This document shows positions 1-64,000 of a stretch of DNA of 64,000 bases, piece by piece (the first letter of the stretch is position 1; each line of letters starts with the position of its first letter). The DNA is from Spinellus fusiger. Its lineage: Eukaryota; Mucoromycota; Mucoromycetes; Mucorales; Phycomycetaceae. Both the position numbers and the translations under genes were made by a program. Below the pieces are notes generated by a model, which worked only from the letters and a program-made list of their open reading frames with translations, was not told where the DNA came from and did no database searches. The stretch spans positions 496,001 through 560,000 of the forward strand of contig JALLLS010000003.1 in assembly GCA_025094145.1 (NCBI GenBank), given 5' to 3'.

Positions 1-459
1 ATACATCAAAGAATATCTATACAATTGCAGAAGAGTGTTTAAAGGGTCTCCACCAAATAGCTCCATTCTATCGAGAAGCATAGATATTTGTATTTATATT
101 TATATTATATCATATCGCCATATCGAAAGTGGTTTCCTTCGAGATTCAGATATCTACAGGTAAATCTACATAATCTTTATTTAAGAACTAACATGAATAC
201 ATAATTTTTTTTTGCTCCTTTTCAAATCCATGTCATTTCTAAACAATTGTAGTTCGACTATTTCCTTTTGTATCCCAAGGATCTCCTGGTGTGTATTCTT
301 ACTTATAGCCTCCTATTAAAATAAAATAAAAGAGAGACGACTGTTCTTAAGCAAAATGATGGAAAAAGTAGCCAATCACCCTGCATAAAGCAGAATGGGT
401 GGCTTTGTTTTACAGTGAAAGTTTGATTTTCTTTCTTTCTTTCCAAAAAGTATCTAACC

Positions 460-1283
460 ATGGTGAGGTAAAAAGAAACAACAACAGGAAAAGAAAAAGA
501 GGAGTGACTCATACTCGAGAAAACCCTTTTTGTTTTGTTTTGTTTTATATTAGCTTCCAGTGTGATGGCTGTAGTGATGTTGTAAAGAAGCCCAAGTTGA
601 ATCAACACGGACAGCGATGTCGGGCTACATTTACGTGCATTGATTGTTCAACGACTTTTCAAGGATACGACTACCAATCCCACACGTCTTGTATTAGTGA
701 GGCCGAAAAGTATCAAAAGGCACTCTTCAAAGGAAAAAAGGTAATTGGACAAGAAGAAAGAAAGAGTGAACTCATAGTATGAGTAAGACACTACCTGCCA
801 AGTCCACCAAGGCACCAGTACCTGCACCTGCACCTGCTACCACAGCACCTGTAAAACCAGTGTCGTTGATAGAACAACTCAAGGAAAAGGAAAAGAGTAC
901 CAAGACAGATACCAACAAACGTCCAGCAGAAACAACCACACTACCCACAAAGAAACAAAAGAAAGGCTCAAATGAATGGAGTGCTGCTGAATTAGACAAA
1001 GACATGAACAAAAACTTCGATTTGGCTCTCAAGTCTGTGTTGAAGGAAAAGGTGAGTAGAGAAAGAAAAAAAAGAAAAAAAATTCTCTTTTTGTCTTTGT
1101 CTTATAAATGTATCTTCTTTGAAGGGTCTTTCCTTTGACGAGGCTCGTAAAAAGACATTGGATCTTATTGAATCCCATCCCAAGGCACCTTCTGGTCTGA
1201 AGAAGAAGGATCTGAAGAAGCAGTTTGATAAGGCATTTGAATTGACCTTTGAGAACAGTACCTTTTCATTCAAGAAGGCTTAA
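460..1283 (+). CDS. LYAR-type C2HC zinc-finger nucleolar protein
   Basis: Four exons: 460-467, 554-740, 788-1051 and 1125-1283, giving 205 aa. The 8-nt first exon encodes M-V and two bases of Ser, and joining it restores the family N-terminus MVSFQCDGC. Two Cys/His knuckles follow (CDGC...H...C and CIDCSTTF...H...C) within the first 50 residues, as in LYAR (cell growth-regulating nucleolar protein) and yeast Ycr087c-a. The middle is Pro/Ala/Lys-rich, and a basic C-terminal region (EARKKTLDLIESHPKAP) resembles the conserved LYAR tail. Family members act in the nucleolus in ribosome biogenesis and nucleic-acid binding; that role is inferred by homology. All introns are GT-AG and phases agree across every junction. 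The second intron (741-787) uses the acceptor just after gtaag because the upstream AG would put a stop in frame. Confidence 0.85.
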
Positions 1284-1429
1284 CTGTTGGCAGAGAAGAA
1301 AGAATAAGAAAACACAGTGCTGGTTACTATGGGAAACAGACAGGTCTCTGTGTTTATTTTATAGGGAGAATTGGACCAGAATAGACTATAGACATTTTCA
1401 TTTGCTTGTATGGAAAAAGAACATTTCTC

Positions 1430-1468
<39 letters not shown>

Positions 1469-2021
1469 ATAATAAAAATAAAAATAAAAATAAAGACATT
1501 TCTCCTTTATAAAGTGGGGTAGTGGTGGTGAAAGAGTAACCTACAGTGGGATGTGTAGGGGATTGGAATGTGGGATATCTCGAGGCGGAGATTGTTGTTT
1601 TGAGTACCTGGTTTATATAGGGATAAAATCAATACGTTGTAGGTAACTATGTCTTGTCATCCACCAAGGCTGTCTGCATTACAGAAGAAGAACAAAAAAT
1701 GGAGTATTGGATTATTATTAGAATCCTAAAAAGTTGATAATAAATAATAACAAGAACAAAACTCAAAAGGTAAAGAAACAGAAAATATCAAACTCTTCCT
1801 TCTCCAAAAGAAAAAAAAAGTCGGTGCTTAAAGGGAACTCAATTCTGATAGTGAATATAAAGTCTATTTCTGAGGGGACGGATGATCTTCTCTCAACCTT
1901 CTCTACTATCCATAGTGAGTGTTTATGTTTGTATGAATAGAAAGAAAGAAAATCCCCTCATCCATTCTTCCTGTCTAAATAGACAAGAATAAAGAGAGAG
2001 GAGAAGATAGAGAAGAAGACC
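1284..2021. other. Intergenic spacer with (TA)n and AATAAA-type repeats
   Basis: No supported gene. It contains a TA dinucleotide run at about 1433-1464 followed by an (AAATAA)n tract to about 1494. The latter may double as polyadenylation-type sequence for the upstream gene. A purine-rich stretch (gagagaggagaagatagaga) precedes the next start codon. Confidence 0.5.
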
Positions 2022-3516
2022 ATGGAGAAAGAATATACATTTCCAAACCATGCCAAGTTCAAAACAAACACTTGGAGATCCATTTACTTGGGCACTTCCA
2101 TTGCATTTGGAACAGTCGTTGTACTGCTTGCTCTAAAAAACACCTCCTGGAGTGACTTTCTTAATGCTCATCCTCATCGTGGAGAGATGGGACTAGGACG
2201 CTTTATTATTCGAGGCACTCGTTATATAGAGGGTGATTGTCTATTCTTTACAAGCCATTGATCTTACTCCATCCACTCTCATAGGAAAATCAACACCTTT
2301 TGCCTACGCTTGGAGACAGGTGGAGCCTACCTCCATGGGAAGAGGCACTGCATGGTGTGGTTATGGTGTACATCAGTTGGTTCAATGGGGTATTCTTGCT
2401 CAAGCACAGAGATCAAATGAGCAACAGTGGAGTCCTGCCTATCGATGGTGGAATTGGAGAATGCTGTACCTGAATGCCTTTATGCTTGTATTTAAATTAG
2501 TGCACACGCAATTATTCTACGATGGTCTGGCTATAGATGTTCCTGAAGGCACAGCACAGAGTTCCGTAGTGGCTATTCTGGTGATTGCATTGATACTGGC
2601 TATCCCGACGCAAGTAGAAAAGAAAGAAGAAAAGATAATAACATAATACGATAGACTAGAGTGCTTGTTTCTTATATTTCTATTGCTGATTCTCTAGACG
2701 TGGTATTGCCTTTGGTCTAGGAAGACAATTGAGGTCTCCTTCTTTCCAACAAGTGCTACAATTCATTAGGAAATACCATGGCTATTTAGTGAGCTTTGGT
2801 ACTGTCTATAACTTTCATTACCATCCTGCGGTAAGATCACTGTCTTTATAAAGAGAGGGGGCTATCCAAGAACTGACTCGGTGGCAAATCTAAATACATA
2901 CATGTATGTATCCATAGGAAGGCACCATGGGCCATTATTTTGGATTTATATACCAAGTGATGTTATTATGGCAATCCACCACTTTCTTACACAATGTAAT
3001 TCTCATATTAACAACAACAAAGACACTCGATAGTTTACTAACACAGTTTTCATTTTACAGAGTCATCGTGATAAGGCGTGGATTCTTCTTCTTGAAGTAT
3101 GGGTATTTGTGCATGGTACACTCACTGCACTGTGTCAGCCAGGAGATGTTTGGCAGATATTCTCCTTTGGATTTGCTGCTATTTTCCTTATCCATCAGAT
3201 TTACTGGACACCCCTGGCCACTTCATTCCATCGACTTGCGTTTGCTTACGGCATCTACAGTATGGCTGTGCTTATTGCCTTTTATCAAGACAAGAAGTAT
3301 TTCAGAATTGCTTTTATTCCTGCAGCTGAATTCCTTTCCATGTTCTTTTGTCTTGGGGTGGGCATGACAGTATCTATAGTGACACGATCATCACTTCTAT
3401 CACAAAGAAGTGTACCTGTATTTGTAGGCACCATGTTTATTGTGACAGGAGTAGTGTTGGTAGTGGGCCTAGCGTGTTTATTGGGTGGAAGTCTGCGTGT
3501 TTATAATGACTATTAA
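2022..3516 (+). CDS. Conserved multi-pass membrane protein, family not recognised
   Basis: Five exons: 2022-2232, 2285-2609, 2698-2830, 2918-2995 and 3061-3516, giving 400 aa. I do not recognise the family. At least seven hydrophobic segments are visible, starting at about residue 20 (TSIAFGTVVVLLAL) and ending close to the C-terminus. A conserved-looking loop holds FIRKYHGYLVSFGTVYNFHYHP followed by EGTMGHYFGF, rich in His and aromatic residues, which could be a cofactor or substrate site. Four introns are normal or acceptable, but intron 2 (2610-2697) keeps the frame only with a GC donor (AC|GCAAGT), giving a GC-AG intron. The nearby GT donor leads to an early stop. The start is supported by a Kozak-like context (ccATGg). 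Function unknown; probably a membrane enzyme or transporter. Confidence 0.75.
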
Positions 3517-4231
3517 AACAGAGTGAAGAGTGAGATGGAAGGGGATCTTTTTTTTTTCTTTTTTTTTGTGATTGAGATGTTGATACTTTATTAGAAAGAA
3601 CTATGATTGGCATGGTAGTTAAATAAATGCTTTCTTTTTCTTTTTAACTTATTCCTTCACAAGATGGCTCTAGCACACTTCGCACAGAACCCATTGCCAG
3701 GAAATGGGTATAGTAAGAGTATAAGAAATGAATACTATATTATATTATATTAATAACATAGTCTGAGAATTAAGGCAAAAAGAAAGAAGGAATAAGGAAT
3801 AAATAGGATAAACAGGATAAATATAAGAGAATGGCGTGTAAAGAAAAAGAAAAAGAAACAGGGCGTATAGTTCAGCCCCTGTTTTTGTACTGCTGCTGGT
3901 GGTGGTTAGTGGTCTTTTTCGAATAAGAGAGAGCATAAAGCAAAGGAAAGACTGTAAGGTTAAATATGAGTGGTGTCTCTCTACATCTATTATTACTTAC
4001 AGGTGCTTGTCGGTGAGTCTGTCTTGAATATCAGTCAAAAGAAGAGGTATGAAAGGAGAGGTGAATGAGGAGTGGCTAAAGAAGAGACCAGGTAAAAGAA
4101 AGAGAGAGATGAGGACTAAGTAAGGATGTATAGGTGTATAGGTATATAAGTATATAGGTGTATAAGTATATAAGTGTATAGGTATATAAGGTGTATAAGG
4201 TGTATAAGCAAAGACTGCACAGACTTCTTCT

Positions 4232-5005
4232 TCACAATACAAGACATTTGAGCTTCTTCTTGTTCTTGTCCTTGGGTGGCATTTGTCGATTAATCTGTCG
4301 AACAAGGTCATAGAATACTTCATCCACATTGATCTTGTACCGTGCAGATGTCTCATAGAAGGGTTTTCCACCCCATTGCTGTGACAAACGCATGCCTTGT
4401 TCTCTGGACACCATTCTATCTTCTTCAAGATCACACTTATTTCCTACCAATACCATTGGAACCTATATATGTGTTCCCAATACAATTAGATAAGAAACAG
4501 AAACTACATCCACTCTCTTCACTGCCTACATTGTCTGTGTTCTTGACTCTCTGAATCTGTACCCTCAGCTCCTGCAGCTCTGTCAGGGTAATCATACTTG
4601 CAATGGAAAACACAAGAAGAAATCCCTGACCATTCTTCATGTATAAATCTCGCATGGCGGTAAACTGCTCCGTACCAGCTGTATCGAGAATCTCAAGCAT
4701 GCATTGTTGTCCATCCACCTCCACTTGTTTGCGGTAAGAATCTTCAATCGTAGGATCGTACTTTTCCACAAAGATTGACTGTACGAATTGAACTGTCTAT
4801 CATACAAAATATCAGTGGAAGTGTTTGATGGAGATGTAGAGAGAAAGAGGTCTCTTGTGCTATGGAATCGTCCTAGGCCTAGTGTAGTCCATAGAGAGAA
4901 GAAGACTATGGCAAAAAAAAATACAAACCAACAAGAACAATAACGTACCAAGGCTGATTTTCCAACACCACCCGATCCTAGTACCACTAGTTTGTATTCT
5001 CTCAT
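4232..5005 (-). CDS. Rap1/Rsr1(Bud1)-like Ras-family GTPase
   Basis: Three exons read leftward: 5005-4949, 4796-4530 and 4462-4232, giving 184 aa, the usual Rap1 length. It shows the P-loop GSGGVGKS (residues 10-17), switch [12 protein letters not shown], switch [22 protein letters not shown] and ETSA. It ends in the CAAX box CLVL, predicting geranylgeranylation because the last residue is Leu. A lysine-rich stretch precedes the box. The effector loop matches Rap1 and fungal Rsr1/Bud1 rather than Ras2. In yeasts this GTPase acts at the plasma membrane to choose growth or bud sites through Cdc24/Cdc42; in a filamentous fungus a role in hyphal polarity is likely but inferred. All introns are GT-AG and in phase. 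Confidence 0.93.
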
Positions 5006-6987
5006 CGTCTGTATAGGGACACTCTTTTGATTCTCTCTTATAGATATATGTATATCTGTTAGGTTAGATAAGAGTGGGTTCTCTTTATGAAGGTGTAGTT
5101 TGTAAGAAGAAAAGGCCAAGCTCAAGGAGACAAAGTAGAAGAGAGGATCTTTTATAAGTAGAGATATAAGTAAGGCGCGCTTCATATAAGGAAAAGAGTT
5201 AAAAAAAAAGCACCATCTTTCTTTCTTCTTTATCACAATGGAGACTATAGAAACCACAGCTGCCCATAGTATTATCGCTACTACTACTGCTACTACTACT
5301 ACTGCTGCTGCTGCTGCTACTACTACTACTATTTGTGTCTCTAGGGTTGAGTCAACTACCTTTTTAATAGCTCAGGTTGTGTTTGTACAGGGAAACAAGA
5401 CAGAAATAGCAATAATGGCAGAGAGGTGAGGAAAAGAAGGAAGAAGTGATCACGAAGATATTAGAGTAACAAACACGTTGTAGACCAACAGAAAAAATTA
5501 GGGGGCGCTTCATTTGCACTGGGGAGCAGGAAATAAATGTGTGTGTGTGTGTGAGAGAGAGAGACACACATTTCTTAGTGAGGATGACAAGTGAAGAATG
5601 ATAACTATTCTGTACCTATACTCACAACAGTGCTTGATGATCAACTTTGATGAACAAGAAGGAATCTCAATTGAACAGAAGAATAAACAGTCAATGTGTA
5701 TGCCATAAGACGATACACAGTGAGGTCTATTAGCAAGGGAAATGGATTCGTAAGAAATGAGATGTATATTTTTTTTATATATAAATATAAAGGACAGGTT
5801 CATTGGACTTTTATGGTACTTTCATGGTGTAGTAAGCCATATTTGGTGCTGTACTTTGTGCGAAGAATATCTAATAAATGAAAATAATATGAGTGGAGGA
5901 ATACCGTTTTATAGTACAAACTAGCTTATTAATGAAGGATTGACCTGTGGATTTGCGATAACATGCCACCGTCCTTCTAGTGACAGATATGCCTATGCTT
6001 GGAATGATAGGCTGCATGCACAAGTCCACACTAGTGTATATCAACCAACAGATCCATTATACAACAGTCACAAACACACGAGAGATGTCTTGGTGATAGG
6101 ATCATACGTTAAGGAATGAAAAGAAAAAGAGAACACGATCTGGTGAGAATGGATCTGAGCTAAAGACAGCCGTGTGGTGTGTCTGTAATTATACATATGA
6201 CACATCTGTCTTTGTGAATACAGTTCAGAGTCCAAGGTGTGTTTTTATTCCTCCCATGACCTCCATGGCCCTGATACTGTACTGTAGACTACACTTCTTT
6301 TTCTTCTTCTATTAGGACACTTGGCCATTGCTACTGTAGGAATCCATAGGTTGTTTTCTACTCACAAAGACCATGGCAACTGTGTACCCATCTCATGTTG
6401 CACACAGCATCGTGCTCATGGCAACTCATATATTATTAGACTGAAACTGACTCACCCACAGTATCTGTTTGTCCATAACAGGATAGTAACGGTGTGTCAC
6501 AAAGGATACATCCCTTTGATTTGCACACATTTGAGGTTGAAATACTTGCCCTTTCTTTTTCATGTGTGGATTTGTGTGTAAGTGGGAGTGGAGACGGCGG
6601 GTCGTTCCTTGGCTTGAAAGAATTCAATGCCACCGAGCGGATGATGTGTGACATCATATTTGTTACTAGAAATAGAAATAGAAATCCTTTGACTATCACT
6701 TTCACAGGCAAAGGCTGGTCTTATTTTACGCTTTTCTGCCTGCTTAACCTATTTTACACTTGTCTCTCCTTTCTTTCTTACACTTAACAATCCCCTTCTT
6801 TTTGCCTGTTCTCTCTTCCTAAGCCTGTAATTTAGTGTAGAGAAGCACAGTGGAACAGAAAAGGAAAAGACATACCCACTCTACTCATATAGAAGAAAGA
6901 AAGAAGAGAAACAAACAAACAAACAAACAAACAAACAAACGCCTACTAGTGTGTCTATCCATTTTTCTACTTTTATAGTCTACGAGT
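5006..6987. other. Spacer between Rap1-like gene and SLA1, with simple repeats
   Basis: This probably holds the promoter and 5' UTR of both flanking genes. Simple repeats are a (TAC)/(TGC) trinucleotide tract at 5278-5331, a GT run joined to a GA run at about 5537-5569, and an (AAAC)n run at about 6911-6940. Short open frames at 6321-6581 and 6494-6787 have no recognisable domain and no consistent splice structure, so I do not call a gene. Confidence 0.5.
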
Positions 6988-9900
6988 ATGAAATATATTG
7001 CTATCTGCAGAGCCCTCTATGATTATCAGGCCCAGACAGATGAAGAGATAGATTTTAAAGAAGACGATACTCTGTATATCCTCGAGAACGACGATCCTGA
7101 CTGGTGGAAAGCCCAATTAAAAGCACAAATACTCGATCAAGTGGGTCCAGTAGGCCTTATTCCTGCCAACTATATCAGTGAAGTGTGTTATCTGTGAATG
7201 AAGGGATAAGGATCATGGAAAAGACCACTAACCAACATGGTATGGATATGTGGATGATGGCTAGGCTGAATCCATTGGCACTGTAAGGACAATCTATGCC
7301 TACGAAGCACAGCAAGAAGAAGAACTTTCCTTTGATGAGGAAGAGAAGCTTGTTCTCTATGAAAACAGTGACCCAGATTGGTTTCTTGTAAAGTCAGAAA
7401 AGGGCATCATTGGACTTATACCAAGTAACTATATTGAAATGGTAAAGTATTTTTTATACTAGTAGCTATGACTGATATTGCCAAGGAGGTGGACCACAAA
7501 ACATCCAGTCCTTCTCTACCCACGACACACAATACACGCTTGACTTTGGTAAGAACACTTATCTGTGAAGTATTGGGCTCATAAAGGGAGTGTGTATAGA
7601 GTCCTACTGAGAGGCCACTGACTGTCAATGCCAAGGATGAAGCCCTGTCTTGGTCTGTGAATGAATATGACGTTGAGAAGAAAAAGAAGAAAAAGAGTAA
7701 AGGCAGTTTATTAGTGGGTAATGGAGTCCTCTGCTATGGCAGTGAGACTGACAAGGCCTCTCCTGTCAGACAATTTTCAATTACAGATGTGGGCTATTCT
7801 TCACAGGATGGTAAAAACATCCATATTGAAATGACAGATAATGCAAGAACAGTGTTTGATTTTCAGGCTTCTTCAAAGTCAGAAGCAAAAGCAGTGTTAG
7901 AAAAGATTGAAGAGTCCAAGTCTGCCAATGCCCCTGCCAATGCCAATGCTATTGTTTCTGATTCATCTCAACGATCCACTGTTGATCATACAGAAGAATC
8001 CATGACATATAAGAGTCCTACCATGGCAGTGGCAGCTGAACCTAAACTATCTCCTGTACCTGAACCCTCTCAACCAGATGAACCACTATGTGAACCTCGT
8101 TGGGCCATTGTCCTTTATGATTTTGAAGCTGATGGAGAAGATGAGATTTCTGTTCAAGCAGAACAACAAGTACTAGTAACAGACTATATAAGCAGTGATG
8201 ACTGGTGGTCAATTGAACAACAAGATGGCTCCACGGGGATTGTGCCAAAGACATATATAAAATTCCAAGACGAGTATGAAAAAGAATTGGCACAGGAAGA
8301 CGAATTACGTCAAAAGGAAGAAGAAGCTAAACAAAGAAAACAGAAAGAAGCTGATGCTGTAAAACAAAGGCAGAGGGAAGAAGAACAGAAAGAAATAAAA
8401 AGAAAAAAAGAAGTAGAAAGAAGAAAACAGATGCAAGAAGAATCTAAGCGACAAGCATCACAAGCAGCACAAGCAGCACAAGCAGCACAAGCAGCGGCTA
8501 TGTTTACTTCTGCTTCTAATTCTAATTCAAGCTCTACACCCGAGACAGCTTCTCCTCGACGTAACCAAATTCCTGCTCCTCCTCCACCTGGTAGACATCA
8601 GGGTAGTAATGGACTGCCCTCACATCAAACAGTGGATGCCATTCCACTTCCTATGCATCGATCATTACCAGACCGTCCTAAACATGCAAATGATCCCGGT
8701 AAACCTGATCCCTCCAAGGTGCGTACTTGGACAGATCGTACAGGTGCTTTTAAAGTAGAGGCTCAATACCTCGCCATCCAAAGTGGAAAGATCCGATTGC
8801 ACAAACTGAATGGTGTGAAGATTGATGTGCCTGTTCAGAAGATGTGTGCTGAGGATCTGAAGTTTATTGAGGACGAAACAGGCATGAGATTGTCTGAAGA
8901 TACAAACGATGACATTCCTCTAGCTCAATTGGCGTCAAAGGGTCCTGAGGTGGCTTCTTCCAAAGAGTGGGACTGGCATGCTTACTTTATGAAGGCAAAT
9001 ATTCCTTCTAGTAGTAGTATGCGCTATGCTTCTACTTTCCGAGTACAGCGATTGGGAGAAGAGGACCTTCATAAGCTAACACATCGACAAATGAAAATGC
9101 TCGGTATGAGTGAGAGTCATGTTCAAAGACTTCAGCGATTCATTGAGGATGAGGTCATTGAACCTCCCTCTGATGAAGAAGGGAAAAAGGCACCCACTAA
9201 AAAGGGCAAGAAATCTGTCACTTTTGGTGCTACTAGCTTCATAGAAGAGGAGGATGAAAGTCGTTTCCAAATGACAGATGTTCAAAGGCAGATTGAAGAA
9301 GATGAAAGAATGGCTCGACAATTGCAAGAACAGGAATCTGAAGAACCAAACTCACGTCCAATACATGGTATAGGATTGCAGAGAAGAGGTAATATAACAT
9401 AAGAGCCAATTCTTATAGATGAACTAACCTATACACTCTATGTTATAGGTACGGGCAGACCAACACCAGCCAAAGCAGCACCAAAGGATGTGAATACTGA
9501 TTATTTGGAGAAGATAAAGAGTCAATTAAATGTAAAGCCACTTACACCATCTCCTGCTCCTCCTGCTCCTCCTGCTCTTGTACCAGTACCAGCACCAGCA
9601 CCAACATTAACACCAGCACTATCACCCGTACCAGTAGTAGCATCTCCTTCTGCATCACAATCATCGGTTCAGCAACCTACACATAATGCATCAAAATCAG
9701 TGGGTGGATTTGATGATGATGCATGGACTCCTCAGGCTGCATCTCCTGCACCAGCTGTTTTCTCTACTCTTCCAATGAAGCCTGTCTTCTCTGCACCCTC
9801 ATCTAACTCTCTTTCAATAGCCTCTTCTTCTCTTCAACATAATTTCATCCCTCAGTCCTATGCTTCTAGTCCTATGCAAGCCTCAATATTGCCTCCAGCA

Positions 9901-11052
9901 CCAGCACCTCCACCAGCACCTCCTCTTCCCCTTCCTCCCAGACAACGACCCACTCCACAACTATCACAACAAAATAAAGTAGATCCCAGTCTATTGTCAC
10001 AGTGGTCTAACACCAATACAGTCTCACAGCGCTCTGTTCCTCCTGTTCCTCCTCCAACACAACAGCTAAATCCTATTCAATCTACAGGACAAGCACCATC
10101 TCCTGCTATCCAATTTCAACAACTGCAATCCACACCCGTCCAATCCTTCCTTCCACAGCAATCTGTACAGCCACAAATGACAGGCTTTATTCCTCAGCAA
10201 CAATCTCAACTTCAGGCACTTCAAGGCTATGTTTCCTCTTCTAGTCCTAATATGCAAATGGCACAGCTACAAAATACAGGACTCCATCAACAACAGCAGC
10301 AGCAACAGCAGATGATGTCTCTCCAACAAAACCCTCAAATGACAGGGATTCCGACTCCAATGGCTTCTGTGAGTGTACCTGTCACTTCTATCCTTCCACC
10401 ACCCCTCCGTCCTTCTCCTATGATGAGTCACAGTAGCCTGCAATCAGGACAATCTACTGGATTTGTAGGGACTCGCAGTTGGACAAATGCTAGTAAGTTG
10501 TTAGCATACATTAGAGATAGTAGCTCACGCATTAACACTAATAGCACCCGATAACCCATTCGGCAATACACCTGTTCAGCAGCCACAAGTGACAGGCATA
10601 CAGTCTTTTCCAATGGCTCCTGCAGGCCCTTCTCCACATCAAGTATTTGCCTCCATGACAGGCAATCATGGAAATCAGCAGCCAAGTCATATTATGGCTC
10701 AACAGACTGGATTTAGTCAAATGAATATGAACTCTCGAACAAGTAAGGTGTAGTAGAAAGTGATTCTTCTTGCTAATAGTGAATAGATCCCAATGACAAA
10801 TATTCTGTCTTTAATGCAGTGGATCACTCTACTCCCAGTGTGTTTAATCCTGGGCAATCCACTATGTTAGCTTATCAGACATCCCAGCCCACTGGTTTTG
10901 TACCTATGCAAAATCAAGTCTTTGGACAGAATCCAATTTCATTACAACAACAACAGCAGCAGCAGCAGCAATTACAGCAACAACATCAACAATTACAACA
11001 GCAACAACAGCAACAACAGCAACAGCAACAGTTTTACCCTTCATGGCAATAG
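6988..11052 (+). CDS. SLA1: SLA1-like endocytic actin-cytoskeleton adaptor
   Basis: Seven exons: 6988-7182, 7265-7441, 7486-7548, 7612-9388, 9449-10492, 10545-10742 and 10820-11052, giving 1228 aa with phases agreeing throughout. Domain order is SH3-1 (about 3-65, ALYDYQAQTDEEIDF), SH3-2 (about 69-125), a KKKKKKSKGSL basic block, SH3-3 (about 306-365, ALYDF-like VLYDFEADGEDEIS), a Lys/Glu coiled coil, SHD1 (about 515-570, RTWTDRTGAFKVEA), a SAM-like SHD2 (about 597-665), and a long Pro/Gln-rich tail with LQxTG/QMTGF repeats and a polyGln end. This is the SLA1 architecture. SHD1 binds NPFxD endocytic signals, and the SH3s recruit Las17/WASP and Pan1 partners at cortical actin patches. The LxxQxTG repeats are Prk1/Ark1 phosphorylation sites in yeast. 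The small third exon is the least certain part. Confidence 0.92.
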
Positions 11053-11262
11053 TGTCATCTTAATCTTCTTGGTTCATCTTCCAACTGTCTTTCATTCTCC
11101 ATGTGTATTCTATGTAGAGACAACATAGATCTGTCTTTATCCTTTTCTATATTCACTGTACACTCTATACAGGATGTGCTTTTTGAATAAAAAATATCCT
11201 CATAAATGTTTCTTCATTCAAAAACAGATCACTACTATTTTAGTGTTTGTCTATTTGTCTGT

Positions 11263-12178
11263 CTATGCTTCGATCTCTCCACAGTCAGTAATGACCACCT
11301 TGGCCAAAGGTCTGCCACTCTGAGTACCCAGCTCCTCCAACTTGGTCAACACATCGTTACCCTCAGTGATTTGACCAAAGACGGTGTGGTTGTTGTTTAA
11401 CCAGGAGGTCTCGGCAAAAGTAATGAAGAATTGAGATCCATTGGTGTTCTATACATAAAAATAAATAAAGGTCCATTCTTCCTTTTTCTAGTACTGATTC
11501 TATCTTTTACACTTACAGGTCCAGCATTGGCCATGGACAAAATACCCTTGCCAGTGTGTTTCAAGGTGAAGTTCTCACTAAACAGATCAATCCATACGCG
11601 TTAGATGTTTCTATTCTCACTCTTCAATGTACCCGAATGACATGACACCACTTGTACATCATTCCATCACTTACTCAGGGAACTTCATGCCGTAGATGGA
11701 CTCACCACCACGACCATCACCAAGAGTGAAATCTGATGTACCCACAACCATCAGTTTTTCTTTTTTTTTCTTGACTACATTCTTCTCTCTTATTCACTAG
11801 GGACTTACCACCACCCTGAGCCATGAAACCAGGAATGATACGGTGGCTAAATAAATAAATAAAAAAGTGAATAAGACACCACCTCAAAATGCCGTTGATT
11901 ACAAATACTACACTTACAAGCTGCTGTCCTTGAAGTGAAGAGGCTTTCCAAACTTTCCAATTCCCTTTTCACCAGTGCAGAGGGCTCTGAAGTTCTCGGC
12001 TGTCTTGGGAACTGTTTCATTAAAGAGCTATTTCTCCTATTAGTATCTATAGGCCGTGCTTTTTCTTTTTGTCTTTTTCTTTTTTCGTTTCTTCGTGCTT
12101 TACCTTGAAAGTCATACGACCAGCAGACTTGTTGTTGATAGCAACATCGAAAAAGACTTTTACGTTTTTAGTAGCCAT
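11263..12178 (-). CDS. Cyclophilin A-type peptidyl-prolyl isomerase (divergent-loop form)
   Basis: Six exons read leftward: 12178-12104, 12027-11918, 11846-11809, 11732-11675, 11577-11517 and 11448-11263, giving 175 aa. It has the single cyclophilin domain with the catalytic and cyclosporin-binding motifs [31 protein letters not shown] and [10 protein letters not shown] (Arg, Phe, Gln and Trp positions all present). It catalyses proline cis-trans isomerisation in the cytosol. Compared with CypA it carries an insertion after ALCTGE ([12 protein letters not shown]), which is the divergent loop known from plant and nematode cyclophilins. The two cysteines usually linked to redox control in that subgroup (in ALCTGE and ITDCGE) are present. 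There is no signal peptide. The introns are numerous and short, the smallest exon being 38 nt. Confidence 0.95.
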
Positions 12179-13396
12179 AGTAGAATAAGAAACGAGCAAA
12201 GGAAAATATGTTCAAATTGTTGATAAAAGTATCTACAACGCAGTCACAAGAAGGCCACTTTCTCTTAGTTATTTTTCATTGGGTTTATTTCCTAAGACGA
12301 CCCTGGCAGATCCTGTCTATTTATTATCCTATTTATTATCCTATTTATTATCCTAATCATTATCCTATTCATAAAAATAAATAGGATGATAAATAGAGAA
12401 CTATCTTTGGGTGACACTGGAATCTTTAGAATAAATACTAAGACACTGACTAGATAGGAAAGACTGACACTACTTTATGTATGTATGTATGTATGTATGT
12501 ACAGGAGTTGAAGGATGAACCAAGGCCAGCCTATCAGAAACAATGAATCTGACAGAACATGGGTGTTTCTTGGACTTCATTAGCACAGTATTGTCTACTC
12601 TTGGATATCTCAGCCACTTGGAAAACAGAAGAAAGAAAGAAAAGAAAAGCTGAGTGGGACAGAATATCAAGCCAAAGAACCCTTGTCTTCTTGTGAGATT
12701 ACAGATGAAGACAGATTCGTCATTTCTCTATAAAGGGAAAGCGTTTTCTTACTTTTTATTATTTTTATTCTTATTAAATAATTATATATAAAGTAATAAT
12801 AAATAGGGGGATGGGAATAAGAATTAAGCGGTAATAAAGTAAGAAAGATACGCGAGAAGAAAGAAAGAAAAGAAAAAAAACAAGGTGTTGTGTTTTCTCA
12901 ACTGTGTCCATCGTTGGATCTTTTCGAGACTGGACAAGAATATCATTTGTTGAGCTTTATGCGCGAGAATCATGCCAAAATCTCGTGTATTACACAAGAG
13001 ACTTGTACGTTGTCTTTTAATGTTATTTGGATTTGACAGTACATGTAACACAATAAGATCATAGAGTTTATATTTTATTAGCAGTTTGTATGAATAAGTA
13101 AATGTATGGACTCGCGGATGTAAGTAATTACATGTGTAGATATTTATCTATGGGTATAGATAGAAAGAGAAGAGGAGAAAGAAAGAATCCATGTTAATAG
13201 AACCTAAATGCATATGTTTGTATATTTAAATAGATTAAAATGTATAAATGTAGGTGTGGGTTCACAGATACCATAGAGTGAAAGAAAGAAACATACTCTG
13301 TAAATACACTAGGAAAAGAAAGGGCAAATGAAAAGATAAGAAAGAGAGCAGAAAAGAGCAGAAAAGACACTCGTTCATTCCACTGGAGGATAGGGC
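12179..13396. other. Spacer with TTATCCTAT and GTAT repeats
   Basis: Repeats of tatttattatcc lie at 12318-12360 and can pair with a downstream aaataggatgataaatag at about 12376-12396. A (GTAT)n tract lies at about 12475-12500. Around 12880-13045 the minus strand shows a coding-like open frame of some 50 codons with no start context, partner exon or recognised family. I do not call it a gene. Confidence 0.4.
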
Positions 13397-14751
13397 TTAA
13401 CGTGTAACAACATCCATAGAGAATGTAGAATGACGGCTTCTACTGATGATTTTAGAATAGACATTTCCAGAGAGGGGGTAAATAGGGTAGCTTGTGTTGC
13501 ATTCTACAGCTGCAAATGTAGCTGCTGAAAAGGTAATGCAGGATAATTGATCTATAGAACAGACTATATATGAATACACCAAGGCAAGGGGTATAGATAG
13601 AGACACTAGATAGATGAACTATTTACCCATAATGCTTGGTATTGCCACCACTCCAGAATTGCTGACTCGATCTTTTTGATTGGACATATCCTCTATACTT
13701 GAAATAGGTTGGATCGGTGGGGTAAAAGAATAAGGGCGCACTATGATGGGGCTAGTATGAGATGAGGGTTCACAGGAAAGACTGTTTTTCTTAAGCCCAA
13801 ATACTAAGTAATCCTGACCTAGGATAGGCACTTGGTGGGACGAAGGAAGAGAGTGAGATGATGTTTTCACTGGTTCTGGATTTTTCTCTTTTGGAAGACA
13901 TGATATATTAGTCATCTAATCTATTGAAATATACTAATTCATGTCACAAGTGGCGAGTGAAATAAGTTACCTAGAAAGCTCTCCATCCCATGTTTTAATA
14001 TTCCATAAGATGGGTGTTGTGGAGATGTGGAAGATGTGGAAGATGTGGAGAATATAGATAATGTGGAGGTAGAAGAAGATGCGGAAGATGTGGAAGATGC
14101 GGAAGATGCGGAAGATGTGGAAGAGGTGGAAGAGGAAGCAGAGGAAAAGCAATGTCGTTTTAGTGGATCTATGCTAATAGAGAAATTAAGCAGTAATGGC
14201 TTGTTGCTTCCGTTACTATCGAATAGGCTTCGGGGTCTATTAAGTTTGTCGGTTTTCGGAGAAGACACGGGAACAAAAGATTGAAACCTCAGTTTCCTTG
14301 TTGTTGTGCCGAGAGTTGAAGAGGGCGTCCATTTACGTTTGACATTGGCCCGATGAGTACAGAGGATACTGTTAGAAACACAGAAAACACATGGTTGATT
14401 TCCATCACATTTTGTTTTCCGTTTGCGACATGTATCACAGGCTGATCCAGAACTTAGGCGTTGTGATCTGTTCACTGATGTAGTGTTGAAAGAGAAAGCA
14501 TTGGTATCCGTAATAAGCGATTTCTTTGAATAATAGACTGGCTTTGTCTTGTGTTTTTGTGTTTTTCTATTAATAAACTCTTTTGATCCCTGGTACTTTC
14601 GAAGATGGTAAGATGCTGAGTTGGCATACTGTTGAGACTTTGGATGAGATACACTAGAAGTACTACGTCTTGATGACTTGGAGATCTGGGAGTTGATGCT
14701 ATCTGGAAAAAGAACGGCTTGAGATGAAGAAAGACAGGGATTGCTATTCAT
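13397..14751 (-). CDS. Zn(II)2Cys6 fungal transcription factor
   Basis: Three exons read leftward: 14751-13971, 13887-13627 and 13563-13397, giving 402 aa. A binuclear zinc cluster near residue 106 has the spacing C-x2-C-x6-C-x5-C-x2-C-x6-C (CDTCRKRKTKC...CVFC...C), followed by a basic linker (RANVKRKW). This fold is fungus-specific and binds CGG-type sites. A serine-rich run (14021-14130 in DNA) reflects a GATGTGGAA-like repeat. An earlier in-frame ATG at 14868 exists, but it would add a hydrophobic leader and a Leu-Gln-Pro minisatellite, so the later Met is preferred. The third exon has good codon texture but no recognised domain. Intron 2 uses the ATATAG acceptor (63 nt); a nearer acceptor would leave only 21 nt. 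The target genes cannot be told from sequence. Confidence 0.75.
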
Positions 14752-14868
14752 TGAAGTTTGGAGGGGCTGGAGGGGCTGGAGGGGCTGGAGGGGTATTGGT
14801 AGTAGAAAATGAATGAAGAAAAGGTATAGAAAACGAATGAAATGATAAGAGTTAAGAGTAATAGACAA

Positions 14869-17813
14869 TTGCTAATAAACTAGTTCCTTTTATAACTTGA
14901 ATTGCTATCTTGCTTTATATACCGCAGTCAGTTTAATTAATTAAGTGAACCAAGTTCTATGGAGTATTCAAAAAGATCAAATACACTGCACTCTGTATCA
15001 AATCCAGTAGGGTGAGCCAATGAAAGACATACCTGGTGGTTTGTTTTTATATACATTGAATCAAGTAAGGATAAGAAATAGAATTAAAGCATGTCCTTAT
15101 GCCTTTAAGAATAATAATTAGTTCGTAGGTTGCTCATAGAGTGCCTTATTCTGTGCTGTATCCATAATAATTTTAGGATAGCTTGAAACTTTGGAGGGAG
15201 CTGCTCTGCAAGTCATTTCAACGGTAAGCTGCCCCGATGTGGGCGTGGTGTAATTGGAGCTGATTTAGATTTGTTTGTTGTGAACTTTTTTGATTTTATT
15301 TCAAGTGTTGATAGAAAAACAAAAAAGGGGGGCGGGGAAACAGAATAGTGAGGCTAGCCTCATGTATTATGTGAAGGTTGCATCTTTGCAAATATAGCAT
15401 GGTATAGGCTGATTATACCATTTCTTTTTTGCTGTTGTGTTGGTTTGGATGCTCTTTATCAAAAAAATAAAAATAAAAACAAATAAACATACTAGATATT
15501 TATGGGATTTTATATCTATTGATAAATCATCTATCTAAATGTGTATTGAAGCATGTATAGTATAAAAGAGAATTTATAGAGCTCATATTCTATTCTACTG
15601 CATATTATCTTATCTCTACTTTTATAGCTCAATGTGTACACAAAAATAAAGATGGAGTTGATCATTGATCCTATACACTATGTAGGCTGAATCTTCTTTA
15701 TTAAAATACTAACTCATGAGTGCTCTTTTATTCAGCATTATTACACATTGAGAGTGAGGCCTATCTGTTACAAGTAATAGATAAGAACTTAATCTTTATT
15801 TAAATTTAAATTGAATACATTCCATTTTTACTTGAAGAAATCATTTGAATAATGTATATTGGCCTTTTCCTTGTATCAAAAAGATATTCTAAAGGAAATA
15901 GTGGAAGATGACAAGAAGTTAAAATATAATAGCATGGTCTTGTACTATTCCGTGATTAATTGTGATGGTTCAACTAAAAAAACGATTTGTTTTATGTTTT
16001 AAAACTTGTACAACTGGTAGACTTGTAATAAAAACATGAGAAGCCATTGTTCCTTGATCATGTTATTCATATTGAGGCGTGATCATTTCTTTTAGACGTG
16101 ACAAAATGACTGCATAAACTGTCTAACATCATGAAACTTAGCTCTCATCAACGCATTGAGCTCAGTCAGTCTAATATAAAACAGTGTTTCTACATAATTA
16201 ACGCAATAGTTGTTAGTACTATGCTATGTATCAGCACATTCATAAGAAGGATAAGAAAGAAATAGATAAATATTGCCTCTTTGGAGTAAAGAGTGTATGT
16301 AGACCTCATTCTAGAAATGGAACACAGTGGGCCAATTGAGAGGGTCTTGAGTCCCCTTTATTTTCTTCATAGAAACACAGCCGTATAAAAGAAGCTTCGT
16401 CATAGATGTGTTGATCAAAGGATAAAATGTGCCATTTAAAAGGATAAAATCCAATACGCCGAGTAGAAATCATATACTTTTCCGGACTTTTCCTATGACG
16501 CGAAATTTATAGAGTAACCCACATGAAAAACGCATTCTCATATTCTTTTTTTTTCTTTTTAATAAAAGTAGAATGACTAATTCTTCACTACCATGCCCTG
16601 TCTAAACACGCGATCAATGTATTGCAAATAAAATGCAATGCCGAAGGTGTATACTGTTTTTTTTATTGGTCTGATGAATGAATGATGATCAACTGTTATC
16701 AAATGAAGATAGTACTATAGAATATAAACTAATGCAATAACAGAAATATCTAATGTTAAGTATTAAATGAAGGAGATTTGAAAAGGTACACTCTAACTAA
16801 TCATAAAAATGAAAGTATTTTGAATGACTCTAATGATTATGCAGCAATATCCCTTACTGGTTCCCACTGTTGAACTATAGTATAGGCCCATATTGCTCTA
16901 TTTTGTCTATTCTTTACACTAAGAATAAGCCCTTTTCTTTTATGTATCCATTGAACTACACTTAGTCATTCTATATAGTATCTTCACATGAATACCCCAG
17001 AAGTTAATGCCATGTTTAATGTACATGCCATGTTTAATATTTTATTCTACCTTATCACAGTATTCCCTATTCTACTCAATTAAATTCTGTCTATTAATAA
17101 CTCTATAGATTACACTGAGCCATTATAGGCAAATAGTGAGGGATAAAGAAATTGAAAGGGGGGAAGGTTACCCATCTTTATTCCAAAAATGGACATAGGC
17201 ATAATGATTACAAGACAAAGTGAATTCAATCATTACCTATTGCCATTGCCCAATAGAATGGCACTCAACCCAAGATTCTTTTGTTTGCATTGATACTAAT
17301 GAGTCTTTTTCTTCTAATATTTATATTTATATCTATATTTATATTTATATATATATACATTTGTATTTATATCTATATCTATATCTATATCTATATCTAT
17401 ATCTATATCTATATCTATATCTATATCTATATCTATATCTATATCTATATCTATATCTATATCTATATCTATATCTATATCTATATCTATATCTATATCT
17501 ATATCTATATCTATATCTATATCTATATCTATATCTATATCTATACATGTATAGATGTAGATATAAATACAAATGTATATATATATATTTAATAACAACA
17601 TATCTGGTTACAGGATACTCTGTTGAATGACCACACTCTTGTTGCTGTTGCTGTTGCTGTTGCTGTTGGATTTATTCCCTAACATTATAGGATAGAGTGC
17701 ATTAAGTAAAGCCTTGGGATATGTGCAAAACGAACATTAGAACATCAAGCAACTTTGATATGTACAAAAATAATATTTATTGATACGAGAAGAAAATCAA
17801 AACTTAAACCTCT
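14869..17813. other. AT-rich gene-free spacer
   Basis: No supported gene on either strand over nearly 3 kb. It includes a relatively GC-rich patch at about 15180-15270 with no recognisable identity. A large hexanucleotide array and a (TTGCTG)n tract at 17640-17669 lie near the right end. Confidence 0.5.
17364..17546. repeat. (ATATCT)n hexanucleotide array
   Basis: About 30 near-perfect copies of a TATATC unit, flanked by less regular TATATT and ATGTAG variants. Since a 6-bp unit is a multiple of three, no frame is interrupted, and spurious Tyr/Leu, Ile/Tyr and Asp/Ile open frames appear on both strands. These are not genes. Confidence 0.95.
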
Positions 17814-18418
17814 TCATAATACATCTTTAGGTATTACATTTTGTAAGCGATGGTTGGTATAGATCCATAACTGATAGCTAATGACTAGCCCAATAGAAGA
17901 CACAGCAGCTGTTAAGAAGAAAGGCATAAGCACTAAGACTCCTATAGTCAATGCCAGCGGAACAATAATGATCCACAGTAAACAGACAATACAGGTAATT
18001 GCAAGAAGAGTCAGCACAGTATACAACAGAAAAATAGAGACTGGGACAATGAACAGAACACCAAAGACGGCTGTGAGCAGTCTGAACTCCGAACTAAAAA
18101 GCATTTGAGATCTTCCTCTACAGCAAAACAGACTTACAATTGCCAAAGGTATTCAAGTGTTACAAGTGTGTTTTCACAGTAGACATAGGAAGTATCTATC
18201 AATTTCTTCCAATGTTCTTTTAGTGTGTAAATATAGGTTGTTTCATCAGTGACAGTGTTTTCTATAGTATGTTTGGAGAGTAGAACAGCAGAAGGCATAA
18301 TAGACCAATGAATAAGCAAATGAAAAAAAAAGAGATAAAGAAAAGGAACAAAGCTGGCCTTAACATAAAATGAAGAGAATAAACTCTGATACAGTGCTCT
18401 CTTTATCGATGTTACCAT
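17814..18418 (-). CDS. Small multi-pass membrane protein (promethin/LDAF1-like hydrophobicity)
   Basis: Two exons, 18418-18138 and 18093-17814, joined across a very short 44-nt intron, giving 186 aa. The first half carries one hydrophobic segment (FVPFLYLFFFHLLIHW). The second half is a dense cluster of hydrophobic stretches (LLTAVFGVLFIVPVSIFLLY onward) with few charges, ending in a short polar tail RLQNVIPKDVL. This hairpin-like profile recalls promethin/LDO lipid-droplet assembly factors, but no diagnostic motif is seen, so the assignment is only a suggestion. The start at 18418 is the first ATG in a frame that stays open further upstream without an ATG. Confidence 0.55.
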
Positions 18419-18608
18419 GTATAGAAAGAGAAGCCAAAAAGAAGGAATATAAGGCAAAATAACTCTTCCTGGGTCTATAAAAGTCAAAGGCTAAAAATGG
18501 AGTGTTTTTTATTACTTTTTTTTATTACTTTTGCACTTGTTTCTTCTTTTGTCGTGGCCCTATGTTTTATAGAAGATTAACATTTACTATAGCTGTGTCT
18601 TATCTTTG

Positions 18609-18770
18609 TTATTCTCCATTGTATAAAGTGAATTGAGAAATAAGCTTGTGGCGTGTAGGCAAGTCCATCTCTCCCTTAACAAAGGCGTGATGCTCCAAAG
18701 AGTGACGCAAATACGACGGCGTTCTAAAGTAGTCTTCTTTTCCTTTGATGTTCTCACACTTACCCTCTTT
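18609..18770 (-). other. Possible coding exon, unassigned
   Basis: The minus strand is open for 53 codons ending in TAA, with coding-like composition (EDYFRTPSYLRHSLEHHAF, then KGEMDLPTRHKL). It follows a splice-acceptor-like CCTATAG. A short reading MSSCSSKQSNLLNRL lies just upstream but cannot be joined with a normal-length intron. It may be the last exon of a small gene or a decayed gene. Not recognised. Confidence 0.3.
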
Positions 18771-19461
18771 CTATAGGTTTTTAACCTAAAATTAGACGGT
18801 TCAAAAGATTAGACTGTTTGGAACTACAGCTAGACATAAGTCAAAATTTTGTAGACAAATCTTATGATGATGATGTATAAATGATCAACAGATGTTTTAC
18901 TATTTTATCTGTACTATGGGTTTCCTAAAGTGATAACTAAAGAAGTTTGAGGTCTTTTTTAGTTCTTGGCTATTCTATCTTTCTTTTTTGTATCTATAAG
19001 ATAGTAACTTAAAAGGCTGTGGTGCTTTGCAGTTGGCATTTCTTCTTATTATAAACACTCTTGGATTGAGTACAATTTTGATAGTTTTTAACTTTGAGAA
19101 TTCACATTCTGAACAAAAAGTAGAGATTTGATACTCATTCAATAACAGAACCTCATCCTTCTCTTTTTAAAGACATGGCATCTTCATCATAGCAATGGCC
19201 TTTTAGAGCTTTTGAAATATTGGCTCTTACTGTGATGTATTGGATATACTTTTCAATGCTCGGCAAGGGGACAAATAATTAGCAATTTTTAACAAATCCG
19301 ATAGATTTCATATCATCAATACAGTGTTTTTCCTGTATCAAAAACAAGACAACGTATTTTCTACTTTAATAAGACTGATGTTATGTTAAATAAGGGCTAT
19401 AGAATACGTACATGTAATCTATTCTTTATTCTTCCATTTAAAAAACTATTACAAATATAGA

Positions 19462-20464
19462 TTTAGTAATGGGTACTCCTACCCTTGTTCTTGATGACTT
19501 TTTGCATTTGTGCTGGCATTGTCTCAATCGAAGAATTCCATGTTTTTGGCTCAAAAGAATCCCAAGCTTATTGTATTATAGTTTTGAGCTTGTCCATTTT
19601 AACAAAAACGTTGCATCTCTCTTGGACTATGTCTTTCATTTGCATCCAAAGATTCTCAATGGGGTTCAGATCGGATGATTGAGAAGGCCACTCCAAACTA
19701 TCAATTTCTTTCTTTTTTTCCAATCACTTGCTATAATACTTTTGTGAGTGTGCTCTATCTTCCATCAATATCAAGTGGCACTCTAGACCTCAGAAACGTA
19801 GTAATAACTCTTTGTAAACCTTTTTGACAAAATCAATAACCTTTCGTTTATCTTTCTCAAGCATCACAATTTCTGACTTCTCACCGTGACAAATAGATCC
19901 CTAAACCATAACTAAGGACCTCCTGCTTTTGAATGTGGGAGCAAGACAATATTTTTTATAAGCTTCTCCATTCTTGCGCCAAACGTAAACCACTCGATTG
20001 CTCTTGATTATTTCGAAACTACTTTTGTCTGTCCATATAACCTTTTCCCACATATCAACAGTTCAATGGAGATGTTCTTTGGCAAACTTGAGTCTTTTTT
20101 CTTGATGTGTTTCATTCAAAAGAGGTTTCTTTCTTGCCACTTGGCTAAATATACCCTCTTCATATAGTACACCTCTAACAGTGCGCTTGCTGCATTCTTC
20201 AGTTATTTCTGGATTTATCTCACTTGAAGTCAATCGTCTATTCTTGCCAACAACGTTCAGAAGGTGTCGTATTCCTCTTTCATTGAATATTTTGGGTCTT
20301 CCTGAACCTTCTTGGCGTTTGGTAGTCCCTCTTGTCTTTTGTTGATTTAGAACATTGTAGATTGTTCTCAGCCTTACTCCAGTTCTTTCAGCTATTTCCT
20401 TTAATTTCATATTTGCTTGTCGAAAATTAACAATGGTAAGTTTTTGCTCGTCTGTTAGTTCCAT
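19462..20464 (-). pseudogene. Degenerate Tc1/mariner-type transposase
   Basis: Read leftward from 20464, the first 133 codons are intact and give a helix-turn-helix DNA-binding region (KLKEIAERTGVRLRTIYNVL) with a GRPKIF linker. The catalytic half follows in the same frame but is broken by at least four in-frame stops. The DDE landmarks survive: WTDKSSF, MEDRAHSQ and [11 protein letters not shown]. It ends with the usual KNKGRSTHY tail. No terminal inverted repeats could be identified by eye. It is a fossil element, unrelated in sequence detail to the Tc1 copy at 35.9 kb. Confidence 0.88.
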
Positions 20465-22493
20465 AATAAGTTAAATATGGATATACTTTTATTAAGAAGA
20501 AAGAATGAAAACTGCCACAAGTGTCTCTTATGTAAGATATGAAAATTATTGGACCTCTAAAAGATACCAAAATATCTGTCTCCCCATTGTACCTTTTTTT
20601 TAGTACTAATGTTTTGTTTGAATACAAACATACTAGCTCAATCTATTTTGATAGTTTCTTCAAAGTTTTTTTTTGTCTTTTCACAGTGAGAAGCAACTGA
20701 ATGATTTGATATTGTTTTCATATATCTTTGCCAACCTATAAAACATGCACAAATGTTACTGTGATTTTGCTTTAGTGTCTTAGTAAATAAATCCCTTTGC
20801 TAAGTATTTGTCCATTGAGTAGGTGCATAGGAAGCAAGTAAATAGTATTCTTCTTTATAGGCGTTTGTTTTCTCTCTTTTCCAACACACTTTGGCTGAAG
20901 GTATGGATTTGCTCTGTGTACTTTTACCTCTGATATATCTGTCAACAAGAGACAAAAAGACTTCTTAGAAGAAACCCTTTTGTTATCTATTCCTTCAAGT
21001 CAAATGCATTGTCTTTATCAGATTCTTTTACATGGATGGATTTTAAAAAGGTAAGTATATATAAAATATTAATGAAGATGCCTCACTGCATATGAAATAA
21101 GAATATAATATTGCACTTTTAGGCTGCTTTCATCTACACATCATTATGGCTTGTATCTACAAAATGTTGACGATTGGAAATCTAGTTTGAGACAATTTGA
21201 ATATGAACATTAGACAAGAGAAAGAGAACATCCCAATTCAAGTTAATACTGAGTCTGTTACAGATCAATATCTGATGGACATAGTATACATCGTCGTCTA
21301 TTCTAACCTTTAAGTTTTTTATATCTTTTTGGAGGCAGGAATTACATGTCTATATAAAATATAGAAGCAGTATCACTTTTGTATAGAATACTATGCTTAT
21401 ACATATGTATACATGAACATCTCTATACTAAACTTGGAGGTAGTACACTCGTTGCTATCTACAAGTAAAAGTTCAATCAGTCTCGCTTTACTCTTTAGCC
21501 GATTTCATGACTTCCTTAAAATACTATAACGTAGAGTGTAGAGCCTTTTTTTTATAGATATATACCATTGACGGGTAATATTTTTATTCCTGTTGTAATA
21601 TTCTGCCAATGACAGGTGTCTTGTGTTATTCTCTCCATGATAAAAGACAGAGATTTTTTCTATCAAGATCAACAGTCTAGGGCCAAAAGTATGTTTTCAC
21701 CTCTTCACTGCTAAGGTTATCCAATCCTAGGGAAATATCATCAGCAGACAAAGCACACACACACACACAAACATAGGTTGAAATAATATTTTATAGCCAA
21801 GAAGAATATAAGACTTGATTGACAAGAATATCGCCTAAAAAGAAGGCATTAGAGCTGTAAATGATAATTGATTTGTTTAATATCTATTTTCTACATCATC
21901 TCGAACTAGATTTCCAATTGTTATATTTTAGGAGAAAATATTATAGTTTACATTTATATCAGTGTTTTTATTAGTTTTATCACTATTAGTGTTATAATCA
22001 TTACTAGTAGTGCTATTATCATTGCTAGTGGATTCAGTGGATTCTATGCCTTTATAACTATATCTAGAAAGCAATATGGGTTTATTGTTTATTAATACAG
22101 GCTCCATTCTATCTATAGCTACAATTCTTACACACCCTATCCTACCCCACTCCAATCTGATCTAATTTAATCTTCACTATACACTATGACCTCGTAGTAA
22201 ACAGTAGATAAAATCCCATTCACAAAATAGCCTCTATTGAGTCGTCTTGTTACTTATGATCGAAAACTTCAAGGTCCGTACTTATCAATTCTTTCTTTCT
22301 TTTTTTTTTTGAAATGCAAAGACACTATTCACAATTGGCCATTATGAGTAGGCAGCATCACACCCGCTAAGGTAATAAAGCGTGATAGTCACACCCTAGA
22401 CCCATGAGCAGAGAGGCGGTAGAATAGGCCTGTTTCTTGTTTTGGCAGAGAGAAGCACCTTTAGAGCAAAGTAACTCATGTGTTCATGTGTTT
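20465..22493. other. AT-rich spacer upstream of the DYRK gene
   Basis: No gene recognised. A short (CA)n tract lies at about 21757-21769. The minus-strand open frame at 21928-22155 is Asn/Ser/Thr low-complexity. An acceptor-like tgttttggcag at about 22446 lies in front of the DYRK open frame, so a small upstream exon for that gene remains possible. Confidence 0.4.
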
Positions 22494-24099
22494 ATGGGTT
22501 TAATAGATTCTCCAATGTCCAACTCCTCTCTCTTATCTGTCTCTGATCTTTTACTCGATACTCCTCTTGAAGCACCAACAGACCCTCATGACTGGTTTGA
22601 TCCTTCTCGTCAAGACTCCACCACTGCTTACTCCTCTTCTACCTGGGGACTTGGTACTGTTCATTGGCCTTTAACAGACCACCAGGACTGGATTCAACCC
22701 ACTCCTCAACCCACTACTCACAACGCACCTCTCTTGGTCCAGGTAGACTCTCCTTCCAGCAAAAGCCGCTGTTCATCCAGTGAGTTGTGCATAGACCCAC
22801 CCACAACAGCATGGCATCCCTCTTCACCTTCTGTCCCCAGTCCCCAGTCTGTGGATACTAGTCATGACTCCAACGCACCTGTCACGAAAGAAAGTCACTC
22901 TCTTTACTCTGCTGCATGGCCTACAGAACGCATTGTATGGAAAAAGGAATCTCATCAAAACACAACCCACCACCACCAACAGGGGCGATTGACTCAAAAG
23001 CACCCCGTCAAAGCAGGGAACACATCTCACACAAGGGCTGTTTCTGAGCCCTTTTGTTATGAACACGTATCCACATCCACTAACGCATTGGATATGCTAG
23101 TAGGACTCGACCCATTCTTACCCAAAGAATCATTGACCAAGACAAATGCCACTCCTTGCACTGCTTCAATAGAATCCAGACAGGCAGGCTCCTTTGATCC
23201 TTCTCTTGATCTCTTTACTACACATACCACAATGCCTCCTCCTGTATTACAGCCAGTTCAATTCAACAAACACTCCTCCTCAAGAGAGAACTCCAATGAC
23301 TTGCCTGTTATGATCAAATACACCCAGGAACCCATAGATCCTTCTTCATTCAACAGACACTCCACAGCACACTCTTTACTTGTAAGAAACACAGAAAAGA
23401 CAGGACAAGGAAAACACAAACCAACACCCAAAACAAAACTACCAACACCCAAAGTATACTCTACACATAAGGGGGTTCATCGACAGCCATCTCCAGTACA
23501 CTCTTCCTTGGACAAGACAAACAGTGACAGTGATAATGACAGACATAGTGACAGTGATCATGCCAAACATAGTGACAGTGACACTGATATTTTTAAATGG
23601 CAAGAGCAAATCTCCATTCCAATCCCTGTGTTGAATCCAACGCACTTGAATCCTGCTTCTAAAATCCATCGTCCAGCAAGTGTGGGGTTGGCCTCCACAA
23701 GCAGGTTTGGCTGGAGAAGTGTAGAGCCCCCTACAGTCCATGCCATTCCTCCCAGCAGTCTACCGTTTCTTGTAGAGACAGAGGACTCTCTTAAAGGCAA
23801 ACTCATCTCTCATCATGGCAGAGCTATTCAGGAATTAGTGGATGTCGGTGATGATAGAGAAACAAAGGTGAACTCTTTATTATGCCAGCCAGACAATTGT
23901 CAATGTGATGTGGATGATATGGAGATGCCCACGCAAGTAAACATTAAGTTGAGTTCATTGAATCGTCCTTGGCCCAGCAAACCATCAGCTCAAGCCCAAG
24001 CTCAAGCTCAAGCTCAATTCCAAGTCCAAGAAGGAAGCGAGAGTCTGATTGATGAACTTCTCAAAACACTGCCCTTTACCCATCCTAGAGAACAGGTAA

Positions 24100-24136
<37 letters not shown>

Positions 24137-26839
24137 CCACAAACATGTACATGATCTTTATTTTATTTTATCACCACTACGACTGCAAACACTCTCTAAT
24201 ATCAATTCAATGTTTGTATTAGCCTCCAAGAATCATCGTCTCTCCCTTTTCCTGTGCAGAGTGGCATCTGCCCTCTTCTCTTCCTACACCTGGCATTAGT
24301 GTAGACACAGACACCAAAAAAGAGAAATACACTTCCACCACACGTATTCCTGTTCCTAAAGGCAAAGGATCCACTCACCAAGAAAAAATCGAACCCACAA
24401 GCAACGACACCGATCTTCTTCCTTTACTCACCCATACATTAGAAGACACAAACGAACGATGGACTAAACTGCCTCGAAAAACACCAAAGCCAATGGAAGA
24501 AGGCCCTACGATGGCCCAAGGGAACACAGCCGCGTGTCTTCGTCCAACACCTACGAAATTCCCTAAAAGTCATATTCCACGCAGTCGACATGCGAGTGCC
24601 AAGGGAACACTGGAATCAGCTGTATTTCAATCTTTCCTGGGTGGAGCTGAGGGATCCGGTAGCAGACGTCCTTCCTATACCACTGCCAATGAACTCTTAC
24701 AAGACCAATTGGAGAAGGAAAAGGCGAAATCACAACGATTGTCTGTGAATCTCGTCTCTGCCCAGGGTGTCTTGAGTGTTCCTAAACCCTTGGGGAAACT
24801 ACCGCTGGACAAAGTGGACAGAGTGGACAAAATGGATAAAGTGGACAGAGAGACAGTGATGAAAAACAAGTCCCTGCATGATAGGCTACAAGGATTTGTG
24901 GATGGTGATGCATGGCAATGGCATGGGATGGACAAGGGCAAGGGCAGGGACAAGAGAAAGAGCCAGAGCACACCCACAGTAGGTGTTTTGGTGGATGTCG
25001 AGGTTGAGGTGGAAGTGGAGGAGGAGGATGTCGAGGTGGCGATGGAGAGCTGCAGTACTAGTACCACATCAAGTGCGCGTGAAGAGATGGTGCGTCTTTA
25101 TCAGCGCCATGAGTCGGATCAGGGCCGACAGAAATCACAAGAGCAATTGGCACTTTTAAAGGAAAAGGAGAAGAAGGGTAGACGTCCTGCCATGAGTCCA
25201 AAAAGTAAATAGAACAAGCTTATTGAAGGGAGTTGTATTTCTTCTTCTTGTGGTTGAAGAGAGGGTGTTGGTAGAAATGCAAAACAAGTGTTCGCTTATT
25301 TACTAACTTGACTTATTCTTGCTATTGGTGACTAGCTGCCTTGAAACTGTACAAAAACCACTTGTCTTTGTATGAACAAGAGGAGATCTCCGAGTACTCA
25401 CAGGTGTATTTTGTGGGTGCCCATGCTCGAAAACTGTCTGCACTGCCAGGCCATCCTCATGGTAATTTTGGTTATGACGATGTACGTGGTGAATATCACA
25501 TTGTGTACCAGGACCACTTGGCCTATCGCTATGAGGCCATGGAAGAACTGGGCCGAGGCTCTTTTGGACAGGTAGTAAAGAGCTTTGATTACAAGACGGG
25601 TCAGATAGTAGCCATAAAGATCATTCGAAATATGCCACACTACCATACACAAGCACTGGTAGAAATCAAAATACTAGAGGATTTGGGTCGGTGGGTAAGG
25701 GTGATTGAACTCCACACAAGAAAAAAGAGGCGTCTGTCCATAACTTTTTAATGTGTTTAGGATCCACACGACAAACATAACATTGTACGCATGACACATC
25801 ACTTTTATTTCCGGCACCACTTGTGCATTGCTTTTGAATGTTTAAGCTACAACCTCTATGATCTTCTCAAGGCTAACCGGCTCCAGGGCCTTAAGATGAA
25901 ACTGGTGCATAGGTAAGAAGAGTGGAAACAAGGATAAAAAGGGACTCATGGACTCTCTTTGCTTGTAATTAGGTTCAGTCTTCAGATATTAAACTGTCTT
26001 GTTCTTTTGAATAAACACAAACTGATTCACTGTGATCTAAAGCCTGAGGTAAGCCAACATCTAATCTATTTCCTCTCATCCACACATATACACACACTCT
26101 CTCTCTCTATTCTTTAAGAACATCATTCTAAAGCATCCCAACAAAAGTACAGTCAAAGTAATTGATTTTGGAAGTTCCTGTCTTGAAAGTGAAAAAGGTA
26201 GGGCCGTTCAATGGTCGTTTGAACTTGGAAAATCCAGAAAGAGAAAATAACGTATTTATGCCATGGGTGTATTCTAGTATTTACCTATATTCAGAGTCGT
26301 TTCTATCGATCTCCTGAAATTATGCTTGGCCTTCCCTACACTTCAGCCACTGATATGTGGAGTGTTGGCTGTATTTTGGCAGAGCTATTCACTGGACGGC
26401 CTCTGTTTCCTGGTGAGAATGAACAAGACCAATTGGCCTGTATTATGGAAATCCAAGGTGTACCTAATAAACATCTTGTGGATGCATGTACTCGACGAAA
26501 GACGTTGTTTGGTAAGTCATCCTTATGAATCGATCGACCAATATTGCTCTATACAATTTCTGTTTCTATCATAAACATCATCCTTACCGTCCCTTATTAT
26601 CGTTTCTTTTTTCTTGTCCAGATACATATGGCAATCCGCGTATTCTTCCCAATTCAAAGGGAATCAAGCGTAAACCGGGATCTAAAAAGTTAGCCCAAGT
26701 ATTAAAATCTACCGATGAAAACTTTGTTGATTTCATCGACAGTTGTTTGCAGTGGGATCCAATCCATCGACTCTCTCCAGTCAATGCAATGGAACATGTC
26801 TGGATTCTTACACCACCACCTTCAAGTAGAAGAAAATAA
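22494..26839 (+). CDS. DYRK-family (Pom1/DYRK2-like) protein kinase
   Basis: Eight exons: 22494-24095, 24223-25204, 25336-25694, 25761-25912, 25973-26048, 26119-26197, 26278-26511 and 26622-26839, giving 1233 aa with consistent phases. The first 860 residues are Ser/Thr/Pro/His-rich and largely disordered. Then come the DYRK-homology box ([19 protein letters not shown]) and a kinase domain from about 926: P-loop [14 protein letters not shown] lysine, HCDLKPEN catalytic loop, DFGSSC, and QSRFYRSPE. Fungal Pom1 forms polar gradients that couple cell geometry to division; a polarity role here is inferred. The activation loop reads VFTYIQ, so the first Tyr of the usual YxY is Phe while the second, the autophosphorylated one, is kept. 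Intron 1 contains a (CA)n tract. The true start could lie in a missed upstream exon. Confidence 0.88.
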
Positions 26840-27750
26840 AGATATAAAGAATCCTATCTTTTTTTCTCTTTTCTCTTTTTCTCTCTTCTTTGCTTTCACA
26901 TGTAGAAAATGAATGGGGAGGAGAGTCTACAAAGGGTTGCTCTTGTACTACTGTGTCCTGTTTTCCCCTGCTTTGTGTTCATAAAAGACGTGTCGATCTA
27001 TTGCACAGTAGAAGACATTCCCTTTTTATGTATTGTATTCTTGTTATGAACTATCCCAAAAAGACTGAATTCAAGTCAATTGTGTTGTACTGTACTGTAG
27101 TGTCGTGTCGTGTCTGTTAAGCGTATGTCCTACTAGAGTGCATCAACGCGCATAAAAGTACATACATTGATATGCATTGTCACTTTACAATGAAAGGAAG
27201 AATCACTGTTGTATTGACTGTTTTTAATAGTAACAAAATAAGCTTAAAAATAATAGACAAGATATACACTTTTAATAGACCAGCAGTGTATCTCATGTGG
27301 AAATGGTGATGAGAAGGGAAAATAGCATCCTTCCACATGCTCACCAACATTTTCAGCCCTTTTCCATGTTCTCCTTTATTTCCTCTGTCATTGTCATTGT
27401 CATTGTGGTTGTGATTTCGATTTTTATTCTTCTTGTGGTTGTTAGGATGACCATCTCAACTATCCTTACCTAGTGCTCCATCATAATTGTCCCTCTGTTT
27501 CTTTCTTCTCCTAAGGAATAGCAAATTACGGCCATCGTAATTCCTATTCCAACTCCCATTGTAATTCTTATCGTAATTCCAATTCTACTTACAATTTCAT
27601 CACTTTCACTCTTCTTATTTCTTCTTTTACAGACTCCACTGCTATTTGTTTCCCCTCTTGTTTTTTTTTATTGCCTTTTTCTCTCTCTCTTCCTATTTTC
27701 TCCCTCTCTTCACATACACTCTGGTGTTTACTACAGCCAATAATTACACA
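26840..27750. other. Spacer between the two kinase genes
   Basis: It contains the DYRK 3' region and, from about 27360, a pyrimidine-rich tract leading to the CK1 start, with a series of GTAATTCC/CATTGTAATTC repeats at about 27535-27600. No gene seen. Confidence 0.5.
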
Positions 27751-29274
27751 ATGTCAATGGATTTAAGAGTAGGAAACAAGTACCGTATTGGAAGAAAGAT
27801 TGGCTCGGGTTCATTTGGTGACATTTACCTCGGTAAGCAGCCCACACCTACACTCAGATGAACCCACACTAACCCAACATCTCAAAGGTACAAATATTAT
27901 TACAAGCGAAGAGGTGGCTATCAAACTTGAGTCTGTCAAGGCCAAACATCCCCAATTAGAATACGAGGCCAAGGTCTACAAGGCCTTGTCAGGTGGTGTT
28001 GGCATCCCCTTTGTGCGGTGGTACGGCACTGAATGTGATTACAATGCCATGGTGATTGACCTCCTGGGCCGTAAGTATAAACTACAGGTGGACACTCTAG
28101 AGTGACTGACTGACTGACTGACTGACTCCTTCATAGCCTCCTTGGAAGATTTGTTCAACTTTTGTAATCGCAAGTTCACTCTCAAGACAGTGCTTTTATT
28201 AGCAGACCAAATGATTTCTCGCATTGAGTACATTCACTCAAAAAACTTTATCCACCGTGATATTAAGCCTGATAACTTTCTCATGGGTATTGGGAAGCGT
28301 GGTAATCAAGTGAATATCATTGATTTTGGACTGGCCAAAAAGTACCGTGATCCACGAACACATCTTCATATTCCCTACAGAGAGAACAAGAACCTGACAG
28401 GAACAGCACGTTATGCCAGTATTAATACACATCTGGGAGTGGGTAAGTTGTTTTCTTTGTGTTGTTGGAGTGGCAGTAGGAAACTTATTCCCCAGTAAAG
28501 AACAGTCGCGACGGGATGATCTTGAATCGCTTGGCTATGTTCTCATGTACTTTTGTCGTGGATCTCTACCTTGGCAAGGACAGAAGGCTGCTACTAAAAA
28601 GCAAAAGTACGATAGAATCATGGAGAAGAAGATGACAACGCCTACGGAATTGCTGTGTCGTGGATTTCCTAGTGAATTTGCTATTTACCTCAACTACACA
28701 CGCTCATTGCGGTTTGATGATAAACCAGACTACAGCTATTTGCGCAAGTTGTTTCGAGACTTGTTTATGAGAGAAGGGCTGCTGTATGATTATGTGTTTG
28801 ACTGGACAGTGGTGAAGTTGGTAAGTGGTTCTCTAGGCAACGGTGTGATGGATCTGCATGGATATGCACTCCAATGGCCCATCTATTTTCTTCTTCTGTT
28901 TCCATGCCAATGCTTATTTCTATGGATAGGATCGATCTGGTGCAACTGCTGTAGGCAAGGATCCAAATGAGGAGGAAGTAGAGGAGCAGGAAGAAGTTGT
29001 CAAGACACCATCGGCACGAGTACCAGGTACTGCTGGGGGCTCTTCATCGCGCATGGCAAATGCTACAGGATCACCCATGGAAACAGGTCATCTCAGTTCA
29101 TTCCGCCGCACACCCTCTGCTGCCAAGATACCTACACCCACTCAGAAGCCAACTGCACTGCAGTCTTCTTCTTCGATGGCCCGTGGAATGAATGTAAGTT
29201 GGAGTGTATGTGACAGGAGTAATTCGTTGGCTTATGTATTGTTGGTAGCTGTAATTCTGTAACTATTGTAGTGA
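27751..29274 (+). CDS. HRR25: Casein kinase 1, Hrr25/CK1-delta-like
   Basis: Six exons: 27751-27832, 27888-28070, 28137-28442, 28501-28820, 28930-29193 and 29272-29274, giving 385 aa. The last exon supplies only the TGA stop, directly after the acceptor. CK1 signature motifs are all present: [13 protein letters not shown]-loop, VAIKLE lysine, [35 protein letters not shown] (the CK1 substitute for APE), and the [20 protein letters not shown] region. The C-terminal tail is short and Ser/Pro-rich. Hrr25-type kinases act in ribosome maturation, vesicle traffic, DNA repair and meiosis. Met at 27757 could also serve as start. An intron at 28071-28136 contains a GACT tandem repeat. Confidence 0.93.
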
Positions 29275-30663
29275 GTGTCATAAAGTACACTGTGTGTTTA
29301 TATACATACTTTTATCTATTTATATATACATATCTCTTATTCTTCCCGAAAGTGTTTCTAGGTCTATCTGTGTGTGAAGCCACTGCAGTTGTAAAGCATA
29401 AGCAGCAGAGACTGTAGAATAGTATATTATAGTATAGCATAGTATATTATAGTATAGTATATTATAGTATATTATAGCATATTATAGTATAGTATATTAT
29501 AGTATATTATAGCATATTATAGTATATTATAGTATATTATAGTATATTATAGCATATTATAGCATGGCATAGCATAGCATAGCATATTATATAATAGTAT
29601 ATTCTGTTGAATGTGGCTGTATTCACACTTTCTTGAACAAGTATGTTTATCCTAATTATATACCCAATAACCACTTGAGTGAACCATCTTCAAGATAGAA
29701 ATACACACTGTTGTGGGTATGGTCATTTACACAAAAGTCATTGCAGATGTTCAGATAATGATAGAAACTAAAAAGAAAGCAGAGACATTGTGATATGACC
29801 AAAAAAATGGCAGCTTACTGTAAATAATGAGTGAGATACATGCTCAGTCAATGACCAAAATATCATGATAAGCACACTAAAATACTACTGCTTCAGATTG
29901 ATGTACAGAAAACTAAATCACCTGCATTTATTTGGAAAGCCCTTTCATTAGTATAGAATATATACTAACATTGAACAAGGTCGCTTGGATTTTATATAGC
30001 ATAACAAAGACACACTGAGAAGAGATATACTAAGCAGTATACATGATAATGTTACCTTAGTTCTTATATACTAAAAACGGGAAACTAACAGTTAGCAAAT
30101 TAAAGAAAAAATAGTATTGAATAAAGCATCTATGATAAGTCGTAGTGTATTTGAATGCAGTGAATAGATCTTTTAGAGGTAGTATAAGAGTACAATAGTC
30201 TGCATTAGTATGTGTGCCTTTTGGTGGTAAGATCATTCTATTTGTAGTCATCGTTAGATGAGAATAAAATCATAAAAGAATAACATACAAGTTGAATAAA
30301 AAACAACAGAATGAATCATACGTTAACTAAACAGATATCTTTGGACACAAGAAGCCATTGATGACACTATCACATCAATAGAGGATGAATAGTAGCTGAT
30401 ACTATACAATGTTATTAAAGGCTATCCATTCCCTCTTTCTTATTGTATTTCTATCTATTCTTTCTGAACTAAAGATGTTATGTAGCCAACAAGATACGAA
30501 TAAAGTAAATTAAATACAACATGCTTATAGAATCAATCTAAGGTTCTTAGATGTGTTTGATTTTTATAGGAGACTATAGCAAGTTATTCAGGTGCGAATT
30601 CTACCAGAGTAATGACAATAAAGAGAAAAAGCATGCGGAGGATGTTGAATAAAGAAGGATTCA
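29275..30663. other. AT-rich spacer with ATAGTATATT minisatellite
   Basis: No gene. A tandem block at about 29410-29605 is built from TATTATAGTA and TATTATAGCA variants of about 10 bp. The right end is the outer flank of the transposon nest. Confidence 0.6.
29410..29605. repeat. ATAGTATATT/ATAGCATATT minisatellite
   Basis: Roughly 18 imperfect 10-bp copies with interspersed 5-bp ATAGC units. Variant units are interleaved, suggesting expansion by slippage. Confidence 0.85.
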
Positions 30664-30679
30664 AGCTCTATCATACAGT
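30664..30679 (-). repeat. 16-bp flanking repeat X (3' flank of LINE copy 1)
   Basis: Read on the minus strand this is ACTGTATGATAGAGCT, lying immediately after the LINE 3' end (ACTTTGA). The identical 16-mer lies at 37236-37251, at the 5' side of LINE copy 2 and overlapping the right Tc1 end. Confidence 0.85.
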
Positions 30680-31060
30680 TCAAAGTATTTTTTATTTTTG
30701 GGTGTGGTTTGCTATTCGCGCATTGGGCATGTTAGCCACCCTATGAGAACTTTTGAAAAAATAGAATAAACATTAAAACACTTCAAATACGAAAGTGAAA
30801 AAAAGAATGCACATGAATGGGAAACAGAAAGACCGAGAAATACAAAACCTCAGATGAGGGAAAAATGATGAAAAATGAGAAATGATGGTAAAATGAGAAT
30901 TATGAATAGACATCCAAAAGGCCATAAAGTCAGCAAGGAAACCAGGACACCAAAAAGATAACCGTCATCCTGTGGCGATTCGAAATCCAATGAGAGATAC
31001 TTAAAGCAACTCGGACAATCCTAAACATAAATAGAGCAGCTTCTGGCTTTGCTAAATGGG

Positions 31061-34000
31061 TTAAGAATAGGTGGTAGAGGAGAGATCAGGGGAAAAGTGA
31101 GGATACAGCGTCTGTTGCTGCAGGAGTCTTTGCACTCTATGGCGGCGTTGGCGTTCCCGCTCAACACACCCATCAGCAGCCTCAATGAGCAGGCTACCAG
31201 CTGATGGCTCTACCTTAAAGTCTCGAGTAGACGTGGCTCGATCAATGGCTTGCAGCAGTATTAAAAAACTGGGCCAAAGGTCTCGCCATTTAACAAAAGA
31301 CTTAACCGTGCGTGGCAGAAGATTTAGACAATAGTCAATTGGATGAATGTCTTGTGGTGGTGCAGGAACTAGGAAGAACAAGAACGTGGAGCGTTCATGG
31401 TCAACGAATGTGCAAGTGAGAAAGTGGTCCCGATTGGCAGATGGGTGGCCACATTGGCAAGGAGCTGAAGGTGTTGGTGGTAACCAAGCAATCCTCCATT
31501 TTAGTAGACGATGTCTTTCTTTGCGCGTGCACGGTAGTAGAAGAATTGGATCCCAAACAGGTCTACATAGTCCACGGGCTACCGTCACCAGCGGATTCTT
31601 GCCACGTACTAGACTAGTAATTTCACTTTGAAGACGTTCAAGATAAGCTACTTTTAATGGATATTTAGGAGGGTTGTGAGCCCGTCCTATTCTTTGAGCA
31701 TTTTGCCAGAGTACATTGCCACGTAGCTTAATCCATCTGGCTTTACTCTGGGGTGCTTCAAGCTGCGGGACAAGGCACCAGAGGAGGGTGTCTTCAGGAA
31801 GGGTAGCTGCGCGCTCAACAAATTTGGCTTGCAGATAAAGAAAACGAGAGTATATGTTAGGGAGGGCAGCTAATTGGGCAACCTGGATCGTTCCAAACCT
31901 AGCAGTAGCAGATCTAGCAAGACAAAGTCTCAGACAAGCAGACTGACAGATTTGTAGCGGGCGGATGCCTAGTCTATTGACATTACAAATAGCCAACCCA
32001 TACTCAAGGATAGGCCGAACAAAAACAGTATACGCTCTTAGGGCTGCTGTAATCCCAAAGCCATACATGTTTACACCCATTCCTCTCAGCTTTTGCATTA
32101 CTGCAATTGCCTTGACTTGTGAGTGTGAGAAAAGTGCGTCTTGGTTAATACCTTGACGTGAAAAGGGGATACCAAGGTACTTGAAAGTATCACAGGTTGG
32201 AAGCTCGTTGCCATAGAGGTAAAACGGCACATTGGCCGGGGCATTGAGTACTTCACATTTGGAGGGACTCCATTTGTAACCAAGGAGGGTCGAGTGAATT
32301 TCGGCAAGTGCCAGCATTCGATGTATATCTTCTGGGCAGCCCATAAGAGCCACATCATCAGCATACAACAAACAATTCACAGGAGCCCAAGTAACAGTGA
32401 CATGAGACGGACTGTAAGAGGAATCTGACAACTCAGAAGAGTCATCCGAAACTGTAGAAGTAGGAAAAGGATTGTGAAGGGAATTCTGTAACTCGTCAAG
32501 CAATGCGTGAACAGTTGCCTGTGGGGAAGCAAAAGAGAAAGGATTTCGAGCACAGAGATTAATGGACCGTCCCATGGTAGGTGGGTGCATACCAACCAGT
32601 ATTGGGGATACCGAAGCAAACCTCAAGAAACGTGGAAGAGTATCAATGAAAATAGAATAAAGAAATGGAGAAAGAATACTACCCTGTAAGACTCCTCGTT
32701 TAGGTGCAATGTCCCGGGATGCTACATTTTTCAGAATCACATTCACCACAATGTCATCAAACAAATTCTGTAGTAGCAAGAGCAACGGCTGAGACACGAA
32801 GGGCATCAGCGACTCCCATATGACAGAGCGTTCCACACTATCATATGCAGCTTTAATATCTAGGAAGACGACGACTGGAGGTTTTGGATCTTGCTCTCCT
32901 GATCCTTGGGCAGCGTACAACCCCATAAGTTCGTGGAGACAGAGGGCCTGGTCTAGAGTTCCACGACGAGCGCGAAATCCACCTTGAGCCATGTCCAATG
33001 CAGGCATGGTCGAAAGGAGCTCCCCAGCTATACATCTTTCTAAGAGCTTACGAAACACCGATGTCAAGCTAATAGGCCGATAGTTACTAGGGTCATCCTG
33101 CTCTCCTTTGTTTTTGTAAATAGGTACCACCTGTGCTGTTCTCCAGGCCACAGGCGTCCACGACCATCTCCAACACAATGTGAAGATCTGATGTAACAGA
33201 GGCACTAGCACTCGAACTAGGGGTTTGAGCATTTCTGCTCTAATATGATCAATGCCTGGTGCTTTTCGATTTGGCATCTTTCGAATAGCAGAGTGAATAA
33301 AGTCTACGTCCCATGGGACTGGATTGTCTTGGAGAGTAAACTCCTGACGCTCCTGTCTTTCCGTAGATCCGCCAAACACTCTCTCTAGGTGGTCAATCAT
33401 GCGATTGGCAGCATGCCGAGGGCCCTCTGGAGATGACAGGGAAATTGGCGAACGTCTCCGCAGCCTCATTCCTTTCACAGCACTTGTCATCTCTGTTAAG
33501 CCCTTACGGACTTTATCACAAAATACATGCCAGGTTTGTCGTTGTGCTTGCCTTATAGCCTTTTTCAAAGCTAAACACGCTTCCTCATACAAGCGGTGGG
33601 CTTCAATGCGTTCAATATCATTGCCTACCCGTCGTCTAAAACGATAAAGTTCTTGACGACGGTCAGCTAACTGTTGTAGATCAGCATTCCAGTAGCTTTT
33701 CCAAGCTTTTGGATGGGATTGTGCGCGCCCTACGCTATCATCCAGGGCCTTGTAGATTGACTCATTGAGTCTCTCAGCAAAGTCCTCCATCTTAACAGAG
33801 CACAACGGGGTTTTGTCTTCCAACATTTTTTGGATCTCTCTTTGCAGTTCACCTGTGTTCTCTGCAAAACATCGCTTGTACTGGTCACAGACTGTTTGTT
33901 TGTTTAAACGTTGCAGTCTCCAGAGGCGACGGACAGCTGTTTCTGTCATGAGCGGTGGCATGAGCACCGGCTGAAAGGACAGCTCACACAAGTGGTGGTC

Positions 34001-34654
34001 TGAACCTAACGTCAGATCGTCCCTAATGTGCAAGCACACTTCGGAGAAGTTGTAGCTTCTTGACAGGAACAGGTCAATAATGCTAGCAAACCGACGACCA
34101 TCTGCTAGAATTCGCTCATATGTAGGCAAGCCAAATGCCAACTCTGAGTTCCACAAGGTTAGATCCTGACGGCAGATCCAGTCTTCAAATTCCACATGTC
34201 TGTCGTTTATGCCATGATCTCCAGTCAGGCGGCCTAAACGTGTATTCAGGTCACCAAGGACGAGTGTGAAGTCGTCTATGGGTAGTGAATTCAACCTTTC
34301 CGCAGCCTCACTAGACGACAGCCTCGGAGGTAGGTACAGACCATGGAGTGTATATGGGCCAATCCTACAGGAGACCACAAAAGGATTAGTAATTGGTAAG
34401 GAATGTACATGGTAAGGAAAGTCAGGACGAATAAAGAACGAAACTCCATCAAAACCTCGTCCAGCATCACCATGGGCTGTAGCATAGTTGTGTATTTGTA
34501 TCCAGGGGCACCTCAACATTTGCATGTCTTTGGTCAGGAAAGTCTCTGTCACTAAAAGTATATCAATATCATTCTGCACACACACATTCAGAACGTTCAC
34601 CAGTTTGGGCCTGATTCCACAAGCATTCAATAGACCAATCTTCAGTCTATTCAT
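31061..34654 (-). CDS. LINE ORF2: endonuclease and reverse transcriptase
   Basis: An uninterrupted 1197-aa frame. The N-terminal apurinic-type endonuclease (about 1-230) starts KIGLLNACGIRPKL and carries ETFLT, GDLNTR and GSDHHL. The reverse transcriptase (about 440-860) has RKAPGIDHI, NYRPISLTS, GFRARRGTLDQAL, FLDIKAAYDSV, GVLQGSILSP and the catalytic YADD at about 763. Near 1065 a C-terminal zinc knuckle reads CQCGHPSANRDHFLTC. It would nick the target and prime cDNA synthesis there. Its ATG overlaps the ORF1 stop as ATGA, which suggests translation by termination-reinitiation. No frame defects are visible, so activity is plausible but unproven. Confidence 0.95.
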   Translation of the reverse strand: MNRLKIGLLNACGIRPKLVNVLNVCVQNDIDILLVTETFLTKDMQMLRCPWIQIHNYATAHGDAGRGFDGVSFFIRPDFPYHVHSLPITNPFVVSCRIGPYTLHGLYLPPRLSSSEAAERLNSLPIDDFTLVLGDLNTRLGRLTGDHGINDRHVEFEDWICRQDLTLWNSELAFGLPTYERILADGRRFASIIDLFLSRSYNFSEVCLHIRDDLTLGSDHHLCELSFQPVLMPPLMTETAVRRLWRLQRLNKQTVCDQYKRCFAENTGELQREIQKMLEDKTPLCSVKMEDFAERLNESIYKALDDSVGRAQSHPKAWKSYWNADLQQLADRRQELYRFRRRVGNDIERIEAHRLYEEACLALKKAIRQAQRQTWHVFCDKVRKGLTEMTSAVKGMRLRRRSPISLSSPEGPRHAANRMIDHLERVFGGSTERQERQEFTLQDNPVPWDVDFIHSAIRKMPNRKAPGIDHIRAEMLKPLVRVLVPLLHQIFTLCWRWSWTPVAWRTAQVVPIYKNKGEQDDPSNYRPISLTSVFRKLLERCIAGELLSTMPALDMAQGGFRARRGTLDQALCLHELMGLYAAQGSGEQDPKPPVVVFLDIKAAYDSVERSVIWESLMPFVSQPLLLLLQNLFDDIVVNVILKNVASRDIAPKRGVLQGSILSPFLYSIFIDTLPRFLRFASVSPILVGMHPPTMGRSINLCARNPFSFASPQATVHALLDELQNSLHNPFPTSTVSDDSSELSDSSYSPSHVTVTWAPVNCLLYADDVALMGCPEDIHRMLALAEIHSTLLGYKWSPSKCEVLNAPANVPFYLYGNELPTCDTFKYLGIPFSRQGINQDALFSHSQVKAIAVMQKLRGMGVNMYGFGITAALRAYTVFVRPILEYGLAICNVNRLGIRPLQICQSACLRLCLARSATARFGTIQVAQLAALPNIYSRFLYLQAKFVERAATLPEDTLLWCLVPQLEAPQSKARWIKLRGNVLWQNAQRIGRAHNPPKYPLKVAYLERLQSEITSLVRGKNPLVTVARGLCRPVWDPILLLPCTRKERHRLLKWRIAWLPPTPSAPCQCGHPSANRDHFLTCTFVDHERSTFLFFLVPAPPQDIHPIDYCLNLLPRTVKSFVKWRDLWPSFLILLQAIDRATSTRDFKVEPSAGSLLIEAADGCVERERQRRHRVQRLLQQQTLYPHFSPDLSSTTYS

Positions 34655-35595
34655 AATTCTTCTCGGTGGATGTTTTGGGCGTCTCCCTCATCTTCTTCCA
34701 TAGCTGAGCCTGATCCAAATGCCTGGATGGCCTCTTCTTCAAGGGTGGCGGGGCGGCTGGCAACTGGGGTCTTGGCCTTGAGATCCGCCAAGAGCTTCTC
34801 AAAGGCAGTGGCAGAGAGGCGGGGAGTGGCATTACCAGAGCCAAAGTGGCGAGCAATGCTGTACCCTAAGTGGGTGGGGGAACGAAGACAGGTGTTTGAC
34901 ACTCTCTGGTCAAAGAGTTCCTGGGCCTTTGCAGCCTTGGTACTGTTGGTTTCCCCTTGGAGCTTTGGGTCTGCAATGACTGCAGCGGACACAGGGTTGA
35001 AGTCCTTCACTGGACTGATCTTAAGCTTCTCGAGGTGCTCCTCGAGTTCCTTCTTGTAGCTGCTGTGGACCAGCAGCGCAACTGTTCCCCTTGCCGGGAA
35101 GTGGATGTCAATGATCCGTGACTGTTGGATCTTCAACGATCCCAACATCTTGCGGACCTGGCCGTACTTAAGGTATCGGCGGCAAGGGACGTATACGAAT
35201 TCGTACACTGAGGGTCCAGTGGGCTCCTGCAAGGCACGTACTGCTTGTGCCTTAAGCACTGCTTTGGCCTTTGTAGGCTTCTTGGCCTGGAGGTTCTTCT
35301 TTGCCATGCTGGCGTAGGTGGTGGGTGTGGGTGTGGGTGTGGAGGTTGGGGCATGCTTTGAAGCAGCAGTCGAGTTGTCCTGCTTGGCAGGGGTGGCAGG
35401 GGTGGCAGTGGTGGTGGTGTTGGTGGTGCTGGTAGTGGCCTGAGCCTGGAGGGATGCAATCATTGCATCCTTGGCCTTCAATTGGGCCTCCAATTCCTGG
35501 ATACGGAGTCCAAAGATCTCCATCTGTTTTTGGATTGCCGCCATCATCTGCAGCATTTGTTGGGCGTGGGTGTCGGCCTTTTCCACCTCGGACAT
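34651..35595 (-). CDS. LINE ORF1 (RNA-binding, gag-like)
   Basis: A 314-aa open frame directly upstream of ORF2. Residues 1-50 look like a coiled coil (QKQMEIFGLRIQELEAQLKA). A Thr/Pro/Ala-rich linker follows, then a folded region (GPSVYEFVYVPCRRYLKYGQ through HFPARGTVALLVHSSYKKE) that could be RRM-like. It has no CCHC knuckles. ORF1 proteins of LINEs coat the RNA and act as chaperones in the RNP; that role is inferred from position. The stop TGA overlaps the ORF2 start. A related version is preserved in the derivative at 38.3-39.4 kb, with strong conservation of the folded region. Confidence 0.88.
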   Translation of the reverse strand: MSEVEKADTHAQQMLQMMAAIQKQMEIFGLRIQELEAQLKAKDAMIASLQAQATTSTTNTTTTATPATPAKQDNSTAASKHAPTSTPTPTPTTYASMAKKNLQAKKPTKAKAVLKAQAVRALQEPTGPSVYEFVYVPCRRYLKYGQVRKMLGSLKIQQSRIIDIHFPARGTVALLVHSSYKKELEEHLEKLKISPVKDFNPVSAAVIADPKLQGETNSTKAAKAQELFDQRVSNTCLRSPTHLGYSIARHFGSGNATPRLSATAFEKLLADLKAKTPVASRPATLEEEAIQAFGSGSAMEEDEGDAQNIHREEL

Positions 35596-35858
35596 TTTGT
35601 TCTCCTCGTTGGTTCTTGCTCGGGTGCGTTTGGCAAGCAGTTTTTCTTTTCTGCTTTTAGGGACGTCGTAGGTGGTGGGGACGTCGGTAAGGCCAAACTC
35701 GAAGGGTTTGGCGGGTGGTGCTGAGGTGGGGTCCGTGGTTAATGGATCCAGTGTGATATAGGTGGCGGGGGGTGTTGGTGTTGACGGATGGGTGATTGTA
35801 ATGTTTGCTGTAGATTTTATTATAACTCTTTGGGGTAATATTTATTACGCGAAAGAGC

Positions 35859-35874
35859 GAATTCATTATACAGT
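35859..35874 (-). repeat. 16-bp flanking repeat Y (5' flank of LINE copy 1, overlapping left Tc1 end)
   Basis: Read on the minus strand this is ACTGTATAATGAATTC. The first four bases are the last four of the left Tc1 inverted repeat and the next two are the Tc1 TA target duplication. The identical 16-mer occurs at 38276-38291 and 39401-39416. Confidence 0.88.
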
Positions 35875-35901
35875 GTCACGACAAAAATCTAAAATATTTT
35901 T
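35871..35901 (+). repeat. Left terminal inverted repeat of the Tc1 element
   Basis: A 31-bp match to the reverse complement of 37209-37239 with no mismatch; similarity stops at base 32 (c against t). Confidence 0.97.
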
Positions 35902-35990
35902 CATTTTCCGACTCTAATTTTGCTAAAAAAAAAAAAAGAAAACTTTTTTTTTACACATTCCTCATTTCTTTTTCCGCTATCATATTTATC

Positions 35991-37062
35991 ATGTCTAACA
36001 CCACCGAACAAACCACCAAGCCTCTTAGAAACAGAAAGAGAAATATCGATGATTTCACTCGCAGACTCATCGTTCACGAGGCCACTGTAAATGGCACCAG
36101 ACAGACAGACAGACATTGTAGCTATGTTTGGCGTCAGTCAGCCCGCTGTCAGCCTCATCATGAAGAAGTACAAGGAAACTGGCTGTTTCAAGGCAGGCAA
36201 GAGCTCTGGACGCAAGCTTGTCTTGAAGGAGAGAGACAAGAGGGAGGTTTCTCTCGAGGTGGCAAGGGACCCTTTCCAGAGCATGAAGGAGCTCCACCAG
36301 GGAATGGCCACCAAAGTGTCCATGAGGACTTTTGAAAGAATGATGAAGAAGATTGGCCTGTCTTCTACAATGTTATTAAGAAACTTTCTCTTAACAATAA
36401 AAACAAGAAGTTGAGGCTTGCTTAGGCTAAGGCCCACTTCCATTAGACTGAGGAAGACTGGAAGGCAGTCATCTGGTCCGATGAGTCCAAGTACCAGCTA
36501 ATGAGCAACAACCACTGCAACAGAGTAGTGCGTAGAAAAAGGAGGGACTGCTCCCAAAGAATGTAAAGCCTATCATGAAGTTTGGTAGTGGTGGGGTGAT
36601 GGTGTGGGGTTCCTTTTCTGGTGAAGGTGTTGGTAGACTTGCTGTGGTGGAGGGGTCTATCAATAGTGCCAAATACACCAGTATTTTAGAAACGGCCTAT
36701 TGCCCCGAGCTGGCTCGTCTTAAGGCATTGGATCCAGTGGTAGGCTATGTTCTTCAAGAGGACAATGCCAGTTGCCATACTAGTAAGGAGACTAGGAAAT
36801 GGAAGGATGAGAGGGCATAGTCACTATGGAGGGGTGGCCTTCTCAAAGCCCTGACCTGAACCCAATTGAGCATCTTTGGGAGGAGCTCGACAGAGCAGTC
36901 AGAAAGAAGATGACCCCAAGGAGCACCCTCCAGGATCTGAAGGCTCTCCTGGTGCAAGAGTGGGAAAAAATACCCAAGACTATCACCAACGCCCTCATCG
37001 ACAGCATGCATCGGAGATGTAGGGCTGTTATTAAGGCCAAGGGTGGAAACACCAAATACTAA
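35991..37062 (+). pseudogene. Tc1-like transposase, frameshifted
   Basis: It starts ATGTCTAACACC and ends KGGNTKY-stop. The reading frame changes near 36097-36112, where an AGAC tetranucleotide repeat has altered in length, and again near 36400 and 36820; several stops lie between 36400 and 36575. Recognisable parts are an N-terminal DNA-binding region (MFGVSQPAVSLIMKKYKETG), WSDESKYQL, GSGGVMVWGSF, EDNASCHTSK and SPDLNPIEHLWEEL, which supply the DDE acids. It cannot make a functional protein as it stands. Confidence 0.93.
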
Positions 37063-37208
37063 GGGTTTCCACCTAATAAATCTGTATATATTATCTTGAT
37101 GACCTTCTTTATACTTTATCCAATTTTCAAGTCTCTACTGTGTGTTTAATGTGTGTTTTTATGACAAAGAATGAGTATTTCCATAAACAAGAATCATATC
37201 GGAATGTA

Positions 37209-37239
37209 AAAAATATTTTAGATTTTTGTCGTGACACTG
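37209..37239 (-). repeat. Right terminal inverted repeat of the Tc1 element
   Basis: Perfect 31-bp reverse complement of the left end; TA follows at 37240-37241. Confidence 0.97.
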
Positions 37240-37251
37240 TATGATAGAGCT
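37236..37251 (+). repeat. 16-bp flanking repeat X (5' flank of LINE copy 2, overlapping right Tc1 end)
   Basis: ACTGTATGATAGAGCT: ACTG is the end of the right Tc1 repeat, TA its target duplication. The same 16-mer is at the 3' end of LINE copy 1 (30664-30679, minus strand), not at the 3' end of copy 2. The final T could instead belong to the LINE. Confidence 0.88.
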
Positions 37252-37951
37252 AGGACGGGCTCACAACCCTCCTAAATATCCATTAAAAGTAGCTTATCTT
37301 GAACGTCTTCAAAGTGAAATTACTAGTCTAGTACGTGGCAAGAATCCGCTGGTGACGGTAGCCCGTGGACTATGTAGACCTGTTTGGGATCCAATTCTTC
37401 TACTACCGTGCACGCGCAAAGAAAGACATCGTCTACTAAAATGGAGGATTGCTTGGTTACCACCAACACCTTCAGCTCCTTGCCAATGTGGCCACCCATC
37501 TGCCAATCGGGACCACTTTCTCACTTGCACATTCGTTGACCATGAACGCTCCACGTTCTTGTTCTTCCTAGTTCCTGCACCACCACAAGACATTCATCCA
37601 ATTGACTATTGTCTAAATCTTCTGCCACGCACGGTTAAGTCTTTTGTTAAATGGCGAGACCTTTGGCCCAGTTTTTTAATACTGCTGCAAGCCATTGATC
37701 GAGCCACGTCTACTCGAGACTTTAAGGTAGAGCCATCAGCTGGTAGCCTGCTCATTGAGGCTGCTGATGGGTGTGTTGAGCGGGAACGCCAACGCCGCCA
37801 TAGAGTGCAAAGACTCCTGCAGCAACAGACGCTGTATCCTCACCTCCTCCGATCTCTCCTCTACCACCCATTCTTAACCCGTTTAGCAAAGCCAGAAGCT
37901 GCTAGTGTAGTTGCTGTATTTGTGTCCTCAGGATTGTCCGAGTTGCTCTAA
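37252..37951 (+). pseudogene. LINE ORF2 C-terminal fragment
   Basis: It corresponds to the last roughly 215 codons of ORF2, including the CQCGHPSANRDHFLTC knuckle, then diverges after QTLYPH and reads into the 3' UTR with a different tail (ending SSGLSELL). No endonuclease or RT remains. Confidence 0.9.
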
Positions 37952-38275
37952 GTATCCCTCGTTGGATTTCGAATCGCCACAGGATGACGGTTATCTTTTT
38001 GGTGTCCTGGTTTCCTTGCTGACTTTATGGCCTTTTGGATGTCTATTCATAATTCTCATTTTACCATCATTTCTCATTTTTCATCATTTTTCCCTCATTG
38101 AGGTTCTATATTCTCTTTTCTCTCTGTTTCCCATTCATTTGCATTCTTTTTTTCACTTTCGTATTTGAAGTGTTTATTTGTTTATTCTTATTTTTTTCCA
38201 AAAGTTCTCATAGGGTGGCTAACATGCCCAATGCGCGAATAGCAATCAACACCCACAAATAAAAAAACACTTTGA
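37252..38275 (+). mobile_element. 5'-truncated LINE, copy 2 (inverted relative to copy 1)
   Basis: It starts abruptly inside the ORF2 C-terminal region at AGGACGGGCTCAC and runs to the same 3' end (ACTTTGA) as copy 1. From the start to about 37842 it appears identical to copy 1, including a 94-codon shadow frame that matches residue for residue. Beyond that point substitutions and a 20-30 bp insertion appear. Together with copy 1 it forms a large inverted repeat around the Tc1 element. Confidence 0.93.
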
Positions 38276-38291
38276 ACTGTATAATGAATTC
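38276..38291 (+). repeat. 16-bp flanking repeat Y between LINE copies 2 and 3
   Basis: ACTGTATAATGAATTC directly after the copy 2 3' end and directly before copy 3. Together with 39401-39416 it forms the perfect target duplication of copy 3. Confidence 0.9.
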
Positions 38292-39400
38292 ACAAAGTCA
38301 AGGTCAAGGATGACCTTATTACATCTCTCCAAGCTCAGATCAATGCCAAGAGTGCAGATAATGCACCCAAATCACCTCCCGCCCCTACTCCCACACCCAT
38401 CCCCACAGTGAAACCCACAGATGCCATAGAAAAGGCTACTGTCACTTATGCCAACATGGCTAAAAAGAACGCCTCCCCACCAAAGAAGACAGCAAAGGCC
38501 AGAGCAGTGCTTAGAGCACAAACAGTTCGGGCCTTACAAGAGCCTACTGGGCCCTCAGTATACGACTTTGTATACTTGCCCTGTCGCCGCTACCTCAAGT
38601 ATGGCCAGATCCGCAAGATGTTGGGATCACTGAAGATCCAACAGTCACGGATCATAGACATCCACTTCCCAGCAAGGGGCACAATTGCACTGCTTGTACA
38701 CGGTAGCTTCAAGCAAGAACTCGAGGAGAAACTCGAGAAATCAAAGATCAAGCCACAGGCAAGCTTTGATCCAGTAGCTGCAACGGTGATTGCAGACCCT
38801 AAGCTCCAGCAGGAGTCAGATAGCACCAAGGCTGTAATGGCCCAAAAACTCTTTGAGCAACGAGTGTCCAACACCTGTCTTCGTGCCCCCATTCATTTAG
38901 GGTACAGCATTGCTCGCCACTTTGGCTCAAGCATTGCCACACCCCGTCTATCCTCCATTGCCTTTGAGAAGCTCTTGGCAGACCTCAAGGCCAAGGCCAC
39001 AGTCACCAGCCCTCCCGCCACCCTTGAAAAAGAAGCCCTCCAGGCATTTGGGTCTGACTCAGCCATGGAAGGAGTCGAGGGAGACAATCAACACACCCAA
39101 CAAGACTTGTAAATAGACCAAAGATTTGTCTATTGAGAGCCTGTGGGATTAGGCTCAAACTAATGTCTATGTCTGCATTGTCATTTTCTCTCATTTCTCA
39201 TATTTCTCTTCATTTTTTCCCTCATTTCGAGGTTTTATATACTCATATCTTCTGTTTCTTTTTTCCTTGCATTTATTCTTTCCACTTTTGTATTTGAAAG
39301 TTTTTATATGTATATCTTAATTGTTCAAAAGTTCTCATAGGGTGGCTAACATGCCCAATGCGCGAATAGCAAACCACACCCAAAAATAAAAATACTTTGA
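38292..39400 (+). mobile_element. Internally deleted LINE derivative, copy 3
   Basis: It begins inside ORF1, runs through the end of ORF1 and about 50 nt of ORF2 start, then jumps to the 3' UTR (near 39172), deleting some 3.5 kb. The 3' end matches the other two copies. It is flanked on both sides by the 16-bp repeat Y, so it is a separate insertion event. It belongs to a diverged subfamily, not a simple copy of copy 1. Confidence 0.9.
38294..39112 (+). pseudogene. LINE ORF1 fragment, frame intact
   Basis: Open from the truncated 5' end to the stop, 272 codons; the first in-frame ATG is at 38455. The folded region (GPSVYDFVYLPCRRYLKYGQ onward) is strongly conserved with copy 1 while the linker has diverged, which suggests selection on protein in the parent lineage. 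The N-terminal coiled coil is mostly missing. The ORF2 start codon that followed has been lost (TAAATAG replaces ATGAATAG). Confidence 0.85.
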
Positions 39401-39416
39401 ACTGTATAATGAATTC
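39401..39416 (+). repeat. 16-bp flanking repeat Y (3' flank of LINE copy 3)
   Basis: ACTGTATAATGAATTC after the copy 3 3' end; the sequence then passes into unique DNA (AAAACATCG). Confidence 0.9.
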
Positions 39417-40117
39417 AAAACATCGAACCTGTGTCCTGAGTGCAAGTTCTCACCTCTAAAGACATTTAAACATGTCAAGAACCCCAGGCCATACCAACGA
39501 ACAAAAATACTCCAAGTTAAATGTCATTTCTTCTTAATTATTTATATAAAAGACTCATATTTCTCCCTTCAAATAGGTGTTCAAACCAATATTATATGGA
39601 CAAGACATTGAGGCTTTGGGAATTGTGATCTAGCTGCTACATTGAACTTTCGACATAGTCTAATGTCTCCAAGGGAAAATGGTACCCTCTCATAGTGCTT
39701 TTGTAGATCGAACAAAAGAGAACAGAAAGATACACCTAGAACTAAGAAAAGATCCAAGCCTTCTTGTTTATCCTTCTCCTTCCCCAATGATCACTGAAGC
39801 CTCGGTTGACTCACTGACGGAAACCATCTAAAAAGTGATAATAAAGTGTGTCTTATTGAGTTTTTTCATTACTAAACACTATAATGTCTAGTAAAATATA
39901 ACACAGAAGCCGAATCTCTTGGGTAGGACTGCCTTTTCTTACTTTGACCCTTGGCCCCTCTGCCATTCTTCTCTTGTCCCGTGCGGAGTTCTCTCTCCTT
40001 GTGCGTCATTCGCTCGAGAAACTAAGGCAAGGATGGACTCTTCACTGACAAACTCCCTCATTTCACTCCCCTCCATGACTGTTGACCTAAACATCTATTG
40101 AAATACACTCACTTAGA
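39417..40117. other. Spacer and probable Dsc3 promoter
   Basis: This is the right outer flank of the transposon nest, then unique sequence leading to the Dsc3-like start codon. A pyrimidine-rich stretch at 39920-40080 probably is 5' UTR. No gene seen. Confidence 0.5.
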
Positions 40118-41054
40118 ATGGGCGATACCGAGTATTATGAGACTATTGACTTGCACGTTCGGTGGTCAGACAGACAAGACCTTATAGTCTCTGTTTCTCC
40201 ACTAGACACTATTGCCACTGTAAAGCAAAAAGTAAGCACGCAACAGTCGCAGTGCCACTCAACGCGCATAGATAAGCGACATGTCTCCTCATGTCAGTGG
40301 AAAGTACATACGCCTTATACACAGCGGTCGTATTCTAGAGGACACTTTTCCTCTCTCCCATTATGGACTGGGCAAAATGCTCCATGATGGCACCAAGGCC
40401 AAACTAGCTGCACTTCCTGTGATTATCCACTGTTCTCTTTCTGACTATGTGCCTCAGGTGCCCAGTGTGAAGAATGTAGGTGACATTTCTAACAGATAGA
40501 CAGACTACCCACAGCCACCTTATTCTATTATCAATGTCACTGTACTCTATTGGACTCTATTGTATTGTAGCCTCCCACTGCACCTGCAAGTGGATTCGAT
40601 CGCCTTCGAGAAAGTGGATTTACTGAGGACGACATACAGAATATCCGCCTACAGTTCCACCGCCTCCATGGCATATCTCCCCAAGGAGGTAACATTGTCT
40701 CTACTAAACCAACACTGCACCACTGAGCACACTAATGACACACAGTGCCTTAGACAATGAAGAAGCAAGGCATCTAGAGGACCAGTGGATGGACACTACA
40801 GGAGACACTCTCCCTGATGGTACACTCCAGGGCACCTATAAGGAGATGGTGTGGGGACTGATGCTCGGATTCTTCCTTGGCATTCTCTGTCTGTTCTGGT
40901 TCCGCGAGTCTGTGTTCTCGAGAAGACATCAGATGGGTAGGTGGATTGGGTCGACTGAAGAATGAAAACTCACTGTTCTTGTTGGCTGTTGATAGGCATT
41001 GTGGCAGGAATGATGATCAACATATCGTTTGGTGTTCTTCATGTATATTATTAA
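40118..41054 (+). CDS. DSC E3 ligase complex subunit 3-like (ubiquitin-like, membrane)
   Basis: Five exons: 40118-40231, 40272-40475, 40571-40688, 40754-40936 and 40996-41054, giving 225 aa. The N-terminus is a ubiquitin-like fold (TVKQKI... KYIRLIHSGRILEDTFPL). A short region with GFDRLRESGFTEDDIQNIR follows, matching the DUF2407 C-terminal domain. Two hydrophobic segments end the protein (MVWGLMLGFFLGILCLFWF and MMINISFGVLHVYY). This order is that of Dsc3, part of the Golgi/endosome DSC ubiquitin ligase that processes SREBP and degrades orphan membrane proteins. TMUB-type proteins are a near alternative. The fourth exon acceptor (gccttag) is the only one that keeps phase. Confidence 0.85.
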
Positions 41055-41388
41055 TCTCTTTTCTTCTTCTTCTTCTTTATTGGACTGTAGTGTATTTTGC
41101 ATGTCTCCTTGTTTTCTTGTTCTTGTTTGCATCAAGTAGATTAATTTCTAAAGAGGGAGGGGGAAATCCTATTTCATCGTTTACTCTCTGATACTTTATT
41201 GTGTTCCTGTGACTGCAAAGTACAATGCCATGCTGTGTCCTTCCACTCCCATCATCACACGGACACACTGACTGTCTGCCTGCTTGGCTTATTGAAAGAG
41301 AAATACGTCTTTTATATATATATACATATATATATATATATCTGCTTTTTGTTTTTGTTTTTTTGTATTTGTATTTGTATTTGTATTT
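41055..41388. other. Convergent 3' region with TA and TTTGTA repeats
   Basis: Lies between the 3' ends of the Dsc3-like and uS19m genes, which converge. It includes a (TA)n run at about 41317-41341 and (TTTGTA)n at about 41361-41389. Confidence 0.6.
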
Positions 41389-41726
41389 TTACTTTGCTTT
41401 TGTGAATCGATAGGAGAAGCGTTTACGAGTGAACGAGAATTCTCCTAATTTATGTCCAATCATCTCTTCAGTGACATGGACAGGCATGTAATCTTTTCCG
41501 TTGTGGACTAGGAACTTTAGTCCTACAAAAGAAGGCAGAATAGTACAGCTACGGGCTAAAACAGAAGGAAATGGGTGGAATAGAAAGAAGAGGGTATATT
41601 TAGAAAAGAAAACTCCCCGTCTTGTTTCTGTGTACCTTGAGTGGCAATGGGTGTTCCATTCTGAATGGCCTGTCTAAGACCAGGAAATGAGGTAAAAAAG
41701 GGTCCTTTCCAGGCAGAACGAGGCAT
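41389..41726 (-). CDS. RSM19: Mitochondrial ribosomal protein uS19m
   Basis: Two exons, 41726-41636 and 41555-41389, giving 85 aa; the intron is 80 nt and phase 1. The protein starts [11 protein letters not shown], has [20 protein letters not shown], and ends with the S19 signature [17 protein letters not shown]. This is the conserved small-subunit head protein S19; the short length and lack of eukaryotic extensions fit the mitochondrial form (yeast Rsm19 is about 91 aa). It binds 16S-type rRNA near the decoding-site tRNA. It is too small and split to appear as a long ORF. Confidence 0.93.
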
Positions 41727-42575
41727 AGTGAGAGAGTAGAAAAGAGGGTTTGTTTTTGATGGATCTGTTTCTTTTATTGATATTCAAACTCCTATCCTAG
41801 AGACAGTGGCTTATGAGAGAAGAGAGAGAGTGTGTGTGTGTGTGGAGTAAGGCTGTTCTTTTTTATTCTACTCCAAGACGAGTCCTCTGCAGTGATACAT
41901 GGGTAAAGAAGAGTTTGTGGCTATTAGAGTGGAATATACTGTCCAATAGACTCCAGGCAACAGAGAGGTGCTTGGAATTCATTGAATAAGATAGCCATTC
42001 TAATAAAACCCCCAGTTGAGATCCATTCTATAGTATGTACACTAGACATGTTACAGTATTCATACTGTTGTAAATAAGAGGGTTTTTCCCTCTCCTGAAA
42101 CATAAATAGGACAAGAGAGGAGAATCGATCTCTGAATTTACTGAGATATTATCGTATAACTTAGATCCCTATAGCTTAAAAAGATATGTATATTAGTAGA
42201 CCCAAAATCCATACTATGTAACTTTGTAAAAATATATCCCTTTTAATTCAAACAAAACACACATATATTTTTCTGGGTTTTCTAAAAACATCAATGATTA
42301 AACACAAAGAAAAACTCAAGGCAATCTTATCCATAGGAAAGAGAGAGAAAGCATATTCACTTGTACTATTCAAAATAGAATTCAGGTGTTGCTATAGAAA
42401 CACATTGTGAATACTATACACCTAAAGATTTTTCTGGCTTTCGAGGTAACATGCATTCCATTTAAAGAATGTAAAAAATACCCTTCTATGGAACTGTGTT
42501 TAAAATCAAAGGGTTTATGAATATCCAAATTATTATTTCCTTTTGTAGGATAACTCAATATCAAACTATATTATC

Positions 42576-42829
42576 TGTCGTCTTTGATCTTAGGTATCAA
42601 AGGAAATCCGGACAGTTAAACGTGTAGTAGAACTCTGTTCTTTATTGATTTAATTCAATAATTCCTTTATAATGTTTCTAATTAATACTTCTGATAAATA
42701 TGATATAATAATTACATATTAAAGACAAGCTATCTTTTAGTCTGTTTGACTTTAACTGTTCATCTTTCTATTTCCAGTTGGCTTCACTAAAGATGTCACT
42801 TTCTTTTTATGGATAGTGACATCACAACA
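42576..42829 (+). repeat. Dispersed repeat, LTR- or MITE-like, copy A
   Basis: It starts TGTCGTCTTTGATC and ends GACATCACAACA. It matches 63179-63430 in inverted orientation at roughly 75-80% by eye, including the blocks cagttaaacgtgtagtag, atgatataataattacatat and ctttctatttccagttgg. The TG...CA ends suggest a solo LTR. No clear target duplication is seen at this copy. Confidence 0.6.
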
Positions 42830-43439
42830 ATAATTAAAAATATAGTATTAATAAATAGTATTATTTATTATAATACTATAGCTAATACTATTCAATTACT
42901 ATTCAATTACTATTCAATTACTATAGCTACTACCTAAGTACATTCCCTCATAGCAATAAAATCTACACCCTAAAATCCTTATGCTTTATTCTTGGGAAAT
43001 AGATAAATATGCTCAGGAGCATATCCTAGACAGTATAGATAGTATAGAAGACTACTTAAGACTGACTTGAAAGGAGTCTTTATTCATTCATAACAAAAGA
43101 GTGTATTGTGGAATACAATGAGCTTAAGCCGAGATGAAGACAATGCTTACCTTTTTATCACTAGAATAGTCTTTGATGGTGTCTACAGCTTCTCTCTATT
43201 GTTTCTCTTTGTTAATAATAGCACATTACCTTGATCATTTATGCTCATCTCAATGAGTACTTAAGTATCAAGTTGTATGTGCAGTGTAAGAAATAACAAA
43301 ATAATAAGACCAAAGAATAAAAAATATTCTCATTCTGGTGAGGTATATAGTCCCATGCAATAAATGAGTGGACAGCAAATCAATCTATTTTTATTTTACA
43401 ATTTATTCAAACAATGATTCCAAGCAATGAGAATCATCC

Positions 43440-43800
43440 AACTCTTAACCAAGAACATGAAGAGAGTCCTAACAGAAGAAGAGATCATACTATGTTTATT
43501 AGAAGTCAAATCATAGGATAATGGAAAAGACATGCTACTTATCAAGAGATTTCTGGCGATCTTGACATCCCAAAAAGCACAGTGGGTAGGATCGTTCTAT
43601 TGTATATATATAGAAAAGGCACAATTCAACTCAAAATACATACAGGAAAACCTGAAAATGTGTCATTTACTTCAAAACTGGAAATACTTTTGTCTATTCG
43701 CAGAAACCCTATACAAATAATTGCATATTATTTGAGAAATATGAATGATGTAAAAACAAGGTTATTTGGTCTGAAGAATCCTGTTTGACAGTTATGGGCA
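43440..43800 (+). pseudogene. Tc1-like transposase remnant
   Basis: Shifted frames give a helix-turn-helix segment (TYQEISGDLDIPKSTVGRIV), a KIHTGKP linker and, near 43760, a WSEES motif corresponding to the first catalytic region. Heavily decayed; no ends identified. Confidence 0.65.
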
Positions 43801-45734
43801 ATGATAAAGGGACTAGCGTGATTAAAAGATAAAGGCTTTTCTACACAGTACTGAGTAATATTTTTATAATAAGAATGTAGGCAATCAATTAAAGAACAAC
43901 AATTACAAATCCTGTATTATTCTATGAACCTTTTATTATGAACATCTTTGACTGATAGATATACCTTTATTTCTCAAAATGAAATAGAAAATAAATTCTG
44001 TCCACTCACTCATTGTATGGGACTTTATATGTGCATAGAAAACCCATGGGATTCACAGTTTTCATTGATAAAAATACAAACATTATGCTTTAGCACAACT
44101 TCTTGGTTTTCAAATCATGGATTGAATGAATGGCATGTGAAAACCAATTATAAAACAGAAATAGTATAAAAAGAAAAGGTCAACTCGTCTTTATTTTATT
44201 TTCTTCGTGGAACCTGCTCTAAAGATGATAGCAGTGAGAAGCTCAATCACTGGTATTAAATGGAAACCGGGTTATCTCTGTCAGGACATACATCTTCAAT
44301 AGTCAATTATGAAAGGTTTGTAATATACCTCGAGGAGAGAGCCAGAGTCGCCCCCAGTGTTGCATAACTAATATTCAAATGAAGATACTCCTGCTGTGGA
44401 AAACCAGAATGTCAATAGCTTAGTCTCATTTCGTAGAATGAAGCCTTTGATCTTTATTAATCAATAACAATCAGACAAACATCTAACTATTAATAGCCAA
44501 TCCACCAAAACATAAAAAAAAAAAAGAATCCGGTGTAGTTATCGCTGCACTAAACCAAGATACACATAAGTCTTTTTTGAACCATACTACATTTCTATAC
44601 TCTATTTTATTTCCCCAAAAATGCACCAATACTTTATGAAAATACCTTTTTAAAAACACAACAGCCAATTATAGAAGTAGTGTTATCTTATTGTCCGTGT
44701 ATCTACTTTTATATTCCAAAAATCTTTAGGTATGTCCACCACATTAAATTAGTTTTACATCTCAAAATCAATGTTCATGAAACACATGTGATATCACTCA
44801 CAAACCCAAAAATAGGTTTATTTTTCCCGTTAATAAATGCTTAACATTCAACTTGAATACAATCTGGAGTATATTTGTGTCTGTTAAACTAATAACACGA
44901 TAGAACGGTTATTCTATTCATCAGAGAAAGGGATGAAACTGTCGGACATTAGAAATATACATTACACTGCTTTGATCTGTGCTTTCTGCGCTTTGATGGG
45001 CATTACGCAGTACCAGAAATGCAATGTAAAAATTTAAATCCCAAATGGAAATAGGATTGTCCGGGAGAACAGATCAAGTATATGCTACTGATAAAATAGT
45101 TCATTAGTCATCCTGAACTCAAGTCATCCTAGTAGAGCGGTTCTTGACTTGAATATAGGAATGAATTTTCTTTGATTCAGCATTAACAAAGTCTTGCTGT
45201 AGTTTTTATAGGATATTCTTATATCTGACTTTATCATGTTTGAAAAAAATAAACACAAAAGAATAAAGGATAATATCTTTAATAGAAAAGTTGATTTGCT
45301 TATCTCCCTTTCTATCCACCGGGAGAAACCTGGTATAAAAGGAAATAACCTCTTCCTTGATGTATAATTAGGTTAAACATGGTTAAAACACATTCTATTT
45401 AATAAAATACACAAGTTAAGCATCAGCCTGGTCTAATTGAATATTGGTAGTAATATAATAAAGGTATTTTTGCATCTACTGATTTAACTTTACTACTGAA
45501 GAAATTATTATGAGTATAAAAGGCAACTAATCCACTAGTTTAGTGAGTGGGTGAGTGTGGATCTGATGTTGACTTAGACTCTTTGTATAATTTACTATCA
45601 ATGTACTTTTGTGTTAATATTTCTTTCTTTGATATACAGTGATTGAAAGAAAGGAAAGAGACCTTATTCCTCAAGAATATCTACTGTTATGGATATTCTA
45701 TTTATAATAGATAGATAGACAATTGATTTTATAT

Positions 45735-46178
45735 TAGATGATTTTAAACTACCAATTATGAGATATGTAAGCTATTGGATATGATTCTATACAAATAACA
45801 ATTAAAACTTATTACTAGAACAGAGGCAGATTATATTATCATGGAGATCTACATTTACTTTTCATACTTTTCAACCGTCTAAAGATAAAACTTGATATAC
45901 ACACAATAGCTAAAGCTGAGACAGTAAAAAACAAGATAGTATGTTATTACAAAGATACACACTATGAATAATGGAAATACATGCATATTGCCTATAGATG
46001 TTTCTGTTGATAGAAAGGCATTGATTCTTATCATCTCGAAGCTATCATTGGTGCTCATTATTCAAGACGTGGCTGATTTGAAAAGTAAAATTCTATTAAA
46101 ACGCCTATTTTCTGATCATGCCCTCAATTCAAATGACAAGTATCCTTTTCCGTGAGTATATCTTGTCTATACAAAGAC
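45735..46178 (+). repeat. 444-bp dispersed repeat, arm 1
   Basis: Matches 59197-59640 in inverted orientation along its whole length with only a few differences. A 63-codon frame inside (VDRKALILIISKLSLV) differs at one residue between copies. Both arms are 444 bp and similarity ends abruptly at both borders. Nature unknown. Confidence 0.85.
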
Positions 46179-46757
46179 ATATGCAATCTAAGATCTTCCT
46201 AATATTATTGTCTTTTGGTCATCGTAGCTAAAAATGATAGGTACTATTAGCCAATCATATGCTTGTAATACATTTCTGTAATTTTTCTATTTACCGTTCT
46301 TTTTTTCTTTAAAGAAAAGTTTCCCTATTTCAGGAGATAATTCATCCATGGAATAGTAATGCAGTTTATGTCTTTTTTTAAAAACAAGCTATTGATTTTA
46401 CCTGTGTAATTGCTGCTACATAAAAAGAAATAAAAGTATTATTATAGCTGTTGCTCAAACAAGTATTTTATATATATTTATATAAAAGTCAGATCATTCT
46501 CTTGGTGTGTAAGCACTATTATCGTTTAGGTATAGATGAATTTCAATTCTCTCTTTCTTGGACTCGGTTATACTTTTTGTAGAGAATAGCCAACTGTTTG
46601 TAGATTGCAGTAGTTATCTGCTTATTAATTCTACTGTTTGTTAAAATCATCAGTTTTTGTCATTTTTAGTGCTAGAACCAAGAATCATCACACAAGATTA
46701 AAAGTCATACTGCACTCATCTACCCACCTACCTATTTATCTACTTGATAAACAGTAT

Positions 46758-47127
46758 ATTGGTTTCTCCAAGTGATTTGCGTATCTGTTTTATTTATTTA
46801 TTTTACGTCCCGAAATTATATTTCTGCATGCTAGACTTTTATTTTTACGTATTGAATGTCCAGATTTGTGTATAATATGAAGAAAAACCTTACAACTCCC
46901 TGCCTTTTCCCAATATTTTTCGATAGATGCTTAGCCATTGAGCCAACACTTTAGTAACTCTTATTATAAATCAAATCAAATCAAATCAAATCAAATCATT
47001 GGTAAAAAATAAAAACAACAGGATTGTAGAGTTTTTTTTATTGACTTAATATTATACGCAGAAATATAATCTCGGGACGTAAAATAAATAAATAAAACAG
47101 ATACGCAAATCGCTTGGAAAAACCAAT
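46758..47127. mobile_element. Foldback/MITE-like palindromic element
   Basis: Two 70-bp arms (46758-46827 and 47058-47127) are near-perfect inverted repeats, beginning attggtttctccaagtgatt and including the block cgtatctgttttatttattt. A 230-bp centre separates them. No ORF. Target duplication not clear. Fits a non-autonomous DNA element or a foldback structure. Confidence 0.75.
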
Positions 47128-48948
47128 CTATTGGTTTTTTTTTGTTTTTTGTTTTTGTTTTTGTTTTTGTTTTCAAAACTAAATCCGGATCCATTGTGTA
47201 GTGTTGAAAACCCGGGCTAAGATTATTAAAAAAAATTGGATGTTCTATGCTTACAAAGGCATATCAATGGCTGCATGATGATTAGATAATGACTATACTA
47301 AAAGGTAAGAAAAATAAGATTTATTAATGGCTTGTTAGAGCCTTGTGTTTTATTAGGAAGAAATAGATAGACAGCGTTGAGTACAAGTGATGTATCACAC
47401 CGACAAGAAAATAGTTTAAAGTTCAACTGTATGTTTGTTTTTCTGAAATGAGAAGGTGCAATCTGAATGTATTCATATAGAATAACCGGGCAATATTTCA
47501 TACATTTGATAGTGAGAAAATGGGCCTGAAGTCCTTTTTTATGTTAATCTTTTCATTAAACCATTTCAGAATAAAATAGGGCAATAGACCTACTAAAGAT
47601 GTGAACCTTGAGAATAAGTATCATAGTACAGTTTTGCTTCATTTTACTCACAAAGTAATGGGGCCTGTCTCTCACTACACTAGTACAATGTTGACATATC
47701 TGGACCAATGCTTTGGTATATGAAAACAGGAGCATGGTGTAGCTATCATCTTTTGGTTAGATTCTTTCCTCTCTATCTTTGCTGTGAATGTCCATTTTAT
47801 GACTTGACCAATGTCACCTTAGTTACTGTATATTGCGTATATAATATCTATTTTTATCGGAAAATAAGCAAGACTGCACAGAGAAAAAAGAAAACATACA
47901 TTTCTTCACTCTAGATCACTACAGTAAAAATGCACTTGAATGTTAACTATATCTATTGCAAGATAACAGAAGACAGGATTCTTCGATTGACAATGACTCG
48001 GTGTTATTGATGAATAGTGTCAAACCAGTATTATTAGTATTACTGTGCTGTTGTGTAAATAACTACTTTAGATAGGATCACTTTTTAGTAAAAGAAATAT
48101 CTGACTTATGAAGAGTGGGATGTTAGTAGGTTGATTTTATTTTTGACTATTTCTTGGTAAATGGGTTAGTCTTTAGTACTCGAACAATTATTATTATTAT
48201 TTATTCTATACATATTCACCCCAATAGTATCCATTGAGCCTTCATTTAGGAGGAATGATAATACTCTGAACTGTACATAATAAAGAAACTACCAACAATT
48301 AAAAAAAAATAGGAGTAACCCCATCATTATCAAGACATCATACTGACATTCCAACCAATCAAATAGTTCATTGTGAAATGCCAACTGTGCTGAAGATGGC
48401 TAAAGATGGGTAAAGAATTCTTGGCTCTATTGATTACTTATTCTATACACCATATTAAATACTCTCTATTAAAATACAATGATGGAGAATGGACATCTTC
48501 AATAAATGATACTGTCTGATGAAATTCACTTATAAACCAATAGGGAGTGTCCATTGAACAAATAGTGCTGCTTTTTCTATTCTTCTGCTCACGTGAATTC
48601 ATAGAACCATGTAGTAAACTAGAACCAGCAGTAGTGAATCAGGAAGATGAAGCTAAAGTGACCATTTCTTAGTAGAGTATGGCTATCATTTCAGTATCAG
48701 ACAATCCACACCTGAGCCTTGTTATAAATGACAAGACTTCATCAACACCCAACACCCAACCCACAAATACACCCAACACCTGCTCTTTCTTTCTTTCTTT
48801 CCACTAATATTATAGGCTGGCCTATTTCCCAGCACTTCTTCCCAGTTATATCCGTGGCGAACAGAAGAAGAAAAAAAACCATTATCCACCCATGCAAGTT
48901 TATGCATAGACATTTCTTTTTCTTCTTCTTTTTTATACGTAGACTATC

Positions 48949-49522
48949 TTAAGCAAGGCCTGCTGCTACTTTCTCCTTGTACTCATCCGATTGGCGGTAG
49001 CTAAAGAATAAGTTTCATGGTGTTTGGAGAGCACTTACTTAAGAATACGGGCCACTTGTGTGAATCCAGTGGCAGCAACAAACACGTTGACTGTACAAAG
49101 AGTCCAGTTCTTTGGAATGATGACTGTAGAGTAACGGCTCCAAATAATACCCGTGGCAAGAAGGGCTTTAGAAGAAAAGATAGTTGTTTGAGATGAGATG
49201 AGCTGTTGAGGTCTGCCTTGTAAATAGACACCAAGTTCCTTACATAAATTCTGAGTCAAACTCAACTTTTCGGCTGGGCGGTTAAGGTCTCCAATACCAG
49301 CAAGAACAAGAGCCTAGGCTATACATTAATCGATATCCGTGGGTGGATGTTGAAGGAAGGAAGGAAGGAAACCCTTTACGGCATAAAAAGAAAAGAAAAG
49401 AAAACACCTGTCCATTGACTCACCCATTTGGTAGCAGGCGCCCAAAAGTGAATTGTCTTTGGGCCTGCAGGCGAGTTGATAAAGCGACTCAGTACAGACT
49501 GAGATGCAGAAGTGGCAGCCAT
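48949..49522 (-). CDS. Mitochondrial pyruvate carrier subunit 2-like (MPC2)
   Basis: Four exons read leftward: 49522-49424, 49313-49244, 49165-49039 and 49000-48949, giving 115 aa. The MPC family pattern is clear: RFINSPAGPKTIHFWAPATKW, then ALVLAGIGDLNRPAEKLSLTQN, a GIIWSRYSTVIIPKNW stretch and the transmembrane segment ending FTQVARI. The SPAGPKTIHFWAP start and RPAEKLS fit MPC2/MPC3 rather than MPC1. It works as a heterodimer with MPC1 in the inner mitochondrial membrane, importing pyruvate. Intron phases agree throughout, and removing the intron at 49166-49243 restores the family sequence across the junction. Confidence 0.93.
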
Positions 49523-50495
49523 GACAAAAAGTAAGTAGGAAAAGAAGAGCGGGAAGGGAAAATGGGAATATCATAATAACAGGACAGTGACTTTGAATCC
49601 TCCAAGCACGTCTATTTTCAGTCAGAAAGCAGCCTGAAAATAAGTCCTTTTTTACGCCTTTTGTCTTTCTCTTGTTCATAGTAACCACGGTAACCACAAT
49701 AGTCACAGTAGTCACAGTAGCCATGGTAACCACACTATTAGGAATGGAATTATGTCTGTCTGAAGATGATGTTTTTTTATTGACTAATGAAACTGTATTA
49801 TTATAAATATAAAAAGACACTGCCAAAAGAGGATAAACAATAAGTGCAAAAATGAAGAAAAGAAAAGGGAAAAGTGAGCCACAAGTGTAGGAATGGTGCT
49901 TGAAGAAGCACTCTGCCCTTTTTTCACTAAGAGCATAGAATCCTCTTGTCTAGGGTGTAAAGACATAGCTGACTGCTCTGTATTGTATGCTCTGTACTTG
50001 GGATGGGATCCTCTGCTCAGTTCCTAGTCCACTGCACTACCTCCAGGACAATGCCAAGAAACAATGAATTCACATGATACAAATGCCTTTTCAGTCAAAC
50101 ACACATTAAAAGTAGTATGCCTTAATTAGAAGTGGTGTTCCTTAATGAATACCATAGGCATTGCTCTTACTCTTCATTTATAAATGCATCATGGAGAGCA
50201 AAGTATTGCTTCTATCCTCCAGAGATGCTATAGAAACATCAACCCACAATAGATGATAAGTGTAGCTATCTTATGCATCCCATTCAACATAAACTAAAAG
50301 GTAGGTTAAAAGTACACATTATCCTATTGTAGTCACTGTATTCACCCACTCTTTCTATAAGGATATAAACCCTACACTGTACAATTGAATGGCTTTTTTT
50401 TTCTTTTTCCTTTACAATTGAAATGTCTTGTGAATAAACACATACATTTAATATTAACATTAACATTGTCATTATTATTGGTATTAAATAACATT

Positions 50496-50892
50496 TTACC
50501 GCTGTACAGATTGATTATAATTCTCAGAGCAACGAGGAGCACTTGTGGAGGACTTGCGGAACAGAGTACTAGCTCTTTGGCTAAGAACAGATGGGGCCCG
50601 ATGTATAGCACGCAGGGAGGGATTGCTGTTGGTCGATTGTGGTTTGGGTGGGACAGTAGTAGTAGGGTCGTGGTAGATTCCATCTTGGTAATATTGTCGA
50701 TAATACTCTTTATCTATCAATATCAACATAAACATAAATATCAGTAAAACAAGAATAAGCATCACTACTGTCTTTGTCTAAAGAGAAATTACCTTTAGAG
50801 TCGTATTCAGGTATAAATGAGCGTCTCTTTGTATATTTTTCGAGCTTCCATATGGTGTATTGATTTTTCACCTTGTCGATAAGGTCCACCAT
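50496..50892 (-). CDS. Small hypothetical protein
   Basis: Two exons, 50892-50793 and 50713-50496, giving 105 aa. Not recognised. The first exon has coding texture (WKLEKYTKRRSFIPEYD). Using the TTGATAG acceptor (78-nt intron) gives DSKDKEYYRQYYQDGIYHDP, a hydrophilic Tyr-rich segment, then a Ser/Pro/Arg-rich tail. A nearer acceptor would keep an extra hydrophobic segment but needs a 25-nt intron, below any usual size. Function unknown. Confidence 0.55.
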
Positions 50893-51256
50893 ATCTAGAA
50901 TAATAGCTTAAGGAATGAAAAGAAGAAATATCGACCTGCAATGAAGATGTGGCTCTTAAACAGAGCTATCGGAGATCAAGGGGTCCAATCGTTGAGTTCT
51001 AAGTCTCATCATATAAATGAGTTATGAATTCCGTAACTCAGTTGGCCATACAAAAGAAATATGAGTGATAACTAGAGGCAGTTGTTAATTAATCGGACAC
51101 AAAGGCAGTGTATTTAACACGTTGAAAAATTCTCGGCCAAGATCTACTTGCAACACATAACATTAATATAAATAGCAGTAGCAGCAAGTGTATGTGTGCA
51201 TAATTCTATTGATCTATTGGATGACTATCATAATGCATTTGTCATTGTCATTAATA

Positions 51257-51424
51257 GTGTATCTGATAATGTATCTAATAGTGTATCTGATAATGTATCT
51301 AATAGTGTATCTGATAATGTATCTAATAGTGTATCTGATAATGTATCTAATAGTGTATCTGATAATGTATCTAATAGTGTATCTGATAATGTATCTAATA
51401 GTGTATCTGATAGTGTATCTAATA
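51257..51424. repeat. 24-bp minisatellite, 7 copies
   Basis: The unit GTGTATCTGATAATGTATCTAATA is repeated seven times with almost no change. Because 24 is a multiple of three, several frames on both strands stay open and give repetitive Leu/Tyr/Ile or Val/Ser/Asp peptides. These are not supported as genes. Confidence 0.95.
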
Positions 51425-51719
51425 ATATATTTGTCATTGACATTAATAGAAGGATTATTATCCACCAAGAGTGAAAAGGCATTTATCCCACACTTCTAGA
51501 AGCCTCAATTAAAATGATATTAACACTGTACTACGAAAAAATCAACAAGGAAACAATCGATGTATATTCACGTGCATAAAAAAACAAAAACAGAGTAAAA
51601 ACAAAAGAGTAAAATAAGAACAAAAACAAAAGTGTACATGCATTAGAAAGGATATTAAAAAAAAGGAAGGCTTACTAAATAGAAGAATAAAACAAGCAGA
51701 AAGATACAAAGAGATAATA

Positions 51720-53661
51720 TTAGGCAAAGGTACCAAGGGGCATAGTTAACATGGGTACGGGTGGTGATTTTTGTGTGGGCTGCCTTTCATAGGGAGCAAA
51801 GGAAGAGAAGAGATGAGGAAGAGGAAAAGAAGGTTCAAAGGCATGATGGGTGGAGTTTGAAGGCATGATGGGTGGTAGTGGTGTATGCAATGTATCTGAG
51901 TGATGGGTTGGGCTACAATGACGAATAATACTGCTTAACGGAGGCAGGCGATCATTCCGTGTGTTTTCGGTGGTAGGTGCTTGGTTTGAAGGTAAAGAAC
52001 AAAAGAAAGACTCTGGGCTATGGTATGATTGAACAGGCTTATCAGAGAAATGGTAGTTGGCCAAGTGAGTGCCTGAAGAAGATGTCTGGTGATTGGAGGG
52101 TGCTGGTGAGAAGCGTTGTCCTAGACATGTCTGGGTAGGGGAAGGGAGAGTAGGTGAGGCTGTTGGGTGAGACTGGAAGTGTTCATGTTCCTGATCAACA
52201 TTTGAGGGTTGTGGGCTGGAGGGAGATGCGATACCGTGGAACATGTGGGTCTTTGTGTCGCTGGAAGGCATCCATTGTGTTGTTGAATAGTCGGGTGCAT
52301 CATATACAATAGACTGAGTGCCTGATACAGGTGATGGTAACTCAGACATGGAGCAAATGTTCATTGCATTATTCTCAAGCAGCCTGTTGGATGGCTTAGG
52401 ACAGCGAAATCTACCAGTAAGATCTTTGTAGGGTGACTTTCTATCGCTTCTTGCAGTAGATGGAGTTGAGGGTACTGATTTGAGGGGCACTAGTTTGGCC
52501 GATTTGGACTGACCCAAGGGCCATACTGACATGCTTGTATTAGATTGCCATTTTCCGAAATGGGCATCCGTAGTACAGGAAGAAGTTCTTTTGCGACCAT
52601 TTTGTTCTTGGACTTTTCTCGGTGGACACATTGACATGTCAAATCCTATGTCTTCTTCCTTGCGTTTCCGACTATGGTACAGTAGTAAGAAGAAAAGTGA
52701 AAAGCGTAAGTATGACAGCTACATTTAACTGTGTACATCTTATTTACTTACGATTGTACTCTATGTTCTTTTCGTATACGCATCTTAACGCCTTGGTCAG
52801 AAAAGGTACGAGACAAGAATGTGACCTCTGTGGATCCAAGGAATAGTTTCGGTAAGTAGACAGTAAATGGGTCTGAGAGAATTGTTTTTCTGTTGTAGGA
52901 GATACCACTAATAAAGTGTAAATAAGTGGCGCATAGTACAATCTTACTTACTCCATAATCTCAAAAAGGCTAAAGTGAAGACGGTAGTGACCCTCTTTTT
53001 TTACTGCTAGATCACCAAAAACAAAAAAACCACCATCTGGGAAAAGAATAAATAAAACACACAAAATAGTTATTGCTATTTTAAGATAGTTACCAGTGTT
53101 ATCAACATCCCGAAGTCGGTGGAGAGATGATACAGTCGAGCCAGAAAGGTATTGGTGTGAGGCAAGTGGTTCATTCGTATCGTTAGCCTTCATAAGGTTG
53201 ACTACCATAAAGTAAAACGGACTCTGAAGATATTTTCTATTGCACATAAAAAGAAATAAATATAAAAATATGCATCGCTACTTTTGTAGCTCGGTTTCAA
53301 ACCTTACTTTGTTTCCTCCTCAGAACAGTCAAGCCAGTTGAGCTGTAGAATGGGCGGGGGTTCAATTGGACGGCGATCTTAAGTTATGTTTGTTAATACC
53401 GAGAAAATAACGCACACTGATTCTGTTATTACCTCGTTCATTGAGAATGCTCATTTTGGCACGCTGGGGCTGTTGACGCAAAATAATTTCATAATTTCTG
53501 AAGAGTTGTTTTAGTGCCTGTTATCTCGTTGAATTTTTCTTCATCTCTTATCACCTTTGTTCTGCCAGATAATCTACTGTACTGGGAATAAAGCGATAGG
53601 TACAAGGAGTGTTAAAGGTGGGGTTGAAAATATCATCATCGGCTGTAGATTTCTTAGGCAT
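51720..53661 (-). CDS. Velvet-domain developmental regulator
   Basis: Seven exons read leftward: 53661-53555, 53497-53433, 53377-53308, 53236-53094, 53036-52952, 52907-52752 and 52671-51720, giving 525 aa with all phases agreeing. The velvet domain spans about 35-210: [60 protein letters not shown] and [20 protein letters not shown]. Velvet proteins bind DNA with an NF-kB-like fold and pair with each other to control sporulation, secondary metabolism and light response. A basic RKRKEED patch after the domain is a likely nuclear signal. The remaining roughly 310 residues are disordered and Ser/Pro/His-rich. The size and long tail fit VosA- or VelB/Ryp-type members; which one is not certain. 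Confidence 0.9.
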
Positions 53662-55721
53662 AGTGAAAGTTCATAAATGAGATGAACAGAGATATAATAA
53701 ACAAAGTATAGAAAAGAGAAGAAGGAAAAGAGAAAGAGAAAGAAAGGGTGATAAATACAGAAATAAGCTTGTGGTCGGAAAAGTACTTTTCCGATCTTTG
53801 CACTTACTTGACAAGGAACAAACAGAGGCAGCCTACAACCAAACTTTTATTATTTAAAAGCCAACTGCTCAGAGTCGAATATCACTCTTACTATGGAAAC
53901 CATTCTACTTCTGGGGTTCAATAATGCACTATTTATGAGTAAATTGACCATATTCAGTAATGCCAAGCTTTTGTCTGATAAGTCTTGGTTAGACACATAC
54001 TGTACTCCTACTTTGCATCGAATTAACTAAAACACTAATAATAACAAGTATACTGCTGAGAACTATCTCTCCCACTACCCTATAAAGGAAATATGGAAGA
54101 CGCGCATTATTGATTTCATTAATGGGTTTTATATCTATGAATATAAATATATAAATATATAAAAATCCTTATCATGTCATAAGTCGCACTTGGCCGGGAA
54201 TCTTTATTAAGTAATATTTGGAGTTGACTTTTTTTTTTCAATTAAAAAGACAAAACACACACACAAACACACAAACATACAAATGAATAGAGTCTAATGT
54301 AACCAAAAGTTACAGTTATAAACAAGGCCATTATTTGAAGGCTATTTTAAATTAATATATTTTCACAGAACACATCTTTATCATTGCATTATCTAATACT
54401 CTAACTACAGTCTGTCATATCCACCGTGTTGCGCCTCCTCCATTAGTTCATTCAATCGCAATTCTTGAATCATCAGTGAGGAATTTTATAAAAGCATAAA
54501 TCGCTCTAGTGATTATAGTTATCCCACTTCCAAGATACTAGAATTGAAACTATTTCAAGGTAAATCGCCTTATATCGATATAATATATTATTATAGATAG
54601 GAAATGAGGTTTATGGATTGGCATGTGTACACTTGTAATGAAATATATTTATATATATTCTATAAAAGTACAAATCATTTGTTGCACATTGGATAAATAG
54701 GTCTAAAGTATTTAAAAAGAAAGGCTTTATATTCAGAAGCTTGGCGTAGCTGGTGAATGTTGACTGGAAAACTTTAACCCCAGAAGCAACAATATATAAA
54801 AAAAAAGTAGCATTATTTTTATATCCAATTGGTGTGGAGCGCTGTGATCAGGCGTTTTAATAGTAGACTTATGCCCATTTCATTCTGGGCTTATTTCTGT
54901 TTACAAGTAGGACATTTGAAAGTGCTGGATGAGATTGTTCGGCTGTAGTTAAATCGATCAATCACTGGTGATCTTTATATGTCTGTGAATTGGTAGGGCA
55001 TAGTAAACTATTACTTGGAAATTGCCTTAAAAGTACATAACCAATACTTGACTAATATTGCTCAATCATAATGACCAGACTGTGCCAAGACCGGATTATT
55101 AAAATACAAAATTAAATCGTAATAACAACTATAGAAAAATAGCTAATAATAAATTAGACCCATTGATCCGGATAATAACAATAATTATACTACATTAGTA
55201 GATAATAATAATATGCTTGATCACCACGAGGAGAGATACGATTGGATACCCACGGGTTTATTTATTACTATGAACATATATAATTGAGAATACCCACTAA
55301 AAAACAGCAGAGAAAAGAGTCAGTTAAGATAAAGTGGGAAAATGGTATCAATAAATGGTAATATTAGTTTTTATGAATAGTTTGCTGCATTAATACTTCA
55401 GCACTTATAAACAAGGAAAATAAAGGTAAAATAAGGGTAAAATAAATTAAACTCTGCCAGTATTATTGAATACTAACCAACTCGAGTGATGTCATAATAT
55501 AAGGTAGAACTACACATGCGAGGCACGCATAGGCGCTTGCTGTAAAGAATATGTTTTTTTTTTACTTTTAGTTTGCTTTATTACTGTAATCCCTTACATG
55601 AGGCAAAAACAGGATTTTCTCCTATTACTTGAGTGAAATGTCTATCCTTACAGTGGATTGTACATGTTGTAGTAATATAGATGTAGAAAAACACCAATAG
55701 TACTATGTTTTTTTTAGACAT
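53662..55721. other. AT-rich spacer
   Basis: Promoter side of the velvet gene at the left, with a purine-rich GAAAAGAGAAAG tract. The rest is AT-rich with no recognisable gene or repeat family. Confidence 0.5.
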
Positions 55722-56280
55722 TTATGGCCTGTACCAGTGCCAAGCCTTTCGATGCTGGCCCTTTTCATGCCCAAGTCGAGAGAACTTCAAGATACTATTC
55801 TCTTTTATCCCTAGCTGGCTCATGACGGCATGTTCATCAATTAAACGTTGACCCTCAAATAGTAGACAGTAAGAACGCCAAATATAATTCCTTGGCATAG
55901 TGAGCCTTTGGGTATCTAGAGGAAGCCTAAAGCTTACCAACTAATACGCTGTGTCTTGGGCTCTGTGCGGGCAATAGTGCGTTGGATCAGTTTCTTCACT
56001 TGCTGGACAGTAGAAGACTGTCTGACAATGATGTCTATCTAATTTTAGTACCTTATTGTCTATTCTCGGTATTTATTCATTCTAGCTTACTGATGGGATC
56101 AAGGGGCGTGCGATCTACTTGAACATGGTAAGCATGCCCCTTCTCAATAGCAATCAATGTATCGAGTCTTTCAAAAGTAACATTGGAGTGAATATCCTCG
56201 AGAAGAGGATCCTCTAATAACGTGTTGATTTTAGCTTCCAAGTTTCTAATGAGGCTGTCTTGTTGTTCGCTCTCTGCCAT
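55722..56280 (-). CDS. U11/U12 snRNP 25 kDa protein-like (minor spliceosome)
   Basis: Three exons read leftward: 56280-56091, 56034-55938 and 55890-55722, giving 151 aa. After a short helix (LIRNLEAKINTLLEDPLLEDI) comes a ubiquitin-like fold: IIVRQSSTVQQVKKLIQRTI, then RISWNYIWRSYCLLFEGQRL and LGIKENSILKFSRL. The ISWNYIWRSY block, restored by splicing exon 2 to 3, matches the ISWSYVWRTY block of human SNRNP25. That protein sits in the U11/U12 di-snRNP and helps recognise U12-type introns, so a minor spliceosome is implied. It is divergent from the STRAP gene with 301 bp between starts. Confidence 0.88.
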
Positions 56281-56581
56281 GGAGTCGATATTCTAGCAAT
56301 GACTTACAAGACGCATTGTTCTTAACATGAGCAAGTCTGTACAACTGCGTCTATATCACGTGAATACACGCTCTAATAACAGTCATGATGTCCACATTAG
56401 TCAATGCGAGTCTGCCTTTGCCTCTACGCACTGTAAGCGTGTGTAAAGACAAGCCTTGAAGAATCTTCACTCTTCTGTTTTGTCCTTATTATTGCCACTC
56501 GATATATTCCCTTTGTAAATAATACTTTTTCTTTTTTCTTTGTTTTGTTTTGTTATTCTATACCTGCTATTAGTGACAGTC
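56281..56581. promoter_or_regulatory. Shared divergent promoter region of SNRNP25 and STRAP genes
   Basis: 301 bp separate the two start codons on opposite strands, so both promoters must lie here. It contains TCACGTGAA at about 56377-56385 (an E-box-like CACGTG) and pyrimidine-rich tracts. No TATA box is obvious near the expected positions. Confidence 0.5.
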
Positions 56582-57719
56582 ATGCTACCCACAACCAGTA
56601 ACAACAGAGTGATTCCCTTGACATGCTCGGGCCATACACGTCCAGTAGTGGACCTGCACTTTTCACCAACCACATCAGATGGGAAATGTTATTTTATTTC
56701 TGCTTGTAAAGGTAAATACCCTTCAAAAACGCACTATTTACTTTATCAGATGGTAGTCCTATGCTTCGAGATGGTATAACGGGTGACTGGATTGGTACTT
56801 TCCAGGGCCACAAGGGTGCAGTGTGGAGTGCCCGTCTCACAAATGAAGCCCACCGTGCTGTGACAGGATCAGCAGATTTCACTGCCAAAGTGTGGGACAC
56901 ATTTACAGGAGACGTCTTGCACTCATTTCCCCACCAACATATTGTACGAGCTGTTGACTTTAGCATGGATGGTACAAAGGTGGTGACAGGTGGAAATGAA
57001 GAAAAACTTAGAGTGTTTGATCTTTACCGTCCCGAGGCATGCCCTATTGAAATTGAGGGACATACAGGGGCTATTAAAGCAGTGGTGTGGGATGAAAAGA
57101 GAAATGTCATTATGAGCGCAAGTGATGATAAAACTATCAGGAGATGGGATCTGCGTACAATGCGTGAAATCTCGAGAATTGACTGTGAAAGCCCTGTCTC
57201 TACAATGACACTATCAAATGATAAACAATATGTGACATGGGCAGCTGGTAAAACTGCCAATTTCTTAAAAGTGGATGGGTAAGCAGGGCGTTTGGAGTGT
57301 GAAGCTTATAGGCACAAATAGATCCTCGGATGATATTAAGACCTACAAAACTGAGAAGAACCTCTCTTCCATCTCACTCCATCCAGATCATACAAAGTTT
57401 GTTGCTGGTAGTGCTGAGGATCTTTGGGCACGCATTTATGGATTTGAGAATGGTGATGAGTTGGGTAAGATGTCTTTGGAAGATTACTCTCTTTCTCATA
57501 GTGTTTATAGAGGTTTACAAAGGCCATCATGGACCCATTCATACTGTCAGCTACAGTCCTGATGGGGAGATCTATGCAACTGGCTCAGGTAACAGAAATC
57601 ATCTGGGTGGTTTCCAAAGTACTAACATGCTGGCTTCAGAGGATGGCACCATTCGTTTATGGCAAACAACTCCCAACAAACCCTATGGACTTTGGCAAAA
57701 GGATGACAGTGATGCTTAA
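56582..57719 (+). CDS. STRAP/unrip-like WD40 protein
   Basis: Five exons: 56582-56711, 56750-57278, 57322-57464, 57511-57588 and 57640-57719, giving 319 aa. It forms a seven-bladed WD40 propeller: [79 protein letters not shown] and [10 protein letters not shown]. The YGLW ending and overall length match STRAP (serine/threonine kinase receptor-associated protein, unrip). It is part of the SMN/Gemin complex that assembles Sm rings on snRNAs in metazoa and plants. Introns are short (38-51 nt) and all GT-AG. Its divergent neighbour also belongs to snRNP biology. Confidence 0.93.
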
Positions 57720-58031
57720 GAGATTATCTTTTTGAGTTTTTAGTTTCACGTCAATAAGATACACACTATATACTCAACACTATGAAATTAGACAAACTAT
57801 TCAGCAGGACAGCATTTTCCTGGTTCTTTATTTGTTAAAATATAAAACTTGTTAGTGATAAACATAGTGATGCGGTGGGTTGTATTCTTTGGATAGAGGA
57901 TGGACAGACAAAGTAAGAAGGATTTGCTAGATGAGAACACATTCTTACTGGTCAATGAGCTACATTTATGGCTAAAGAAAGAAAGTGTGTGTATCCTTTG
58001 TAGCTTTCTTTGGTACAGGAGTTTTTAGATA

Positions 58032-58192
58032 CACTATTTCCGGAGATTATCTGTTCATTTTTATTTATATAGAAATCTGTTTAAAACTATTGAATAAAAG
58101 ATTAGCTGTGAGCCCATACAAAAAATGAACAATTCTTTTTTTAAATGGCTTTTTATTCTCAAAAAGTGAATAGATAATTTCCGGAAATAGTG
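58032..58192. mobile_element. Short MITE with TA target duplication
   Basis: A 161-bp element with imperfect inverted ends of about 30 bp (left CACTATTTCCGGAGATTATC, right reverse complement CACTATTTCCGGAAATTATC). TA flanks both sides (58030-58031 and 58193-58194). This is the signature of a Tc1/mariner-class non-autonomous element. The terminal CAC resembles but does not match the Tc1 copy at 35.9 kb. Confidence 0.82.
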
Positions 58193-59196
58193 TATGGTTG
58201 CATGTCATTTGTCCTACCTTTGATATTTCTTAGATACACTATTGTGTTATCAAAATCCAGGCTAATATTCCTAATGGACAAATATGTACTATTAGTATAT
58301 ATTTTTATTCCCTCTTTTTTATTCCCTCTTACTAATACTTAGTACCTGTTCAATCCTTACCCCTTATTTATTTTATTGAACTTTGAGACGAATCAAACCA
58401 AGATACGAAATTTTAATAATAATCTCAATCTAATTGTAAATAAAGCTTGATACAGAGTATGCGTACATAGTAGATAGATATTCTATTTTGAATATATATA
58501 TATATAAATATATATAAAAAGACAAAATAAAATAAAATACCGCTCTATGATTTGTGTCTTTGTGCATTATTTTATACCTGAAAGGCAAGAAAATTGCGGT
58601 AAAAAAAATATTAGAAAAATAATTTAAGATAAGATTTAAACCTTTGTCATCTGAAACTGGTTTATACCAAAGGATAATATCTTTTGCCAAATATATTACT
58701 TGAATTGGTATTTCTTGGTTAGCTTCTTAATTGAAGTAGTATCTATTGCCAAATTTAAGTGGAATCATATCACGTGAGACATTTCTGATATTAAAGTCCA
58801 TGAGAGATAAGCATAAGTTCATTAGACTTGAGAGTAGTGCTAATCTACATTCTATGTTATCAAAGTATATCTTTTGTTATTAAGTAATTTATGATTAAAG
58901 ACATGTCCAAAAAGACACCATTGTTATTTACACACTCGAATGCCTTTGATCCTTAATCTCTAATACCTATTGCTGTGTTGGAAATATACTTCTACTTTAT
59001 ATACTGAAGCCACAGCACAACTTTTGGAGTCATTATGCCAATGATCGAAAGACTTCTTTTTATGGTGACAGAAACTAAATATATAATTTACAGCAGCAAG
59101 TTGTTTATAAGCAAAACCTATTAATAAGTAATTGGCCAATGACACATGTCACTTTAGCTATTATTACTTGAAAAATATTATGAACAGGCTGTGAAG

Positions 59197-59640
59197 GTCT
59201 TTGTATAGACAAGATGTACTCACGGAAAAGGATACTTGTCATTTGAATTGAGGGCATGATCAGAAAATAGGCGTTTTAATAGAATTTTACTTTTCAAATC
59301 AGCCACGTCTTGAATAATGAACACCAATGATAGCTTCGAGATGATAAGAATCAATGCCTTTCTATCAACAGAAACATCTATAGGCAATATGCATGTATTT
59401 CCATTATTCATAGTGTGTATCTTTGTAATAACACACTATCTTGTTTTTTACTGTCTCAGCTTTAGCTATTGTGTGTATATCAAGTTTTATCTTTAGACGG
59501 TTGAAAAGTATGAAAAGTAAATGTAGATCTCCATGATAATATAATCTGCCTCTGTTCTAGTAATAAGTTTTAATTGTTATTTGTATAGAATCATATCCAA
59601 TAGCTTACATATCTCATAATTGGTAGTTTAAAATCATCTA
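59197..59640 (-). repeat. 444-bp dispersed repeat, arm 2 (inverted)
   Basis: Inverted copy of 45735-46178; see that entry. Borders are equally sharp here. Confidence 0.85.
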
Positions 59641-62600
59641 TGAGTCGTTCTATCCGTGAATTTAATAATAGTTATAATTATAATTATAATAAATATACTT
59701 GGCACTAACTGTCAGTAATAGATGTATATTTTATGTATTCAACGTACTTATATTAGTTCCTTTTATAAAGGTCAATGATTTTTAAATCGTAATAATAATA
59801 AAGTACAGCCTATAATAGAGAATGCTATTAACGAAAAAGTACATTTATTAAAAGTTATGTTAAGAATCAGAGTCAGTATTAGGTTTACAATAACTAACAA
59901 GGTTAGTGATGAGATATTTGCTTTATTTATGATAGTATTTTCTCGGCGCTAAAATTAAAGTGAGTAAAATAAATGCAAAGACATTTATTTGCAGTTCAAT
60001 TAAGTGAAAAAAAACTTTAATTTGGTCATTCGAACCAAGAAAATCTATTTTAGCCAATAAAAAATATAAAGTATTGGGTTGGTGTTAATCACCTTATATA
60101 AATATAAATCATCTTAGTGTATAATTAAAGGGCCCATTCCATATATAAATCCTTGGTACTAATGGAATGAACTGTTTTATTGATAAAAAATATATTAAGC
60201 TATGTAATTTAAACAATTCTATAGACTCTGACATGTATAGAAATATTTTAGTAAAGTCATCTTGAACTTCATAATTGCTTTTCTCTAAGTCTTCGGGCTG
60301 ACTATACTTATCAATTTGATAAGTACAGGTGTTACACCAGGTAAGTTGTAGCGAAATAGAAACAACAAATGGTATTGATAGTGTGCTTGGTTGACTGGTA
60401 CAAAACTTAGATATCAGCCCAAGTGTATATCCTTGAACTTATTTAAGTTTTAAAAGTAAATATTCACTCTACCAAGAATAAAATTGAGACGATGTTATGG
60501 CCAAAACCTCTCAATGTGACGTGTGACTAAGAAATAATAAATAAAACTGCCTAATTTAAAAAAGCATGTGTTTATTCTAATTCAATTATGGCAAAAATAC
60601 TCTGAAGCTACTAAAAGTTTCATTATCAGTTGGATCAAGAATGTTAGGCTGCTATTGGTCTTCTAGATGATCCTATCCTCTAATGATGCTTTAGAAGTAG
60701 GCATTCTTTATAGTAATGAACTGCCTTGTTTCATATTTACTTTTAGTTCAGACTATTTAAAAATCTTTATATTTGTCAAAAATAGCAGCCTGTAATTAAG
60801 ACATCTAAAAAGCTATTGCAGTAGGAAAATTATGCCTGAAAATAATAATAAAAATACATTGAAGTGTTTTCATGTGGCAATAGATCGTTTGATATAATCT
60901 GTATCCCCAAATGGAACACCTTGATCTACATTGTATCTTTTGACTACTTAACTATTGTATTCCCAAAGAATAGCCATCTACTTAATTATTGTTCTGATCT
61001 TCTGCTGTGTACAATTAAACTTTCTATAAATTAATACTGTGTAGGGTGAGTAGAAAGATCAGCCTCTATACAGAGTTTGTCAATGAATGATCGCCAATAA
61101 TTATTTGGCTTTTATGTTTTTTCTCTCACATTACTCACTCTTAGTCCATTTAGAAGATCCATGGCATGCTGGTATAGTTTTTACAGTAGTGTTATCAAAT
61201 TTCTCAGACTCTCTATAACTATCACTCTTTGCAGCTCTAGGCTTCACAGGAAGAAATTTATATATTTTGCTGTCTTATTATTTTCTGGCACTAACTACCT
61301 TCATAGGTTATTGTCTATGAATATACATTCATTCTACTCATTATCTTTTTCCCCCTTAACAGATATTTATTACTATAATCTCTTACTTATTCAACTTTTA
61401 TTATCTATGTCATGTATGTATTGTCTTTCCTTTAGTCTTCATAGGGTGTCCAATAAGTTTGAGGTGAAACTAAAATACATATATATATATAAAGTAAACA
61501 TTATTTGCTATACTTTGTTTAAGTAAATTCAAATAAAAGTCATAAGAAATTCAATAATAAGATAGTAAAAAGTAATAAACTCGAAACTACATGGTATTGT
61601 TCAGTTCTTCTTTAGCGATGTAAAGTAAGATACAAATATCAGAAAAACTTGTATTGAAACTAACTCTCTCTTATGTGACACGACAAAACCTAAAATAAAT
61701 GTTTAAAAGTTGGTAAATGGATAATATCTCAGCACAGGAATACTCTCACCAATGGTTTAAAATTATTGAATATTTTTAAATCCCAAATGAAAATCTAATT
61801 AGAATCTACAATTTAGCTCAGTTTTTTCTCTCTCTTTTCCCTTTTATATATATATCTATATATTGGTTTGTTAAACTAAGGAAACCTTCAAACTATTTTT
61901 ATTTTACCAAATATCTCACTGTTTTACCTAAAACCAAAAATTAACAAAAAGAAACAACCTTGAAAGGAATCAAAACGAGAATAATTTATTACTCTATTGA
62001 GTCTGAACATTATGCGCCTTTTCTTGTAATTTTATAATAAGTTTTAGATATTTGCTTTACTGTTCTCAAATATTATTGAGAAGACTTGTATTATAACTAT
62101 ACACTTTTATTTTATTTTTAAAAAAGAGTGTATGATGAGAAGAATCAATTATCTATACCAAAACATTGAAATTAAAAATTGGTATTCTGTTTCATTTCAT
62201 TTGGCTCAAAGTATAGGTGAAAGTATAAGTAATAAATAGAAATTGCTAAAATGGTAGAAAATAAAAATGAGCAGTAGAGTAAAAACAATTAAATTAAATT
62301 AAACGCAGTAGCCAAAAGTATATATTAGCTAAACTTATAACAAGATTAATGATCAATTATGTAAAGACTATTGTCTCATAGTTAAATGATTGCCCTGAAA
62401 AAAAAAACATTTAGTTGGTGTATAGCATTAATATAATCAATACACCCAGGCACTTAAATTCATAGACTTTCAGTGGATATTTTCCATTATGCTAAATGAA
62501 CTTTCAAAATTACTTGATAATTCATAACTATTACAACATATTCACGTGTATTACGTGACAAGAAACATTTATTTGATTAATTTACAGGATCTCTACGAGT

Positions 62601-63178
62601 AATCTTACTTTTTTATTATCAAAATAAAACGGTAAAGCATCTTTTTGAGAAAAATCTAACTATGTTATTTTAAGGCTATAGTTTAAAGTATATTAAAATC
62701 TTCAAAAACTAAATCTTCATCTGAATATGCACTTATCATTGTGATTCCAATTCAGCTGTCATATACACAATGCTGCTTACGACAACTATTGTCTAACTAT
62801 TGCCTTATAATGAATTTTAATATTCAGCGTCTTATTAATATTGGCTGTTATTTCTTGTGTATCAGATACTTTCCGATATGCAGAACTAAGTATTGGTGCG
62901 TCAGAAATTAAAGAAAGAGCTTTACTTATCTACAAAAATAATAATTGCCTCATAAGTAATACAGTCTTATTTTACTTTCCGCATAAACATCTAAAACATA
63001 ATATTTGTTTGTAATAACTCCATGTAGTCGATGCTTTCATTTCCAGTTATTATTTGTAATCTTAGGTACAACATAATATTATACCAAAACAAAATGACAA
63101 GGTAAATAAATATGTCTAGCATGAGATATTTTTAAATTTAAAAACACAGTGCAATAGACAACACATAGGGAAACAATG

Positions 63179-63430
63179 TGTCGTGATGTCACTTTTCTTT
63201 TATGGACAGCGGCATCTTTAGTGAAGAAACCAACTGGAAATAGAAAGGTGAACAGTTGAAGTCAAGCTAAAAGATAGTACATCTCTAATATGTAATTATT
63301 ATATCATAATTTGGTAGAAGTAGTGCGTTGAAATAGTATAAAAGAAGTATGCTTTTGAATGAATAAAGATCAGAGCTCTACTACACGTTTAACTGACCGA
63401 ATTCCTTTGATACTAAGATCAAAGACGACA
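63179..63430 (-). repeat. Dispersed repeat, LTR- or MITE-like, copy B (inverted)
   Basis: In the minus orientation it begins TGTCGTCTTTGATC and ends ATCACGACA, so the ends form a 6-bp inverted repeat TGTCGT/ACGACA. AATG stands on both sides (63175-63178 and 63431-63434), a possible 4-bp target duplication. The homologous copy is at 42576-42829. Confidence 0.62.
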
Positions 63431-64000
63431 AATGTTTAGAACAGACACCGTTGTGAAAAAGTATAAATAAAAACATATTTCAATACCGAAGTGTTAAAAT
63501 ATAATTAAAGTCCGTATATGGGGACTAAATATCTAAATTGTACTATATAAAAGTATGTGAAAGACACAAAGAAAGAAAATATCACAACAAGATAATTAGT
63601 CTCGTATATTGTTGGTTGAGAAAAAGACGGCTTGCATATTGCATTAAAAAATATTAAACGTTCTATGTGCACATGCTTTGTATAAATTAGGTACACTTTA
63701 AGAATGTAGTTGAATACTTCAGACTCATCAGATGAACATGAATGTAGTGCTAGAGCTGTATTCTACTAATTGAAAAAGAACTTGGATAAATATGCGGAAA
63801 TCATCTTGTGTTATTATGCCAAACCCCTGATTTATAATAGTTGATAATAGCATACAAGAATTACGTTAAAGTACACTTTTTTTTTCCACTTTTTGTATAG
63901 CTTATATTTTACTTTTTACACACTTTTCGAAATACTACTTCAACAATGAACTAACAAATTTACTATGAAGATGGACAGAGAAATGTTATCAATGAATCTG

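Follow-up and report, generated by a model that had tools for sequence, protein, structure and literature searches.

A target-selective LINE that very probably prefers the outer ends of Tc1/mariner transposons

We describe a LINE retrotransposon in Spinellus fusiger that is very probably target-selective, its preferred target being the outer end of Tc1/mariner transposons. As far as the genome sequence tells, most of the 5'-complete copies found lie flush against the outside of a transposon end and are oriented outward, many Tc1 families have been hit, and the duplicated target begins inside the terminal CACTG, passes the TA and enters the host flank. The locus described here lies in a 64,000-nucleotide stretch of contig JALLLS010000003.1, hereafter the window, and the genome-wide counts refer to the genome from which the window comes (38.1 Mb in 197 contigs).

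An earlier note on the window, made from its letters alone, had placed a LINE 5' boundary directly outside each end of a Tc1 element. We found exactly this arrangement (Table 1), with a full-length LINE (LINE-A) running leftwards from 35858 and a 5'-truncated one (LINE-B) running rightwards from 37252. The 16-mers that it had reported at the outer Tc1 ends, ACTGTATAATGAATTC on the left and ACTGTATGATAGAGCT on the right, are exact, each starting with four bases of the Tc1 end followed by the TA, and they recur at LINE 3' ends as claimed: ACTGTATAATGAATTC at LINE-B and at a third LINE (LINE-C), ACTGTATGATAGAGCT at LINE-A. In the whole genome ACTGTATAATGAATTC occurs three times, all within the window at the places given in Table 1. 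LINE-C, which lies in tandem to LINE-B and has the left 16-mer in common with it, was absent from the earlier account.

Table 1. Features of the LINE–Tc1 locus, in window positions
Feature	Position	Strand	Remark
3' target duplication ACTGTATGATAGAGCT of LINE-A (left LINE)	30664-30679	-	exact match; same as right Tc1 flank
LINE-A, full length, 5179 bp	30680-35858	-	5' end flush with left Tc1 flank; one of the 94 5'-motif matches
LINE-A ORF2, 1197 aa, apurinic-type endonuclease and reverse transcriptase	31061-34654	-	Pfam RVT_1, Exo_endo_phos
LINE-A ORF1, 314 aa	34651-35595	-	4-nt overlap with ORF2 start
5' target duplication ACTGTATAATGAATTC of LINE-A; first four bases are the Tc1 end	35859-35874	-	exact match
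Tc1 element, broken transposase frames	35871-37239	+	inverted partner ends; TA at 35869-35870 and 37240-37241
5' target duplication ACTGTATGATAGAGCT of LINE-B; first four bases are the Tc1 end	37236-37251	+	exact match
LINE-B, 5'-truncated (LINE positions about 4170-5179)	37252-38275	+	593 bp identical to inverted LINE-A
Duplication ACTGTATAATGAATTC between LINE-B and LINE-C	38276-38291	+	exact match
LINE-C, 5'-truncated ORF1-only derivative, open ORF1 at 38408-39112	38292-39400	+	in tandem after LINE-B
3' target duplication ACTGTATAATGAATTC of LINE-C	39401-39416	+	exact match

Elsewhere in the window, a 444-nt inverted repeat (45735-46178 and 59197-59640, 99% complementary, 13 kb between the arms) is possibly another mobile element. 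Two long tandem arrays, whose period is mostly 12 bp, lie at 17257-17625, which also self-pairs as an inverted repeat, and at 51197-51473, and an AT-rich array with periods of 10 and 15 bp lies at 29384-29638. Two of six window ORFs scanned had Pfam matches, one to SLA1-type domains and the other to a fungal Zn(2)-Cys(6) domain.

The protein content of LINE-A is that of a non-LTR retrotransposon. Its ORF2 matches the reverse transcriptase family RVT_1 at 1.6e-20 and carries, N-terminal to it, an Exo_endo_phos match (residues 12-220, 2.9e-6, 27.6 bits against a cut-off of 24.5). The Pfam scan of ORF1 gave no match. The best solved relatives of ORF2 are LINE-1 ORF2p (1e-13) and then R2 (3.3e-10); as LINE-1 and R2 are the only LINE types among the solved-structure matches, a clade assignment does not follow, and a search with the endonuclease part alone against solved structures found no relative. 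Target duplications, and 5' truncation combined with a constant 3' end, place the element among the APE-type non-LTR retrotransposons. LINE-C is an ORF1-only derivative of this LINE and by description resembles the HAL1-like half-LINEs; unlike these, it has its target in common with the LINE described here. Compared with ORF1 of LINE-A, its ORF1 shows a dN/dS of 0.21 over 230 codons and looks to have been under constraint. Pairing 5' and 3' motifs by eye, we noted 14 pairs spaced 1400-1464 bp apart that would represent ORF1-only derivatives; the Tc1-end target is common to the full LINE and to the derivative, both in the window copy and at 5' ends with the CAATATTAC variant.

LINE ends were collected across the genome with a 30-base 3' motif allowing up to 3 mismatches, which gave 573 3' ends, and with a 23-base 5' motif allowing up to 1 mismatch, which gave 94 5' ends including the window's own and under-samples old, diverged copies. 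We examined the flank of every one of the 94 5' ends, using loci of at most 3 kb for 30 of them and 141-bp stretches for the other 64. Tc1 ends were scored by comparing the 35 bases before the core, leave-one-out, with a library of 17 Tc1 ends that have their inverted partner upstream. We set the threshold at 28, above the 99th percentiles of both shuffled sequences (27) and random windows (26), so that about 1 in 100 passes by chance; the 99.9th percentiles were 34 for the shuffles and 44 for the random windows, whose source itself contains a Tc1. By this measure, 70 of the 94 5' ends lie directly after a Tc1/mariner-type terminus, 9 lie after the 3' end of another LINE and 15 after neither. 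The LINE is oriented outward from the transposon, and the transposon end is preserved. Counted by distinct duplications (n = 89), the figures are 68 Tc1-type, 7 LINE-tandem and 14 other, and with a score above 34 the Tc1-type class holds 58 of the 94 ends versus 6 of 56 control sites. Insertion in tandem at one site thus occurs, and tandem LINEs repeat the same duplication. With 15 of 94 5' ends outside both classes, the element is not strictly site-specific. Two of these 15 (L093 and L153) are without a clear core, and three others (L116, L125 and L143) look like unlisted Tc1 ends, by judgement and not by count.

One might suppose that a Tc1 and LINE pair was copied as one element, passing on the flush junction. 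Two pairs of sites with identical flanks on separate contigs (L070 and L112; L122 and L145) do point to some whole-locus copying or duplicate assembly, but 89 distinct duplications among 94 sites and the many different Tc1 termini contradict such a composite unit, to which we give practically no weight.

Truncated copies were sampled from their 3' ends. Among 33 3' ends in L004-L033, 15 had an upstream 5' duplication, and these scored as 6 Tc1-type, 2 tandem and 7 other. Five of the 15 are 5'-complete and belong to the 94 counted above (L004, L014, L018, L024 and the tandem L028); two of them (L004 and L024) came out as other solely through truncation of the flank at the locus edge, and are Tc1-type when read as L120 and L126. 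The remaining 10, all truncated, comprise 5 Tc1-type, 1 tandem and 4 other, a lower Tc1 share than in the 5'-complete set, and truncated copies look less selective.

As controls we took the first 56 of 100 listed CACTGTA sites, unselected and all on the plus strand of one contig. Tc1-type ends were found at 8 of them, including one that is itself a LINE-bearing site (L212, the same site as L065) and one (L159) that by eye is followed by LINE sequence. By comparison, LINE targets reading exactly CACTGTA are Tc1-type in 53 of 55 cases (odds ratio 159, Fisher P 2e-20), and all non-tandem targets taken together give 70 Tc1-type to 15 versus 8 to 48 in the controls (odds ratio 28, P 3e-16). The earlier note had proposed a preference for Tc1/mariner termini and had called for LINE copies to be collected and their flanks compared with control sites; in that comparison, 70 of 94 against 8 of 56, the preference is borne out. 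The Tc1 library was built from LINE-bearing elements, and Tc1 families never hit by the LINE could therefore go undetected among the controls. A library-free test, which looks over 1.5 kb for a partner inverted repeat differing at no more than 7 of 27 bases, guards in part against this bias: of 29 non-tandem LINE sites, 18 have such a partner, at 1297-1366 bp upstream, and of the 17 CACTGTA sites in the window only the two ends of the window's own Tc1 have one. We also compared the likeness to Tc1 ends of the 15 non-Tc1 targets and the 48 non-Tc1 controls with a position weight matrix; there was a weak shift (P 0.013), from which we draw no inference because unrecognised Tc1 ends among the 15 could cause it.

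These numbers bear on the idea that the endonuclease reads only CACTGTA and that Tc1 ends are hit because they are common. The motif is indeed frequent, with 9558 sites in the genome against 4888 for the reversed control, but a plain 7-mer preference is disfavoured by the difference between 8 of 56 unselected CACTGTA sites and 53 of 55 LINE targets with the same exact core, and we hold it to be improbable. The motif is thus twice as common as its control, an excess that may stem in part from Tc1-type ends and LINE duplications.

The elements at the targets have the features of the Tc1/mariner superfamily, namely paired inverted repeats, a TA flank and transposase domains. Their termini are diverse: 20 sequences less than 77% identical remain after those sharing at least 17 of 22 bases are removed. 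One frame was submitted to Pfam for each of 16 upstream elements (two frames for one of them), and HTH_Tnp_Tc3_2 or DDE_3 scored above curated cut-offs in 9; of the 7 with no match, 5 had frames of 140 aa or less, so that some transposases may have escaped notice. For the Tc1 of the window there were three weak matches to HTH_Tnp_Tc3_2 or DDE_3, all below curated cut-offs. At about 1.37 kb, with TA flanks, CACTG ends and these two domains, the Tc1/mariner element enters here as the target and not as the agent. The association can also be read from the Tc1 side. We fetched 30 of the 49 ends found for the window's Tc1 subfamily, and 10 of the 30 carry a LINE match that starts at base 3-16 of the outward flank, counted from the TA (8 of 28 without the window's own element). 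All 10 matches point away from the Tc1. In the other 20 no LINE match was found at that place, where very short LINE pieces would escape detection.

We then considered where within the Tc1 end the target is cut, a question on which the earlier note had offered a reading and a caveat: that the LINE cut at the same position in both Tc1 termini, and that ACTG might by chance be the LINE's own 3' terminus. Most LINE 3' ends do read TTTGAACTGTA (ACTTTGAACTGTA has 527 matches versus 7 for the reversed control). The note had counted uniform 3' ends carrying ACTGTAT, combined with unrelated flanks, against its own proposal; the 3' ends largely have this form, but unrelated 5' flanks are not what we see. 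Seven pairs with both ends known are informative because their target departs from A or C at core positions 2-3; in 6 of them (L009, L018, L019, L073, L106 and L142) the LINE 3' end nevertheless reads AAC, and in one (L113) it follows the target. Where position 5 differs, the 3' end follows the target in both available cases (L009 and L146). Genome-wide, 3' ends differing from AACTGTA do so at core positions 2, 3, 4 and 5 in 21, 15, 3 and 43 cases, counts that include the decay of old copies. In a set of 20 stretches the 3' end was present in 9, and the 5' duplication was matched in 8 of these, L133 being the exception. Since the A and the C mostly come from the element and position 5 takes the base of the target, the nick would fall 1-4 nt inside the Tc1 end, the evidence on its exact position being mixed. 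The caveat therefore holds for the A and the C, which are usually element-derived, and fails for the last Tc1 base, which follows the target; likewise, the duplications do include the Tc1 end as the note had it, but start 1-4 nt inside, not certainly at the A. Chance ends of the LINE itself were rejected as an explanation of the Tc1 adjacency. The near-constant AAC(TG) suggests that the tail of the LINE RNA pairs with the target primer. At one 3' end (L028:1501), which reads TTTGAACTGAACTGTA, AACTG is doubled, as if the RNA tail had slipped on the target primer.

The same junctions speak to the possibility that ACTG is the LINE 3' end and that a Tc1 later jumped into the TA starting each duplication. 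The usually element-like A and C before the duplication (AAC in 6 of 7 informative pairs) would fit this reverse order. It is contradicted on three counts: Tc1 elements of many families would need to have picked the first TA in duplications unrelated to one another, some of them beside truncated LINEs; the LINE 3' end takes up the last Tc1 base of its target, with CACTATA becoming AACTATA at L146/L223; and tandem LINEs repeat the same duplication. We consider the reverse order highly improbable.

Several insertions at sites not recognised as Tc1 have duplications at both ends and carry CTGTA- or CTATA-type cores (L113, L147, L009, L010, L017 and L019; the core is AGCTGTA in L113 and CACTGTA in L147), and with such related cores the LINE seems to have a motif preference of its own. 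This matters for a further explanation, in which a Tc1 transposase, either by sitting on the transposon end or by nicking it, brings in the LINE particle or provides the 3' end for priming. Such assistance is attractive in that the preference for Tc1 lies far above the expectation from the 7-mer (the odds ratio of 159 above), and specificity beyond the 7-mer could arise from something other than the endonuclease. In Tc1 biochemistry the 5' cut falls 2 nt inside the transposon, which is within the range of 1-4 nt left open by our data. The non-Tc1 sites just listed stand against it, as does the 3' end of L113, which keeps the target G before CTGTA and misfits a cut at the transposase position. 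Furthermore, the Tc1 termini that were hit have a T-run and a G at -2 in common, and a longer DNA motif could thus explain the excess, which again argues against transposase assistance. We consider this explanation unlikely, and it is a little more doubtful still that the LINE is guided by the Tc1 transposase or primed from its nick in the sense of using the enzyme–DNA complex of another superfamily as a targeting device. That the sequence of the Tc1 end is read by the LINE's own endonuclease is, by our estimate, probable.

The duplications of the window hold a feature that the earlier account lacked: they are crossed. LINE-A has the left 16-mer at its 5' end and the right 16-mer at its 3' end, and LINE-B has the reverse. 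LINE-A and LINE-B have an inverted tract of 593 bp in common at 100% identity, beyond which identity per 100 bp falls to 79-98% further 3'. Together, the crossed 16-mers and the identical inverted tract support an inversion between the two LINEs, and the simplest reading suggests that recombination between the inverted copies flipped the intervening Tc1 segment. Alternatively, the crossed duplications may be an assembly error. An inversion leaves the adjacency unchanged, as each LINE 5' end adjoins one Tc1 end before and after it.

We picture targeting by the LINE's own machinery as follows. The endonuclease would recognise a sequence of the type (C/T)ACTGTA when it stands in the context of a Tc1 end, and would nick the 5'-TACAGTG-3' strand at a point 1-4 nt within the transposon. 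The 3' end released in this way would pair with the ...AACUG(UA) tail of the LINE RNA and prime reverse transcription, and at the window locus a second cut about 12 nt past the Tc1 end would yield the 16-bp duplication. Each Tc1 transposition would in this way create two new landing sites, usable without breaking a gene or the transposon. In the window, two LINEs would have landed on both ends of one Tc1, and later recombination between the inverted LINEs would have crossed their duplications.

The LINE bears comparison with known target-selective elements. Tx1L of Xenopus laevis is a LINE found within the DNA transposon Tx1D, at one internal site of one transposon family. Our LINE resembles it, and the Tx1 clade, in having a DNA transposon as target (70 of 94 5' ends), but its target is the outer edge of transposons from many Tc1/mariner families, and the transposon end is preserved. 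The site-specific APE-type LINEs R1 and TRAS/SART target rDNA or telomere repeats. Like these, the LINE described here would combine an endonuclease of its own with sequence preference, a fixed 3' junction and a target duplication; its target differs in being mobile and dispersed, and its preference is strong but not absolute. PMC8869645 names "other TEs" among LINE targets, citing its references 18-24 for the whole list, of which reference 24 is the Tx1L endonuclease paper. The kind of target therefore has a precedent there, which qualifies the earlier note's statement that the LINE is unlike known site-specific LINEs; the part that stands is the particular target, since our search of open-licence papers found no report of a LINE targeting Tc1/mariner ends, nor do the excerpts of PMC8869645 and PMC6895275 contain one.

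The conserved outer end of a whole DNA transposon superfamily would constitute a new class of LINE target. Such a target moves and multiplies, and a LINE can settle there while sparing the transposon end and, often, any gene. The LINE offers a candidate endonuclease with a preference for Tc1-type ends, and it makes testable whether the excess over the 7-mer is read from the DNA or lent by the transposase. More broadly, it provides a model, open to test, of how one mobile element can live off the transposition of another.
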